In this document: positions 1 through 41,569 of the stretch, piece by piece | Layout: every line of letters begins with the position of its first letter | Position numbering within the stretch: the first letter of the stretch is position 1 | IMG/VR virus record: IMGVR_UViG_3300025116_000096 | Span: 1 to 41,569 of that record | Length of the DNA: 41,569 nucleotides | Strand: one strand, 5' to 3' | Origin: a virus | Made by a program: the position numbers and the translations under genes | Notes under the pieces: model-generated | What the model was told of the DNA's origin: nothing | The model's input: the letters and a program-made list of their open reading frames with translations, nothing else | Databases searched by the model: none

Positions 1-213
1 CTAAACCTCCAACTCAAAATAAGGCAGGCTGGGTGCAGCACCTAGCACTCGCCCATCTTGAATGTAAACCATCTGCCCAACCGTACCGGTGCCGATTACT
101 GTACTTGGCTGGCCGCTTAGTGACTCAACTGTAACGGTGCCCTCGGGGTTTACTGAAACAATTTCCACGATGCTTTTGGGCTGACTGATCAGCTGCTGCA
201 GTTGCTTGAACAT
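1..213 (-). CDS. Small putative tail-associated protein (70 aa)
   Basis: I do not recognise a family. The predicted protein is rich in short beta-type stretches and Gly/Val/Thr and has no membrane segment or signal peptide. It starts at an ATG preceded by a TGGAG-type ribosome site and follows the tail-hub-like gene with a gap of two bases, so it is surely the next cistron of the tail operon, which continues leftwards out of the window. A tail-tip or fibre-linking role is inference from position only. The gene is complete: its stop codon occupies the first three bases of the window. Confidence 0.7.
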   Translation of the reverse strand: MFKQLQQLISQPKSIVEIVSVNPEGTVTVESLSGQPSTVIGTGTVGQMVYIQDGRVLGAAPSLPYFELEV

Positions 214-215
214 CT

Positions 216-2006
216 TTACTCCAGGGATTCAATTAAGCTGACAGACTGGCTAACCTCGATTGCGCCATCGGTATCCACCGAGCAGCGCATTGACATGCTT
301 TCGCAAGTGGCCTTAAACACATCGGTACCCACGCGAACGCCAATTAATTGACCAATTCGAAACGGTGGCAGTGCCGCCATGACTGGCAAGGTGAGTTGCC
401 AGTTGCGCTTTTTGCCTGAGTCGGCAATTGCTGCGGTACCGGCCATGCGGGCCGCTTGTACGTCGACGATTAGCGCTGAGGAAATATCGGCAGCAGGTGC
501 AGTGCCGGCCGTTCCCTGCCTGCGCACCTTTGCAGAAACCCCTACTTGCTCGCCGCGGACAAAAACACAGTCAAATAACGGGCTGATTTGATCCGACTCG
601 TTTTGCTCTTGAATAACGGCATCATGCACAACGATATCTGGCACTGCAGTAGCAGTTAACCAGGGCGACACAGGCCATCGTGGAATGACCTTTATTCTCT
701 GATTTACATCATCGCAGATCACCATGCAACCCAGCTCACCGACCGCTTCGTTGATGGATTCGATTGGGGGCAAACCTGCAGTCGAAAAAGCTCGCGCCGG
801 GACGTTGAAATCCAAAACGCCCAGCAATTCAACCGTCCAATCAGTGAACTGCATCAAATCTTGCAATATTCCGGCAAAGCTGCGAACTACCATGTTTGTA
901 TAACTGATCTGGCTTTTGTAGGGCGCCGCAATTTCAGCCACACGACTGCGGCCGGTACCAGAGTAGTTTTCATCACCGAAAATAGTTCGTTTTGAGTACT
1001 GCTCGATGTAGCCATAAAACTCATAGCCATTCACTGTCCATTTCAGCAACTCATTTTTGGTTCGCTCTGAGTCAATCCGACTTGAGAACTCACAGGAAAT
1101 GGTATGGGCAAACTGGCCGCGGCTATGGCTAAAAGATGCCGCATTGATGACAATCCGCTGGTTATCCCGCACCCTGATACAGTCGATAGTTGGTTGCATT
1201 ACATAAGCCCTTTGAACCTGAGGCTCGATTGGTAGATTTGAGTCAATAACCGGCGTTTTTGGAACGTTTGCTTTGTAGCCGCCGCCAGGTAAGTAAACAC
1301 AAACCACCGGCGATGCGGTAAAGCGCATTACAACTACACCTTCAATTGCGGCTTTTGGACTGGACAGCCGCATCCTGACACGGCCTTTTTGCGGCCGATA
1401 TTTGCCTGAGCACAGCCACCTTGACGGTGTTGGCCCATAATGCAAATAGTGCGGATGCCTGGTCGCATCGATATCATTGTAGTGCCCGGTAAATTGGGTA
1501 ACCCGCATAGCACTTTTTAGCCATAGACCGGAGAAGTTTTTAGCGTGCAACTCGGTATTACCGCGCCATACGATTGATGTCTGCAAATCATAAAGCTGAG
1601 TTTTTGCGAGCCAGTTAACTGACGTGGCGGCGCGTTGCTCCGGCGAGAAAATCCATGCAACTTTGGTATGCCTTTCATGGAGCGGTGTTTTTAACTCAAA
1701 GCCAAACGATATTTTAGTGGATACCAGAGGCGAGAATAACCAATGCGTCTCAAACTGAGCATACACCAAGGAAAACCATTCGGTTTTCCACCAGGCAGAA
1801 GTTTCCCTGGCTAACGGCCGCGGGTTCAGCCATTCAATCAAAGTTGCTGTTTGAACCGTCGGCTTTTTTTCATACCTAAAACCAATTCCCGCCCAAATTG
1901 TGGGGACGCCGATCGGCATAGCAGGAACAGTTTCACCACCGAACCGCATCACTAAAGGATTCGTTAAAGCCTGCGCGGGCCGCGAGAACCTCATTACGAC
2001 TTGCAT
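216..2006 (-). CDS. Putative tail hub / tail-tip structural protein (596 aa)
   Basis: A large protein in the tail-tip block downstream of the tape measure. The C-terminal ~330 residues (about 270-596) read like a baseplate-hub domain: a mixed beta fold with an IDCIRVRDNQ-type opening, then a long amphipathic region. The first ~230 residues are different: short segments with a Trp or aromatic core recur about every 20 residues (IEWL, SAWW, THWLF, VAWIF, VNWLA, IVWRG, GLWLK), and VMRF-like tetrads recur near residues 4, 19 and 230. The start ATG has a GGGGAT ribosome site. Hub assignment is from order and general composition, not from a diagnostic motif. It could equally be a tip attachment protein. 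Confidence 0.6.
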   Translation of the reverse strand: MQVVMRFSRPAQALTNPLVMRFGGETVPAMPIGVPTIWAGIGFRYEKKPTVQTATLIEWLNPRPLARETSAWWKTEWFSLVYAQFETHWLFSPLVSTKISFGFELKTPLHERHTKVAWIFSPEQRAATSVNWLAKTQLYDLQTSIVWRGNTELHAKNFSGLWLKSAMRVTQFTGHYNDIDATRHPHYLHYGPTPSRWLCSGKYRPQKGRVRMRLSSPKAAIEGVVVMRFTASPVVCVYLPGGGYKANVPKTPVIDSNLPIEPQVQRAYVMQPTIDCIRVRDNQRIVINAASFSHSRGQFAHTISCEFSSRIDSERTKNELLKWTVNGYEFYGYIEQYSKRTIFGDENYSGTGRSRVAEIAAPYKSQISYTNMVVRSFAGILQDLMQFTDWTVELLGVLDFNVPARAFSTAGLPPIESINEAVGELGCMVICDDVNQRIKVIPRWPVSPWLTATAVPDIVVHDAVIQEQNESDQISPLFDCVFVRGEQVGVSAKVRRQGTAGTAPAADISSALIVDVQAARMAGTAAIADSGKKRNWQLTLPVMAALPPFRIGQLIGVRVGTDVFKATCESMSMRCSVDTDGAIEVSQSVSLIESLE

Positions 2007-2018
2007 GATAATCCCCGG

Positions 2019-2315
2019 CTATGGCAAAAGGTTTACCGTTCGGGCGTCAACCTTTTCGAGTTTGTGCAGATCTTCCACTGCCGCATTGAATACGCCATTG
2101 TCGTCAACCATCACGATAGTCAGTTGATTAACGTTGGTGTATTGGTCTGGAAGCACAGCTTTGACAATTTCATCGGCTTTACAAAACTGATGGAACAAAA
2201 CAGTCATGGCAATGCGGTCAATAACAAACACACGCTCCGCAGCGGGATCCGCGTCAATTTCCAAAAGGCCAACTGGGACTTCAGTCGCAAGTCCTACATA
2301 GCGGAAAAAATTCAT
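2019..2315 (-). CDS. Tail-operon protein of unknown function (98 aa)
   Basis: Unrecognised. The predicted 98-residue soluble protein has no signal peptide or membrane segment and an alternating hydrophobic pattern compatible with a small alpha/beta fold. Its ATG overlaps the stop of the preceding gene (TGGGAATGA), so translation is coupled to the upstream 323-residue tail gene, and the hub-like gene follows 12 bases after its stop. This position between tail-tip proteins suggests a structural or chaperone role. The opposite strand also has an open frame over this stretch, but it has no ribosome site or operon context. Confidence 0.65.
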   Translation of the reverse strand: MNFFRYVGLATEVPVGLLEIDADPAAERVFVIDRIAMTVLFHQFCKADEIVKAVLPDQYTNVNQLTIVMVDDNGVFNAAVEDLHKLEKVDARTVNLLP

Positions 2316-3283
2316 TCCCAGGACTCCAGGTCAATCCAGGTTGAACACCCATAGGTCCAGTGGCTCTTTACTAACCACATTTGTTTGCCATCAATCATTC
2401 GCGTCACTGGCCAGTTGGTATTCTGATAGCCAACGAAATCACCGATATACATTCCTGGCATCCGGCCTCTAAGCCAGGGAAACAACAAAGATCCGTTTAC
2501 CGTCCCGCCGTTGGTATCACTGACATTTGAGCCAATCGCCGCACCACTGACCACAATACAAATTGGCGCCATAACCTTTGGTAGAAGTTCGGTACTTGAT
2601 GGGAATTGAGCAATCCCAAAAGGGTTAAATAATCGATGAGCTAATGAAAATGCACCACCGTCAGTTCGCATCAGTAAAATTGATGAATTCTGCGGTGACT
2701 CATTGTCCAGAGTTGCGAATAACCCAGTATTGTCATTGCTTGAGCTCGTATTGTTGGTGGAGATAAAACGCCCACTGTCTGAAGGGATAAAAGACTCAAA
2801 GTCACCCACAAAAATGTTCGAATTATAAAACCCTGAAGAACCCATTTTGGAGCCATTTGCAGTCAAGCTTGGCAACAAACAAATCATAAAGTAAAACGCT
2901 TTAGCCGTGCCAATAATGACCCAGCCCTTCTGGTTGACTGATTCTTGCCGGAAAGCCTGTTCGTAGCCTGGTTGAAACGGATTGTCGATATCAGCAAAGT
3001 TTTTAGCCGCCACAAATCGCATAACCGTGTAGTTTGCATCCGTTGCGGTGTTAGAACGAAAGCGGACCATGCCACCAGATCCGCCTGCAGCCACTTTATT
3101 CTGAAAAACAATTTTTTGAGTAACGTTGTCTTCAAAAACGATTGACCAATCCAACGGTAATTTCGACCCATACCCCTCAACCAGGCATTTTTTTAGCACA
3201 TTAATAATTTCAGAGGGTTTGCCGGTGTTGAGCTGTGGCGCACCTACATCATCCCACCGATAGACTGTTACTGGAGTTGGCAT
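2312..3283 (-). CDS. Putative tail-tip structural protein (323 aa)
   Basis: Predicted 323-residue protein, Ser/Gly/Asn-rich in the middle, with many short beta-type segments, typical of virion surface proteins. No catalytic motif is visible. I chose the ATG at 3283 because GAGGA lies five to six bases before it; a GTG or ATG four codons upstream lies inside the preceding gene. It is sandwiched between the 809-residue structural protein and the small 98-residue protein with four-base overlaps, so it belongs to the same late transcript. Its N-terminal sequence (TPVTVYRWDD) resembles openings seen in tail proteins of siphophages with Mu-like heads, but that is a weak impression. Confidence 0.6.
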   Translation of the reverse strand: MPTPVTVYRWDDVGAPQLNTGKPSEIINVLKKCLVEGYGSKLPLDWSIVFEDNVTQKIVFQNKVAAGGSGGMVRFRSNTATDANYTVMRFVAAKNFADIDNPFQPGYEQAFRQESVNQKGWVIIGTAKAFYFMICLLPSLTANGSKMGSSGFYNSNIFVGDFESFIPSDSGRFISTNNTSSSNDNTGLFATLDNESPQNSSILLMRTDGGAFSLAHRLFNPFGIAQFPSSTELLPKVMAPICIVVSGAAIGSNVSDTNGGTVNGSLLFPWLRGRMPGMYIGDFVGYQNTNWPVTRMIDGKQMWLVKSHWTYGCSTWIDLESWE

Positions 3284-3284
3284 A

Positions 3285-5714
3285 TTAGTCCTCATTACCT
3301 CGAAGCATTATCGTGATGCTGTCTTTATCAATCATGCTGTGCCCGGGGCTTACTGATCGCACAAGCATTGTCGGTTTGCTGGCCGCAAAGGTCGTAAAGC
3401 GGACCGCTTCACCAGGCGCCCAGCCACCACCCCAGGCATTTGCTGGCAACACAAAGTAAGGCTCCCCAGTTCGTGGGTTAATAGGAGCAAATGTGTTGAT
3501 CGTGTCGCCTGTGGCGATTTGCCCAAGGCTTTTGCCAATGCAGCGATAGCTTGTAGAACTGGTCATCAATAACAGCCAATCTTCGTTTACCGCCCCCTGG
3601 TTGGTAACGACAATCGGATAGTCGATTACGTTTAAATTTGCGGTCGCTGCTGGCCCTGATGCCCCCCAATTGCCACTCCAACTGGTCATATCCCACACAG
3701 CGCTGACACGAGATTGCAGATCTCCTAAGACCTGAACACTGGCAACTGTTGAGCCGATGGGATAATCGCGAATAAGCGGACTGGCCAGCTCAATAGAGTC
3801 GACCGTTTTGTTGATCACCATCGCTTCTTCAGCCAAGGTATGTGTCAACACAAATGGCGCTGTAAAGCCGGTAAACGTGCCATGCAACGTTACGACACCG
3901 GTCACCTTGTTGTAGCTGTAATGATCATCGGTCTGGGTCCACAAGCTTTTACCGTCTTTGTCGGTAAGCTCAACCCAACTTTGTGGGCGGGCTGAGTGAG
4001 TCTGACCATTTGCCGGGCTGGGAATTGATATCACCTGCTTATCGGACACAACCAGAACACCCCATTTATTGAACATGTCAACGCGGCCACCCAATGGCAA
4101 GCGCACTGGGTTGTAGCCGTAGAGTTCGGCCGGAGGCAGCAGCCCCACTTTTTCCGTGATGTCGTAGCGTAGAGTGCCCAGAAAAACCGCTTGGCTGAAG
4201 TTTAACGTCACAATCCCGCTGTTAATCGTGCCGGTAATACCTGCACCAAAAATATTCCCGCTAGCGTTGGCGGCGCCACTGATAACACCACCGCTAACTC
4301 GTTCAACTGTGAAATAGAATGTTTCAGGATCATAGTCAGTGACCGAAACAGCAAAACTACAGCTGATATCACCTGATGTAGCATTTGACTCAATCAATGC
4401 CGTCAGCAATGCGCCAGAATATCCACCTTCATAGGCAATTACACCAGCACTACTGATGGTGCCAATGCGGCGATCTGGGCTGGCAACAGCAAATTCTGAG
4501 GCTGAGTGCCAAAATAAGATGCCATTAAAATCTGCAACTCTGAGTGCGGTACCACCTCCCGGGTTGGGCACCGTTCCAGATACTGTGTTGAACACAACCG
4601 ATTTGCCGCCAATCGGAAGATTTGATGTCCACTCTGCATAACGGATACTGCTGAGGTAGCTAACCGATACCAGCGTTGCCGGATCAGGCCGGCGTGGCAG
4701 TGTGATAAAAACGAATTGTCCCACCCGCGCTAATGTCGGGTTACTTTCGATATAACACTTCCCGTTGTAGTAGTAGCGGACCTGAACAGACGCATCGACA
4801 CCACGTACCGCTCCGGAAAAATAGTCTGGCACGAACCAAGAGTAAGAAAGCCCATTCACCGCGGGTGTACTGGCCACTTTTCTGATTAAACCGCTTGCTG
4901 CGGAAATTGGGTCGATGGGGATAGAAATCAGCTCGTCACCGGCATTATTTTCCGGCAACAACTGACCAATTGTTGTAACAACCGGAAGTTTTCTGATCCC
5001 CGCTGTAACTGCAGCGCTCAGACGCGTAACACCATGGAATTTCAGGTCAGTTCTGCTTGTTGTGGCTCGCAATTTAGATATGCTGGTTTGCCCGTTCACG
5101 GTTACGGTCGAAGCCGGAAGCGCAAAAGTCATGCCCGGGGCAAAACGAACTCCAATCGGACTCTTTTCAACCACCTGAGCAAAGTGCGCTCTGCGCGGCC
5201 AGTCTGCATTTTCGGAGCCGGTATATTCAGTGCTTATGCAAATCACATCACCAACAGAAAGATTCACTGCAGCGGAGTTGGTTGCGTTTTTAGCAAGATC
5301 ATCAGCTGGGATCAAATCCTGATATTGCACCATGCCAGCCAAGCCAGAGCGCAAAAGTAGACCTGGCACAACCGCCGATTCCAAATATTCCCGCATCTGA
5401 GGCAGTCGGCTTTCGTCGTTGATATCTGCGCTTTGAACAATAAAGCAATGCACTAGTGGGTCCTCGGGCGGATCGCTCAGGTAAATGTGCGCATCCTTTA
5501 AACGCTCTGTGCCAGGCGTATCGATACCCGGAAAAATCTTCTCTATTTCAACCGAGCCCTGACTATGGTCGATAACACTGACCGAGGTGAACACCTGATT
5601 AAGCTGGCCGTTTTCAACCTCATTGACAGAGCGTTGACCGCCTGCCGTTTCATTATTGCCCTGCTGCTCTGGCTTAAAAATTTTGAGGTCAGTTCTGCGA
5701 ATTGAGCCGGTCAT
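3285..5714 (-). CDS. Large tail-tip / baseplate structural protein (809 aa)
   Basis: The largest tail-tip protein in the window. It is beta-rich with repeated Val/Thr/Ser strands, Gly turns and no signal peptide or membrane segment. The N-terminal ~150 residues include a conserved-looking stretch (KIFKPEQQ, then IDTPGTERLKDAHIYLSDPPEDP). The rest looks like several immunoglobulin- or fibronectin-like modules, an inference from composition. It follows the 122-residue tail gene by eight bases and overlaps nothing upstream. Location after the tape measure and before the hub-like protein is typical for distal tail or baseplate proteins. I cannot name a family with confidence. Confidence 0.6.
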   Translation of the reverse strand: MTGSIRRTDLKIFKPEQQGNNETAGGQRSVNEVENGQLNQVFTSVSVIDHSQGSVEIEKIFPGIDTPGTERLKDAHIYLSDPPEDPLVHCFIVQSADINDESRLPQMREYLESAVVPGLLLRSGLAGMVQYQDLIPADDLAKNATNSAAVNLSVGDVICISTEYTGSENADWPRRAHFAQVVEKSPIGVRFAPGMTFALPASTVTVNGQTSISKLRATTSRTDLKFHGVTRLSAAVTAGIRKLPVVTTIGQLLPENNAGDELISIPIDPISAASGLIRKVASTPAVNGLSYSWFVPDYFSGAVRGVDASVQVRYYYNGKCYIESNPTLARVGQFVFITLPRRPDPATLVSVSYLSSIRYAEWTSNLPIGGKSVVFNTVSGTVPNPGGGTALRVADFNGILFWHSASEFAVASPDRRIGTISSAGVIAYEGGYSGALLTALIESNATSGDISCSFAVSVTDYDPETFYFTVERVSGGVISGAANASGNIFGAGITGTINSGIVTLNFSQAVFLGTLRYDITEKVGLLPPAELYGYNPVRLPLGGRVDMFNKWGVLVVSDKQVISIPSPANGQTHSARPQSWVELTDKDGKSLWTQTDDHYSYNKVTGVVTLHGTFTGFTAPFVLTHTLAEEAMVINKTVDSIELASPLIRDYPIGSTVASVQVLGDLQSRVSAVWDMTSWSGNWGASGPAATANLNVIDYPIVVTNQGAVNEDWLLLMTSSTSYRCIGKSLGQIATGDTINTFAPINPRTGEPYFVLPANAWGGGWAPGEAVRFTTFAASKPTMLVRSVSPGHSMIDKDSITIMLRGNED

Positions 5715-5721
5715 AGCGATC

Positions 5722-6090
5722 CTAAACAGTTATGAATTTCAAAGTGACGTCGGTTACGTGTTCGTCACCGGCAACATGGTCAAACAAATCGGCGCCTGTA
5801 ACAGCAGGGCCTGCTGTGTGATCCCAAATGACTGACATGGTTTCCCCGCTGTGCACCAACGTAAATGGCACCAATATGGCCTCACTATGGCTTTTAATTG
5901 ACTCAAACTGAGCCGAGGTCACCCACCCCTCTTTTGTACCAAAAACCAGCTGATGCCCTGCAACTATCGCAGTTTGCTGGATTAGCGGCGCGCCGTTCAG
6001 CGCCCGCTTCATCGTGCTGGATACCCGCCGCACGCTGTGCCGGTTTATCCACAGCATGTTTTCCACGGCAATGCCGTCTATCAGTGTCAT
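5722..6090 (-). CDS. Small tail protein downstream of tape measure (122 aa)
   Basis: Predicted 122-residue soluble protein beginning MTLIDGIAVENML, with strong beta-strand periodicity and no membrane segment. In siphophages the first gene after the tape measure usually encodes a distal-tail or minor tail protein of about this size, and that is the suggestion here. The start has a GGGGGG-rich ribosome site eight bases upstream. Twenty bases separate it from the tape-measure stop. No family-specific motif is visible to me. Confidence 0.65.
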   Translation of the reverse strand: MTLIDGIAVENMLWINRHSVRRVSSTMKRALNGAPLIQQTAIVAGHQLVFGTKEGWVTSAQFESIKSHSEAILVPFTLVHSGETMSVIWDHTAGPAVTGADLFDHVAGDEHVTDVTLKFITV

Positions 6091-6110
6091 CAGCCCCCCG
6101 GCGATTCTGC

Positions 6111-9100
6111 TTATCCGCCCACACTCATCTGCTGCTTAATAGATGCAACCAGCTGAGCCAGCACGTCACGATCAATGGATGTATTAAATTTTTGATTGCC
6201 AACCTGCAGCACGAGTAGCGCTGGCAGATCTGAACTTTGGGTAGAAACCTGCGATTGAGATTTCACTGCCGATTCAACCGGCAGTCTGATTTCAGGACGG
6301 AGAGTCTCCTGAACTTTTGCTTTAGATGCGGCGTTTGCTGTGGTCTGCGCTTTCGCCGCTCGCTCGTCTTCTGCGCGTTGACTTTGCTTCTGTGTGGCAA
6401 TTTGCCGTGCCAGATCAAGTGCCTCACGTGCTTTCGCGATGGACGCGGTATCACCGGTTTTTTGCGCCTCCCGCAGCTTCTTAGTGAGTTCTTCATTTTT
6501 GAGCCGATACTCTTCGGCCTCGATTTTCTCAGTCTCACCTTTGAGCTGCATCAGTTCCCGCCGAAGATTTGATACGGTGCCGGTCAAATCATCACTGAGA
6601 GCCTGCACCCGCCCCCTGGCTGCATCGATTGACTGTTGCAGATTCGCCAAGCTGGTTTTATCCAGATTGCCCATATTGTTGTTTGCAATGTAGGTGATCT
6701 GATTCAGCCGATGCAGCGAGACCGTGCTGTTCTCCAGCTCTTCGGTCAACTCCCTATACCGCAGAGTTTGACTGATTATTGCTTTTTCCCGGCTAAATCC
6801 CTGTTCAAATTGCTTGGCCAAAGTTCGCCAGAACTCGCCGAGTGTTGCCCCAGCCTGCTGGATTTTTTCGTCAAGCTCCTGGATCCGGCCTTTTAATTGC
6901 TCATTCGACTTTCCGGTTAAATCAAACTCCTGGCGAAGGTAGTTACTAGCCTCGCCATAAAGACTGGTAAACCGAGTTGCACGACCCGTTGAACTGGCCA
7001 GCGCATCCATTCGGTCTTTTTGTTCACGCAAACTGATGTTAGATTTATCAACCTGCTCGCCAGCCGTTTTTTGCTTCTGCTCAAAATCGCCAATAAGTTT
7101 GCTGACAACTGATAAACGCTGCTCTAAACGGTCTTTTGCTTCAATGTACTCATAAGCGGCTATGGCGCCGCGCTTGTACATCTCGTTAAGCCGGTCTAGT
7201 TCGTCCTGAGTGCTGCGATACTCCTGTACCAGTTCGCCGTAGGTTTGCGCCTCCAGCAGCTTGATTTTGTTCAGCTCGTCGGTTTGTTCTTTCAGAGCTT
7301 TTTGCTTTTCAGTCAGCTGCTGCTGTGCATCAGCCTTTTCTTTAACTGATGCTGTGGTGCTTGTTAAAGTCTCTTTTAGCTTCTGAATGCTATTGCTGGT
7401 TTCATTAATTTTGCTGACATATTGCGCCTGGAACTGACTGGCACTTTGCTGACTAGCGGTAAATTCAGTGTTTTTATCAACCAGCCCATTCAATGTAGAA
7501 GTAAGCCCTTTTGCAGCGGCCTCAACTTTCAGGGCTTCAGGCACAGCTTTGCCCTGTGCAGCAGCTAACTTCAATGAAGATTCCGCCCATTTTTCATAGG
7601 CTTGCCTTACCTCAAACGCAGTCAACTGCCCCTTTTTGTATTGCTCATCAATAGCGTCATAGACCCGTTTAGCAGCATCTTCCTGATCTTGCAGGCTTTT
7701 AACTGTCACAATTCCTGACTTACTGATCAGGGTGGCCAATTCCTCGGCAGCAGCAGCACGCTCAGCCTCTGCATCCGCAATCGTTCTAATTGAATTGACT
7801 TGCTCAACTGCCGACTTCGCCGCCGCATCTGACGCTCTCTGATAAGACGCTTCAGAAGATTTTGCTACCTCACCGGTAATCTGTTGCCATGCAGCTTTTA
7901 TATCAGCGCTATCTTGCTCGATTTGATCTTTGTAGGCCTGAGAAACCGCTTGGAGCATTTCACCGGTGCTGCGCAAACTAGCCGCAATTTTGTCACCACC
8001 AAGGACATCAAAAAAAACAGATAGGCCATTGGCCATATTAGAAAAATATTGAGTTACCGCAGCGGCAAGAAATGATATTCCAGCAGAAACTCCGTTAAAA
8101 ACTAAACGGATAGAACCAGCGACTACCTGTACAGAGCGGGTAAATGCGCTGATATTTTCCAGCGTAGCTTTTAACCCACTACCACCATCCCGAATGATGC
8201 TGCTAAAGAAATTACTGACATCCTCAGCCAGCTTTTTTAAGCGGCCGTTGGCATCTAGTTCATCAAATTTCGCATTTAGCTCTTTTAGAAAATCTACAGC
8301 AACCTGATACGCACCACTGTCAGCAATTTTTTGTTTGAAACTTTCCCAGTTGTTAGCGATCAGGTTTATCTGGCCACTGAGGCGATTGAGACTAGTTGCC
8401 GCCTGACCACTTGCCTGCTTGCCCATTTCTTCGAAGAGGGCTTTAATCGTTTCACGACCGAGCTGGCCTGATTCGCTGAGCTTCTGTAATTCAATGACGT
8501 TTTTGCCGGTCACAGATGCCAGCAAGTCCCAAACTGGAACGCCGCGCTCTACCAACTGCAGTATTTCTTCACCCTGCAGTTTTTGCTTTGCCCACGCTTG
8601 GCCAACACCTAAGATGATCCCGTTCAGGCGCTCTTGGCCACCACCTAACTTCGCACTGTAATCTGTCAAGGCCTGCAAACTGCCGGACATCGGGTCAATG
8701 CCGAATGTTTTCAGGCTGGCAAATGCTTGTCGCGCACCATCCAGACGGGTACCGGTTTGATTCGCAAAGTCCTTAATCCAAGCGGTTGCTTGCTCACCAC
8801 GCTCAATGCTGCCCATCATTGCAGTCATTTGAGCGGCGAATGAAGCCGCACTATCGCCGGTGCTTAAGACGCCAACAATACTGTCTTTTAGTCGGTCGAT
8901 GCCGATGTAAGCGGCGGCCATAGCCAGCAAACTGCGGGTTGCTGAAATTATGGAGCCCTGAAAATCACCGGCTTTTTTTGAGCTTTGCTCTAAAAGGCGT
9001 TCATGGCGCACCAGCTTTTCGTTCACGCCACTGATTGCAATTTCAGCCGCGGCTTGCTGCTGCTTTAAATCACGACTGGCATCAGCCAGCTTATCCATCG

Positions 9101-9830
9101 ATACGCCAGCACTGCGCAGGCTGGCTTCATGCTGGCGATATTCGTTCTGGTTTTTGTTGAGTGTGCTGCCAAGTTGCGTCAGCTCACCACGCGCTTGCTT
9201 TACCTTGAGTGCGTACTCGGCATTGGTTTGGCCTGCTTTGTCGGCTGCAAAACCGGTTTCACGCAGCTCATCCTCTTGCTTGGCAATTTCTGATGATAAC
9301 TGCGCAGCACTTTGTGATGTTTTGCGCTGGGCCTGCTCTAAGCCAGCCAACTCATTGGTGGCTTTTGCCAACGCAGCCGACTGTGCTTTGCCCGATGTAG
9401 CGCCAACACTTTGCGAATTGCTCAGGCGCTCTACCTCTGCCCGGGCTTGCGCGATCTGATTTTCATAGCGCTGTAGTTGCTGGGTCGACTCGGCCTGTTG
9501 CGCCTGCAGTTTGGCGAGCTCAGCCGCGCCTGTCTTTTGTGACTGCTCCAGCTGCTTTGCTTCGGCGGCTGCGGCTTTTTGCGCCGTAATTAATTTACCA
9601 AGGGCAGCGCTGCTTTCGAGGTATGATTGCTCGCCCTTTTTGATAGCGCCTGTAAGCTCTTCAATGCGGCGAATGCTGTTTTGCTGGTTTTGCAGCTCAG
9701 TCAGTCGACTGTTTAAAATTTCACTTTGCGAAGCCAGCTCACCCAGTGCTTTTTCAGACTTTTTAGCCTCAGACGAAAACAGATCGCGCCCTTGGATAAT
9801 TAGATTAATAACCTGATCTTTAAAGCTCAT
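6111..9830 (-). CDS. Tail tape measure protein (1239 aa)
   Basis: The longest gene of the tail operon and diagnostic for a long-tailed virion. Residues 1-280 and about 640-1180 are almost continuous coiled coil (Gln/Glu/Lys/Ala heptads). Between them, near residues 290-620, lies a hydrophobic, glycine-containing block with the tape-measure N-domain character (IGIDRLKDSIVGVL and onward). Tape measures set tail length; at about 1.5 angstrom per residue this would give a tail of roughly 185 nm (inference). I placed the start at 9830 because TTAGGT lies just upstream; an in-frame ATG eight codons earlier falls in the T-run of the preceding terminator. No separate overlapping tail chaperone genes precede it. 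Confidence 0.93.
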   Translation of the reverse strand: MSFKDQVINLIIQGRDLFSSEAKKSEKALGELASQSEILNSRLTELQNQQNSIRRIEELTGAIKKGEQSYLESSAALGKLITAQKAAAAEAKQLEQSQKTGAAELAKLQAQQAESTQQLQRYENQIAQARAEVERLSNSQSVGATSGKAQSAALAKATNELAGLEQAQRKTSQSAAQLSSEIAKQEDELRETGFAADKAGQTNAEYALKVKQARGELTQLGSTLNKNQNEYRQHEASLRSAGVSMDKLADASRDLKQQQAAAEIAISGVNEKLVRHERLLEQSSKKAGDFQGSIISATRSLLAMAAAYIGIDRLKDSIVGVLSTGDSAASFAAQMTAMMGSIERGEQATAWIKDFANQTGTRLDGARQAFASLKTFGIDPMSGSLQALTDYSAKLGGGQERLNGIILGVGQAWAKQKLQGEEILQLVERGVPVWDLLASVTGKNVIELQKLSESGQLGRETIKALFEEMGKQASGQAATSLNRLSGQINLIANNWESFKQKIADSGAYQVAVDFLKELNAKFDELDANGRLKKLAEDVSNFFSSIIRDGGSGLKATLENISAFTRSVQVVAGSIRLVFNGVSAGISFLAAAVTQYFSNMANGLSVFFDVLGGDKIAASLRSTGEMLQAVSQAYKDQIEQDSADIKAAWQQITGEVAKSSEASYQRASDAAAKSAVEQVNSIRTIADAEAERAAAAEELATLISKSGIVTVKSLQDQEDAAKRVYDAIDEQYKKGQLTAFEVRQAYEKWAESSLKLAAAQGKAVPEALKVEAAAKGLTSTLNGLVDKNTEFTASQQSASQFQAQYVSKINETSNSIQKLKETLTSTTASVKEKADAQQQLTEKQKALKEQTDELNKIKLLEAQTYGELVQEYRSTQDELDRLNEMYKRGAIAAYEYIEAKDRLEQRLSVVSKLIGDFEQKQKTAGEQVDKSNISLREQKDRMDALASSTGRATRFTSLYGEASNYLRQEFDLTGKSNEQLKGRIQELDEKIQQAGATLGEFWRTLAKQFEQGFSREKAIISQTLRYRELTEELENSTVSLHRLNQITYIANNNMGNLDKTSLANLQQSIDAARGRVQALSDDLTGTVSNLRRELMQLKGETEKIEAEEYRLKNEELTKKLREAQKTGDTASIAKAREALDLARQIATQKQSQRAEDERAAKAQTTANAASKAKVQETLRPEIRLPVESAVKSQSQVSTQSSDLPALLVLQVGNQKFNTSIDRDVLAQLVASIKQQMSVGG

Positions 9831-9853
9831 GATGTACCTAAACTGGTTTTGCA

Positions 9854-9892
9854 AAATAAAAAGCCCGACGAACCAGAACGGTTTGCCGGGCT
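9854..9892 (-). terminator. Intrinsic terminator between tail tube and tape measure genes
   Basis: On the minus strand AGCCCG (9892-9887) pairs with CGGGCT (9867-9862), with an inner AACC/GGTT helix and small internal loop, followed by a TTTTTATTTT run. It lies 19 bases after the tail-tube stop and before the tape-measure start. It probably gives high tail-tube and reduced tape-measure expression; late antitermination would let some transcripts pass. Confidence 0.8.
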
Positions 9893-9910
9893 AATGTGGT
9901 ATGAATAGTT

Positions 9911-10630
9911 TTACGCTGCGGTTCGAACGAAAAACTTAGATTTGTTCGCAGCCACAATGCTGGCATCTGCCAGTACACCACCTTCGATGTCGAACGAGCC
10001 GAAATCGTCGCCGATCAAATCTAAACCGGCTGTGGGCGATGGCTTCCACTTGAAGAATTTCAGTGTCCACGGTTTGCCGCTGGCATCGTTCAGGCCGTCG
10101 ATCACCACCTTCACTTCTTGACCTGATTCGACCAGCGCCTGCAGTGCGTTACCTACAGCTGACTTGTAGCTGACTTTGATACTTGCACCATTGAGGATAG
10201 CCCCCGTGGATAACACGCGAATACCTGCAGGGCTTACCACATAATCTACGTCTGCCACATAAGTCGGTGAACCCGAGGTATGTTTGACGGCCACAGGCTC
10301 AGCCATATCAATCATCCGTGCAGTATCGGCCATACCATCGTGTAAGGCGGTAACCGACTCATCAACGACGGTTACTTGCGTTAACGTTTCAATCACGCCA
10401 CGCAGCGCCAGAGCCAGGTTTGCGTTTGAAAAGGTGTTGAGGGTCATCGATAACTTAACCGACTTCACCTTGGTAACTTCTGCAGCATTGCCACCACCAC
10501 CACGGTAATTCGGTAAGCTTTTAGTTTCTTGCTCGATGTCGATTTTAACGCCGCTGGCGTTACCCACATCACGGCCATTGACATACACGATGCCCGAGCC
10601 GATGTAGGATTCGGTTACTGTTCCAGACAT
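9911..10630 (-). CDS. Major tail tube protein (239 aa)
   Basis: Predicted 239-residue protein directly upstream of the tape measure and followed by a terminator, the classical position and expression pattern of the tail-tube subunit. The sequence starts MSGTVTESYIGSGIVYVNG, has a Gly-rich loop near residue 44 (YRGGGGNAAE), and continues as beta strands typical of the tube fold (KSVKLSMTLNTF, then the C-terminal TLKFFKWKPSP segment). No membrane segment or signal peptide. Homo-hexamers of such proteins stack to form the non-contractile tail. The assignment rests on position, length and fold-like pattern. Confidence 0.82.
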   Translation of the reverse strand: MSGTVTESYIGSGIVYVNGRDVGNASGVKIDIEQETKSLPNYRGGGGNAAEVTKVKSVKLSMTLNTFSNANLALALRGVIETLTQVTVVDESVTALHDGMADTARMIDMAEPVAVKHTSGSPTYVADVDYVVSPAGIRVLSTGAILNGASIKVSYKSAVGNALQALVESGQEVKVVIDGLNDASGKPWTLKFFKWKPSPTAGLDLIGDDFGSFDIEGGVLADASIVAANKSKFFVRTAA

Positions 10631-10661
10631 GGAATATTCCTATTTGGGTTGGTTGTTGCGG

Positions 10662-11075
10662 CTAAATTGCCACGCGGTTTTTGATTTCTAGGGTGAGAAC
10701 GGCCAGCGCTTTGGTTTCGTTGGCTTCCGGTCGAATGTACTTGCAACTCTCAAATTCCCTGAACGAAAACGAATTCATCCAGGACACCTTATCGGGAGCT
10801 CGCTCACCGGCCCAGAGCTTAGAACGGACTAACCGAACTGCATCGATAAGTTGTTGTGGTGCGTCAGGATTGGCTTTGCACGGCACGCCAACAATCACCC
10901 GAAAGTAAATTGTTTCGGCGTATTCAGGATTCATTCCCGACTTAATTTCTGCGGTAGACTCATGCGGCTCGATGTAAATTATCTTGCCAGCGCCGGCCGA
11001 GCTCGCCTGGTAAAAAGATGCTCGCACATCAAAATCGGTCAGCTCAGCCAGTTTATTTTTGAGGTCATCGATCAT
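10662..11075 (-). CDS. Putative tail terminator / completion protein (137 aa)
   Basis: Predicted 137-residue alpha/beta protein starting MIDDLKNKLAELTDFDV. This pattern (short N-terminal helix, central strands, C-terminal EIKNRVAI) and the position immediately before the tail-tube gene are those of tail terminator proteins (gpU type), which cap the tail tube and join it to the head. The next gene starts 31 bases after its stop. The function is inferred from order and size; no catalytic motif is expected. Confidence 0.6.
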   Translation of the reverse strand: MIDDLKNKLAELTDFDVRASFYQASSAGAGKIIYIEPHESTAEIKSGMNPEYAETIYFRVIVGVPCKANPDAPQQLIDAVRLVRSKLWAGERAPDKVSWMNSFSFREFESCKYIRPEANETKALAVLTLEIKNRVAI

Positions 11076-11087
11076 AGATTGCCCGTG

Positions 11088-11633
11088 TTACTTCACTAAA
11101 CGCCGATACGTTTTTTCCAGATGAGCCACAATCTCTGGCTCGATGCTCTCCCTCACCCCGGCAAAAGACCCCGCAACTGATGGGCCATACATGCTTCGTT
11201 TTATCTTTCGCCACTTCTCGCCTTTGTAACGGACCGAAACCAGTTCATTGCCATTACGCCCGCGAAAAATGAACGCAGTACGCCATGTACTCGCCTGATT
11301 TCTCAGGACACTGACCTTCAGACCTGCTGAAACATTCCGCCCATTTTTACCAGGCTTCGTCAGTTGCCTGGTCACGAATCGGGATATGGTTGACGGCCGG
11401 TAACGGCCGACAATCCGAGCTTCAAGGCCTGATTTGTTGAATCGGACGCTTAAGTGCTGGTTCACATACATCCGATCGGCATAACCGTAGCGCCGATAAA
11501 TACTGTCTACAGCAAGCTCCCGTCCCATAGTGGCCGCACTCTGCAAAGCTGCATCGATAGCGGGCCGCTGAGCCGCAACAAACCGTTGCAGTTCCTGAGT
11601 CACATTTGCAAAACCTTCGACTTTTAGTCCCAT
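11088..11633 (-). CDS. Minor tail protein Z-like protein (181 aa)
   Basis: Basic, helical-then-beta protein resembling the prophage minor tail protein Z family (gpZ), which acts in head-tail joining or tail completion. Residues 1-40 (VEGFANVTQELQRFVAAQ then AATMGRELAVDSIYRR) carry the typical amphipathic opening; the remainder is Arg-rich with aromatic residues (RYKGEKWRKIKRSMYGPS). I chose the ATG at 11633 because it overlaps the upstream stop as TGATG, giving translational coupling; an in-frame ATG five codons earlier lies inside the adaptor gene. Confidence 0.7.
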   Translation of the reverse strand: MGLKVEGFANVTQELQRFVAAQRPAIDAALQSAATMGRELAVDSIYRRYGYADRMYVNQHLSVRFNKSGLEARIVGRYRPSTISRFVTRQLTKPGKNGRNVSAGLKVSVLRNQASTWRTAFIFRGRNGNELVSVRYKGEKWRKIKRSMYGPSVAGSFAGVRESIEPEIVAHLEKTYRRLVK

Positions 11634-11923
11634 CAGATGTAAATCCAATCAACGGTAAAATCATCGATGCTGTACATCTGGGTCAGTTCATGTACCTGGC
11701 CATGAAGTTCAAATACATCGCCCGTCTGCACAGCGCCTTCAGATTTTAAGAAACTCGCTAACAGTACAGGATCCGCAATGTATTCATTCACCTGTTGCAG
11801 CTCCCGCCGGTTATGGCCGGTGCTGACAAGTCGCTCAAATGGTGCCGCCCCATTAACCGGAGTGAACTGACAAGGCGCGGCCAGTTTCCGGTAAAGCCGC
11901 GCCATTTTGTCTTGCTGTGACAT
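11633..11923 (-). CDS. Putative head-tail adaptor (96 aa)
   Basis: Small protein beginning MSQQDKMARLYRKLA, in the position of the head-completion adaptor between capsid cement and gpZ. The start is fixed by a TAATG overlap with the stop of the cement gene. An 18-codon N-terminal extension is open but would lie inside that gene. The C-terminal half is beta-rich (GDVFELHGQVHEL), as in several head-tail connector proteins. No specific family recognised. Confidence 0.65.
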   Translation of the reverse strand: MSQQDKMARLYRKLAAPCQFTPVNGAAPFERLVSTGHNRRELQQVNEYIADPVLLASFLKSEGAVQTGDVFELHGQVHELTQMYSIDDFTVDWIYI

Positions 11924-12243
11924 TACGCGTTGATTTTCACATCGATGCTGGTAACACCATTCCCGGCAGCAGACCATGCTTTCCCCGCATAGGTATTGCC
12001 GGATGCGGTTTTTGTGATATTACCGCCCCCCGTCAGGTATACCTTTTCGCCGATGGCGATCACATCTGCTGAAACTTTTGACAGAGTAAAAACGCCTTCA
12101 GCAGTACCAACTGCCGGACTACCACTTGCATAAGCGCCATTGCTAACTACGATAGTGTCAACAAGCGCAATCGCTTGGCCTGATGCCAGATTGGCGCCAG
12201 CCGTAAAATCCACTGTGCGACCCAGTGAGGTTAAATTTTTCAT
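11923..12243 (-). CDS. DUF2190-type capsid cement/decoration protein (106 aa)
   Basis: Predicted 106 residues, Gly/Ala/Val/Thr-rich and all-beta. The pattern of a hydrophobic opening (GQAIALVDTIVVSNG), a central TAEGVFTLSKVSADVIAIGE block and a YLTGGGNIT turn matches DUF2190 proteins, which trimerise on the capsid surface to stabilise the expanded shell. It lies directly downstream of the capsid gene, as decoration proteins do, separated from it by an intrinsic terminator. Confidence 0.8.
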   Translation of the reverse strand: MKNLTSLGRTVDFTAGANLASGQAIALVDTIVVSNGAYASGSPAVGTAEGVFTLSKVSADVIAIGEKVYLTGGGNITKTASGNTYAGKAWSAAGNGVTSIDVKINA

Positions 12244-12270
12244 TGGTGAACTCTCATTTTTGATGAAATG

Positions 12271-12290
12271 AAAAAGGGGCCGAAGCCCCT
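12271..12290 (-). terminator. Intrinsic terminator after the capsid gene
   Basis: On the minus strand AGGGGC-TTCG-GCCCCT followed by TTTTTC, a perfect six-pair stem with a UUCG tetraloop. It stands 20 bases after the capsid stop and before the decoration gene. The plus strand also has a T-run five bases past the stem, so it might act weakly in both directions. Confidence 0.85.
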
Positions 12291-12309
12291 AAGATTTTTT
12301 TAGTCCCGG

Positions 12310-14322
12310 TTACACACCAGAACCGCGAACCAGACCACGCCAATCAAGCGGAGCCACACCGGCATCAATCCGGACTTTGGTGGCAACACCGTCGACATTG
12401 AAGCCGTTTTGCTGCTCGATGTATGGCGTGTCGATGCCATCGAGGTAAGCAACTTCGATAGTGTCTTTACCTTTCCCCGCAGCCAGGTACCACATATCAA
12501 CGTTGTGATCATCTAGACGCGGCTCGCCGACCACTTCTGCAAAATTGCGGATTGGGTTTTCGATACCCGAGTTGGCATCTGCACCACGCACAGAGGACGA
12601 CATAATGGTTTGCCGGATTGAATCTTCTTTCGCTGTTGAGCAAAGTACGAATTCAGGACGGATATTCAAAGTTCGTTTATCGGATTTTTGCGTCCGCATC
12701 AGCGTTTTCGCAGCACCTAAATTTTCAACAGTAGGAGCGCCGCCAAGAATGTTTTTGTGATCCGCATGGAAAATGGCTTTGTTATCAGACATCGCAACGT
12801 TTGTGGTTAACACTGCATACACCAAGTCGCCAATGGTGCCGCGAGCTGCAGCGCCTAACTTCATTGGGATATCAGTCAGCACTGACAAGTCATCATTGAT
12901 GATTGCCTGACGGTTGATGCTGAACAGCTCGCCGTAAGTGGCCAGAGCAATTTTTTCAGCCCGATCGCCAACCGTGACATATTTGTACTCGGCACCCGGG
13001 CGAACTTGACGCAGGCTGTTGAACTCACCAAGGCCGACACGGTGTGCAGTTTTAAAGTCGCTGAGCTGGCCTTTTTTGGTCCAGCGGTCGAAAGTTTCTT
13101 CCGCCTGCTCCCACCCCAACAGCACTGACTTATTGGCCACATCTAATAAAATGGAACCAAAGTCACTTGAGCTGTGGGTAAACGCCATACCAACCATGGC
13201 CATGATGCCATCGCCAGTAACGATAATTCCCCGATCAGCCAGCGAAGCACGCGCTAGTTCGCGAAGTGAGTAGCTGGCATACGCATTATCTTTTTCGCGC
13301 TCGCTATGCCCTGCACGGTGCATCAATGCAGCACGCACGGAATCACCCACTAAATTACCGTTGGTAATATGGCCATGATTGCGGTTCGATGCATTCGGCG
13401 CTGATGGCGTCGAGTTTTCACCTAATTTCGCCAACAACTTATCTTTGGCTTGCTCTGGCGTACAACCTGCATCAGAAATACAGGCGGTCAGCTCAGCGGA
13501 GAACTGCGGGAATGCGGCGAACACTGCATTAATGCCGTCAATCCGGGTTTTGTTATATTGGGCTGCAGCAGCTTGAATGTCTGCAGCAGATGGTAATGCA
13601 GCAACTACAGGAGCGGCTGGCGTTACAGGGGCAGCAGGAGCGTTACCCTGTGGTTCAAACAGTTTTTTCAATGCTTCAGGCATATTCGTAAAATCCTTCA
13701 TTCGCTTCGAGTTGAGTTGTGCTGCCATTTGCAGCGGTTGGGCCAGAGTGTTGGCAAAACCTTTGGCCACCGCTTCAGCACCTGTTAACCAGGTTTCATC
13801 AGCCAGCATGGCTTGCAGTTCGTCTTCTGCCAGACCAGTTTTTTGGATGTAGGCACTGATTAAGGTCGACTCGACCTTATCCAGCAGATCAGCGTATTTA
13901 CGCATTTCATCGGCATCACCGATGGTGCCGCCCCACGGCTTGTGGATCATCATCATGGCGTTCTCAGGCATGATCACTTCATCAAACGCCATGGCGATAA
14001 CACTGGCCATCGATGCTGCTAGCCCATCGATGTGGCAAATCTTGTGGGCTGGGTGACCTTTAAGTAGGTTGTAAATAGCCATCCCTTCGAACACATCGCC
14101 GCCAGGACTGTGGATCCGAGCGTTGATGGTCGTGACGCGGCCAAGGCCTGCTAATTCGCGAGCGAACTGCTGAGCCGAAATGCCCCAGCCGCCGATTTCG
14201 TCATAAATCATCAGCTCGACATTGCCGCCCTGATTTTTCATCTGATACCAGCTGCTGTTACTCGTCGTCGGAGTTGTCTGGGCGCGGGGGTTGAACAGGT
14301 TGTTTAATTTTTTCACTACCAT
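12310..14322 (-). CDS. ClpP-like prohead protease / major capsid protein fusion (670 aa)
   Basis: One reading frame holds two virion functions. Residues ~30-190 are a ClpP-type protease: IHSPGGDVFEG, DGLAASMAS with nucleophile Ser near residue 104, MIHKPWGG with His near 127, and ADETWLTGAEAVAKGF near the acidic position. Residues ~190-300 are an Ala/Pro-rich linker and delta-like region. From ~330 onward is a Mu gpT-like major head subunit (YKYVTVGDRAEKIALATYGE, then IRPEFVLCSTAKEDS). The protease would release the shell protein by cleaving near the linker (known for this architecture). The start is uncertain: 14322 begins MVVKKLNN, but ATG 14334 is also possible. It overlaps the portal gene by about 65 bases. 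Confidence 0.9.
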   Translation of the reverse strand: MVVKKLNNLFNPRAQTTPTTSNSSWYQMKNQGGNVELMIYDEIGGWGISAQQFARELAGLGRVTTINARIHSPGGDVFEGMAIYNLLKGHPAHKICHIDGLAASMASVIAMAFDEVIMPENAMMMIHKPWGGTIGDADEMRKYADLLDKVESTLISAYIQKTGLAEDELQAMLADETWLTGAEAVAKGFANTLAQPLQMAAQLNSKRMKDFTNMPEALKKLFEPQGNAPAAPVTPAAPVVAALPSAADIQAAAAQYNKTRIDGINAVFAAFPQFSAELTACISDAGCTPEQAKDKLLAKLGENSTPSAPNASNRNHGHITNGNLVGDSVRAALMHRAGHSEREKDNAYASYSLRELARASLADRGIIVTGDGIMAMVGMAFTHSSSDFGSILLDVANKSVLLGWEQAEETFDRWTKKGQLSDFKTAHRVGLGEFNSLRQVRPGAEYKYVTVGDRAEKIALATYGELFSINRQAIINDDLSVLTDIPMKLGAAARGTIGDLVYAVLTTNVAMSDNKAIFHADHKNILGGAPTVENLGAAKTLMRTQKSDKRTLNIRPEFVLCSTAKEDSIRQTIMSSSVRGADANSGIENPIRNFAEVVGEPRLDDHNVDMWYLAAGKGKDTIEVAYLDGIDTPYIEQQNGFNVDGVATKVRIDAGVAPLDWRGLVRGSGV

Positions 14323-15778
14323 CTCCGGGGTCATTGTCCGTGACCATTTGGTTTTCACGGTTGTACGCCACTTCGCGCTGGCGCTGGCGTTTGGTTTCAG
14401 TTGGATTTCGGCCCCGGGCGCGAACCCACTCGGCCTCTGTCGCGGCGTTACCCGAAATCATGGTGGCCCATGCTTCGGCTTCTTTTTTCGGATCAATCCA
14501 TGGCATGGTTGGACCGAAATAAACGGCATCGAACAACGTTCGCGGATCCAGATCCGGTGGCAAAATCAAAGGGTCGATTTTGTTTAGTTGCTCCATTCGC
14601 AACCACTCGCGATAAATCGGCCGAGACCAGCCAGCAACAAACCATTGCTGCAGGATCCGGTTGGATTCGTCTTGTTCCACAAGCTCTTGGCGCTGACTTG
14701 AGTAGCTGCCTTTGTAATCGCGACTGATGCTGGAATAACTGCTTTTGGTACCGGCCGCGCAAGCTTTAAGCTGACCGTTTCGAAACTCAGCCAAATGAGT
14801 GTTTGGCCGATTGGATTCGATCATGCCAACGTCTTCACCTGGTGCGAGGTCGTCAAAGGTCATACCCGGGGCAATTGGAATTTCTCGACTTGAATCTGAA
14901 TCATTCGGCGTATACATATCGGGAGTGCCCCGCTTGATGTAAAACGCCAGCGCCGCGCTAATTCGCGCTGCAACCCGCTCAGATTCCTCATAATCTTTGA
15001 TATCGCCCAAACGGGTGATAATGCCGTGAAACAAGCTCACACCGCGGCTTTGGTGAAGACGACGCGCAAACTTAAGATGCAGCATATTGGCCGCAGGCAC
15101 CTCTTTGGTGACGTAGCGAAAACCAACACTGTCCGCCGGATGGTCTAGCAACACATGGTAGTTAGTGACCTGCCCCCAGCTGTTCAGCTGCAGGCCTTGC
15201 CGGATCCGCTTTGTTGGCTCATTCAGTTCATAAGGCACAAAGTCAGATTCAAGCGCCTCAATGCTGAACATCGTGCCCTGCGGGTTCGGGTGCACAAGTT
15301 TGCTCACCTTGCCGCGCACTAGCTGGCCGAAAACTTCACCATCACGCAGTGCGGATCGCAGACCCAGCCTTTCGAGTTCTGGCCGCGTAAACTGCCCTGT
15401 GACCTCTGGCTTAAGTGACCAAGCTGCAAAGCGCCGCTGAAGTTCATCGGCAAAATCAGCAAGTAACTCACCTGCCTTGTTGCGGGGTTGAGGCTCAATG
15501 ACAATTCCATTTGCCCCGATCACCCGTTCTTCAAGCCGGTCAAGAATGCCAATTGATAAATCGTGATTCTCATCCAGCCAGCGGGCTTGTTCACGTAATG
15601 ACTTGCCAGCGGCGAACACTGCATTATTGGCACTGCGCCCTTCCCGCTTTGCTTTGTGGGTGCGACTGGGGTTTGCTGCCTCATAAGCACGTAATGCATC
15701 GTATTGCATACGGGCTGCAGCTCGCTTCAGCGCCCAAGCCGGCGAAATCTGAGCGATTGCGTTATCAAGAATACTCAT
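14258..15778 (-). CDS. Phage portal protein, lambda gpB family (506 aa)
   Basis: Forms the dodecameric ring at one capsid vertex through which DNA enters and to which the connector binds. The opening MSILDNAIAQISPAWALKR, the ARMQYDALRAYEAA helix, the GEVFGQLVRG strand and the SVSLFHGI-type and WFVAGWSRPIYREWL segments match lambda-type portals. The C-terminus is Pro/Asp-rich. The ATG at 15778 has GAGG six bases upstream and overlaps the preceding stop as ATGA; a 20-codon upstream extension lacks a ribosome site. Gene order terminase, small joiner, portal, protease/capsid is standard. Confidence 0.92.
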   Translation of the reverse strand: MSILDNAIAQISPAWALKRAAARMQYDALRAYEAANPSRTHKAKREGRSANNAVFAAGKSLREQARWLDENHDLSIGILDRLEERVIGANGIVIEPQPRNKAGELLADFADELQRRFAAWSLKPEVTGQFTRPELERLGLRSALRDGEVFGQLVRGKVSKLVHPNPQGTMFSIEALESDFVPYELNEPTKRIRQGLQLNSWGQVTNYHVLLDHPADSVGFRYVTKEVPAANMLHLKFARRLHQSRGVSLFHGIITRLGDIKDYEESERVAARISAALAFYIKRGTPDMYTPNDSDSSREIPIAPGMTFDDLAPGEDVGMIESNRPNTHLAEFRNGQLKACAAGTKSSYSSISRDYKGSYSSQRQELVEQDESNRILQQWFVAGWSRPIYREWLRMEQLNKIDPLILPPDLDPRTLFDAVYFGPTMPWIDPKKEAEAWATMISGNAATEAEWVRARGRNPTETKRQRQREVAYNRENQMVTDNDPGDGSEKIKQPVQPPRPDNSDDE

Positions 15779-15978
15779 CCAAACCTCGCCAGTTTGGGCC
15801 CGCGTGGCCGGTTCGCTTGATTTAGTCGAGCTTCCCACTCATGCCGGCCTTTTCGGATTTCGCCCAAATCTTCCGTGGTCATCGATTTACCATTGAGCAC
15901 CACTGACTTTCCGGACAGCACATCGAGCTCAGCCTGAATGTAGGCGTCAATCATTTCTTGAATTTTCGATTGGTTCAC
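15775..15978 (-). CDS. Small head-tail joining protein, gpW / DUF6148-like (67 aa)
   Basis: A 67-residue helical protein between large terminase and portal, where lambda carries gpW. Pattern: QEMIDAYIQAELDVLSGKS, then LNGKSMTTEDLGEIRKGRHEW. The short beta turn between two helices and the spacing fit the DUF6148/gpW-like group of head joining proteins. I chose GTG 15978, which overlaps the terminase stop as GTGA and has GGAGG nine bases upstream. A TTG two codons earlier is too close to that ribosome site. Confidence 0.8.
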   Translation of the reverse strand: MNQSKIQEMIDAYIQAELDVLSGKSVVLNGKSMTTEDLGEIRKGRHEWEARLNQANRPRGPKLARFG

Positions 15979-17942
15979 AGCCAACCACCTCCACTGGTAC
16001 CAAGCCAGCTGTTGCTGGATTGCTGTTTTTGTTTTTTGGGTTTTGGTTGTTCAGGCTCAGCTTCATCGGGCACTGGCAAGAATTCGCGTGATAGTTTTTG
16101 CAAATCGATCCCCATGCGGGTTTTGGCAATGTCCAGTGCGGCCATGGCGTACACCAGACAATCGAGCGCTTCATTTCGGCGCCCGCCTGCACTCCACCGG
16201 TAAACGGTTACTCCATTGCGCCGTTCGGCAACTTTCCGCTCAGCAGTGAGTTGCTGCAGTTCGGTGTCATCACAAACGCTGTCATCCATTGGGAAATGAA
16301 TTGCACCAGGTGTTCGGTTGTGAAGATCCGGCTGCAGTTTTAGCCTGGAATAAATGAGCTCTTTGGCGTTGTCGGTACCGACTTCTGTCAGGTAAACGCC
16401 TTTGCTGTTCCGTTTTCGCGGAAAGTTAGAAATTGGCTTGCCGTAAACGTTGGCGCCCTTCACGGGGATAACCCGCATCGGTCCAAGCTTTTTGGACATT
16501 TCATACACGGTATCGGTGTAATGACCGCCCGAATCCCAGCAGATAATGCCAATGGATAACAACAAATCGTCTTGGCGCTGGTAGCTTCGGTTTAATCGCT
16601 CAGTGACTTTGGCTTTTAGTTCGGCGCTATCCGGATCACCATACAGAATGAAGCGGTCAATCAGCGCACATTCGTCGCCAACACCCCAGCCCCAAACCCG
16701 ACCTTCGTAACGGTCATCCTGCGTGTCAACACCAACCGTGAGATAAACAACCCACCCGGGCACTTTGCCGGCCGGATACATTTCGCGCCGGCGTTTTAAA
16801 TCCTCCCACTCCAGCCGTTCGCCCTGATCTTCATCCCACGTTTCACCAAGTGTGGTGTTCACAAAGGTTTTTAACTTCGACTGGTCATCTTTGGCTTTGT
16901 AAAAGTCGGTGACAATTTGCCGCCAGGTCGTAAACGGGCTGTATGCGGTCCAAACATAAAACGCCACGCAGTCAGGTGTAGGTGCAATTGAACCATCGGC
17001 CAGATAGTAGTCATAACCATCCCGCGTCCTGAATCCGGACTTTTCACAGCGCCACTCCGCGGCAGCGCTGTCTTGCATGTCCATCAGTTCTTGGTTTCTG
17101 ATCACGCAGCCGTTTTTTTCGCAAAGGTAGTAGGCTGTTTCTGGCTTTCCGGCATCCCATTTAATGCCAAAGGCCTCATCGCGACCGCCCCACTTCAGCC
17201 GCTGCATTTCGCCACAGTGTGGGCACGGCAAATAGAAATGAAACTCGTGAGGGCTTTCGTTTGCAGCCTTCTCCATTTGGCATTGGCCCCGTATTTTTGG
17301 TGTTGAACCACGAATAGACTTCGGAAAAACCGAACCTTCAATCCGCTTGTCACCCAAGAACGTGGGCGAACCTTCTTTTTCCACGTCTTCATCAAAAGCT
17401 GCCAGTTCGTCATACATCACGGCATCGACCGACTTTTCACGATAATTTCTGGCAGATTTACCACCCACCACCCAAAGCTGTTTGCCATTGGTAAAGCGCT
17501 TGGTGGTTAAAGTGTTGTCACGGTGCTTGCGGCCAAGCCAAGGCGCTATTTTCAACCACACCGGAATGTCACGGATCGCACTGTCAACGTGGGCTTTCAT
17601 AAACCCTTCGGCAGAGCTGTCCGTTGGTTGAAACAGCAGAATGTTGCGTTTTTTGTGTTCGCTAAAGTAACTGGTTGCGGCCATTAGCAACTTGGAATAA
17701 CCAACACGTGCAGACTTAACCACGTTGACGGTGCGGATCACGTCATTACCCATCGCGTTGAGAATAGCCACCTGAAAAGGCAGTGTTTTCCACCGGCCCT
17801 CTTGGTAACTGCTTTCGCTGGATAAATAGAAGTTCTGATCTGCGTATTCGGTTGCGGTAAGCATCGGCGGACGATAAAGCGAGCGTAAACCCACATTGAC
17901 TTGTTGCTGCAGGTTACGGATCTGTACTGCGCAAATAGTCAT
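15975..17942 (-). CDS. Terminase large subunit, lambda gpA family (655 aa)
   Basis: DNA-packaging motor and concatemer-cutting nuclease. Visible: the gpA-type deviant Walker A VVKSARVGYSK (about residues 74-84), Walker B VDAVMYDELAAF with DE near 178-179, a zinc-type CPHCGE plus distal CEKNGC, and the RNase-H-like nuclease region with VGVDTQDDR and ICWDSGGHYTD. The tail is Lys/Pro/Gln-rich and ends in GTSGGGWL. Length agrees with the family (about 640). The ATG at 17942 overlaps the small-subunit gene by 29 bases; an upstream in-frame ATG lies deeper inside it. GpA-type enzymes usually cut at cos sites (family knowledge); I did not find a cos site. Confidence 0.94.
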   Translation of the reverse strand: MTICAVQIRNLQQQVNVGLRSLYRPPMLTATEYADQNFYLSSESSYQEGRWKTLPFQVAILNAMGNDVIRTVNVVKSARVGYSKLLMAATSYFSEHKKRNILLFQPTDSSAEGFMKAHVDSAIRDIPVWLKIAPWLGRKHRDNTLTTKRFTNGKQLWVVGGKSARNYREKSVDAVMYDELAAFDEDVEKEGSPTFLGDKRIEGSVFPKSIRGSTPKIRGQCQMEKAANESPHEFHFYLPCPHCGEMQRLKWGGRDEAFGIKWDAGKPETAYYLCEKNGCVIRNQELMDMQDSAAAEWRCEKSGFRTRDGYDYYLADGSIAPTPDCVAFYVWTAYSPFTTWRQIVTDFYKAKDDQSKLKTFVNTTLGETWDEDQGERLEWEDLKRRREMYPAGKVPGWVVYLTVGVDTQDDRYEGRVWGWGVGDECALIDRFILYGDPDSAELKAKVTERLNRSYQRQDDLLLSIGIICWDSGGHYTDTVYEMSKKLGPMRVIPVKGANVYGKPISNFPRKRNSKGVYLTEVGTDNAKELIYSRLKLQPDLHNRTPGAIHFPMDDSVCDDTELQQLTAERKVAERRNGVTVYRWSAGGRRNEALDCLVYAMAALDIAKTRMGIDLQKLSREFLPVPDEAEPEQPKPKKQKQQSSNSWLGTSGGGWL

Positions 17943-18444
17943 CCAAAATATCCGGTAGGTTGTCGCCCACTTCGCAGGCAATGTTCTGAGCTTTGATAAT
18001 TTCAGCCTTGATGGCGTCTATCGTTCGCTGCTCCAGCTCCGGAAATCGGCGTTTAATTGTGAGTGGTACCTGGTCCAGTATCGAACCAATTTGGGCAGCG
18101 AGTCTTACCAGCGCAAAACTGGCAAAGGATGTTTCAACTACCTCTTGCCGGTCTTTCAGGTTTTTTAATTCTTGGCTATCCGCCTGTGCTTTTGTCAGCC
18201 GGTAACGCTCGAAATCGATGTTCGGTGCCCCGGGCTCCGGATCAGATTGAGCGGCCCGTTTAGCAGCATTACCCAGCCGGTTTTGCACCACATCAGCCAC
18301 GGTATAAAACGTTTCGCGGCCTTTCTTACTGTGGCAAGGCACGTCCCACTTATCGAACGCCTGAGTGCTGATATTCAGACTGCTGCACATGTCGGTTTTA
18401 TTGAGTAGTACCGGCTCGACTTGCTGAGCCACAATTCGACTCAT
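17914..18444 (-). CDS. Terminase small subunit, Nu1-like (176 aa)
   Basis: DNA-recognition subunit that selects phage DNA for packaging. Residues ~14-55 form a winged-helix-like HTH (LLNKTDMCSSLNISTQAFDKW, here split over the helix turn), then TFYTVADVVQNRL. Residues ~75-130 are a long helix (YRLTKAQADSQELKNLKDR) for assembly, and the C-terminus is acidic, consistent with binding TerL. The start ATG has AAGGAG eight bases upstream. It overlaps terL and so is translationally coupled. Confidence 0.85.
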   Translation of the reverse strand: MSRIVAQQVEPVLLNKTDMCSSLNISTQAFDKWDVPCHSKKGRETFYTVADVVQNRLGNAAKRAAQSDPEPGAPNIDFERYRLTKAQADSQELKNLKDRQEVVETSFASFALVRLAAQIGSILDQVPLTIKRRFPELEQRTIDAIKAEIIKAQNIACEVGDNLPDILDDYLRSTDP

Positions 18445-18455
18445 ACCGAGCTCCT

Positions 18456-18710
18456 TTAATCGCCCAGGTAGGTGAAGTTCGAAGTGCTGGCGCTGGCAAA
18501 TGACATGCTGTCAATGTCTGACATTTCCAGTACATGCTGACCTGGTGTTGCGACAACCGTAAAAGACTGAGTTCCAATCGTATAGGTAATCGTTACGTTG
18601 CCACCCGTCACTGCAAAACGATGTTCCTTCACAGCCCTGAGCTGATTTGTCGGAACGTCCAGAGGTGAACTGGCGGTAGTTAGGGATAAATTTCGCTTAT
18701 GGCTGGCCAT
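18456..18710 (-). CDS. Small beta-rich protein of unknown function (84 aa)
   Basis: Unrecognised. The protein starts MASHKRNLSLTTASSPLDV and the rest is a regular beta pattern (NVTITYTIGTQSFTVVATPGQHVLEM), suggesting a small structural protein or decoration. It has AAGGA before the ATG and lies between the NlpC/P60-like gene and terS, all in one direction with small gaps (8 and 11 bases), so it is co-transcribed with late genes. Confidence 0.7.
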   Translation of the reverse strand: MASHKRNLSLTTASSPLDVPTNQLRAVKEHRFAVTGGNVTITYTIGTQSFTVVATPGQHVLEMSDIDSMSFASASTSNFTYLGD

Positions 18711-18718
18711 GATGGTCC

Positions 18719-19162
18719 TTACAATGGATTTTCTGACGGCATTGAAATGCGGCGTAAAATTTCCGGAGTGATCCGGTGTGGTTCAGGGCAATACCCGGTA
18801 CCAGTCGCGATAAACTCCGAGCAGCTAACTTTGGTTTTGCTGTGAATTTCGTTCGTCCGCAGCCACCAGGCAAAAGACATTTTTAAGTCGTATTTAACTT
18901 TACGCTTTACAAAATCCCACCAAGTGGCCATTGCAGTTTTCCGCGATTGGACCGGCAACAACCGGACCTGCCAGTGGGTATAACGTTTTTTGAAATCTTC
19001 GATCGGTGTTGCCGTGCAACCAATACCACCGCGACTTTCTAAAACCACGCCATTTTCACGATCAATGCCTCCGGCATGCGACCACCAGGACAGCGTACAA
19101 ATTTGAATAAATAGGCTCACAGGGCGCCACGAACGTGCCACCACAATTTCAGTGTATTCCAT
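18719..19162 (-). CDS. Permuted NlpC/P60 (YiiX-like) cysteine hydrolase (147 aa)
   Basis: Predicted papain-fold hydrolase of the circularly permuted type. The order is His first, Cys later: SWWSHAGG with His29 and VSCSEFIATG with Cys114, plus WWDFVKRKVKYDLKMS between them. The family cleaves amide bonds in peptidoglycan peptides, lipids or protein substrates. The gene lies between lysis genes and terminase genes, so a role in cell-wall opening at entry or lysis is plausible but not shown. No signal peptide; an early hydrophobic stretch (VSLFIQICTLSWW) is part of the first strand. The ribosome site GGAAGAA precedes the ATG. Confidence 0.72.
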   Translation of the reverse strand: MEYTEIVVARSWRPVSLFIQICTLSWWSHAGGIDRENGVVLESRGGIGCTATPIEDFKKRYTHWQVRLLPVQSRKTAMATWWDFVKRKVKYDLKMSFAWWLRTNEIHSKTKVSCSEFIATGTGYCPEPHRITPEILRRISMPSENPL

Positions 19163-19164
19163 GC

Positions 19165-19467
19165 TTATTCTTCCGATTGACTCGCAGTGTTCAGCAGATT
19201 GATGGCGTCTGAGTGGGTTAACAGCTTCACAGCGCCAGTTCCTTGGCGATATTCAAATTCGACCGTGTTTCCGGTCGCAACAACATAATCATAGAGGTGC
19301 GGGATACTTTGCGGATCCAACGACAAAATGACGTATTCGGTTTCATGCAAAACAAAGCGCCGCGGTGAGACACTAATCGACTGCGCAACCGGGTCGGCAT
19401 CATAATTTGCAGCCAAAATAACGGCGTACTTGCTTTCAGCGATGGCAATAAACTCTTGAAGTGTCAT
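19165..19467 (-). CDS. Unknown late-operon protein (100 aa)
   Basis: Unrecognised soluble 100-residue protein starting MTLQEFIAIAESKYAVI. It overlaps the LamG-like gene upstream by four bases (ATGA-type) and has AGAGGTG before its start. It ends two bases before the NlpC/P60-like start. The tight coupling to both neighbours suggests the three products work together, for example as a virion-associated or lysis accessory module. That is inference from spacing only. Confidence 0.65.
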   Translation of the reverse strand: MTLQEFIAIAESKYAVILAANYDADPVAQSISVSPRRFVLHETEYVILSLDPQSIPHLYDYVVATGNTVEFEYRQGTGAVKLLTHSDAINLLNTASQSEE

Positions 19468-20504
19468 AGCGGCACCTCTTGCCAGCGGTCTGGGGTGGTG
19501 TTTACTAGGGTTAAGGGGTTGCAGGTGCCGAGTGGTTTAAAGCTTATATTTTTAATAATGCAAGATGTGACAACACCATTCGCCGGCCTTTTAAATGTTA
19601 TAGTTGCGCCATTTGTAGACCCTTCATTTTTATCGGTGAAGAAGTACCTCTTAACGCCGATAGTGTTAAAACTACCTCTTACAATAGCTCCGGAAGCCTG
19701 AACGCAACTAATAGTACCGGTAATACTCTCTATCTCAAACTCCAAGTAACCTTGTGCTGGTTGAGCGGAGGGTGTAATAAAATTAAGCTCATTAAAGCTA
19801 CCATCTCCTATATATCGCCAGCGGCCTTCGCCCAAATATGTCCATTGGGAACCTTTAATGTTCGGACTCTCCAATACGCTCTGAGTTATAAGCTCAAAAC
19901 CTAAACCACTAGGGCTTGGAAGTTGGATAGTTTGGTTGTTGTCGCTTATTGGCCACAAGGTACCGTTGATTTTCAAATCATAGATATTCCCTGCATAGTA
20001 GCTTCCGTAGGAAGCTACAGCTGTATTTCTGGCTGCTATACCGGTTAATGCACTTGGCTCCCTGGCGCCACCTCGATTAAAAGTTGTGCTTAGAGTAACG
20101 ACACCATCCTTAAAATACGTGAGTGCGGTGCCAACAAGGGTTATACGATAAGTTCTATTTGCCTCAAGCGGCTGCCCCATATTGCCAGAGAATGCTCCAC
20201 CCAAAAGAAGCTGCAACGCGTTTAAATTATTAGTATATAAGCCGAACTCTCTGTTAGCTGAAGTCGTGGTTATGTTTTGCGAAACGATCGTCCAAGATGC
20301 CCCTGCAGGCGGTAAAGTTGCCCCTGTTTTAAACTCAATATCTATATCACCGTCTGGATCAATTGCTTTAAAAGCAAGCTGGCCCCGGTCATCGATGCCA
20401 TCAAAGTTGTAAACCGAACGAACTGCTGCAGCCACGCTTTTTAGCTTGTTAAAAGCAGGCCGGAAAGCTGGATAAAATGCAGGTCTAAATGCTGGCCGAG
20501 TCAT
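19464..20504 (-). CDS. LamG/concanavalin-like domain protein (346 aa)
   Basis: The first 18 residues are a four-fold PAF repeat (PAFRPAFYPAFRPAF). After that comes a concanavalin-A/LamG-like beta-sandwich (residues ~35-190: YNFDGIDDRGQLAFKA, WTIVSQNI, RTYRITLVGTALTYFKDG) and a second beta-rich half. Such domains bind carbohydrates and occur on phage fibres and capsids. No signal peptide. It lies between holin and the small 100-residue gene in a four-base overlap. It could be a virion adhesin decorating head or tail, with its gene separated from the tail genes. AGAGGC precedes the start. The sequence is visibly more AT-rich than its neighbours, compatible with acquisition as a separate module. 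Confidence 0.75.
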   Translation of the reverse strand: MTRPAFRPAFYPAFRPAFNKLKSVAAAVRSVYNFDGIDDRGQLAFKAIDPDGDIDIEFKTGATLPPAGASWTIVSQNITTTSANREFGLYTNNLNALQLLLGGAFSGNMGQPLEANRTYRITLVGTALTYFKDGVVTLSTTFNRGGAREPSALTGIAARNTAVASYGSYYAGNIYDLKINGTLWPISDNNQTIQLPSPSGLGFELITQSVLESPNIKGSQWTYLGEGRWRYIGDGSFNELNFITPSAQPAQGYLEFEIESITGTISCVQASGAIVRGSFNTIGVKRYFFTDKNEGSTNGATITFKRPANGVVTSCIIKNISFKPLGTCNPLTLVNTTPDRWQEVPL

Positions 20505-20740
20505 TTTAACGCCTCTTGAGCAATGCGTTTGATTTCCGCATCTAGTTTCTTCAGTTCAATTTCGTGACGGATTTGTTCACGCTCATCAGTGCGCTTTTTG
20601 AAATACCAGGTTAAGAATAAAGTAACCAACGTGCCGATGATGCCGACAAAAAGGGCAACATCAGAAAGTGACAAAGCGCCACCAACAACGGTAGCGCCAC
20701 TCACGGTATACGAGGCAGAAGTTGCGAACTTGTCAGCCAC
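20501..20740 (-). CDS. Holin (79 aa)
   Basis: Small inner-membrane protein expected to form the lethal hole or depolarise the membrane and so time lysis. Two hydrophobic stretches are visible: a weaker one around SGATVVGGALSL and a strong one around VALFVGIIGTLVTLFLTWYF, followed by a highly charged helix (KKRTDEREQIRHEIELKKLD). This layout resembles HP1-type/class II holins. The GTG start at 20740 has GGAG seven bases upstream and overlaps the Rz1 stop; TTG at 20752 is a less likely start. In the same block are endolysin, Rz and Rz1. Confidence 0.82.
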   Translation of the reverse strand: MADKFATSASYTVSGATVVGGALSLSDVALFVGIIGTLVTLFLTWYFKKRTDEREQIRHEIELKKLDAEIKRIAQEALK

Positions 20741-21029
20741 TGTTTTCTCCAAGCTGTTTGTTGCGAACTTCCCACCAACGCCGGTACCGTTCTTTGTCCA
20801 GATCGCACAGCTTGATATCGGTAATCAGCTGCAATGTGTATCGATGATGTTCTAAATTTGTCTGGCCGCTAAATGGCCGAAGCGGACAACCGCCTTCCAC
20901 CAGATTCTTGGGTGGCAGAATGTAGACTGGCTGTTTTACTGTCACTGTTCTGACTTCGACTGGCGTCGAAGAGCAACTGGCGAGCATCATCAGGCAAATC
21001 AGCAATAGCCCAGGAGCGAGTTTTTTCAT
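20733..21029 (-). CDS. Rz1-like outer-membrane spanin lipoprotein (98 aa)
   Basis: Starts MKKLAPGLLLICLMMLASC: a lipoprotein signal peptide with lipobox LASC and the modified Cys at residue 19, followed by SSTP and a Val/Thr/Pro stretch. After processing it would sit in the outer membrane and join Rz across the periplasm to fuse the two membranes. The gene begins inside the Rz gene in another frame and runs about 135 bases beyond its end, an overlapping spanin arrangement. AGG precedes the ATG. It is longer than lambda Rz1, with a Trp/Arg-rich tail. Confidence 0.88.
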   Translation of the reverse strand: MKKLAPGLLLICLMMLASCSSTPVEVRTVTVKQPVYILPPKNLVEGGCPLRPFSGQTNLEHHRYTLQLITDIKLCDLDKERYRRWWEVRNKQLGENSG

Positions 21030-21363
21030 TTTCAGAAACCTGTAGTTTGTTGGATTGGGTTTGCCAGTCGTTACCTGTTTCACTAACCGCTTTACTCTGC
21101 TGTTCGAACTCCAGGTTTAGCTTTGCAACCAGTTCGGCCTGTTTCAGTTGATCAGATAATTCGCCTTCTAAAAAAGAGACTTCAGAAACTAAGCCGTCAA
21201 TGGCGAGTTTTTGATTTGTTATTGTGTTTAGTTGCTGGCTCATGGTTTTTTCCGCATTAATCAGCTGAATGTTCTGGTAGATAGAGAACAAACCAAGCCC
21301 AACTACAGCCACGGCCATTACGTACAGCAAGCCAAGCTTCCAGGTGTTACCAAGCGTCATCAT
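20869..21363 (-). CDS. Rz-like inner-membrane spanin (164 aa)
   Basis: One N-terminal membrane segment (about residues 11-28, LLYVMAVAVVGLGLFSIY) followed by a long periplasmic coiled coil (residues ~30-105, Gln/Leu/Glu heptads) is the Rz layout. The C-terminal ~60 residues are Ser/Ala-rich and lie over the start region of Rz1 in another frame. The start overlaps the endolysin stop in ATCATGATGACG. With Rz1 it forms the spanin complex for the last lysis step. Confidence 0.85.
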   Translation of the reverse strand: MMTLGNTWKLGLLYVMAVAVVGLGLFSIYQNIQLINAEKTMSQQLNTITNQKLAIDGLVSEVSFLEGELSDQLKQAELVAKLNLEFEQQSKAVSETGNDWQTQSNKLQVSENEKTRSWAIADLPDDARQLLFDASRSQNSDSKTASLHSATQESGGRRLSASAI

Positions 21364-21839
21364 GATGTTAAATCCTTAAGGCACACTTTGCGTTCGGCTT
21401 CCCGGCGTGTGCGTAAGCCGGCTAATACTTTTCCATCGGCATAAACCCAACGCATCAGCTCATGGCATGCCTCAATGCGTCGACCAGAATTGAGTTTTAC
21501 CAATGCAGTTGATTGCCTGAACTTGCCGATACCAACGTTGTAAACAAATGACAGGTAAGCAGCATGCTCACCTTCTGAAAGCGAAACCTTGACCACTGAG
21601 CGCAGTTGCCGGTCGTGCTTGTGCAAATCAACAACAAGCTGATCAAGGCACTGCTCCCGCGTAAACGTCTGACCCATTTTCAGCTCTGGACCTGTATGGC
21701 CATAACAGCTGGTCAGTATCCGAGCCGGATCAAGATAAACCCCCAGCACCTCACCCTCACTCGGGATAATCAGCACAGTGGCCGAAAGCGACAAAGCCCC
21801 TACAACACCTAGGGCTGCAAGTTTTTTGCTTATGCTCAC
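21360..21839 (-). CDS. SAR-type endolysin, lysozyme family GH24 (159 aa)
   Basis: Cleaves the glycan backbone of peptidoglycan. The catalytic triad spacing E-x8-D-x5-T is visible: Glu28, Asp37, Thr43, followed by CYGHTG. The N-terminus is a weakly hydrophobic Ala/Gly/Ser-rich segment (about residues 7-25) with no cleavage motif, as in signal-anchor-release endolysins, which reach the periplasm through Sec and become active on leaving the membrane. The start is a GTG at 21839 with GAGGGA upstream; a long upstream in-frame extension to 22172 crosses the LexA box and the divergent gene and is not credible. It is first in the lysis block. Confidence 0.88.
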   Translation of the reverse strand: MSISKKLAALGVVGALSLSATVLIIPSEGEVLGVYLDPARILTSCYGHTGPELKMGQTFTREQCLDQLVVDLHKHDRQLRSVVKVSLSEGEHAAYLSFVYNVGIGKFRQSTALVKLNSGRRIEACHELMRWVYADGKVLAGLRTRREAERKVCLKDLTS

Positions 21840-21861
21840 AAAATATCCCTCAAGTGATACA

Positions 21862-21877
21862 CTGTATTCATATACAG
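21862..21877. promoter_or_regulatory. LexA-binding (SOS) box
   Basis: CTGTATTCATATACAG: the CTG-N10-CAG rule of gammaproteobacterial LexA boxes is met exactly, with the AT-rich centre and flanking ACTGT/ACAGT. It lies 17 bases upstream of the plus-strand ATG at 21894 and 22 bases from the endolysin GTG on the other strand, so it could control either. Its closeness to 21894 favours the plus-strand gene. Confidence 0.82.
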
Positions 21878-21893
21878 TTAAAACAATATTGCT

Positions 21894-22274
21894 ATGCCTA
21901 AAATCCGCAGACGCTATAACTACGGTCACGTAGTAATGAACCCGCACATTGTCGGCGGCACCGTGCTGCTTTGCGGCCAGACTGTCAAAGTTGGAACAAA
22001 AAACGGCGAAGGCCGAAACGTAAAATTCGCTGGATTCATCAAAGCAAGAGACCCAGACGAAATTCACAGCCGGGTAAAGCTTTACGAGATCGAGGCATTC
22101 AGTCATGAAACCGGATTCGGCGGCGACTGGATAAGCTATGGTCGTGAAGTAACCATGCTTGGGCATTACCATCCAGATGATGGTGTTTACCTGGTACTAA
22201 TTGACGGCCAGCCAGTAGCCTGGTGCGAGATATCAAAACCAGCACCAACGACATCAACAACAAAGGATCGGTGA
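21894..22274 (+). CDS. Putative SOS-controlled protein of unknown function (126 aa)
   Basis: Divergent from the lysis operon and preceded by a perfect LexA box. The 126-residue product is soluble, beta-rich, with a basic opening (MPKIRRRYNYG) and two Cys; no HTH, membrane or catalytic motif that I recognise. A weak terminator hairpin follows at 22329. No clear ribosome site is visible before the ATG, so the true start might lie at a later codon. Because the prophage repressor has no autocleavage domain, a LexA-controlled antirepressor (as 186 Tum or Gifsy anti proteins) is an attractive role, but the sequence gives no direct support beyond the SOS box. Confidence 0.65.
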   Translation: MPKIRRRYNYGHVVMNPHIVGGTVLLCGQTVKVGTKNGEGRNVKFAGFIKARDPDEIHSRVKLYEIEAFSHETGFGGDWISYGREVTMLGHYHPDDGVYLVLIDGQPVAWCEISKPAPTTSTTKDR

Positions 22275-22328
22275 GGATCTAAAAGTTGTTGAATTAGCAA
22301 ACAACAAATCAATTCGAATCTAACCAGA

Positions 22329-22346
22329 AAACAGCAAATGCTGTTT
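22329..22346 (+). terminator. Weak terminator-like hairpin after the SOS-controlled gene
   Basis: AAACAGC-AAAT-GCTGTTT, a perfect seven-pair stem, followed by an interrupted T-rich stretch (ATTCCTATTTGTT). It lies 55 bases after the plus-strand stop. The T-run is poor, so termination may be partial. Confidence 0.5.
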
Positions 22347-22537
22347 ATTCCTATTTGTTATTAATTTCAGCGATTTGTAGAACTTTTCACGCCACTTTCA
22401 TCACTGCAAAAATTTATTCTGCAAAAGCATGGCTATCACGCGATCGAAACAACAACCAACCGCCAAAAAACCTCATAAGAAGTGAATGCCCGGGCTTCTC
22501 CGCCCCCTCATTGAGGCCGGCCGGAAGGACCCGCTCG

Positions 22538-22568
22538 ACTGGTTGACCAGTTGAAGTGGTCGACCAGT
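22538..22568. promoter_or_regulatory. Tandem dyad repeats, candidate protein-binding sites
   Basis: Two 14-bp near-identical palindromes, ACTGGTTGACCAGT (22538-22551, arms perfect) and AGTGGTCGACCAGT (22555-22568, one arm mismatch), start 17 bases apart. They lie in the non-coding stretch 22275-22592, between the DUF4406 gene and the lysis genes, where a late promoter and antiterminator site would be expected. The rest of this stretch shows AT-rich sequence and no gene I can support. Confidence 0.6.
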
Positions 22569-22592
22569 GCTGCTGGGTGCGGTGAACTCGCA

Positions 22593-23171
22593 TCATCGAG
22601 GTTGTTTTAAGCCGTTGATTTCTTTGCGGTCAGGGTGCCTGTAGTTAGTCATCCATGCTGGTGTCTTTATCATCCGACCGGATTCATTCACCAGGTTAAC
22701 TTGCGTAGTTACATTAGGAGGGCAGCTGAAAGTGTGATCATACTCAGCAAGTAGCTTAGCCAATTTGTTCTGCCATTCTATCGGCATCTCATGCAACAAC
22801 ACACGAGGCAGTGTTAACCATGCTGCACGAGTCAGGCCGAACCAGTTCCAAAGCTGGTTCTCTTTACCAAGCTCAGGCTTCTGGTAAATGATGTGCTTGC
22901 CTAGCTTCTTAGCCAGTGCATGCTCGGCCTTGGCACCAGCTGAGTCTTGCCAACCATCAAGCATATAAAGCTCATCGGCAATCTGGACCATGGACAGAGC
23001 AATGGCCATATACTCATTCTCTGTTAAGCCATGCGGTAAACGCGCTGGGTTCAACACCACATTACCAGCGCTCATGATTTCCAACTCAGCCAGGTTAAAA
23101 GCTTGGCGATTGAAAGCAGGCAAGCCAGACATTGGACCGGCGATATACACCTTATTACATGGCTGAGACAT
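22593..23171 (-). CDS. DUF4406 (nucleoside 2-deoxyribosyltransferase-like) protein (192 aa)
   Basis: The opening KVYIAGPMSGLPAFNRQAFN and the later VLNPARLPHG and YMLDGWQDSAGAKAEHALAKKLG are the hallmarks of DUF4406, which shares the fold of nucleoside deoxyribosyltransferases. The conserved GW..S.GA..E patch is present. The second half (from about residue 95, WFGLTRAAWLTLPRVLLHEMP) is an extra domain not found in the shortest family members. Phages often carry DUF4406 genes; the reaction is not settled. I prefer ATG 23171; ATG 23183 immediately follows a terminator T-run. Neither has a clear ribosome site. Confidence 0.78.
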   Translation of the reverse strand: MSQPCNKVYIAGPMSGLPAFNRQAFNLAELEIMSAGNVVLNPARLPHGLTENEYMAIALSMVQIADELYMLDGWQDSAGAKAEHALAKKLGKHIIYQKPELGKENQLWNWFGLTRAAWLTLPRVLLHEMPIEWQNKLAKLLAEYDHTFSCPPNVTTQVNLVNESGRMIKTPAWMTNYRHPDRKEINGLKQPR

Positions 23172-23183
23172 TCGTTGCACCAT

Positions 23184-23212
23184 AAAAAAAGCCGCTACCA
23201 AAACGGTGCGGC
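23184..23212 (-). terminator. Intrinsic terminator before the DUF4406 gene
   Basis: On the minus strand GCCGCACC-GTTTT-GGTaGCGGC followed by seven T: an eight-pair stem with one bulged A. It ends directly at the first possible start codon of the DUF4406 gene. It probably ends the early transcript coming from 23314-23889 and would be passed when Q-type antitermination acts. Confidence 0.75.
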
Positions 23213-23313
23213 TCATGAAATTACTACTGGGAGAAGGACGGCCGGTACAACTTGCGTCAGCCTATTTAAATCATGGCATTTTTAACCCAGAAAAAAACGG
23301 CGCTTTGTGTCCT

Positions 23314-23889
23314 TTAATGGTTACGTTTTGTCTCCCTAAGAAGTAAGTTACAAAAATCATAGTAATAAGTCATACATTCTGTATTCAAATCAACAAATAA
23401 TTGTCGCTGTTTTATGTCATGAATATATGGTGTCAACTCAACAAGCTTATGCAGCTTTTTATCTATATCTGAACATTTCGAAATCAACTTGGTATCTGAT
23501 GAAAAAATGTGAGAACGACAGATCACAACCTCAAGCGTCTTCACTTTAACAACTGAGCAACTAAGCTCGTTTATTAATCGATTTTTCAATACTCTGTATT
23601 CATCGCGACTCGCAGAATCGCCGCAATCAAGAATGGCAATTGCGCAAATTCTGCTCGAGTCTGAGAGGTTGTTGATGCTGTCAATTAATGCTTTTGTATC
23701 GGCAGAATCAATCGGCTTCTTCCACTTTAGATACAGAGTTATTGCAAGTAAAAAAGACAAAACTGTAACCCCACCTGAAGCTATTGTAGAGTATTCTGCT
23801 AAGCTGGAAATTGTAAAATTATTCGGGTACGAAGCCCCTAAAAGAACTCCTACCAACAATAACATTATGAAAATTAAAAATTCAGTCAT
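23314..23889 (-). CDS. Membrane protein of unknown function (191 aa)
   Basis: Two N-terminal membrane segments (about residues 3-19, FLIFIMLLLVGVLLGASY, and 38-54, VTVLSFLLAITLYLKW) followed by a ~135-residue cytoplasmic domain with several Cys and no recognised motif. The gene is clearly AT-richer than its neighbours and lies at the end of the early operon just after Q, a common site for accessory genes. AAGGGA precedes the start. A host-modifying or superinfection role is possible, not shown. The 97 bases downstream hold only the terminator approach. Confidence 0.7.
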   Translation of the reverse strand: MTEFLIFIMLLLVGVLLGASYPNNFTISSLAEYSTIASGGVTVLSFLLAITLYLKWKKPIDSADTKALIDSINNLSDSSRICAIAILDCGDSASRDEYRVLKNRLINELSCSVVKVKTLEVVICRSHIFSSDTKLISKCSDIDKKLHKLVELTPYIHDIKQRQLFVDLNTECMTYYYDFCNLLLRETKRNH

Positions 23890-23904
23890 GATTTTCCCTT
23901 GAGC

Positions 23905-24297
23905 TTAAACCAATTCCATTTCAGCTCGGCGAAGCCAGAACACGTAAGATTTCTTACTATCGAACCCCATCAGCGCCCAGTTCTGCCGGTCGACTGCACC
24001 AGGTTTTTCTTTTGAGGTTTTGCTGGTACCAGTGCGGCCACATACATAATAGGCACGCAATGCTCGGCGACATTCTGGTACCAGGTCAGCGATCAGTCTG
24101 TCGTATGCCTGGACAAATGGCGGTGGTGTCAGCTCTTGCTCGTAAAGATGAGAATCACTGTTGGTCATCACTTCGCCCAGCTTATCGCAGGCGCTGCGGC
24201 TGGCATAACCACCCAGCTGCTCTTTGTTATACCAGTACGTTCCCCAAATTCTGAGTTCGGCTCGAACATCACGAATTGTGCGATCAGGCAGCTGCAT
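23905..24297 (-). CDS. Q-type antitermination protein (130 aa)
   Basis: The opening RTIRDVRAELRIWGTYWYNK and the later CRRALRAYYVCGRTG and FWLRRAEMEL segments follow the pattern of lambdoid antitermination Q proteins of the PF06530 group (R-D-x4-L-x2-WG, a conserved Y-S/A-R-S patch and a C-terminal HTH-like pair of helices). It would modify RNA polymerase at the late promoter so that it reads through terminators into lysis and virion genes. Position after O, P and before the lysis genes is the lambda order. The ATG at 24297 has GGGGAT upstream; ATG 24312 is an alternative. It overlaps the HTH gene. Confidence 0.68.
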   Translation of the reverse strand: MQLPDRTIRDVRAELRIWGTYWYNKEQLGGYASRSACDKLGEVMTNSDSHLYEQELTPPPFVQAYDRLIADLVPECRRALRAYYVCGRTGTSKTSKEKPGAVDRQNWALMGFDSKKSYVFWLRRAEMELV

Positions 24298-24538
24298 CAG
24301 TGTTATCCCCATTTTTAGCCAGCTCGGCCATTTTCTCAACGTCAGCCATTTTGAGCTTGAAAACATCGCTGCAGATCACTTTTAAATCGTCATATGCAAC
24401 GGGCGTTTTGCCGGCTTCCCAACGCTGGTACGTTTTTAGGCAAATACCATAATACTGGGCAACTTCCACTTGCGATAGCCCCCTGATCCGTCTGCCAATT
24501 TTCAACACCTCGAACCCACGAACCTGTGTACCGGCCAT
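24284..24538 (-). CDS. XRE-like helix-turn-helix regulator (84 aa)
   Basis: A compact DNA-binding domain: residues ~12-45 (LKIGRRIRGLSQVEVAQYYG then LKTYQRWEAGK) form an HTH of the XRE/Cro type, with the GLSQVEVA helix and the recognition helix around KTYQRWE. The C-terminal third is acidic. It overlaps the antiterminator gene and has GGGGAG nine bases before its ATG. As a distal early-operon regulator it could control the late switch or the neighbouring recombinase (inference). Confidence 0.82.
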   Translation of the reverse strand: MAGTQVRGFEVLKIGRRIRGLSQVEVAQYYGICLKTYQRWEAGKTPVAYDDLKVICSDVFKLKMADVEKMAELAKNGDNTDAAA

Positions 24539-24605
24539 CGCAATTACTCCCCAATTTTACCCGTTTTCGGTCTATTGCATCCTCTTCAGAGACTGATGCA
24601 ACGAT

Positions 24606-25853
24606 TTAAACCCAGCCTGCACCGTTATTGGTTTGCGTCGATTGCGGATCTAATGACGATCTCGGCGCTATCTCGGCCACACAATTGGCAAAACCTTTTG
24701 CGATGAGGGCTTGGTGATATTCCTCCAAAGCATTGGTCATGCCGGTGTTGAGCTGGCTGTGGACGTAAGTTCGCAGCAGGATTGGCAACGCGTGATTCAG
24801 GATCCGCTCACCAACCATTGTGTCAGTGCCAAGGTCGGCAATTATGGTCCGGCACAGCTTGCGCAAACTATGGCTGGTGAATTCCTTGAACCTGATCCGC
24901 TCGGACCAGTATTGAGCTGTCCGGATGCTGATCACCCCGCTTTCACCCTGGAACAACACAGCGCGTTTGCCTTTAGTTTTTAACTGCCATTGCTTGTAGG
25001 CAAGCAGCAAGCCTTTTGCAGTCTGGGTTAACGGCAATCGATGAGCAGTTCCGCTTTTTGTATTCTCCGCCGGTATTTCCCACCAATCACCGGCAAAGTG
25101 CTCCCACCTGGCCAAGCGAGTTTCATTGATGCGAGTGCCAAACATCAGCATCAGCAAAAAGAACACCCTCACTTGGTGCGGCTGCGTGGCTATCTGCTCG
25201 AACAGCTCTGATAAATCTGATTCCCGCAACTGGGCACCCGCAACGGATGGCAAGCGAATAGACATCTGAACCTGATAACCAGCCAGCGGGTTGCTGGCGA
25301 TGATCCGGAGCGAGGCCGCGGCACCAAATGCCCTTTTGAGCACTTGCACGGCCAGCTTGATGTAATTCGGCGCTAATCCAGCAGCCAGCATTGGTTTAAT
25401 CAGTTTTTCATCAATATCGATGTACTGGATCTCAGAAATAGCAATCAGCGATAAGTACTTGAGCTGTGTTTTTACAATCGACCGACTGTTCTTGCGCCAA
25501 GACAGGCTAATGGTCTGATTCGATTTTATATGGTCGACATACCAGTTCAGCAGCTGGCCAACCGTAACGAACTGCTCACTGGCAGGTTTCTCCTGATCAG
25601 CCAAACGTGCCATCACTGCTGGTAAATCACTCAGCAACGTATCGATACACACCATCGGCCATTGCCCACGCTTTTGCCACAGCGTTTTCCCCTTGCGGTT
25701 GATCACCAAAAACACACTGGCTTTAGTTCGGGCCTGGTTTGCCCGAAGCCGGACATTTGGGTACCGGGCATCGCGAAAATCACGGCAAGCACTGCTGTCC
25801 AGCCAGCGGCGAACTTGCGACTGATTGAACTTGCCGTAATAGGTTTTACTCAT
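24606..25853 (-). CDS. Second tyrosine recombinase, in the replication operon (415 aa)
   Basis: Full tyrosine recombinase with all catalytic residues: Arg241 (FGTRINETRLARW), Lys266 (NTKSGT), His328 and Arg331 (SHSLRK), His354 (LNHAL) and nucleophile Tyr363 (RTYVHS). An N-terminal arm-binding-like part spans residues ~1-90 and a core-binding domain ~95-190. It is not the conventional integrase: that lies at 40331. This gene starts in an ATGA overlap with the P gene, so it is expressed with replication genes. Possible roles are dimer resolution of replicating genomes, excision, or inversion of a distant segment. I see no duplicated att-like sites nearby. Confidence 0.88.
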   Translation of the reverse strand: MSKTYYGKFNQSQVRRWLDSSACRDFRDARYPNVRLRANQARTKASVFLVINRKGKTLWQKRGQWPMVCIDTLLSDLPAVMARLADQEKPASEQFVTVGQLLNWYVDHIKSNQTISLSWRKNSRSIVKTQLKYLSLIAISEIQYIDIDEKLIKPMLAAGLAPNYIKLAVQVLKRAFGAAASLRIIASNPLAGYQVQMSIRLPSVAGAQLRESDLSELFEQIATQPHQVRVFFLLMLMFGTRINETRLARWEHFAGDWWEIPAENTKSGTAHRLPLTQTAKGLLLAYKQWQLKTKGKRAVLFQGESGVISIRTAQYWSERIRFKEFTSHSLRKLCRTIIADLGTDTMVGERILNHALPILLRTYVHSQLNTGMTNALEEYHQALIAKGFANCVAEIAPRSSLDPQSTQTNNGAGWV

Positions 25854-26530
25854 GTCCGGATCCTCATTTTTTGACGTAAATCTAAAATTTTCTGCCGACC
25901 TTCGCAGTTCGGATCAGCCAGGCGGCATGAATTACCGACATCGGGCAGCGCTTTAGGCACGACGATATCCAGCGGCTGGCCGGCCATCACCCGCTTGAGA
26001 AATATTTCGTAGTTGTATGAAAACTGACTAAAAAGCTCTTTGTCAGATAGGTTTTTGAACTGCCAAATGCCAACAGCCTGAATGGTGACCAACACAATCG
26101 GATGGCTCCAGCTATGTCGGCTTCCACGCCGGTAGTGCTGAACAGCTTCACGATAGGCGTTTTGCACAGTGGGAACATTCAAATCTTCCGGTTGCGGGTT
26201 ACACCAACGACAGAACTGCAACGGTGACGGCCAAAATTGCCGATCGCCCTGCTCACGCCTGGCACGCATCAACCCGTACTGAACTTGGTCTTGGCTGACA
26301 ACGCCCTGCACCGCCATGGTTTTCAGCCACTCGATTTTGTAAGCGCCTGCAGCGGAGGCCACCGGCGCTCCAATCGGGAAAAGCATCGCAAGTTTTTCAA
26401 ACAAATCGTCAATCAAAGCACGGTCGGCAGTGCTGACCTCGACTTGTGCTGGCACGTTTTGTCTGGCAGCTCTGCGCTGAAGCTGGGCAAGCCCACCGGC
26501 CAGTTGTTGCTGTGCGGTTGATACGGTCAT
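25850..26530 (-). CDS. Replication protein P, lambda P-like helicase loader (226 aa)
   Basis: Loads host DnaB helicase at the phage origin. The central segment (residues ~40-110: DLFEKLAMLFPIGAPV, KIEWLKTMAVQGVVS, FWPSPLQFCRWCNP) is the signature of the lambda P family, with the WPSP..F..WC block near residue 100. Its start overlaps the O stop as ATGA with GGAGGT upstream, and the recombinase starts at its stop. Length is close to lambda P (233). Confidence 0.88.
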   Translation of the reverse strand: MTVSTAQQQLAGGLAQLQRRAARQNVPAQVEVSTADRALIDDLFEKLAMLFPIGAPVASAAGAYKIEWLKTMAVQGVVSQDQVQYGLMRARREQGDRQFWPSPLQFCRWCNPQPEDLNVPTVQNAYREAVQHYRRGSRHSWSHPIVLVTIQAVGIWQFKNLSDKELFSQFSYNYEIFLKRVMAGQPLDIVVPKALPDVGNSCRLADPNCEGRQKILDLRQKMRIRT

Positions 26531-27420
26531 ACCAGACCTCCGGTACCGACAAAGTTTTGTGTCCAGTCAGTCGGCTGAGCACTTTGAGCCGACTGGAGAG
26601 CCTGCTTCATGTCAGCAAATCGCTCAACGTTGGAACCATTGCGAAAAATGAGTTCGATATCGTTGTGCTGCTCGGGCTTGCCAGGCTGACGCCCCATGTG
26701 AAAATCGCTCAGGGCACAACCGTCGATGGCATCCATCAACGTTTCCAGCGGGTAATCTTTGAGACGTGAAACGAGTTTTGCTCTGCGCTCTGGCGTGAGA
26801 TGAGCACGCGATTTTTTCATCACGGTTTTCCAATATTCAAAAACCTGAATCGCCGGATCAAATGGCTGTTTTTCTTTAAAGAGTTTCTTTTGAAGAGTTT
26901 CTTCTTTTATGTGGCCGGATTCGCGGCTAGGTTTAGCCGGATTCGCGGCTTTTTGTGGCCGGATTCGCGGCTTCTTGTAGCCGGATTCGCGGCTTTCTAT
27001 AGTGGCCGGATTCGCGGCTTGTTGGGTGTTTTTTGTGCGGCTATTATTGTCAGATTTACCCGCATCCATCTGCCAATCTGACACCGATTTGTTGATGCCG
27101 ATCACCTTAAACATGCCCGATTTTTCGACAGAAATAATTCGACGGTCTACCAACATGTTCAGCGAATCTTTAACGCTGGTTGCGCCAAGGCCGGTCATGG
27201 TTTGCAGGTAAGAATTGGTGAATCGTTCGGTGCTTTTCTGAAAGCCGTAGGTTTGCCGGATAATCGCATTCAACACTCTGAAAGCGCTGGCGCTGATATC
27301 CAGCATGTACAATCGATCCATAATATCGTTCGCAATTCGGGTAAAGCCGTTGTCTGTATCTGCAATCACAACACCCTCCTTGCGCCTGGCCTCAAGATCA
27401 ATTACATTTGCAGTCGACAT
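26527..27420 (-). CDS. Replication initiator O, lambda O-like (297 aa)
   Basis: Origin-binding initiator. Residues ~20-115 form the winged-helix DNA-binding domain (NGFTRIANDIMDRLYMLD, then AFRVLNAIIRQTYGFQKS). Residues ~135-170 are a low-complexity linker encoded by five iterons (see separate entry), and the C-terminal ~120 residues (VFEYWKTVMKKSRAHLTPER) should contact P. GGAG lies eight bases before the ATG. It is immediately followed by P. The N-terminal family match is strong; the C-terminal half is the usual variable part. Confidence 0.9.
   Translation of the reverse strand: MSTANVIDLEARRKEGVVIADTDNGFTRIANDIMDRLYMLDISASAFRVLNAIIRQTYGFQKSTERFTNSYLQTMTGLGATSVKDSLNMLVDRRIISVEKSGMFKVIGINKSVSDWQMDAGKSDNNSRTKNTQQAANPATIESRESGYKKPRIRPQKAANPAKPSRESGHIKEETLQKKLFKEKQPFDPAIQVFEYWKTVMKKSRAHLTPERRAKLVSRLKDYPLETLMDAIDGCALSDFHMGRQPGKPEQHNDIELIFRNGSNVERFADMKQALQSAQSAQPTDWTQNFVGTGGLV
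26914..27019. repeat. Five origin iterons within the O gene (putative replication origin)
   Basis: GCCGGATTCGCGGCT occurs five times without error at 26914, 26936, 26958, 26980 and 27005. The first four are exactly 22 bp apart and the last 25 bp. Each unit has GCCG/CGGC inverted arms. As in lambda, the iterons sit in the middle of the O gene. Flanking DNA at 26860-26912 is AT-rich, a candidate melting region. O binding is inferred. Confidence 0.9.
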
Positions 27421-27453
27421 TAATTAGCTCCTACTTAGCTTTTTAGTGTTAGA

Positions 27454-27478
27454 GCCCTGTTACAGCAGGGCTTTTTTA
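27454..27478 (+). terminator. Plus-strand intrinsic terminator upstream of 27500
   Basis: AGCCCTG-TTACAG-CAGGGCT followed by a run of T (27473-27478). It lies between the O start (minus strand) and the plus-strand gene at 27500. No plus-strand gene ends before it, so it either stops antisense transcription entering from the O gene or attenuates the 27500 gene. Confidence 0.7.
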
Positions 27479-27499
27479 TTTTCAAAATTGGGGGGAATC

Positions 27500-27802
27500 A
27501 TGGATAAAAATCAATTCGAAACAGACCTTGAAAATATCTTTGAATCATTCCAAAAAGGCTTGGTTAACCAAGCTGATACCAAAACAGCGCTAAACAAATT
27601 GTTGCTATCTAAAGCAGCCGAACATCAAGCCGGTGACGTTAGGGCAAAACTACGCCATGTCATTGGTTTGATGGGTAACAGCCCAGTCTGCCGGAATACA
27701 TTTGCTAACGAGTTTGAAAAAATTCTTCACGCCATGCATCACCAAGAGATCATCTGGAAGCAAAAATTTGATAGCGTTCAAAAGATAGAAACTTCTGACT
27801 AA
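27500..27802 (+). CDS. Small plus-strand protein of unknown function (100 aa)
   Basis: A soluble, helical protein starting MDKNQFETDLENIFESF, running against the early minus-strand operon. A very strong GGGGGGA ribosome site precedes the ATG at 27500, and a 27446 extension would include the terminator, so I exclude it. Composition is AT-rich. Its last 153 bases overlap, in convergence, the end of the minus-strand gene 27650-28240. Function unknown; a regulator or host-takeover protein is possible. Confidence 0.6.
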   Translation: MDKNQFETDLENIFESFQKGLVNQADTKTALNKLLLSKAAEHQAGDVRAKLRHVIGLMGNSPVCRNTFANEFEKILHAMHHQEIIWKQKFDSVQKIETSD

Positions 27803-28240
27803 TGAGTTGTCCTTGCCCAATTGGGCTACAAGACTTTGAATTGAATCGTTGGCGCAGGCTTTGTTTTGACCTGATAAAGCACAGATATGATCAATGCCGG
27901 CATCGAGCACTTTTGCTGGCTCAGCGCGAAAGAATGTCAATAAATCCCAGTTAGGAACTGGCCTGCAATCAGCAACTGTGGGGTTGGGAAACGGCTTTAT
28001 ATTCATCGATTGCCAGATAAAAAGCTCGCTCATCATTAACTGCACTTCAAGCACCCAGGCATAGGCAGCTTGGTACTTGGGTAAATGCTGGCGCTTATCG
28101 TTGCGCAAAATGATCATCAGAATAACCAGCGCGTCAGTCACTGCCTCGCCAATCATTTCCATATCAGCCGGGTTCATTTTTGCCGGAGCTTTAGATGTTC
28201 CAAAAGACACGCCAATTGGCAGTAAAGATTGTTCAGACAT
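27650..28240 (-). CDS. Unknown early protein (196 aa)
   Basis: Unrecognised, mostly helical soluble protein. It starts MSEQSLLPIGVSFGTSK after an AGGA ribosome site and two bases downstream of the small membrane-protein stop. Residues ~30-50 are hydrophobic (AVTDALVILMIILRND) but interrupted by charges, so a membrane segment is doubtful. The last ~50 residues overlap the convergent plus-strand gene. It lies between the cro-position region and O, where lambda carries cII, but shows no HTH signature. Confidence 0.62.
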   Translation of the reverse strand: MSEQSLLPIGVSFGTSKAPAKMNPADMEMIGEAVTDALVILMIILRNDKRQHLPKYQAAYAWVLEVQLMMSELFIWQSMNIKPFPNPTVADCRPVPNWDLLTFFRAEPAKVLDAGIDHICALSGQNKACANDSIQSLVAQLGKDNSLVRSFYLLNAIKFLLPDDLLVMHGVKNFFKLVSKCIPADWAVTHQTNDMA

Positions 28241-28242
28241 GG

Positions 28243-28518
28243 TTATTCCTGATCCTCATTAAAAAATGTTGCCAAATGACGCCAAACATAAAGGGTGTAA
28301 AGAATGTGGGCGGTGTACATTCCGATAATCATCAAATCTAAACTTGCACTTTTTCCAAGAAGTGCAACGGTAAAAAACGTGATGGATGTAATGCTTATCC
28401 AAGCTAAATTGACCTCTTTCTGCAGTGCTATAAGCTTTTTATTCGCGGCCATTTTGCTCAAAACCTTACATTCCATTTGCAAACCCCATTGCGATGGACC
28501 CTGCCACATCAACGCCAC
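28243..28518 (-). CDS. Small two-segment membrane protein (91 aa)
   Basis: Two membrane helices are visible in residues ~38-55 (LAWISITSITFFTVALLG) and ~60-80 (LDLMIIGMYTAHILYTLYVW), with a charged N-terminal part and an acidic tail. The GTG start at 28518 has AGGGG six bases upstream; later in-frame ATGs exist (MECK, MAAN). It lies just upstream of the 196-residue gene with a two-base gap. Function unknown. Confidence 0.6.
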   Translation of the reverse strand: MALMWQGPSQWGLQMECKVLSKMAANKKLIALQKEVNLAWISITSITFFTVALLGKSASLDLMIIGMYTAHILYTLYVWRHLATFFNEDQE

Positions 28519-28563
28519 GTTAAACCCCTAAAACGCTATTTTGAGTTAAGGGTCCATCGCGAT
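28488..28563. repeat. 15-base inverted repeat flanking a start region
   Basis: ATTGCGATGGACCCT (28488-28502) and AGGGTCCATCGCGAT (28549-28563) are inverted copies with one difference. As plus-strand RNA the arms pair completely, with one G-U pair. The 46-base loop holds the ribosome site and GTG of the minus-strand membrane-protein gene. Could be an operator pair or RNA control element. Confidence 0.6.
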
Positions 28564-28632
28564 AGAGTTCATAATTTGCACTTTTTAATTAATCAGCTAT
28601 TAATATTTAATTCACACTTAAAGCTAAATGAA

Positions 28633-28884
28633 ATGCCGGATCCGCTACTTTCATTGAATGCTGTTGAGGTTCTGGTGCTGGATTGGCCGATGGCTAGTCA
28701 TGCCGACATGCTCCGGCATCTGGACGAACTGCACCCGCACCTGTTGGCGCCAGAACTGGTGCTTTACAATGTTTTGCATTCGCATGTTTCAGCGCTTCCA
28801 ATGGCTGGCGAACAGCGATGGTTAGTGCAAACACTGTCGCTCTCATTAATATCTGAGCTGCAGTTGCAGCTGGCATCGCGTTAG
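28633..28884 (+). CDS. Possible small plus-strand protein (83 aa)
   Basis: Open frame starting MPDPLLSLNAVEVLVLDWPM with protein-like composition: Leu/His-rich helices (HADMLRHLDELHPHLLAPEL) and a clean end at 28884. It fills a gap in the minus-strand early operon, ending one base before the neighbouring minus gene. There is no good ribosome site, and a minus-strand frame (28694-28921) competes, but the latter reads like non-coding Ala/Val-rich shadow. I give it low to moderate support. Confidence 0.4.
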   Translation: MPDPLLSLNAVEVLVLDWPMASHADMLRHLDELHPHLLAPELVLYNVLHSHVSALPMAGEQRWLVQTLSLSLISELQLQLASR

Positions 28885-29082
28885 TTACCATCCGCCATTC
28901 ATCCGCCGATGTTGGTGCCAATCATCGCTACAGTCTTTGTCACAAAACTGGGCATTAACTCCAACCGGCTGACTGCACCAGTTGCAAAGGCCAACAAATG
29001 GAACACTTGGTTCTCGCCTGGTCATAGCGATGCTTAGATGTAAATCTGACTCGCGCTGCGCTTGATCAATAAGGTCCGTCAT
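28885..29082 (-). CDS. Small zinc-finger-like protein (65 aa)
   Basis: N-terminal helix LIDQAQRESDLHLSIAMTR followed by a probable zinc site: LCNWCSQPVG and FCDKDCSDDW, Cys-x2-Cys and Cys-x3-Cys. The helix-plus-zinc layout resembles TraR/DksA-like small phage proteins, which act on RNA polymerase, but the coiled coil here is very short, so this is a resemblance only. It is second in the early minus-strand transcript, 20 bases after the cro-position gene. Confidence 0.72.
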   Translation of the reverse strand: MTDLIDQAQRESDLHLSIAMTRREPSVPFVGLCNWCSQPVGVNAQFCDKDCSDDWHQHRRMNGGW

Positions 29083-29102
29083 TGAAGTTTTCTCTATGAA
29101 AA

Positions 29103-29324
29103 TTAATTACTGTTTTTCTGCTTTGGCCATTTTTTGATGGCGTTGAGAATCGAGTTGCCATAATCGACACCCGGCTGACGAATCTGATTTTTGGCGATTT
29201 TGTATAAGGAGTTAAAATCAAAGTCGTTATGATCAGCAAAACGTTTGAGCTCACCACTAATTTGGAGCATTTGACTAAGTCCAACCTGGATCTGGGCTGA
29301 AGGTTTTTGGGTGGCTTTATCCAT
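29103..29324 (-). CDS. Cro-position early protein (73 aa)
   Basis: First gene of the early minus-strand transcript, facing the repressor across the operator, which is where Cro sits in lambda-type phages. The ATG at 29324 (MDKATQKPSAQIQVGLSQ) is chosen because it lies about 28 bases downstream of the predicted transcription start; the longer frame from 29387 would begin inside the promoter. The ~73 residues are basic at the C-terminus (AIKKWPKQK). I cannot see a clear HTH, so Cro function is inferred from position and size. Confidence 0.6.
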   Translation of the reverse strand: MDKATQKPSAQIQVGLSQMLQISGELKRFADHNDFDFNSLYKIAKNQIRQPGVDYGNSILNAIKKWPKQKNSN

Positions 29325-29358
29325 TGATGTACTTTTTGAAAAGTGAAACGGTATCGAT

Positions 29359-29389
29359 AAGATAACTTGCAACTTCTTTAAATGCAAGT
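29359..29389 (-). promoter_or_regulatory. OR-like operator with rightward-type early promoter
   Basis: Minus-strand -35 TTGCAT (29387-29382), 17-base spacer and -10 TATCTT (29364-29359). The operator is a 22-bp element at 29368-29389 with AACTTGCA/TGCAAGTT arms around an 11-base centre. The same 22 bases recur with one change, in the opposite orientation, at 31922-31943. Repressor binding over -35 would block the promoter. Confidence 0.75.
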
Positions 29390-29467
29390 TGACATCACTT
29401 TGACAAAGCTAAATTCTTGATGAAATATGAAATTTGATTTAAATACAGATAGTTTGCTTGATTTAGG

Positions 29468-29496
29468 TTGTTTCACAACTACTGCTTTCTTATAAT
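29468..29496 (+). promoter_or_regulatory. Promoter of the repressor gene
   Basis: Plus-strand TTGTTT (29468-29473), spacer of 17, and a perfect TATAAT (29491-29496), about 30 bases before the repressor ATG. The sequence GTTG-TTTCA-CAAC overlaps the -35 and may be a further operator. Confidence 0.7.
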
Positions 29497-29525
29497 GAAA
29501 CTCTGTTAACCGAGAGCTTATAAGA

Positions 29526-29999
29526 ATGAGAACTGGCCAAGTAATCGCACAAAATATTACGGACCTATTAAACTTATCCGGCGAACAATTGAAGTCAGTT
29601 CATGGCAGGGCTGCTGAGAGAGGCATTAACATCAACTATCCGATGATAGCGAAGCTCGGTAGCCTTAAGTCAGAAGCACCAAAAAACCCATCGCTTGAAA
29701 CACTGGATCGGGTCGTTGAAGTTTTAAGGACAATACCAGGGCAGGAAAATTTAGAGCATTGGATGCTTTTAAAGGAAGGATATTTCCGAAGTGGTGATTC
29801 TGCTTCTGGAAATCAGGTAACAGAATCCTTTATGAAAGACTTTGTTGACGAGCTTTTATTCGCAATCACGACAATGAAGATTATTCCTTTAACTGAAGAG
29901 CAGTTCAACAACGTAAAAAATGTAGCTAAGTTCTGTTACATGAAAAAGTTGAACTTAGACAAGCAAGATAACGAAGTGAAAAACGCTAATAGCGCGTGA
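29526..29999 (+). CDS. Putative prophage repressor without peptidase domain (157 aa)
   Basis: N-terminal XRE-like HTH (residues ~5-75: QNITDLLNLSGEQLKSVHGRA, then YPMIAKLGS and PSLETLDRVVEVLRTI), a short linker, then a ~70-residue C-terminal region (FMKDFVDELLFAITTMKI) probably for oligomerisation. There is no S24/LexA-type Ser-Lys autocleavage domain, so RecA-stimulated self-cleavage is not expected. Position, divergence from the cro-position gene and the shared operators identify it as the lysogeny repressor (inference). GAG lies upstream of the ATG. Confidence 0.75.
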   Translation: MRTGQVIAQNITDLLNLSGEQLKSVHGRAAERGININYPMIAKLGSLKSEAPKNPSLETLDRVVEVLRTIPGQENLEHWMLLKEGYFRSGDSASGNQVTESFMKDFVDELLFAITTMKIIPLTEEQFNNVKNVAKFCYMKKLNLDKQDNEVKNANSA

Positions 30000-30001
30000 A
30001 T

Positions 30002-30439
30002 TCATTTTTTAGCATCCATGTAAATGAACTTCTGAACTTTACTAAACCCAGTACCACTGTGATTCAGGAAGCATACGTGAGGCTTTGGGGATTCGTATCC
30101 ACCATAACTATTTTTAGCGTTTATGTTCACTGTCAGTATATGTCGCGGGCCGCTGTCATCACTTACCCAGCTCTTGCTAAAGCCCTCAGCTCTTACAGAC
30201 TCAACATCTTTCCAGGCAACAAGGCGCTTTTGCATCTCGACACAGGCCTTAACAAGCTCATCATCTGAATAACCATCGTTTGTTGCTGGGCCACTTGTTT
30301 TAACTTGTACAACAACAGCATCTTCACCGCACTGTGTTTGACTGTATGTTGTCACACCGTTATTTACGCACTTGTAAACCTGCGCGGTCGAATACGGTGA
30401 AAACCAAAAAATAAAAAATAGAGCGAAAATCCTTTTCAT
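30002..30439 (-). CDS. Secreted DUF4124-domain protein in the immunity region (145 aa)
   Basis: Residues 1-19 (MKRIFALFFIFWFSPYSTA) are a signal peptide, then QVYKCVNNGVTTYSQTQCG is a DUF4124 motif, a short periplasmic beta module. The remaining ~100 residues include a charged helix and a Gly/Tyr-rich tail. GAGG stands before the ATG at 30439; an upstream extension of 28 codons lacks support. It faces the repressor gene tail-to-tail with a gap of two bases and is last in the minus-strand cassette. Confidence 0.72.
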   Translation of the reverse strand: MKRIFALFFIFWFSPYSTAQVYKCVNNGVTTYSQTQCGEDAVVVQVKTSGPATNDGYSDDELVKACVEMQKRLVAWKDVESVRAEGFSKSWVSDDSGPRHILTVNINAKNSYGGYESPKPHVCFLNHSGTGFSKVQKFIYMDAKK

Positions 30440-30570
30440 ATTTGCCTCATCTGACACTGATTTTTTTCTTAAAATTTCATTTTTAGCCAAATTTCTTGGC
30501 TTGTATGGATTATAGGCAAACAATTAGCAGTAATTCAAACTCAAGCACGCCAGCGCACAAGCCTTATTTT

Positions 30571-30921
30571 TCAAATCTGACGTTCCTGTTTAGCTGTTGC
30601 GCAAATTCTGATTCCCGCATAAGCAACTATGTTAGACCCAGAATTTTTAGAAAGGCTCTGAGCAACCTCGGCTTCATAATCATCAAGATATTCGTAAAGC
30701 TTCTCAACCCATCTGCTGTGCGCTTCATGCTTTTCCCATGAATAAGGCATTTGATCTATTTTTACACCTTCAGCGATTAAGTGATGCGATCTTGCCGACA
30801 AGCTCTCACGAACAGAGTCCTCATGAAATATAATTCCTTGACGGTTTAAAAGTTTGGAATAAATCCAAAGTGCAGTCATAACCAAGCCGATAATCACTAC
30901 TAGACCAATGGTTTCTGTCAT
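30571..30921 (-). CDS. Single-pass membrane protein in the immunity region (116 aa)
   Basis: One N-terminal membrane segment (about residues 4-21, TIGLVVIIGLVMTALWIY), then a cytoplasmic or periplasmic helical part rich in His, Glu and Tyr (HHLIAEGVKIDQMPYSW, VEKLYEYLDDYEAEV). Its start overlaps the stop of the five-segment membrane protein by four bases (ATGA), so the two are coupled. No family recognised. AT-rich DNA. In this place lambda encodes RexA/RexB, and a superinfection-exclusion role is a reasonable guess. Confidence 0.65.
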   Translation of the reverse strand: MTETIGLVVIIGLVMTALWIYSKLLNRQGIIFHEDSVRESLSARSHHLIAEGVKIDQMPYSWEKHEAHSRWVEKLYEYLDDYEAEVAQSLSKNSGSNIVAYAGIRICATAKQERQI

Positions 30922-31409
30922 TTAAAGATTCCCTTAACCGTCAATAAACCATCTCGGTGAAGCCGCATGAATATTGTCGGAACAACAGCAAAATTAATAG
31001 AAAGTATTAAAAACCTGTATACATCATCCAGAACCTTAGTCTCAAAAATTGCCCGGTCTAGAAAACCACAAGCCTGAACTACCGTTAACGCCAAAAAAGA
31101 GAGCGAGATGTACGCGGCCAGTTTCGAAGTTGGCAATTTGAACCTTACATGTATGAGGTAAATGCTAAAAATTGATAAGACATTTAGTAAAGCCCAAAAT
31201 GAATACCAAATTACATAACTGTAGCGTATGTAAACAGCGCAAATTTCGTAGATTAATGGAGTCAAAAGCAACATTAGTATGTTCATAACGAGCCAAACCG
31301 AAATAGCTACTTTTTCAGAATGACCTTTCCCAGCCCTTAGCAATAGCAGGAGTTGCCCAGCTACTATTACTAAAGCTAGCCAGCTAAATATAATGCCAGG
31401 ACTCCACAT
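30918..31409 (-). CDS. Polytopic membrane protein in the immunity region (163 aa)
   Basis: Five membrane helices can be read at about residues 5-24, 34-53, 60-82, 98-118 and 135-150, with short charged loops (GKGHSEK; FKLPTSK) and a basic C-terminus (RLHRDGLLTVKGIFK). No enzymatic motif. The layout resembles RexB-type membrane proteins only in being polytopic and small; I do not claim homology. It follows the Pro/Gly-rich gene by two bases. Confidence 0.65.
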   Translation of the reverse strand: MWSPGIIFSWLALVIVAGQLLLLLRAGKGHSEKVAISVWLVMNILMLLLTPLIYEICAVYIRYSYVIWYSFWALLNVLSIFSIYLIHVRFKLPTSKLAAYISLSFLALTVVQACGFLDRAIFETKVLDDVYRFLILSINFAVVPTIFMRLHRDGLLTVKGIFK

Positions 31410-31411
31410 AA

Positions 31412-31732
31412 TTACGGCTTACCCTTTACTGGCTCAGGAGGCAACGTGCCGCCGCCATTAAGAGGAGCTACAACATCTGGCAATTCGTTAGTTTTATCTG
31501 ACTCTGCCTCTTCAGTTGGTGGCAATGTTCCTGCCCCATTTTGTGGCGATACATATTCCTGATCAAGGCTCTGCAGTTTTAGAGCCTTTGACGAGATGGT
31601 TACAACGACACCATCTAAAGCAACTGAAGGTTCAACCGCTTTAGCAACCCCATATAGCGGTGGCGCCGAAACAGCATTAGTGCTGCCTTCATACGCTGGC
31701 ATTTTTGTCTGCTGAACGTTTATAGAATTCAT
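31412..31732 (-). CDS. Pro/Gly-rich low-complexity protein in the immunity region (106 aa)
   Basis: First gene of the minus-strand cassette. Predicted disordered protein with two copies of an NG(A/G)GTLPP element (PQNGAGTLPPTE near residue 64, LNGGGTLPPEP near 91) about 27 residues apart. No membrane segment, no signal. An AGGGG ribosome site stands eight bases before the ATG. Function unknown. A possible minus-strand promoter is described in the next entry. Confidence 0.6.
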   Translation of the reverse strand: MNSINVQQTKMPAYEGSTNAVSAPPLYGVAKAVEPSVALDGVVVTISSKALKLQSLDQEYVSPQNGAGTLPPTEEAESDKTNELPDVVAPLNGGGTLPPEPVKGKP

Positions 31733-31802
31733 TACAACCCCTTAAAAAATAACAACTTTTATTTTTTAACACAAAAGACACAAAAAATCATTACCAATCT
31801 TT

Positions 31803-31831
31803 GATATCCGCTACATTCACAGCCACGTCAA
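31803..31831 (-). promoter_or_regulatory. Possible promoter of the immunity-region cassette
   Basis: Minus-strand TTGACG (31831-31826), 17-base spacer and GATATC (31808-31803). The -35 is good, the -10 poor (three of six). It is the best candidate for the minus operon in the 291-base non-coding stretch 31733-32023, which otherwise holds AT-rich DNA and the opposing OL-like promoter. Confidence 0.3.
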
Positions 31832-31921
31832 CTGCAGCCTATAAAAGCCGAGTTTCAAGATAAGTTTACATCAATATCCAAAACTGTCATTTAAAATATT
31901 TTACTTTATTTTGATAAAGTC

Positions 31922-31953
31922 ACTTGCATTTAATGAAGTTGCAGCAATAGAAT
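31922..31953 (+). promoter_or_regulatory. OL-like operator with leftward-type early promoter
   Basis: The 22-bp element at 31922-31943 begins ACTTGCATTTAA and continues with GAAGTTGCA; it matches the operator at 29368-29389 in the opposite orientation at 21 of 22 positions. Its TTGCAT (31924-31929) serves as -35, with -10 TAGAAT (31948-31953) after 18 bases. A further dyad, TGAAG-TCAG-CTTCA, is at 31953-31966. It would drive the plus-strand operon from 32024. Confidence 0.72.
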
Positions 31954-32023
31954 GAAGTCAGCTTCACTATTTGAAAGCTAACGCGTCCAAATAGGCTTCA
32001 ATCAAAACCAAACGAGAACAGCT

Positions 32024-32386
32024 ATGACACTCCAAACAGCAGTCCAGATCAAAGAAGCAATCACCAATACGACCGGGCTGCTGGCTCGTGTCTGTATCCA
32101 GAATGGCGAGTTTACAGCTGAGCCGGTGTTGCCAGGCTCGCCTAATCAATTAAGCAAGCAACAGCGCACAGCTCTTTATGTTGTCTATCGCAAAGGACAA
32201 GCAGAAGTTGATCGCGCCGTTGGTATTAATGGCGCAATGCTTTCCGGCGTTTTCGATAGTCGCTCTCAATGCGTTCATATCCTGAACGACTTAAAAGCCT
32301 TCGGCTGGCTTCGCGAGCATGAGGGCCGCTACAGCCTTTCTGAAAAGGGCATCTTTTTTGTTCATCAACATCTGATGGGGGCATAG
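32024..32386 (+). CDS. Putative winged-helix protein, first gene of the plus-strand early operon (120 aa)
   Basis: Unrecognised family. Residues ~45-115 read as a winged helix: SKQQRTALYVVYRKGQAEV, a turn, SRSQCVHILNDLKAFGWL and the wing EGRYSLSEKGIFFV. A short beta-rich N-terminal part precedes it. It is the first product from the OL-like promoter, the position of lambda N, but it is neither small nor Arg-rich at the N-terminus. GAG is upstream of the ATG. The next gene starts two bases after its stop. Confidence 0.7.
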   Translation: MTLQTAVQIKEAITNTTGLLARVCIQNGEFTAEPVLPGSPNQLSKQQRTALYVVYRKGQAEVDRAVGINGAMLSGVFDSRSQCVHILNDLKAFGWLREHEGRYSLSEKGIFFVHQHLMGA

Positions 32387-32388
32387 TC

Positions 32389-33090
32389 ATGCAAATTACT
32401 GAGATCAACCCTACTCAACGTTCCGTGCTGATTGCCATCGACCATAAAGAAATGACGGTTTTAGCAACGAGCAAACTATTGAAAATAGCCCGGGCTTTGG
32501 CTGAAAACCTGCTGCTACAGCTCGTTTCACTTGGTTATGCAAAAAAGTATGAAAACGGGCAGTTCGTCTCCAGCCCACTTGGAAAGCAATATCTGCAGTC
32601 AAAGCTAAAAGAAACCACTAAAAAGGCAGTTCCTCAGCAAAGCAGCAAGCGAAACATCGCAGTGCAAGTTATCGACGTTGACACCAGCTCTGAAATAAAG
32701 CTAGGCGACGACCTCTACAAAATGCTTTCTGAAGCACCGGCTGAGAACCTGAGTGAAAACATTGATGAATTGCTGGCAGTGACTCCGCATGAATTGCCAA
32801 AGCCGGATCCAATTGCTGCTCTCGCTGAAGCTGAAAGCACCGCAATCGTTACCCAGTTGCAGCCATCAAAGCCTGGTCTGCCGGCTGATATTGAAAGCAA
32901 CCTGGTTAAGTTGGAAAAGCTGCTTCAGGCACCGGCCATCAAGCCATTGCCGGAACTCGATATCAAATTGCAGGTTTTGCAGCGCTTAGCTGACCTGTTT
33001 CACCCAACCATTGCCAACGTCTTAGACGCTATTGCTGATGACCTTCAACGGGTTCAGCAAGTGGCGGTTGATGTTAGCAAAGCGGCATAA
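32389..33090 (+). CDS. Winged-helix domain protein of unknown function (233 aa)
   Basis: Residues ~1-70 look like a small winged helix (TQRSVLIAIDHKEMTVLATS, ALAENLLLQLVSLGYAKKYE, FVSSPLGKQYL), paralogous in layout to the upstream gene. The middle (70-160) is acidic and low complexity. The C-terminal ~65 residues form a helical bundle (LDIKLQVLQRLADLFHPTIANV, spread over two helices). It may bind DNA or regulate the early operon. The neighbours on both sides are co-transcribed. Confidence 0.7.
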   Translation: MQITEINPTQRSVLIAIDHKEMTVLATSKLLKIARALAENLLLQLVSLGYAKKYENGQFVSSPLGKQYLQSKLKETTKKAVPQQSSKRNIAVQVIDVDTSSEIKLGDDLYKMLSEAPAENLSENIDELLAVTPHELPKPDPIAALAEAESTAIVTQLQPSKPGLPADIESNLVKLEKLLQAPAIKPLPELDIKLQVLQRLADLFHPTIANVLDAIADDLQRVQQVAVDVSKAA

Positions 33091-33101
33091 GGAGATCAGC
33101 C

Positions 33102-33495
33102 ATGTTTGCAGTGTTCGGTGTTCACCTGGCAAAAGCCCGGTTAAAAGCAGAAAAAACGGTGAAAGCAGCTGAAGCGAAAAAGCAAACAGCTGCGAAGAAA
33201 GCCAAGAAAAATTATCAAGAGTTAACGCCTGAGCAATTCGCTGAAGCGGTTAATACAGAGCTTGAACGGGTAATTGGCCAAACAAAGCCTGTGCGGATCA
33301 GCCCCGAATACAGCGTGCCAGCTGCCGCCGAACACTTTTGCGAAATTGCAAAAAAAACAACCGTTTGCAAACCTGCAGATTTTCATCAAGGCGCCAGAAC
33401 AAACCAAAGACAAGCGAGGCCGCACAAAAGTTGTTGGCCGTTATGTTCATTTTATCCAGGGTAAAGATTACTCGCTCACAGGAGTATCACAATAA
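33102..33495 (+). CDS. Frameshifted gene with an A8 run (about 130 aa if corrected)
   Basis: The frame starting at 33102 (MFAVFGVHLAKARLKAEK, Lys/Ala-rich) ends at 33464 in implausible sequence. The other frame gives a natural C-terminus (ANLQIFIKAPEQTKDKRG, then GRYVHFIQGKDYS) ending at 33495, where the stop overlaps the rdgC ATG as TAATG. The two join at the run of eight A at 33350-33357: with one A less the reading frame is continuous. The cause may be sequencing error, a real mutation, or slippage by polymerase. Function unknown. Confidence 0.6.
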
Positions 33496-34376
33496 TGTGG
33501 TTCAAAAACGCACGCATTTACAAAGTTACTGAGCATCTTTCCGATTTGCATGACGCGGCTTTAGATGATCATAAGTTTACGCCATGCATGGGCCAAGAAG
33601 CCGTAAAAATGGGCTTCACTCACCCTGTGCATGCATCATCGAAATACCTGGTGCACGAGGGTCAAGACGGCTTGTTTGTTGTTGCCGTTAAACGCCAAGA
33701 GAAAATGTTACCAGCCGCGGTTATCAACGAACAGTTGCAGCCAAAAATTGACGCTCTGGAAGCCGAAAAAGGCCGACCACTCGGACGCAAAGAGAAGTCA
33801 GCGCTGCGTGAAGAGTTGATTCAGACATTGCTGCCTCGTGCAATGCCCCGCTCGTCAGTAGTTAGCGTTATCTATGACAGCAAAACCGGCTATTTGATTG
33901 TGGACACCCCAAGCGCTGGCCGTGCTGAAGATTTGCTGTCTCTGCTGCGCAAATCATTGGGTTCGCTGCCTGCTCTGCCATGGACTGACAACAACAAGCT
34001 GAACCTCAATATGCAGGACTGGCTTGCGGGTAAAAATCTGCCAACCGGTTTTGAGCTGGGTAACTCCGTTGAGCTGAAAGCACCGGATGAGGAAGGTGCC
34101 AAGGCCAAGTTCAGCAATCACCTACTTTCATCAGCTGAAGTGCAAAGCCACTTGGAAGACAAGCTGGTCACCAAACTGGAAATGTCACTGCCAAACGCGC
34201 TGAGCTTCACTATTGCCGATGACGGCTCAATCCGCCGCATTCAGTGGAGCGACCTGACAACCAACACCAACGACGAACTTGGCTGGGATGACCTGGTGCT
34301 GCGCGTTGATGCTGATTTGCTGCTGATGATGCAGCAGTTCCGGACTTTGATTGCTGCTGTAGGTGTTGAGTCATGA
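33495..34376 (+). CDS. rdgC: RdgC recombination-associated protein (293 aa)
   Basis: The opening MWFKNARIYKVTEH, then FTPCMGQEAVKMGFTHP and the ring-closing C-terminal half match RdgC, a ring-shaped protein that binds double-stranded DNA and restrains RecA. Length (293) is near the chromosomal family (about 303). Chromosomal rdgC is universal in many gammaproteobacteria, so a prophage copy in an early operon suggests control of recombination during phage replication. Start coupled to the preceding frame; the next gene starts in an ATGA overlap. Confidence 0.9.
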   Translation: MWFKNARIYKVTEHLSDLHDAALDDHKFTPCMGQEAVKMGFTHPVHASSKYLVHEGQDGLFVVAVKRQEKMLPAAVINEQLQPKIDALEAEKGRPLGRKEKSALREELIQTLLPRAMPRSSVVSVIYDSKTGYLIVDTPSAGRAEDLLSLLRKSLGSLPALPWTDNNKLNLNMQDWLAGKNLPTGFELGNSVELKAPDEEGAKAKFSNHLLSSAEVQSHLEDKLVTKLEMSLPNALSFTIADDGSIRRIQWSDLTTNTNDELGWDDLVLRVDADLLLMMQQFRTLIAAVGVES

Positions 34377-34753
34377 AAAACGAATATTACTACAGCCGAT
34401 ACCCGTGGATGAACGCAGCACAAAAAGAGTGTTTCGAATTACTTTGCGACATTCATGGTGGCGGTAACCACCTTTTCGGCAAACTTTACCCAATGGGTGA
34501 CACCGGCCTGTACATCAACAGCACTTGCTCGAATTACATGTCAACGTTTGACTTTTCAAACCTAACCCGCGCAGTGGTATTGGCACATGACCGCATGATC
34601 CGGTTCCAGATTGAACCTTCAGGTCCGGGCATGTTGAAGCTTAGCGCATGCAAGCGTAATAGCCGAGACGGTCGCATGAGCGAGCGCCATCCGACTATTG
34701 AGGATGCCATTGCATCTGTGCGCAAAGGCTACAGTTCGGAGTGTGAAGCATGA
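34373..34753 (+). CDS. Unknown early protein (126 aa)
   Basis: Soluble protein starting MKNEYYYSRYPWMNAAQKE. The sequence is rich in aromatic residues and His/Cys in the first half, with no recognised motif. ATGA overlaps at both ends tie it to rdgC and to the following gene. Confidence 0.68.
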   Translation: MKNEYYYSRYPWMNAAQKECFELLCDIHGGGNHLFGKLYPMGDTGLYINSTCSNYMSTFDFSNLTRAVVLAHDRMIRFQIEPSGPGMLKLSACKRNSRDGRMSERHPTIEDAIASVRKGYSSECEA

Positions 34754-35022
34754 TCACAGGCGAAACACTAACCGCGGCTGAAGCGGTACAGCAATACGGA
34801 TTGGCGGCACTGGTTAACCGCCAGTGTGTTGCAATCAGCACCATGTATGGCAATGGCTCAGTTGATATGGTCATTGGTGAGATTGTGGATCCGACAGATT
34901 GCGTGATTGACGAACCGGACGGCTCAGCACTGTATGTTCAATATTGGTCTGTTGATGACTGGTATCTGACTGGTGTAGCGCCGGATGAGAAGGTTGTTTT
35001 GTTAGACGAGGTGGCAGCATGA
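34750..35022 (+). CDS. Unknown early protein (90 aa)
   Basis: Small acidic protein (MITGETLTAAEAVQQYGLAA), with a beta-rich middle (DMVIGEIVDPTDCVIDE) and a final WSVDDWYLTG segment. The N-terminal helix might be part of a small fold, but I recognise no family. It overlaps both neighbours by four bases. Confidence 0.65.
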   Translation: MITGETLTAAEAVQQYGLAALVNRQCVAISTMYGNGSVDMVIGEIVDPTDCVIDEPDGSALYVQYWSVDDWYLTGVAPDEKVVLLDEVAA

Positions 35023-35216
35023 ATCCAAAGCGCAAAAGCAATACCGGCCTGACACCAGCGCTGGTGCTTAAAGTGAAGTATGGCCACGTTAAGCCGGAAG
35101 AGCTCAAGCCGAACAGCCGTGAAATCGCAATGCGACTGGTAAAGGCTCGGATTATGGAAATCGACCGGCGCGGGTTTCTGCGCCTGATTGATGAAGATGG
35201 AGCGATGGCAGCATGA
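35019..35216 (+). CDS. Small basic protein (65 aa)
   Basis: Basic N-terminus (MNPKRKSNTGLTPALVLKVK) and Arg-rich centre suggest nucleic-acid binding, not proven. The C-terminus (RGFLRLIDEDGAMAA) is acidic. Overlaps with both neighbours (ATGA) place it in the same operon just before the methyltransferase; a role with that enzyme is conceivable. Confidence 0.65.
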   Translation: MNPKRKSNTGLTPALVLKVKYGHVKPEELKPNSREIAMRLVKARIMEIDRRGFLRLIDEDGAMAA

Positions 35217-36130
35217 CAACAGCCATCGATTTATTCGCAGGGTTGGGCGGCTGGTCAACAGGCGCTGCACAGGCAGGTGTTCAGGTTTTGTGGGCAGCTA
35301 ATCACTGGCCAGATGCGGTGCAGTGGCATGCAGCTAACCATCCTGAAACTGAGCACGCCTGCCAAGATTTGCACCAGGCTGATTGGACTAAAGTGCCAAA
35401 ACACGACCTGCTGCTGGCCAGCCCTTGCTGCCAAGGACACAGCAAGGCTCGCGGCAAAGCATCCGGCAATCCACAGCATGACACCAGCCGGTCTACTGCT
35501 TGGGCTGTGGTCTCAGCTGCAGAGTTTCACAAACCGCAGGCGGCCATCATTGAAAACGTGACGGAGTTCACCGACTGGGCGCTTTATCCGGCATGGGCTG
35601 CAGCAATGAATGCGCTGGGGTATCAGCTGGCGCCACACGTTGTTGACTGCGCAGACCTTGGTGTGCCGCAAAACCGCGAGCGGCTATTTATTGTGGCTAC
35701 TCGCAGTAAATCGCCGCTGCACCTCGACCTGCCGAAGTTTGAGCATGTTCCGGCAACAAGCTTTATCGACTTTAGTGCCGGCCGCTGGTCAGCGATTGAA
35801 AAGCATGGCCGGGCAGCGGCAACGCTCGAACGTATTGCGAATGGCCGAGCAATCCATGGTGACCGGTTTGTCATGAGCTATTACGGCAACACCAAAATCG
35901 GCCGTTCACTGCACCGCCCTATCGGCACTATCACAACTCGCGACCGTTGGGCTGTTGTTGACGGTGACCGCATGCGCATGCTGACCGCCGAAGAAAACCT
36001 GTTGGGTATGTCGTTTCCGCGCGATATCAAGCGCCCGGATAATCACAAACTGACGGTTCACATGGCGGGCAATGCAGTGCCGCCATTGGCGGGCCAGCGC
36101 ATCATCGAAGCGCTATTGAAGGCAGCATGA
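35213..36130 (+). CDS. DNA cytosine-C5 methyltransferase (305 aa)
   Basis: Transfers methyl from S-adenosylmethionine to cytosine-C5. Motif I DLFAGLGGWSTG (residues 6-17), catalytic motif IV ASPCCQGHS with Cys73 (position before it is Cys72 instead of the usual Pro), ENV motif at 114-116, motif VIII QNRERLF at 153-159 and motif X GNAVPP near residue 290 are all present. The target-recognition part between VIII and X is short. No restriction gene is next to it, so an orphan enzyme that protects phage DNA is likely. The sequence it methylates cannot be read from here. Confidence 0.92.
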   Translation: MTTAIDLFAGLGGWSTGAAQAGVQVLWAANHWPDAVQWHAANHPETEHACQDLHQADWTKVPKHDLLLASPCCQGHSKARGKASGNPQHDTSRSTAWAVVSAAEFHKPQAAIIENVTEFTDWALYPAWAAAMNALGYQLAPHVVDCADLGVPQNRERLFIVATRSKSPLHLDLPKFEHVPATSFIDFSAGRWSAIEKHGRAAATLERIANGRAIHGDRFVMSYYGNTKIGRSLHRPIGTITTRDRWAVVDGDRMRMLTAEENLLGMSFPRDIKRPDNHKLTVHMAGNAVPPLAGQRIIEALLKAA

Positions 36131-36273
36131 ACATTCTGACCGCCACAGCGCAGCAACTGGCTTGGGATAGAGCTCGTGATGAGCCGAACCAAAAAGACAT
36201 CGATGACGCCGCCGAAATGGTGGCTCGTTGGAACAGCAAACGAATTGAAATGGGCTTAGTGCCCTGGGAGTGA
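36127..36273 (+). CDS. Small protein (48 aa)
   Basis: Helical, starting MNILTATAQQLAWDRARDE and ending EMGLVPWE. ATG overlaps the methyltransferase stop as ATGA and the stop is followed, three bases on, by the ATG of the next gene, which is the coupled-operon pattern of its neighbours. Function unknown. Confidence 0.65.
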   Translation: MNILTATAQQLAWDRARDEPNQKDIDDAAEMVARWNSKRIEMGLVPWE

Positions 36274-36276
36274 GTG

Positions 36277-36639
36277 ATGGATTTCGAGATGCCTCAGGCC
36301 TTTCATCAAGCAAATCGCTTGTCCAGAAAAGAGCACAAATGCTGCGAGTGCGGGCAAACAATCAGTGCTGGAGAAGTTTACGAGTATTCAAGCGGTGTAT
36401 GGGATGGCAAGCCGGACAGCTTTAAAACTTGCCTTTCATGCGTCGAGATCCGCGACGAGTACACAACATCCACTGGTGAGCCAACAGCCTTTGGTGAGCT
36501 TGGTAGCACCATACATGAAACATTTTGCCGCGGTTTTGGCCCTCGCGAGTATGCCGAGCAATCAGGTATCGCACTGGACCGAATCATGGTGTTTTTCCCT
36601 GACTACTACGCCGACGAATTGGAGGATGACGCAGCATGA
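36277..36639 (+). CDS. CxxC zinc-ribbon protein (120 aa)
   Basis: Two Cys pairs make a likely zinc site: KCCECGQ (Cys22/25) and TCLSCVE (about Cys52/55), with GEVYEYSSG between. The remainder is acidic and helical. I choose ATG 36277, six bases after GGGAG; a GTG one codon earlier is too close. Such small zinc-ribbon proteins are frequent in phage early operons, usually of unknown role. Confidence 0.7.
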   Translation: MDFEMPQAFHQANRLSRKEHKCCECGQTISAGEVYEYSSGVWDGKPDSFKTCLSCVEIRDEYTTSTGEPTAFGELGSTIHETFCRGFGPREYAEQSGIALDRIMVFFPDYYADELEDDAA

Positions 36640-37412
36640 CAAAGAGAATTTCAAACCCGCCACCACCGGTGGGTAATAAGCCCCCCTATAAAGTTATTGG
36701 AGATACTAGGTCGCCGCTCGGGCAACCTCAAGCACCTGAAACAATGATGGTCAACGGTAAGATTGTGACTCAGGACGACTATCGAGCACTGGCGGCGCAG
36801 GTTGAGGCGCTGCGGGAAGAAAACAATCAAATTGTTAATCAGAGAAATGAGCTCTTGGCAACGTGGCATATTACAAAAATTACAGCCTTCAATGTGGTTG
36901 AAGGTGTTATTAAAAATAACGCCAAAAATGTCGATCAGCACTTGTTCGATAATGCCGTAATCTTAAAGTCGCTAATTTATCATGATAATTCACAACAACA
37001 CCTCCGCGAAATCCGCGCCGATGCTGTCCAAGAATATAAAGCAACTAATCCATCTGTTGCAGATCACCTTGTTCGGCAAATCACATTCAGCCTGAAAGCG
37101 TTCGGTCCTGCATTGCGTACCGGCGGCGTTATCGACCATATCCGCAAAGAATTGGTCGAAGTTTCAGAAAATCCACATGATTTATCTGAGTGGATTGATA
37201 TAGCAATGCTGGCTCTGGATGGTGCTTGGCGACACGCAGTCAGGAATGGACGAACTCATGAAGATATCGCACGAGAGGTTGCCGCAGCGCTTCAAGCGAA
37301 GCTTGCCAAAAACGAAAAGCGTACGTGGCCGGATTGGCGATTACTGAGCGAAGACAAAGCCATTGAACATGATAGAACCGGTGAATACGCCGCTAAGGTT
37401 GGTGAAGCGTGA
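36636..37412 (+). CDS. DUF550-domain protein, putative dATP/dGTP pyrophosphohydrolase (258 aa)
   Basis: The C-terminal ~110 residues (from SLKAFGPALRTGGVIDHI through HEDIAREVAAAL) carry the DUF550/MazG-like all-alpha fold; acidic metal ligands are visible in RKELVEVSENP and SEWIDIAML. The family hydrolyses nucleoside triphosphates. The N-terminal ~125 residues are a coiled-coil (EEnn region, LAAQVEALREENNQIV) and a Pro-rich opening, which is additional to the minimal family. It overlaps both neighbours by four bases. Function as dNTP-pool control or starvation-signal removal is inference. Confidence 0.75.
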   Translation: MTKRISNPPPPVGNKPPYKVIGDTRSPLGQPQAPETMMVNGKIVTQDDYRALAAQVEALREENNQIVNQRNELLATWHITKITAFNVVEGVIKNNAKNVDQHLFDNAVILKSLIYHDNSQQHLREIRADAVQEYKATNPSVADHLVRQITFSLKAFGPALRTGGVIDHIRKELVEVSENPHDLSEWIDIAMLALDGAWRHAVRNGRTHEDIAREVAAALQAKLAKNEKRTWPDWRLLSEDKAIEHDRTGEYAAKVGEA

Positions 37413-37780
37413 AGAAACAACTTTATGGCGATGAGCTGGTGCTGAGCATCCTCGAAAAAGAACTCGCATCAGCAACCAAAAAAGCTGCCAAAGCCAAGGC
37501 TGATTGCGAAGCAGCCATGTATGCGTACTCTGCAATTATAAAAGTTCGCGCTGAGGCTCACGAGCTGATCAAAGACGGCATGCGTGACATGCCAAAAGAA
37601 AAACTGGCCAAGTTAAATGTGCTCGCAAGTAAGGAGAAAAATCTAATAGCCCTCACTAAGCGCGACTCAATCAAACTGATGGACGCTGAATTTGAATCTA
37701 AATCCGTAGTGGACGAACTGAACCGCATCATTGCGCAGATGAAGTGCCGCGCTCATCTTAGAAAAGGCAACGCGGCATGA
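37409..37780 (+). CDS. Coiled-coil protein of unknown function (123 aa)
   Basis: Almost wholly helical, with Lys/Ala/Glu heptads in residues ~10-100 (ILEKELASATKKAAKAKA). GTG start overlapping the upstream stop as GTGA. No membrane segment. The end joins a tiny nine-codon frame (37777-37806) and then the next gene. Confidence 0.65.
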   Translation: MKKQLYGDELVLSILEKELASATKKAAKAKADCEAAMYAYSAIIKVRAEAHELIKDGMRDMPKEKLAKLNVLASKEKNLIALTKRDSIKLMDAEFESKSVVDELNRIIAQMKCRAHLRKGNAA

Positions 37781-37802
37781 GCCACAAAATTCAAGGCAAC
37801 AA

Positions 37803-37934
37803 ATGAAAGCCATAGGCGCAGCTGTAATGGCTGCAGTTGTTGCAGTAATTCTTTTATACAAGGTGCCGACCGCAGTTCTCGTCATCACCCTACTTTCGAT
37901 AAGTATTTATTTTGCCATCAGGAGTGCAGATTAA
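37803..37934 (+). CDS. Small two-segment membrane protein (43 aa)
   Basis: The short protein is hydrophobic in two stretches, MAAVVAVILLY and VLVITLLSISIYFAI, split by KVPTA. AAGG lies six bases before the ATG at 37803, and a nine-codon frame (37777-37806) overlaps the start and may couple it to the upstream gene. The next ATG overlaps the stop as TAATG. Function unknown. Confidence 0.5.
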   Translation: MKAIGAAVMAAVVAVILLYKVPTAVLVITLLSISIYFAIRSAD

Positions 37935-38092
37935 TGAAATACACAGCACAACAAATTAAAAGCTGGGATGTCACCCGGCCAAACGGTAAGCCGGTAAGGC
38001 CGGAAAACGCAGCATCATTCTGGCAGCGCTGCAAAAACGCTTTCATGGTGGTAATTGGCTGTTATGACGTAATTGATTGGGAAGGTAACTAA
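37934..38092 (+). CDS. Small protein (52 aa)
   Basis: Basic then aromatic-rich: MKYTAQQIKSWDVTRPNG, with WQRCKNAFMVVIGCYDVIDW at the end. It begins in a TAATG overlap with the previous stop and its stop precedes the SSB ATG by one base. Unknown function; may regulate or aid SSB expression by coupling. Confidence 0.55.
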   Translation: MKYTAQQIKSWDVTRPNGKPVRPENAASFWQRCKNAFMVVIGCYDVIDWEGN

Positions 38093-38093
38093 T

Positions 38094-38570
38094 ATGGCCA
38101 CTACGGTAACAGGCAAATTAAACAAACACGCCAGCATTTTTCAGGCTGGGGAATCAACCGGCTTTGGCATTCGCCTGGGTGTGAAGTATTACGCCCGCGA
38201 AAGCAAAACCGAGCAATGGTGTAACTATGAAGCGGTTGTTTTTGCGAAGGGAGCCAGCCAGGTGCAGTTCTACCAGCAGGCTTTGATTGAAGGCGCTATT
38301 GTGGAAATTAGTGGCGATAAGCAGAGGATCCGGCAATTCCAGGGGCAAAATGGCCTTAACCTTTCGATTGAAATTTTGGATGCTCGTTTAGGGGTTGTTT
38401 ATAACCTGCAACAACCAGCGCCAGCTCAACTGCCAAACCAACCGGCTTACAATCCGCAACCAGCACCAAACCAGCACAATTACAGCAACCAACCAAACCC
38501 ACATCATTACAACCAACAGCCGAACCAGCCACATCATGGCTATGGCCATAAAAATTTGCCGAATCGATAA
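38094..38570 (+). CDS. ssb: Single-stranded DNA-binding protein, OB-fold (158 aa)
   Basis: Binds exposed single strands in replication and recombination. Residues ~1-105 match the SSB OB-fold (FGIRLGVKYYARESK, CNYEAVVFAKGASQVQFYQQ, GAIVEISGDKQ, LSIEILDARLG). The tail is 50 residues of Gln, Asn, Pro, His and Tyr (HHYNQQPNQPHHGYG) and lacks the acidic DDDIPF-type tip that recruits partner proteins in cellular SSB. I choose ATG 38094 since AAGG is upstream; an earlier in-frame ATG (38073) lies in the previous gene. Confidence 0.85.
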   Translation: MATTVTGKLNKHASIFQAGESTGFGIRLGVKYYARESKTEQWCNYEAVVFAKGASQVQFYQQALIEGAIVEISGDKQRIRQFQGQNGLNLSIEILDARLGVVYNLQQPAPAQLPNQPAYNPQPAPNQHNYSNQPNPHHYNQQPNQPHHGYGHKNLPNR

Positions 38571-38584
38571 CAGGAGTTTTCAAG

Positions 38585-38773
38585 ATGATCTTAATCAGGT
38601 TACCTGAAGTACTTAAAATGGTACCGGTCAGCAAAACGACTTGGTACGCAATGATAAAATCGAATGACGCGCCACGACCTGTAGACTTAGGACCGCGATC
38701 AGTCGCTTGGGTAAAAGAAGATATTGAAAAGTGGATAAAGGACAAAGCCGACGCCAGAAAGCTGGCATCTTGA
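38585..38773 (+). CDS. AlpA-family HTH regulator, likely excisionase (62 aa)
   Basis: Small winged-helix protein of the AlpA/MerR-like group: IRLPEVLKMVPVSKTTWYAM (helices 1-2), then DAPRPVDLGPRSVAWVKEDI and a closing helix. In P4-type prophages such proteins direct excision or activate int. It is the last gene of the plus-strand operon and lies toward the integrase, the usual place for Xis. GGAG precedes the ATG by eight bases. Confidence 0.83.
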   Translation: MILIRLPEVLKMVPVSKTTWYAMIKSNDAPRPVDLGPRSVAWVKEDIEKWIKDKADARKLAS

Positions 38774-38791
38774 AAATAAGTCATGAAGTGT

Positions 38792-38808
38792 GGCCGCTTT
38801 TAGCGGCC
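38792..38808. terminator. Hairpin after the AlpA gene
   Basis: GGCCGCT-TTT-AGCGGCC, seven pairs with a three-base loop, 19 bases after the AlpA stop. No T-run follows, so it may be a weak or Rho-assisted end of the plus-strand operon. Confidence 0.4.
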
Positions 38809-38841
38809 TCAAATGTGTTTCAATGCATAGATATACAAAAG

Positions 38842-38850
38842 TTATCCACA
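38842..38850 (+). promoter_or_regulatory. DnaA-box-like site in the 38774-39086 non-coding region
   Basis: TTATCCACA is an exact match to the strict DnaA box. Looser relatives occur nearby: ATAACCACA (38861) and TGTGGATTT (38991, opposite strand). The region is AT-rich with no gene I can support, and lies between the AlpA gene and the small gene at 39087. It could bind DnaA or serve Int/IHF-type binding in excision. Confidence 0.45.
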
Positions 38851-38989
38851 ACCGCACCAAATAACCACAGATATTGTGCATAGTAATTTGATAGAACCAT
38901 ATTTATGCAGATTTTATCTAAATATCCTTGCAGGAACTTTGGTTAATAGTTAATGTCTATTTAAGCAGCAAAAGTTATCACTTAACTGA

Positions 38990-39017
38990 TTGTGGATTTT
39001 ATTAGTAAATGTATAAT
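38990..39017 (+). promoter_or_regulatory. Strong promoter upstream of the 39087 gene
   Basis: TTGTGG (38990-38995), spacer 16, TATAAT (39012-39017), then a GC-rich start region GCGCGCC. The latter resembles discriminators of stringently controlled promoters. Transcription would begin near 39023. Confidence 0.6.
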
Positions 39018-39043
39018 GCGCGCCATTTTACGCGCTGAGAAAT

Positions 39044-39066
39044 CGTCCAAAATTGGGCGTTTTTTT
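39044..39066 (+). terminator. Leader terminator before the 39087 gene
   Basis: CGTCCAA-AA-TTGGGCG (one G-U pair) followed by seven T. It stands between the promoter and the ribosome site of the small gene, so it looks like an attenuator or the end of a ~45-nt RNA. Confidence 0.7.
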
Positions 39067-39086
39067 CTGTAACGCAGGAGTACTTC

Positions 39087-39269
39087 ATGGATTACGAAAA
39101 AGCGTATCAAAACCTTGGGTTTAAACCCAATCAAAATGCCGTTACACCTAACGGTAATCGCCATGGAATGGAAGCATCAAATTTTGCAGTTTTTTCTTTG
39201 CTTCGGCATATTCCTGAGCGCCTGGTTACCTCTACCGCTGCTGCAAGTCAGAAGCAAGCAGCTGTTTAA
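39087..39269 (+). CDS. Small protein with its own promoter and terminators (60 aa)
   Basis: Starts MDYEKAYQNLGFKPNQNAV, no membrane segment or known motif; the middle NGNRHGMEASNFAVF looks folded. GGAG stands eight bases before the ATG. It is a self-contained unit with promoter, leader terminator and downstream terminator, the arrangement of a lysogen-expressed accessory gene. Function unknown. Confidence 0.6.
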   Translation: MDYEKAYQNLGFKPNQNAVTPNGNRHGMEASNFAVFSLLRHIPERLVTSTAAASQKQAAV

Positions 39270-39288
39270 TTTATATTGAATAAAAACG

Positions 39289-39315
39289 CCCCCTATTATC
39301 AGGGGGTTTTTTTTT
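39289..39315 (+). terminator. Intrinsic terminator after the 39087 gene
   Basis: CCCCCT-ATTATC-AGGGGG followed by nine T: six G-C/A-T pairs and a strong T-run. It closes the small gene at 39087 and stands just before the SDH-type proteinase gene, which therefore needs its own promoter or read-through. Confidence 0.88.
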
Positions 39316-39332
39316 GACAGGATGTTCCTAAA

Positions 39333-40229
39333 ATGCCTAACTACAACAAAATTAGCCAAGAAATCGCAACCGAAGCTGCTTTAAATCCAGAGCCTGCAGC
39401 TGATGCTGTTAGACATAGATATTTAGCAAAACTGCATACTCATACGAAAAGAAACGTAATCTGCTACTACTCCGGATTTCTTTCATTTCCAGGCGTTGCA
39501 AACACTGCAATTAACGACTCAGACAAAAATGGCTTTATGAACGCCATCAGCGGAATCGATACAACTCAAGGCCTAGACCTCATACTACACACTCCTGGGG
39601 GCGACATAGCAGCAACAGAGTCGATTGTTGACTACCTCAGAGATGTCTTTAAAGGCGATATAAGAGCCATAATCCCACAGATAGCGATGTCGGCAGGAAC
39701 TATGATTTCCTGCTCTTGCAAAGAAATAGTTATGGGAAATCACTCAAACCTAGGCCCGATAGACCCTCAGTTCGGTGGACTTGCTGCGCAAAGCATAATA
39801 GAAGAATTCAATTTTGCCGCAGGCCAAATACTTAAAGACCCAAACTACGCGCATGTATGGCGACCAATCATCGAAAAGTACCATCCAACATTACTAACAT
39901 CCTGTGTGCACGCGATATCTTGGTCAAAAGAAATGGTTACTAAATGGTTGGAGACAGGTATGTTCGTCAGTCATGCTAATGCAAACGCGATGGCATTGAA
40001 TGTGACAAATGTTCTCGGTGATCACGCAAATCAAAAAACTCACTCTCGGCACATATCTCGTGATGAATTAAAAAGACTGGGCCTGGTTATTACCGATCTT
40101 GAATCAGATAAGGTCTTTCAAGATTATGTTCTATCAATTCACCATTGCTTTATTCACGTCATGTCTTCAAAAAATATAACTAAGATAATCGAGAACCATC
40201 AGGGAAATGCGATAGTTTCTGTCAGCTAA
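39333..40229 (+). CDS. SDH-family Clp-fold serine proteinase (298 aa)
   Basis: Member of the ClpP/crotonase-like fold class. Visible: DLILHTPGGDI (residues ~82-92), the nucleophile Ser120 in IAMSAGTM and the GPIDPQFGG loop (141-149) typical of the SDH/SppA-like group, with a central helical insert to about residue 215. No signal peptide or membrane segment, so it is cytosolic. The gene is AT-richer than the virion genes. It converges with int, and is the last accessory gene before the integrase. Possible host-protein or defence role. Its relatives are annotated as serine dehydrogenase proteinases; the substrate is unknown. Confidence 0.85.
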   Translation: MPNYNKISQEIATEAALNPEPAADAVRHRYLAKLHTHTKRNVICYYSGFLSFPGVANTAINDSDKNGFMNAISGIDTTQGLDLILHTPGGDIAATESIVDYLRDVFKGDIRAIIPQIAMSAGTMISCSCKEIVMGNHSNLGPIDPQFGGLAAQSIIEEFNFAAGQILKDPNYAHVWRPIIEKYHPTLLTSCVHAISWSKEMVTKWLETGMFVSHANANAMALNVTNVLGDHANQKTHSRHISRDELKRLGLVITDLESDKVFQDYVLSIHHCFIHVMSSKNITKIIENHQGNAIVSVS

Positions 40230-40244
40230 CTTTCTGATATTATG

Positions 40245-40277
40245 GATGCTCCCTGATTATCATAGTTCGGGAGTATC
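40245..40277. terminator. Hairpin between convergent proteinase and integrase genes
   Basis: GATGCTCCC (40245-40253) pairs with GGGAGTATC (40269-40277) with one G-U pair. It lies 15 bases after the proteinase stop, between converging genes. T-runs are poor, so I rate it as weak. The remaining ~50 bases to the int stop hold nothing recognised. Confidence 0.35.
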
Positions 40278-40330
40278 GCCCCTCTTTTGTTTCAATCACA
40301 CCATATTAGAAAATCACTTATTAGCTTATT

Positions 40331-41569
40331 TTAAACGACTTTTAAAGACCTCTTACCTGACATACTCATATTGCCTGTTGCGGCTGATTCAATATGGTCA
40401 CTCCACCACTGCATCAGAACTCGCCGCCGCTCAATGTACTGAGCTCGGTTGTAAGCAATGCGAACCTGATCTTTATCCATGTGCGCCAAAGCAGCTTCGA
40501 TAACATCGTGATCGAAGCCACGTTCGTTTAATGTCGTACTGGCCAGCGCCCTAAATCCATGAGATACCAATCGACCAGCAAAGCCCATACGTTGCAAAGC
40601 CCGGTTGACCGTCTCTGGGCCGCTGGGTTTTGCGATGTTTCTATCGCCAGGGAATATGTATTTACTTGTGCTGCTTATTGGCTTCATGAACTCCAAAATG
40701 GCAAGCGTTTGCTTGGTCAGCGGTACAGAGTGAGCTCGGCGTTTTTTCATCCGCTCCGGACCTATATTCCAGAGCTTATTCTCAAAGTCGATTTCATCCC
40801 ATCGAGCACCGGCCGCTTCACCAGGGCGAACCATTGTGTGTAATTGAAATTCAAGTAAGCAGCGGGTTGTAATGCGTATCTGAGCATAGCTGACAGCAGC
40901 CATTAATTCGGGCAGTTCGTCGGGCTTAATGGTTGGCATGTTTTGCGACTTGGCAGTGACAAAAGCAGCCTTCGCACCAGCCAGCTTGTTAAACTCAAGA
41001 ACGCCAACGTTCACACACCAGTTCATCAACTCGTTCACGCGCTGACAAAGCCTACCGATCAACTCTAATTTTTCACTGGCTTCAAGCGGCTTTAAGGCAT
41101 TAATCAGTATCGGAGCTGTCAGATCATTAATGGGTATCTTACCTATGTCAGGGAAAAGGTGATTCTTGAATGAGTTTTCAATATTGAAAGCATGCCGCGA
41201 ACTTATCTCAGTGAATTTTACTTCAAACCATTTTTTGGCCACAGATTGAAAATCGGTGCTGAGTTCCCGGCGTCGACGGTCTGAATTGTCATCAAGCCAT
41301 TTTTGAGGATCAACGTTCTGCGCCAGCAACTCCCTAAAATCAGAGCGCGACTTTCGGGCAGCCGCCAAACCAGTATCTGGATATGTGCCAATTTTGAGAT
41401 TGTTACGCTTGTTTAGATAAGGCCTTTTGTAACTGAACACCCAAGATTTGGTTCCAGAAACAGCGATCCGCAGCTCTAAACCATCACCATCGTAAAGTGT
41501 AAAAGGTTTGTCCTTTGCCTTTGTATTTCGAACTTCAGTATCGCTCAAAGGCCTTGTTTTTCTTGCCAT
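40331..41569 (-). CDS. int: P4-type integrase (412 aa)
   Basis: Tyrosine recombinase that integrates and excises the prophage. The N-terminal arm-binding domain of the DUF4102 type opens MARKTRPLSDTEVRNTKAKD; catalytic residues are Arg248 (TMVRPGE), a Lys in MKKRRAH, His337/Arg340 (SHGFRA), His363 (LAHMDK) and Tyr373 (IAYNRA). Such integrases usually use a tRNA gene or tmRNA as attB, placed just upstream of int. The start ATG lies at the very last bases of the window, so the att site lies outside. It is the second tyrosine recombinase of this element. Confidence 0.95.
   Translation of the reverse strand: MARKTRPLSDTEVRNTKAKDKPFTLYDGDGLELRIAVSGTKSWVFSYKRPYLNKRNNLKIGTYPDTGLAAARKSRSDFRELLAQNVDPQKWLDDNSDRRRRELSTDFQSVAKKWFEVKFTEISSRHAFNIENSFKNHLFPDIGKIPINDLTAPILINALKPLEASEKLELIGRLCQRVNELMNWCVNVGVLEFNKLAGAKAAFVTAKSQNMPTIKPDELPELMAAVSYAQIRITTRCLLEFQLHTMVRPGEAAGARWDEIDFENKLWNIGPERMKKRRAHSVPLTKQTLAILEFMKPISSTSKYIFPGDRNIAKPSGPETVNRALQRMGFAGRLVSHGFRALASTTLNERGFDHDVIEAALAHMDKDQVRIAYNRAQYIERRRVLMQWWSDHIESAATGNMSMSGKRSLKVV

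Follow-up and report, generated by a model that had tools for sequence, protein, structure and literature searches.

A predicted LexA-controlled small gene family shared by phages, plasmids and chromosomes of Vibrio and its relatives

We analyzed a 41,569-nt stretch of viral DNA (hereafter, the window) and found in it a small gene preceded by a near-perfect LexA (SOS) box, a combination that is kept in podoviruses, 186-like and filamentous phages, plasmids and bacterial chromosomes. Because this box-plus-gene pair recurs in several kinds of phages, on plasmids and on Vibrio chromosomes, the gene is probably no private switch of the window phage; it would instead act on the host, as a damage-response gene that these carriers have in common. 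Retention of the box across such different carriers would mark a DNA-damage process of the host that many elements gain from influencing.

The LexA box in the window, CTGTATTCATATACAG, occupies positions 21862–21877 and is assigned to neither strand. Scored over all 16 positions, it matches CTGTATATATATACAG at 14 of them, and all eight outer bases are correct. It is the only site of this quality in the 41.6-kb window, where 0.0009 such sites are expected from the window's own dinucleotide statistics; the LexA box that the preliminary description had placed before a gene of no recognized function is therefore real. That description relied on an exact CTG-N10-CAG pattern. The pattern is present, but we dropped it as evidence in its own right because it occurs at chance level: the window holds 13 bare instances vs. 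11 expected, and at least 13 were obtained in 30 of 100 shuffles. The spacing between the box and the ATG at 21894 measures 16 bases, instead of the 17 given earlier. In a related phage, L001, the box CTGTATTTATATACAG is found at the equivalent place before its copy of the gene.

The open reading frame that follows the box (21894–22274, plus strand) encodes a protein of 126 residues and is a real gene, since it is conserved in the L001 phage with a dN/dS of 0.13 (78% protein identity, substitutions falling at third positions). The protein belongs to the phrog_15882 family, whose profile it matches over most of its length (E = 2.5e-11, residues 2–114 on positions 2–108 of 125); the same profile is matched by 43 of the 44 collected family members. 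Outside phrog_15882, the window protein has no match in Pfam, NCBIfam, PADLOC or PDB, and searches of the same four collections (PDB by sequence) with the 44 members gave nothing credible either. Proteins of this family are ∼105–130 residues long and have in common the pattern IRxRxNYxxV...IPALLKDG...PFGGFI...VKLV.I...W..IP..HYVVGVY..G.YYVVL..G.P. A structure prediction for the protein alone, which had been suggested as a check, was made with AlphaFold2 and gave an all-beta model (pLDDT 77); a member nearer the family consensus was also modeled as all-beta, with a pLDDT of 88.7 and a pTM of 0.84. Foldseek comparisons of both models with PDB, and of the window protein's model with viral models, returned nothing at E ≤ 0.001, and no fold match in these two collections points to any particular target. 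The top TM-scores are too low to carry meaning, and the tandem-tudor and FABP names in the Foldseek lists were rejected as chance-level. The gene product is thus predicted to be small, soluble and all-beta. Behind the gene, at 22329–22346 (plus strand), lies a terminator-like hairpin, with which the gene would form a unit by itself, though the signal is weak, with two hairpins in the region vs. 0.9 expected in shuffles.

Homologues were gathered by protein profile (phrog_15882 on whole genomes) and by tblastn (plasmids and phages), in both cases blind to the box. A box was called when at least 12 of 16 positions and at least seven of the eight outer bases agreed, within 280 bp around or before the start. 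By this rule, 58 of 67 homologues have an upstream box, vs. 0.008 per 280 bp elsewhere in the same loci, as do 33 of 42 clusters at 70% identity. Thus the homologue search proposed in the preliminary description returned conserved boxes rather than a family that lacks them. When one box per cluster is aligned, the consensus is A-CTGTATATATATACAG-T, with 76–100% agreement at nearly all positions and unconserved flanking bases, so that a palindromic box over the promoter is conserved beyond chance expectation. The box is also at the same place before the plasmid homologues L002 (Alteromonas), L003 and L007 (both Vibrio), whose identity to the window protein is ∼30%. Further phage loci taken from IMG/VR added 44 members, most of them near copies of the 186-like type; the box is present in 43, and the one locus without it is a partial match of 16 residues. 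On these counts, LexA control of the 126-residue gene and its family is well supported, with repression by LexA predicted from the sites.

On the family tree, nine of 73 rows are box-less, and these require only four changes, suggesting that the box is ancestral. LexA control is not universal, as one set of members has no box (L049, L052, L055, L090, L094, L103 and L151–L158). Among them, the L157 gene is flanked by repA and telN on a linear phage-plasmid, and the L151 gene lies beside parAB on large phage contigs; genes of these types may be served by a promoter other than the LexA-boxed one. On the L157/L158 linear phage-plasmid contig, the protelomerase has a copy on either side, in inverted orientation.

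The carriers of the family are diverse. The podoviruses comprise the window phage, L001, L064, L097, L098 and L100, and the latter four have structural proteins in common with the window phage. In 186-like Vibrio phages the family gene stands beside int, with the LexA box between the two. A LexA-boxed member is also carried by filamentous phages that possess Zot, secretin and Rep, by Alteromonas and Vibrio plasmids that show no phage genes around it, and by one syntenic chromosomal neighborhood in 12 genomes of a single Vibrionaceae clade; a plasmid with conjugation genes is among the family carriers as well. No partner or repressor gene is common to all these contexts. According to the tree, window-like Vibrio podoviruses hold members from family clades other than the window's, as expected of an interchangeable accessory gene with a host-directed benefit. 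In L086 the family gene directly follows a gene for a 368-residue XRE-type HTH protein, which by eye resembles an ImmR/ImmA repressor-peptidase. The chromosomal loci L057 and L066 have a neighbor of the DUF6500 kind (72 residues) ∼1.8–2.1 kb after the family gene, with a LexA box CTGTATTTATATACAG.

This distribution describes a sample drawn almost wholly from Vibrionaceae, in which several of the phage and plasmid labels of contigs rest on neighboring genes only. With the window protein as query, no close homologues were found among phage records; its relatives were reached via plasmid matches and the PHROG profile. Two scans of genome contigs for the family gave no member in the first and only Vibrio coralliilyticus in the second. 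A class-wide search found nothing beyond the reference genome, so that in the genomes sampled the family appears to center on Vibrionaceae. A weak, partial and box-less match on an Alteromonas mediterranea plasmid (L006) was left out of the counts.

The window also encodes RdgC, a RecA-filament modulator, at 33495–34376 (plus strand; PF04381, E = 8e-83), and near it a DNA methyltransferase (35213–36130) and a dATP/dGTP pyrophosphohydrolase (36636–37412). Two tyrosine-integrase-like genes are present on the minus strand (24606–25853 and 40331–41569), the first of them following the O and P replication genes. The records of L147 and L149 encode an S24 protein of 136–139 residues, the size of UmuD, beside one of repressor length, and these phages may thus carry a manager of translesion polymerase.

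We propose that the LexA box over the promoter, the single small gene and the single terminator together form a self-contained, horizontally mobile cassette. In a lysogen the gene would be silenced by LexA; upon DNA damage, RecA-driven cleavage of LexA would switch it on directly, ahead of the phage's own repressor, and its product, a small soluble all-beta protein, would act on the host during SOS. Such a protein could be a modulator of SOS, RecA or DNA repair, similar to PsiB, DinI and GIL01 gp7, that shields its carrier or limits the induction of competitors. That the gene is a LexA-repressed one-gene cassette for a host-directed protein of the SOS stage has, in our judgment, about an even chance of being correct. 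As to the target, our guess is that the protein most likely acts on some host component active in SOS and not on a phage repressor, because the boxed gene persists in phages whose repressors are cleavable as well as in those whose repressors are not, in filamentous phages, and on plasmids and chromosomes. Damping of SOS or RecA is the single likeliest role, although, as a guess made by analogy, it has a rather low probability in itself. More broadly, we consider it possible, if only tentatively, that phrog_15882 is an unrecognized LexA-wired family of proteins of mobile elements, with a fold absent from PDB, by which all these phages and plasmids and some chromosomes bend the host response to DNA damage, for example as a novel kind of SOS or RecA modulator common to elements that are otherwise unrelated.

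The antirepressor role suggested in the preliminary description assumes that SOS induces the 126-residue protein, which then binds a non-cleavable repressor and starts the lytic program. The putative repressor gene (29526–29999, plus strand) owes its name to where it lies, divergent to the leftward early genes, and to a reading of its sequence by eye; its product is 92% identical in the L001 phage and has no match in Pfam, PHROG or PDB. No Peptidase_S24 domain was found anywhere in the window or in the L001 record, so the earlier statement that the repressor lacks a cleavage domain now holds for the whole window record. In the window phage an antirepressor can still be argued for, because no S24 domain is present and the window has no good LexA box other than the one before this gene. 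Between the two phages, the repressor (92% identity) and the 126-residue protein (78%) are both conserved, and antirepressors capable of acting against several repressors are known from some phages (PMC3121763). Among the family members, though, the conserved box is accompanied by quite different immunity systems. An S24 repressor gene lies 8 kb from the boxed gene in L064, 4 kb in L097, 7.6 kb in L098 and 14 kb in L100, distances that suggest the same prophage in each case; HTH and Peptidase_S24 domains were confirmed for the repressors of L064, L097 and L098. The records of three other boxed members (L146, L147 and L149) encode S24 proteins of repressor length too, and boxed members outside phages are found on plasmids and chromosomes, besides those in filamentous phages. 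Two 186-like phages, L106 and L077, whose CI is annotated as 186-type, have a second LexA-boxed gene after the replication genes: a small phrog_5581 gene in L106 (L106:25605-25826, minus strand, box at 25849) and, in L077, a boxed gene for a similar protein ∼4.15 kb after the family gene. This second gene occupies the place that tum has in phage 186, and is the better antirepressor candidate for these two phages. Furthermore, sequence comparison in Pfam, NCBIfam and PDB relates none of the 44 members to DinI or to any known antirepressor, and 11 carrier records gave no DinI match. A further argument comes from a Vibrio linear phage-plasmid, Vibrio 1F-97 phage 63, in which the repA–telN segment is reported to be expressed without lysis (PMC10432266); the family member L157 occupies this segment in another such phage, and the main text of that paper does not state whether the phage 63 gene belongs to the family. 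Hence, of the antirepressor proposal, the conservation of the LexA box in homologues stands, whereas antirepression as the function of the family is unsupported; as a role confined to the window phage, with the repressor at 29526–29999 as target, it is unlikely.

Another possibility raised earlier was that the box times lysis through the divergent endolysin gene. Here LexA would repress the lysozyme and lysis operon leftwards from 21842, SOS would time or license lysis, and the 126-residue gene would be a bystander. The phage lysozyme gene (21360–21842, minus strand; PF00959) indeed starts ∼20 bp from the box, in the window as well as in L001, and in 186-like phages the box likewise adjoins the start of int. 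But no box was found within 400 bp of the lysozyme homologues in L064, L097 or L100. The small gene, by contrast, retains its box whether its neighbor is int, phrog_34963 or no divergent gene at all, and in the plasmid copy L002 the box lies between co-oriented genes. As the box stays with the small gene among differing neighbors and does not follow the lysozyme, control of lysis is weakened as an explanation and we regard it as very improbable. Separately, L098, L100 and L092 have a divergent phrog_34963 gene (∼220–245 residues) just before the family gene with a common LexA box region, and the phrog_34963 homologue in L064 has a weaker box of its own, CTGTATAAATATACAC. The distribution that points to a host-directed cassette could also reflect an SOS-induced growth effector, which, like SulA and the prophage division inhibitors, blocks host division or replication and holds the cell for phage or plasmid production. 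The presence of a single gene with no antitoxin-like partner agrees with this; but homology to any known inhibitor is lacking, and upkeep of the gene at one syntenic place on the chromosomes of 12 genomes is explained at least as well by a benefit to the host, leaving growth inhibition with a small probability.

The family also carries a caution, namely that not every LexA-boxed prophage gene is an antirepressor. Since the family proteins are small, soluble by prediction and easily tested, they pose a direct question about the action of mobile elements on SOS in Vibrio and its marine relatives.

The gene resembles 186 tum, the Gifsy genes gfoA, gfhA and gftA, and N15 antC in being a small LexA-boxed prophage gene outside the immunity region of a phage whose repressor has no S24 domain; Tum, GfoA and AntC are small and LexA-controlled (PMC3121763). 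In contrast to Tum, GfoA, GfhA, GftA and AntC, its product has neither a sequence or profile match to them nor a DinI half, and, unlike the Tum, Gfo and AntC antirepressors, the family has members in filamentous phages, plasmids and chromosomes as well as alongside cleavable repressors. It is also similar to unfA and unfB, LexA-bound Vibrio genes whose mutants are reported to be UV-sensitive (PMC3323433, PMC5963079), in being a Vibrio SOS-type gene of unassigned role, although unfA is described there as a putative helicase. We found no description of the mobile phrog_15882 family in the main texts of these two papers, and the PHROG entry itself is a computed cluster with no function, in which the LexA box is unmentioned. 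Other parallels are the SOS modulators of mobile elements, PsiB of F-type plasmids, GIL01 gp7, RamA and RamT of ICEBs1, and DinI, as described in PMC11841131 and PMC4551915. No sequence match relates the family to these proteins, and the 44 members gave no Pfam match to PsiB or DinI; a similar activity on RecA or LexA is proposed by analogy. PsiB and RamA/RamT are reported to be under zygotic or element control, whereas the phrog_15882 family is under predicted LexA control. Like all of them, the family consists of small proteins that are encoded on unrelated mobile elements and tied to the DNA-damage response of the host.
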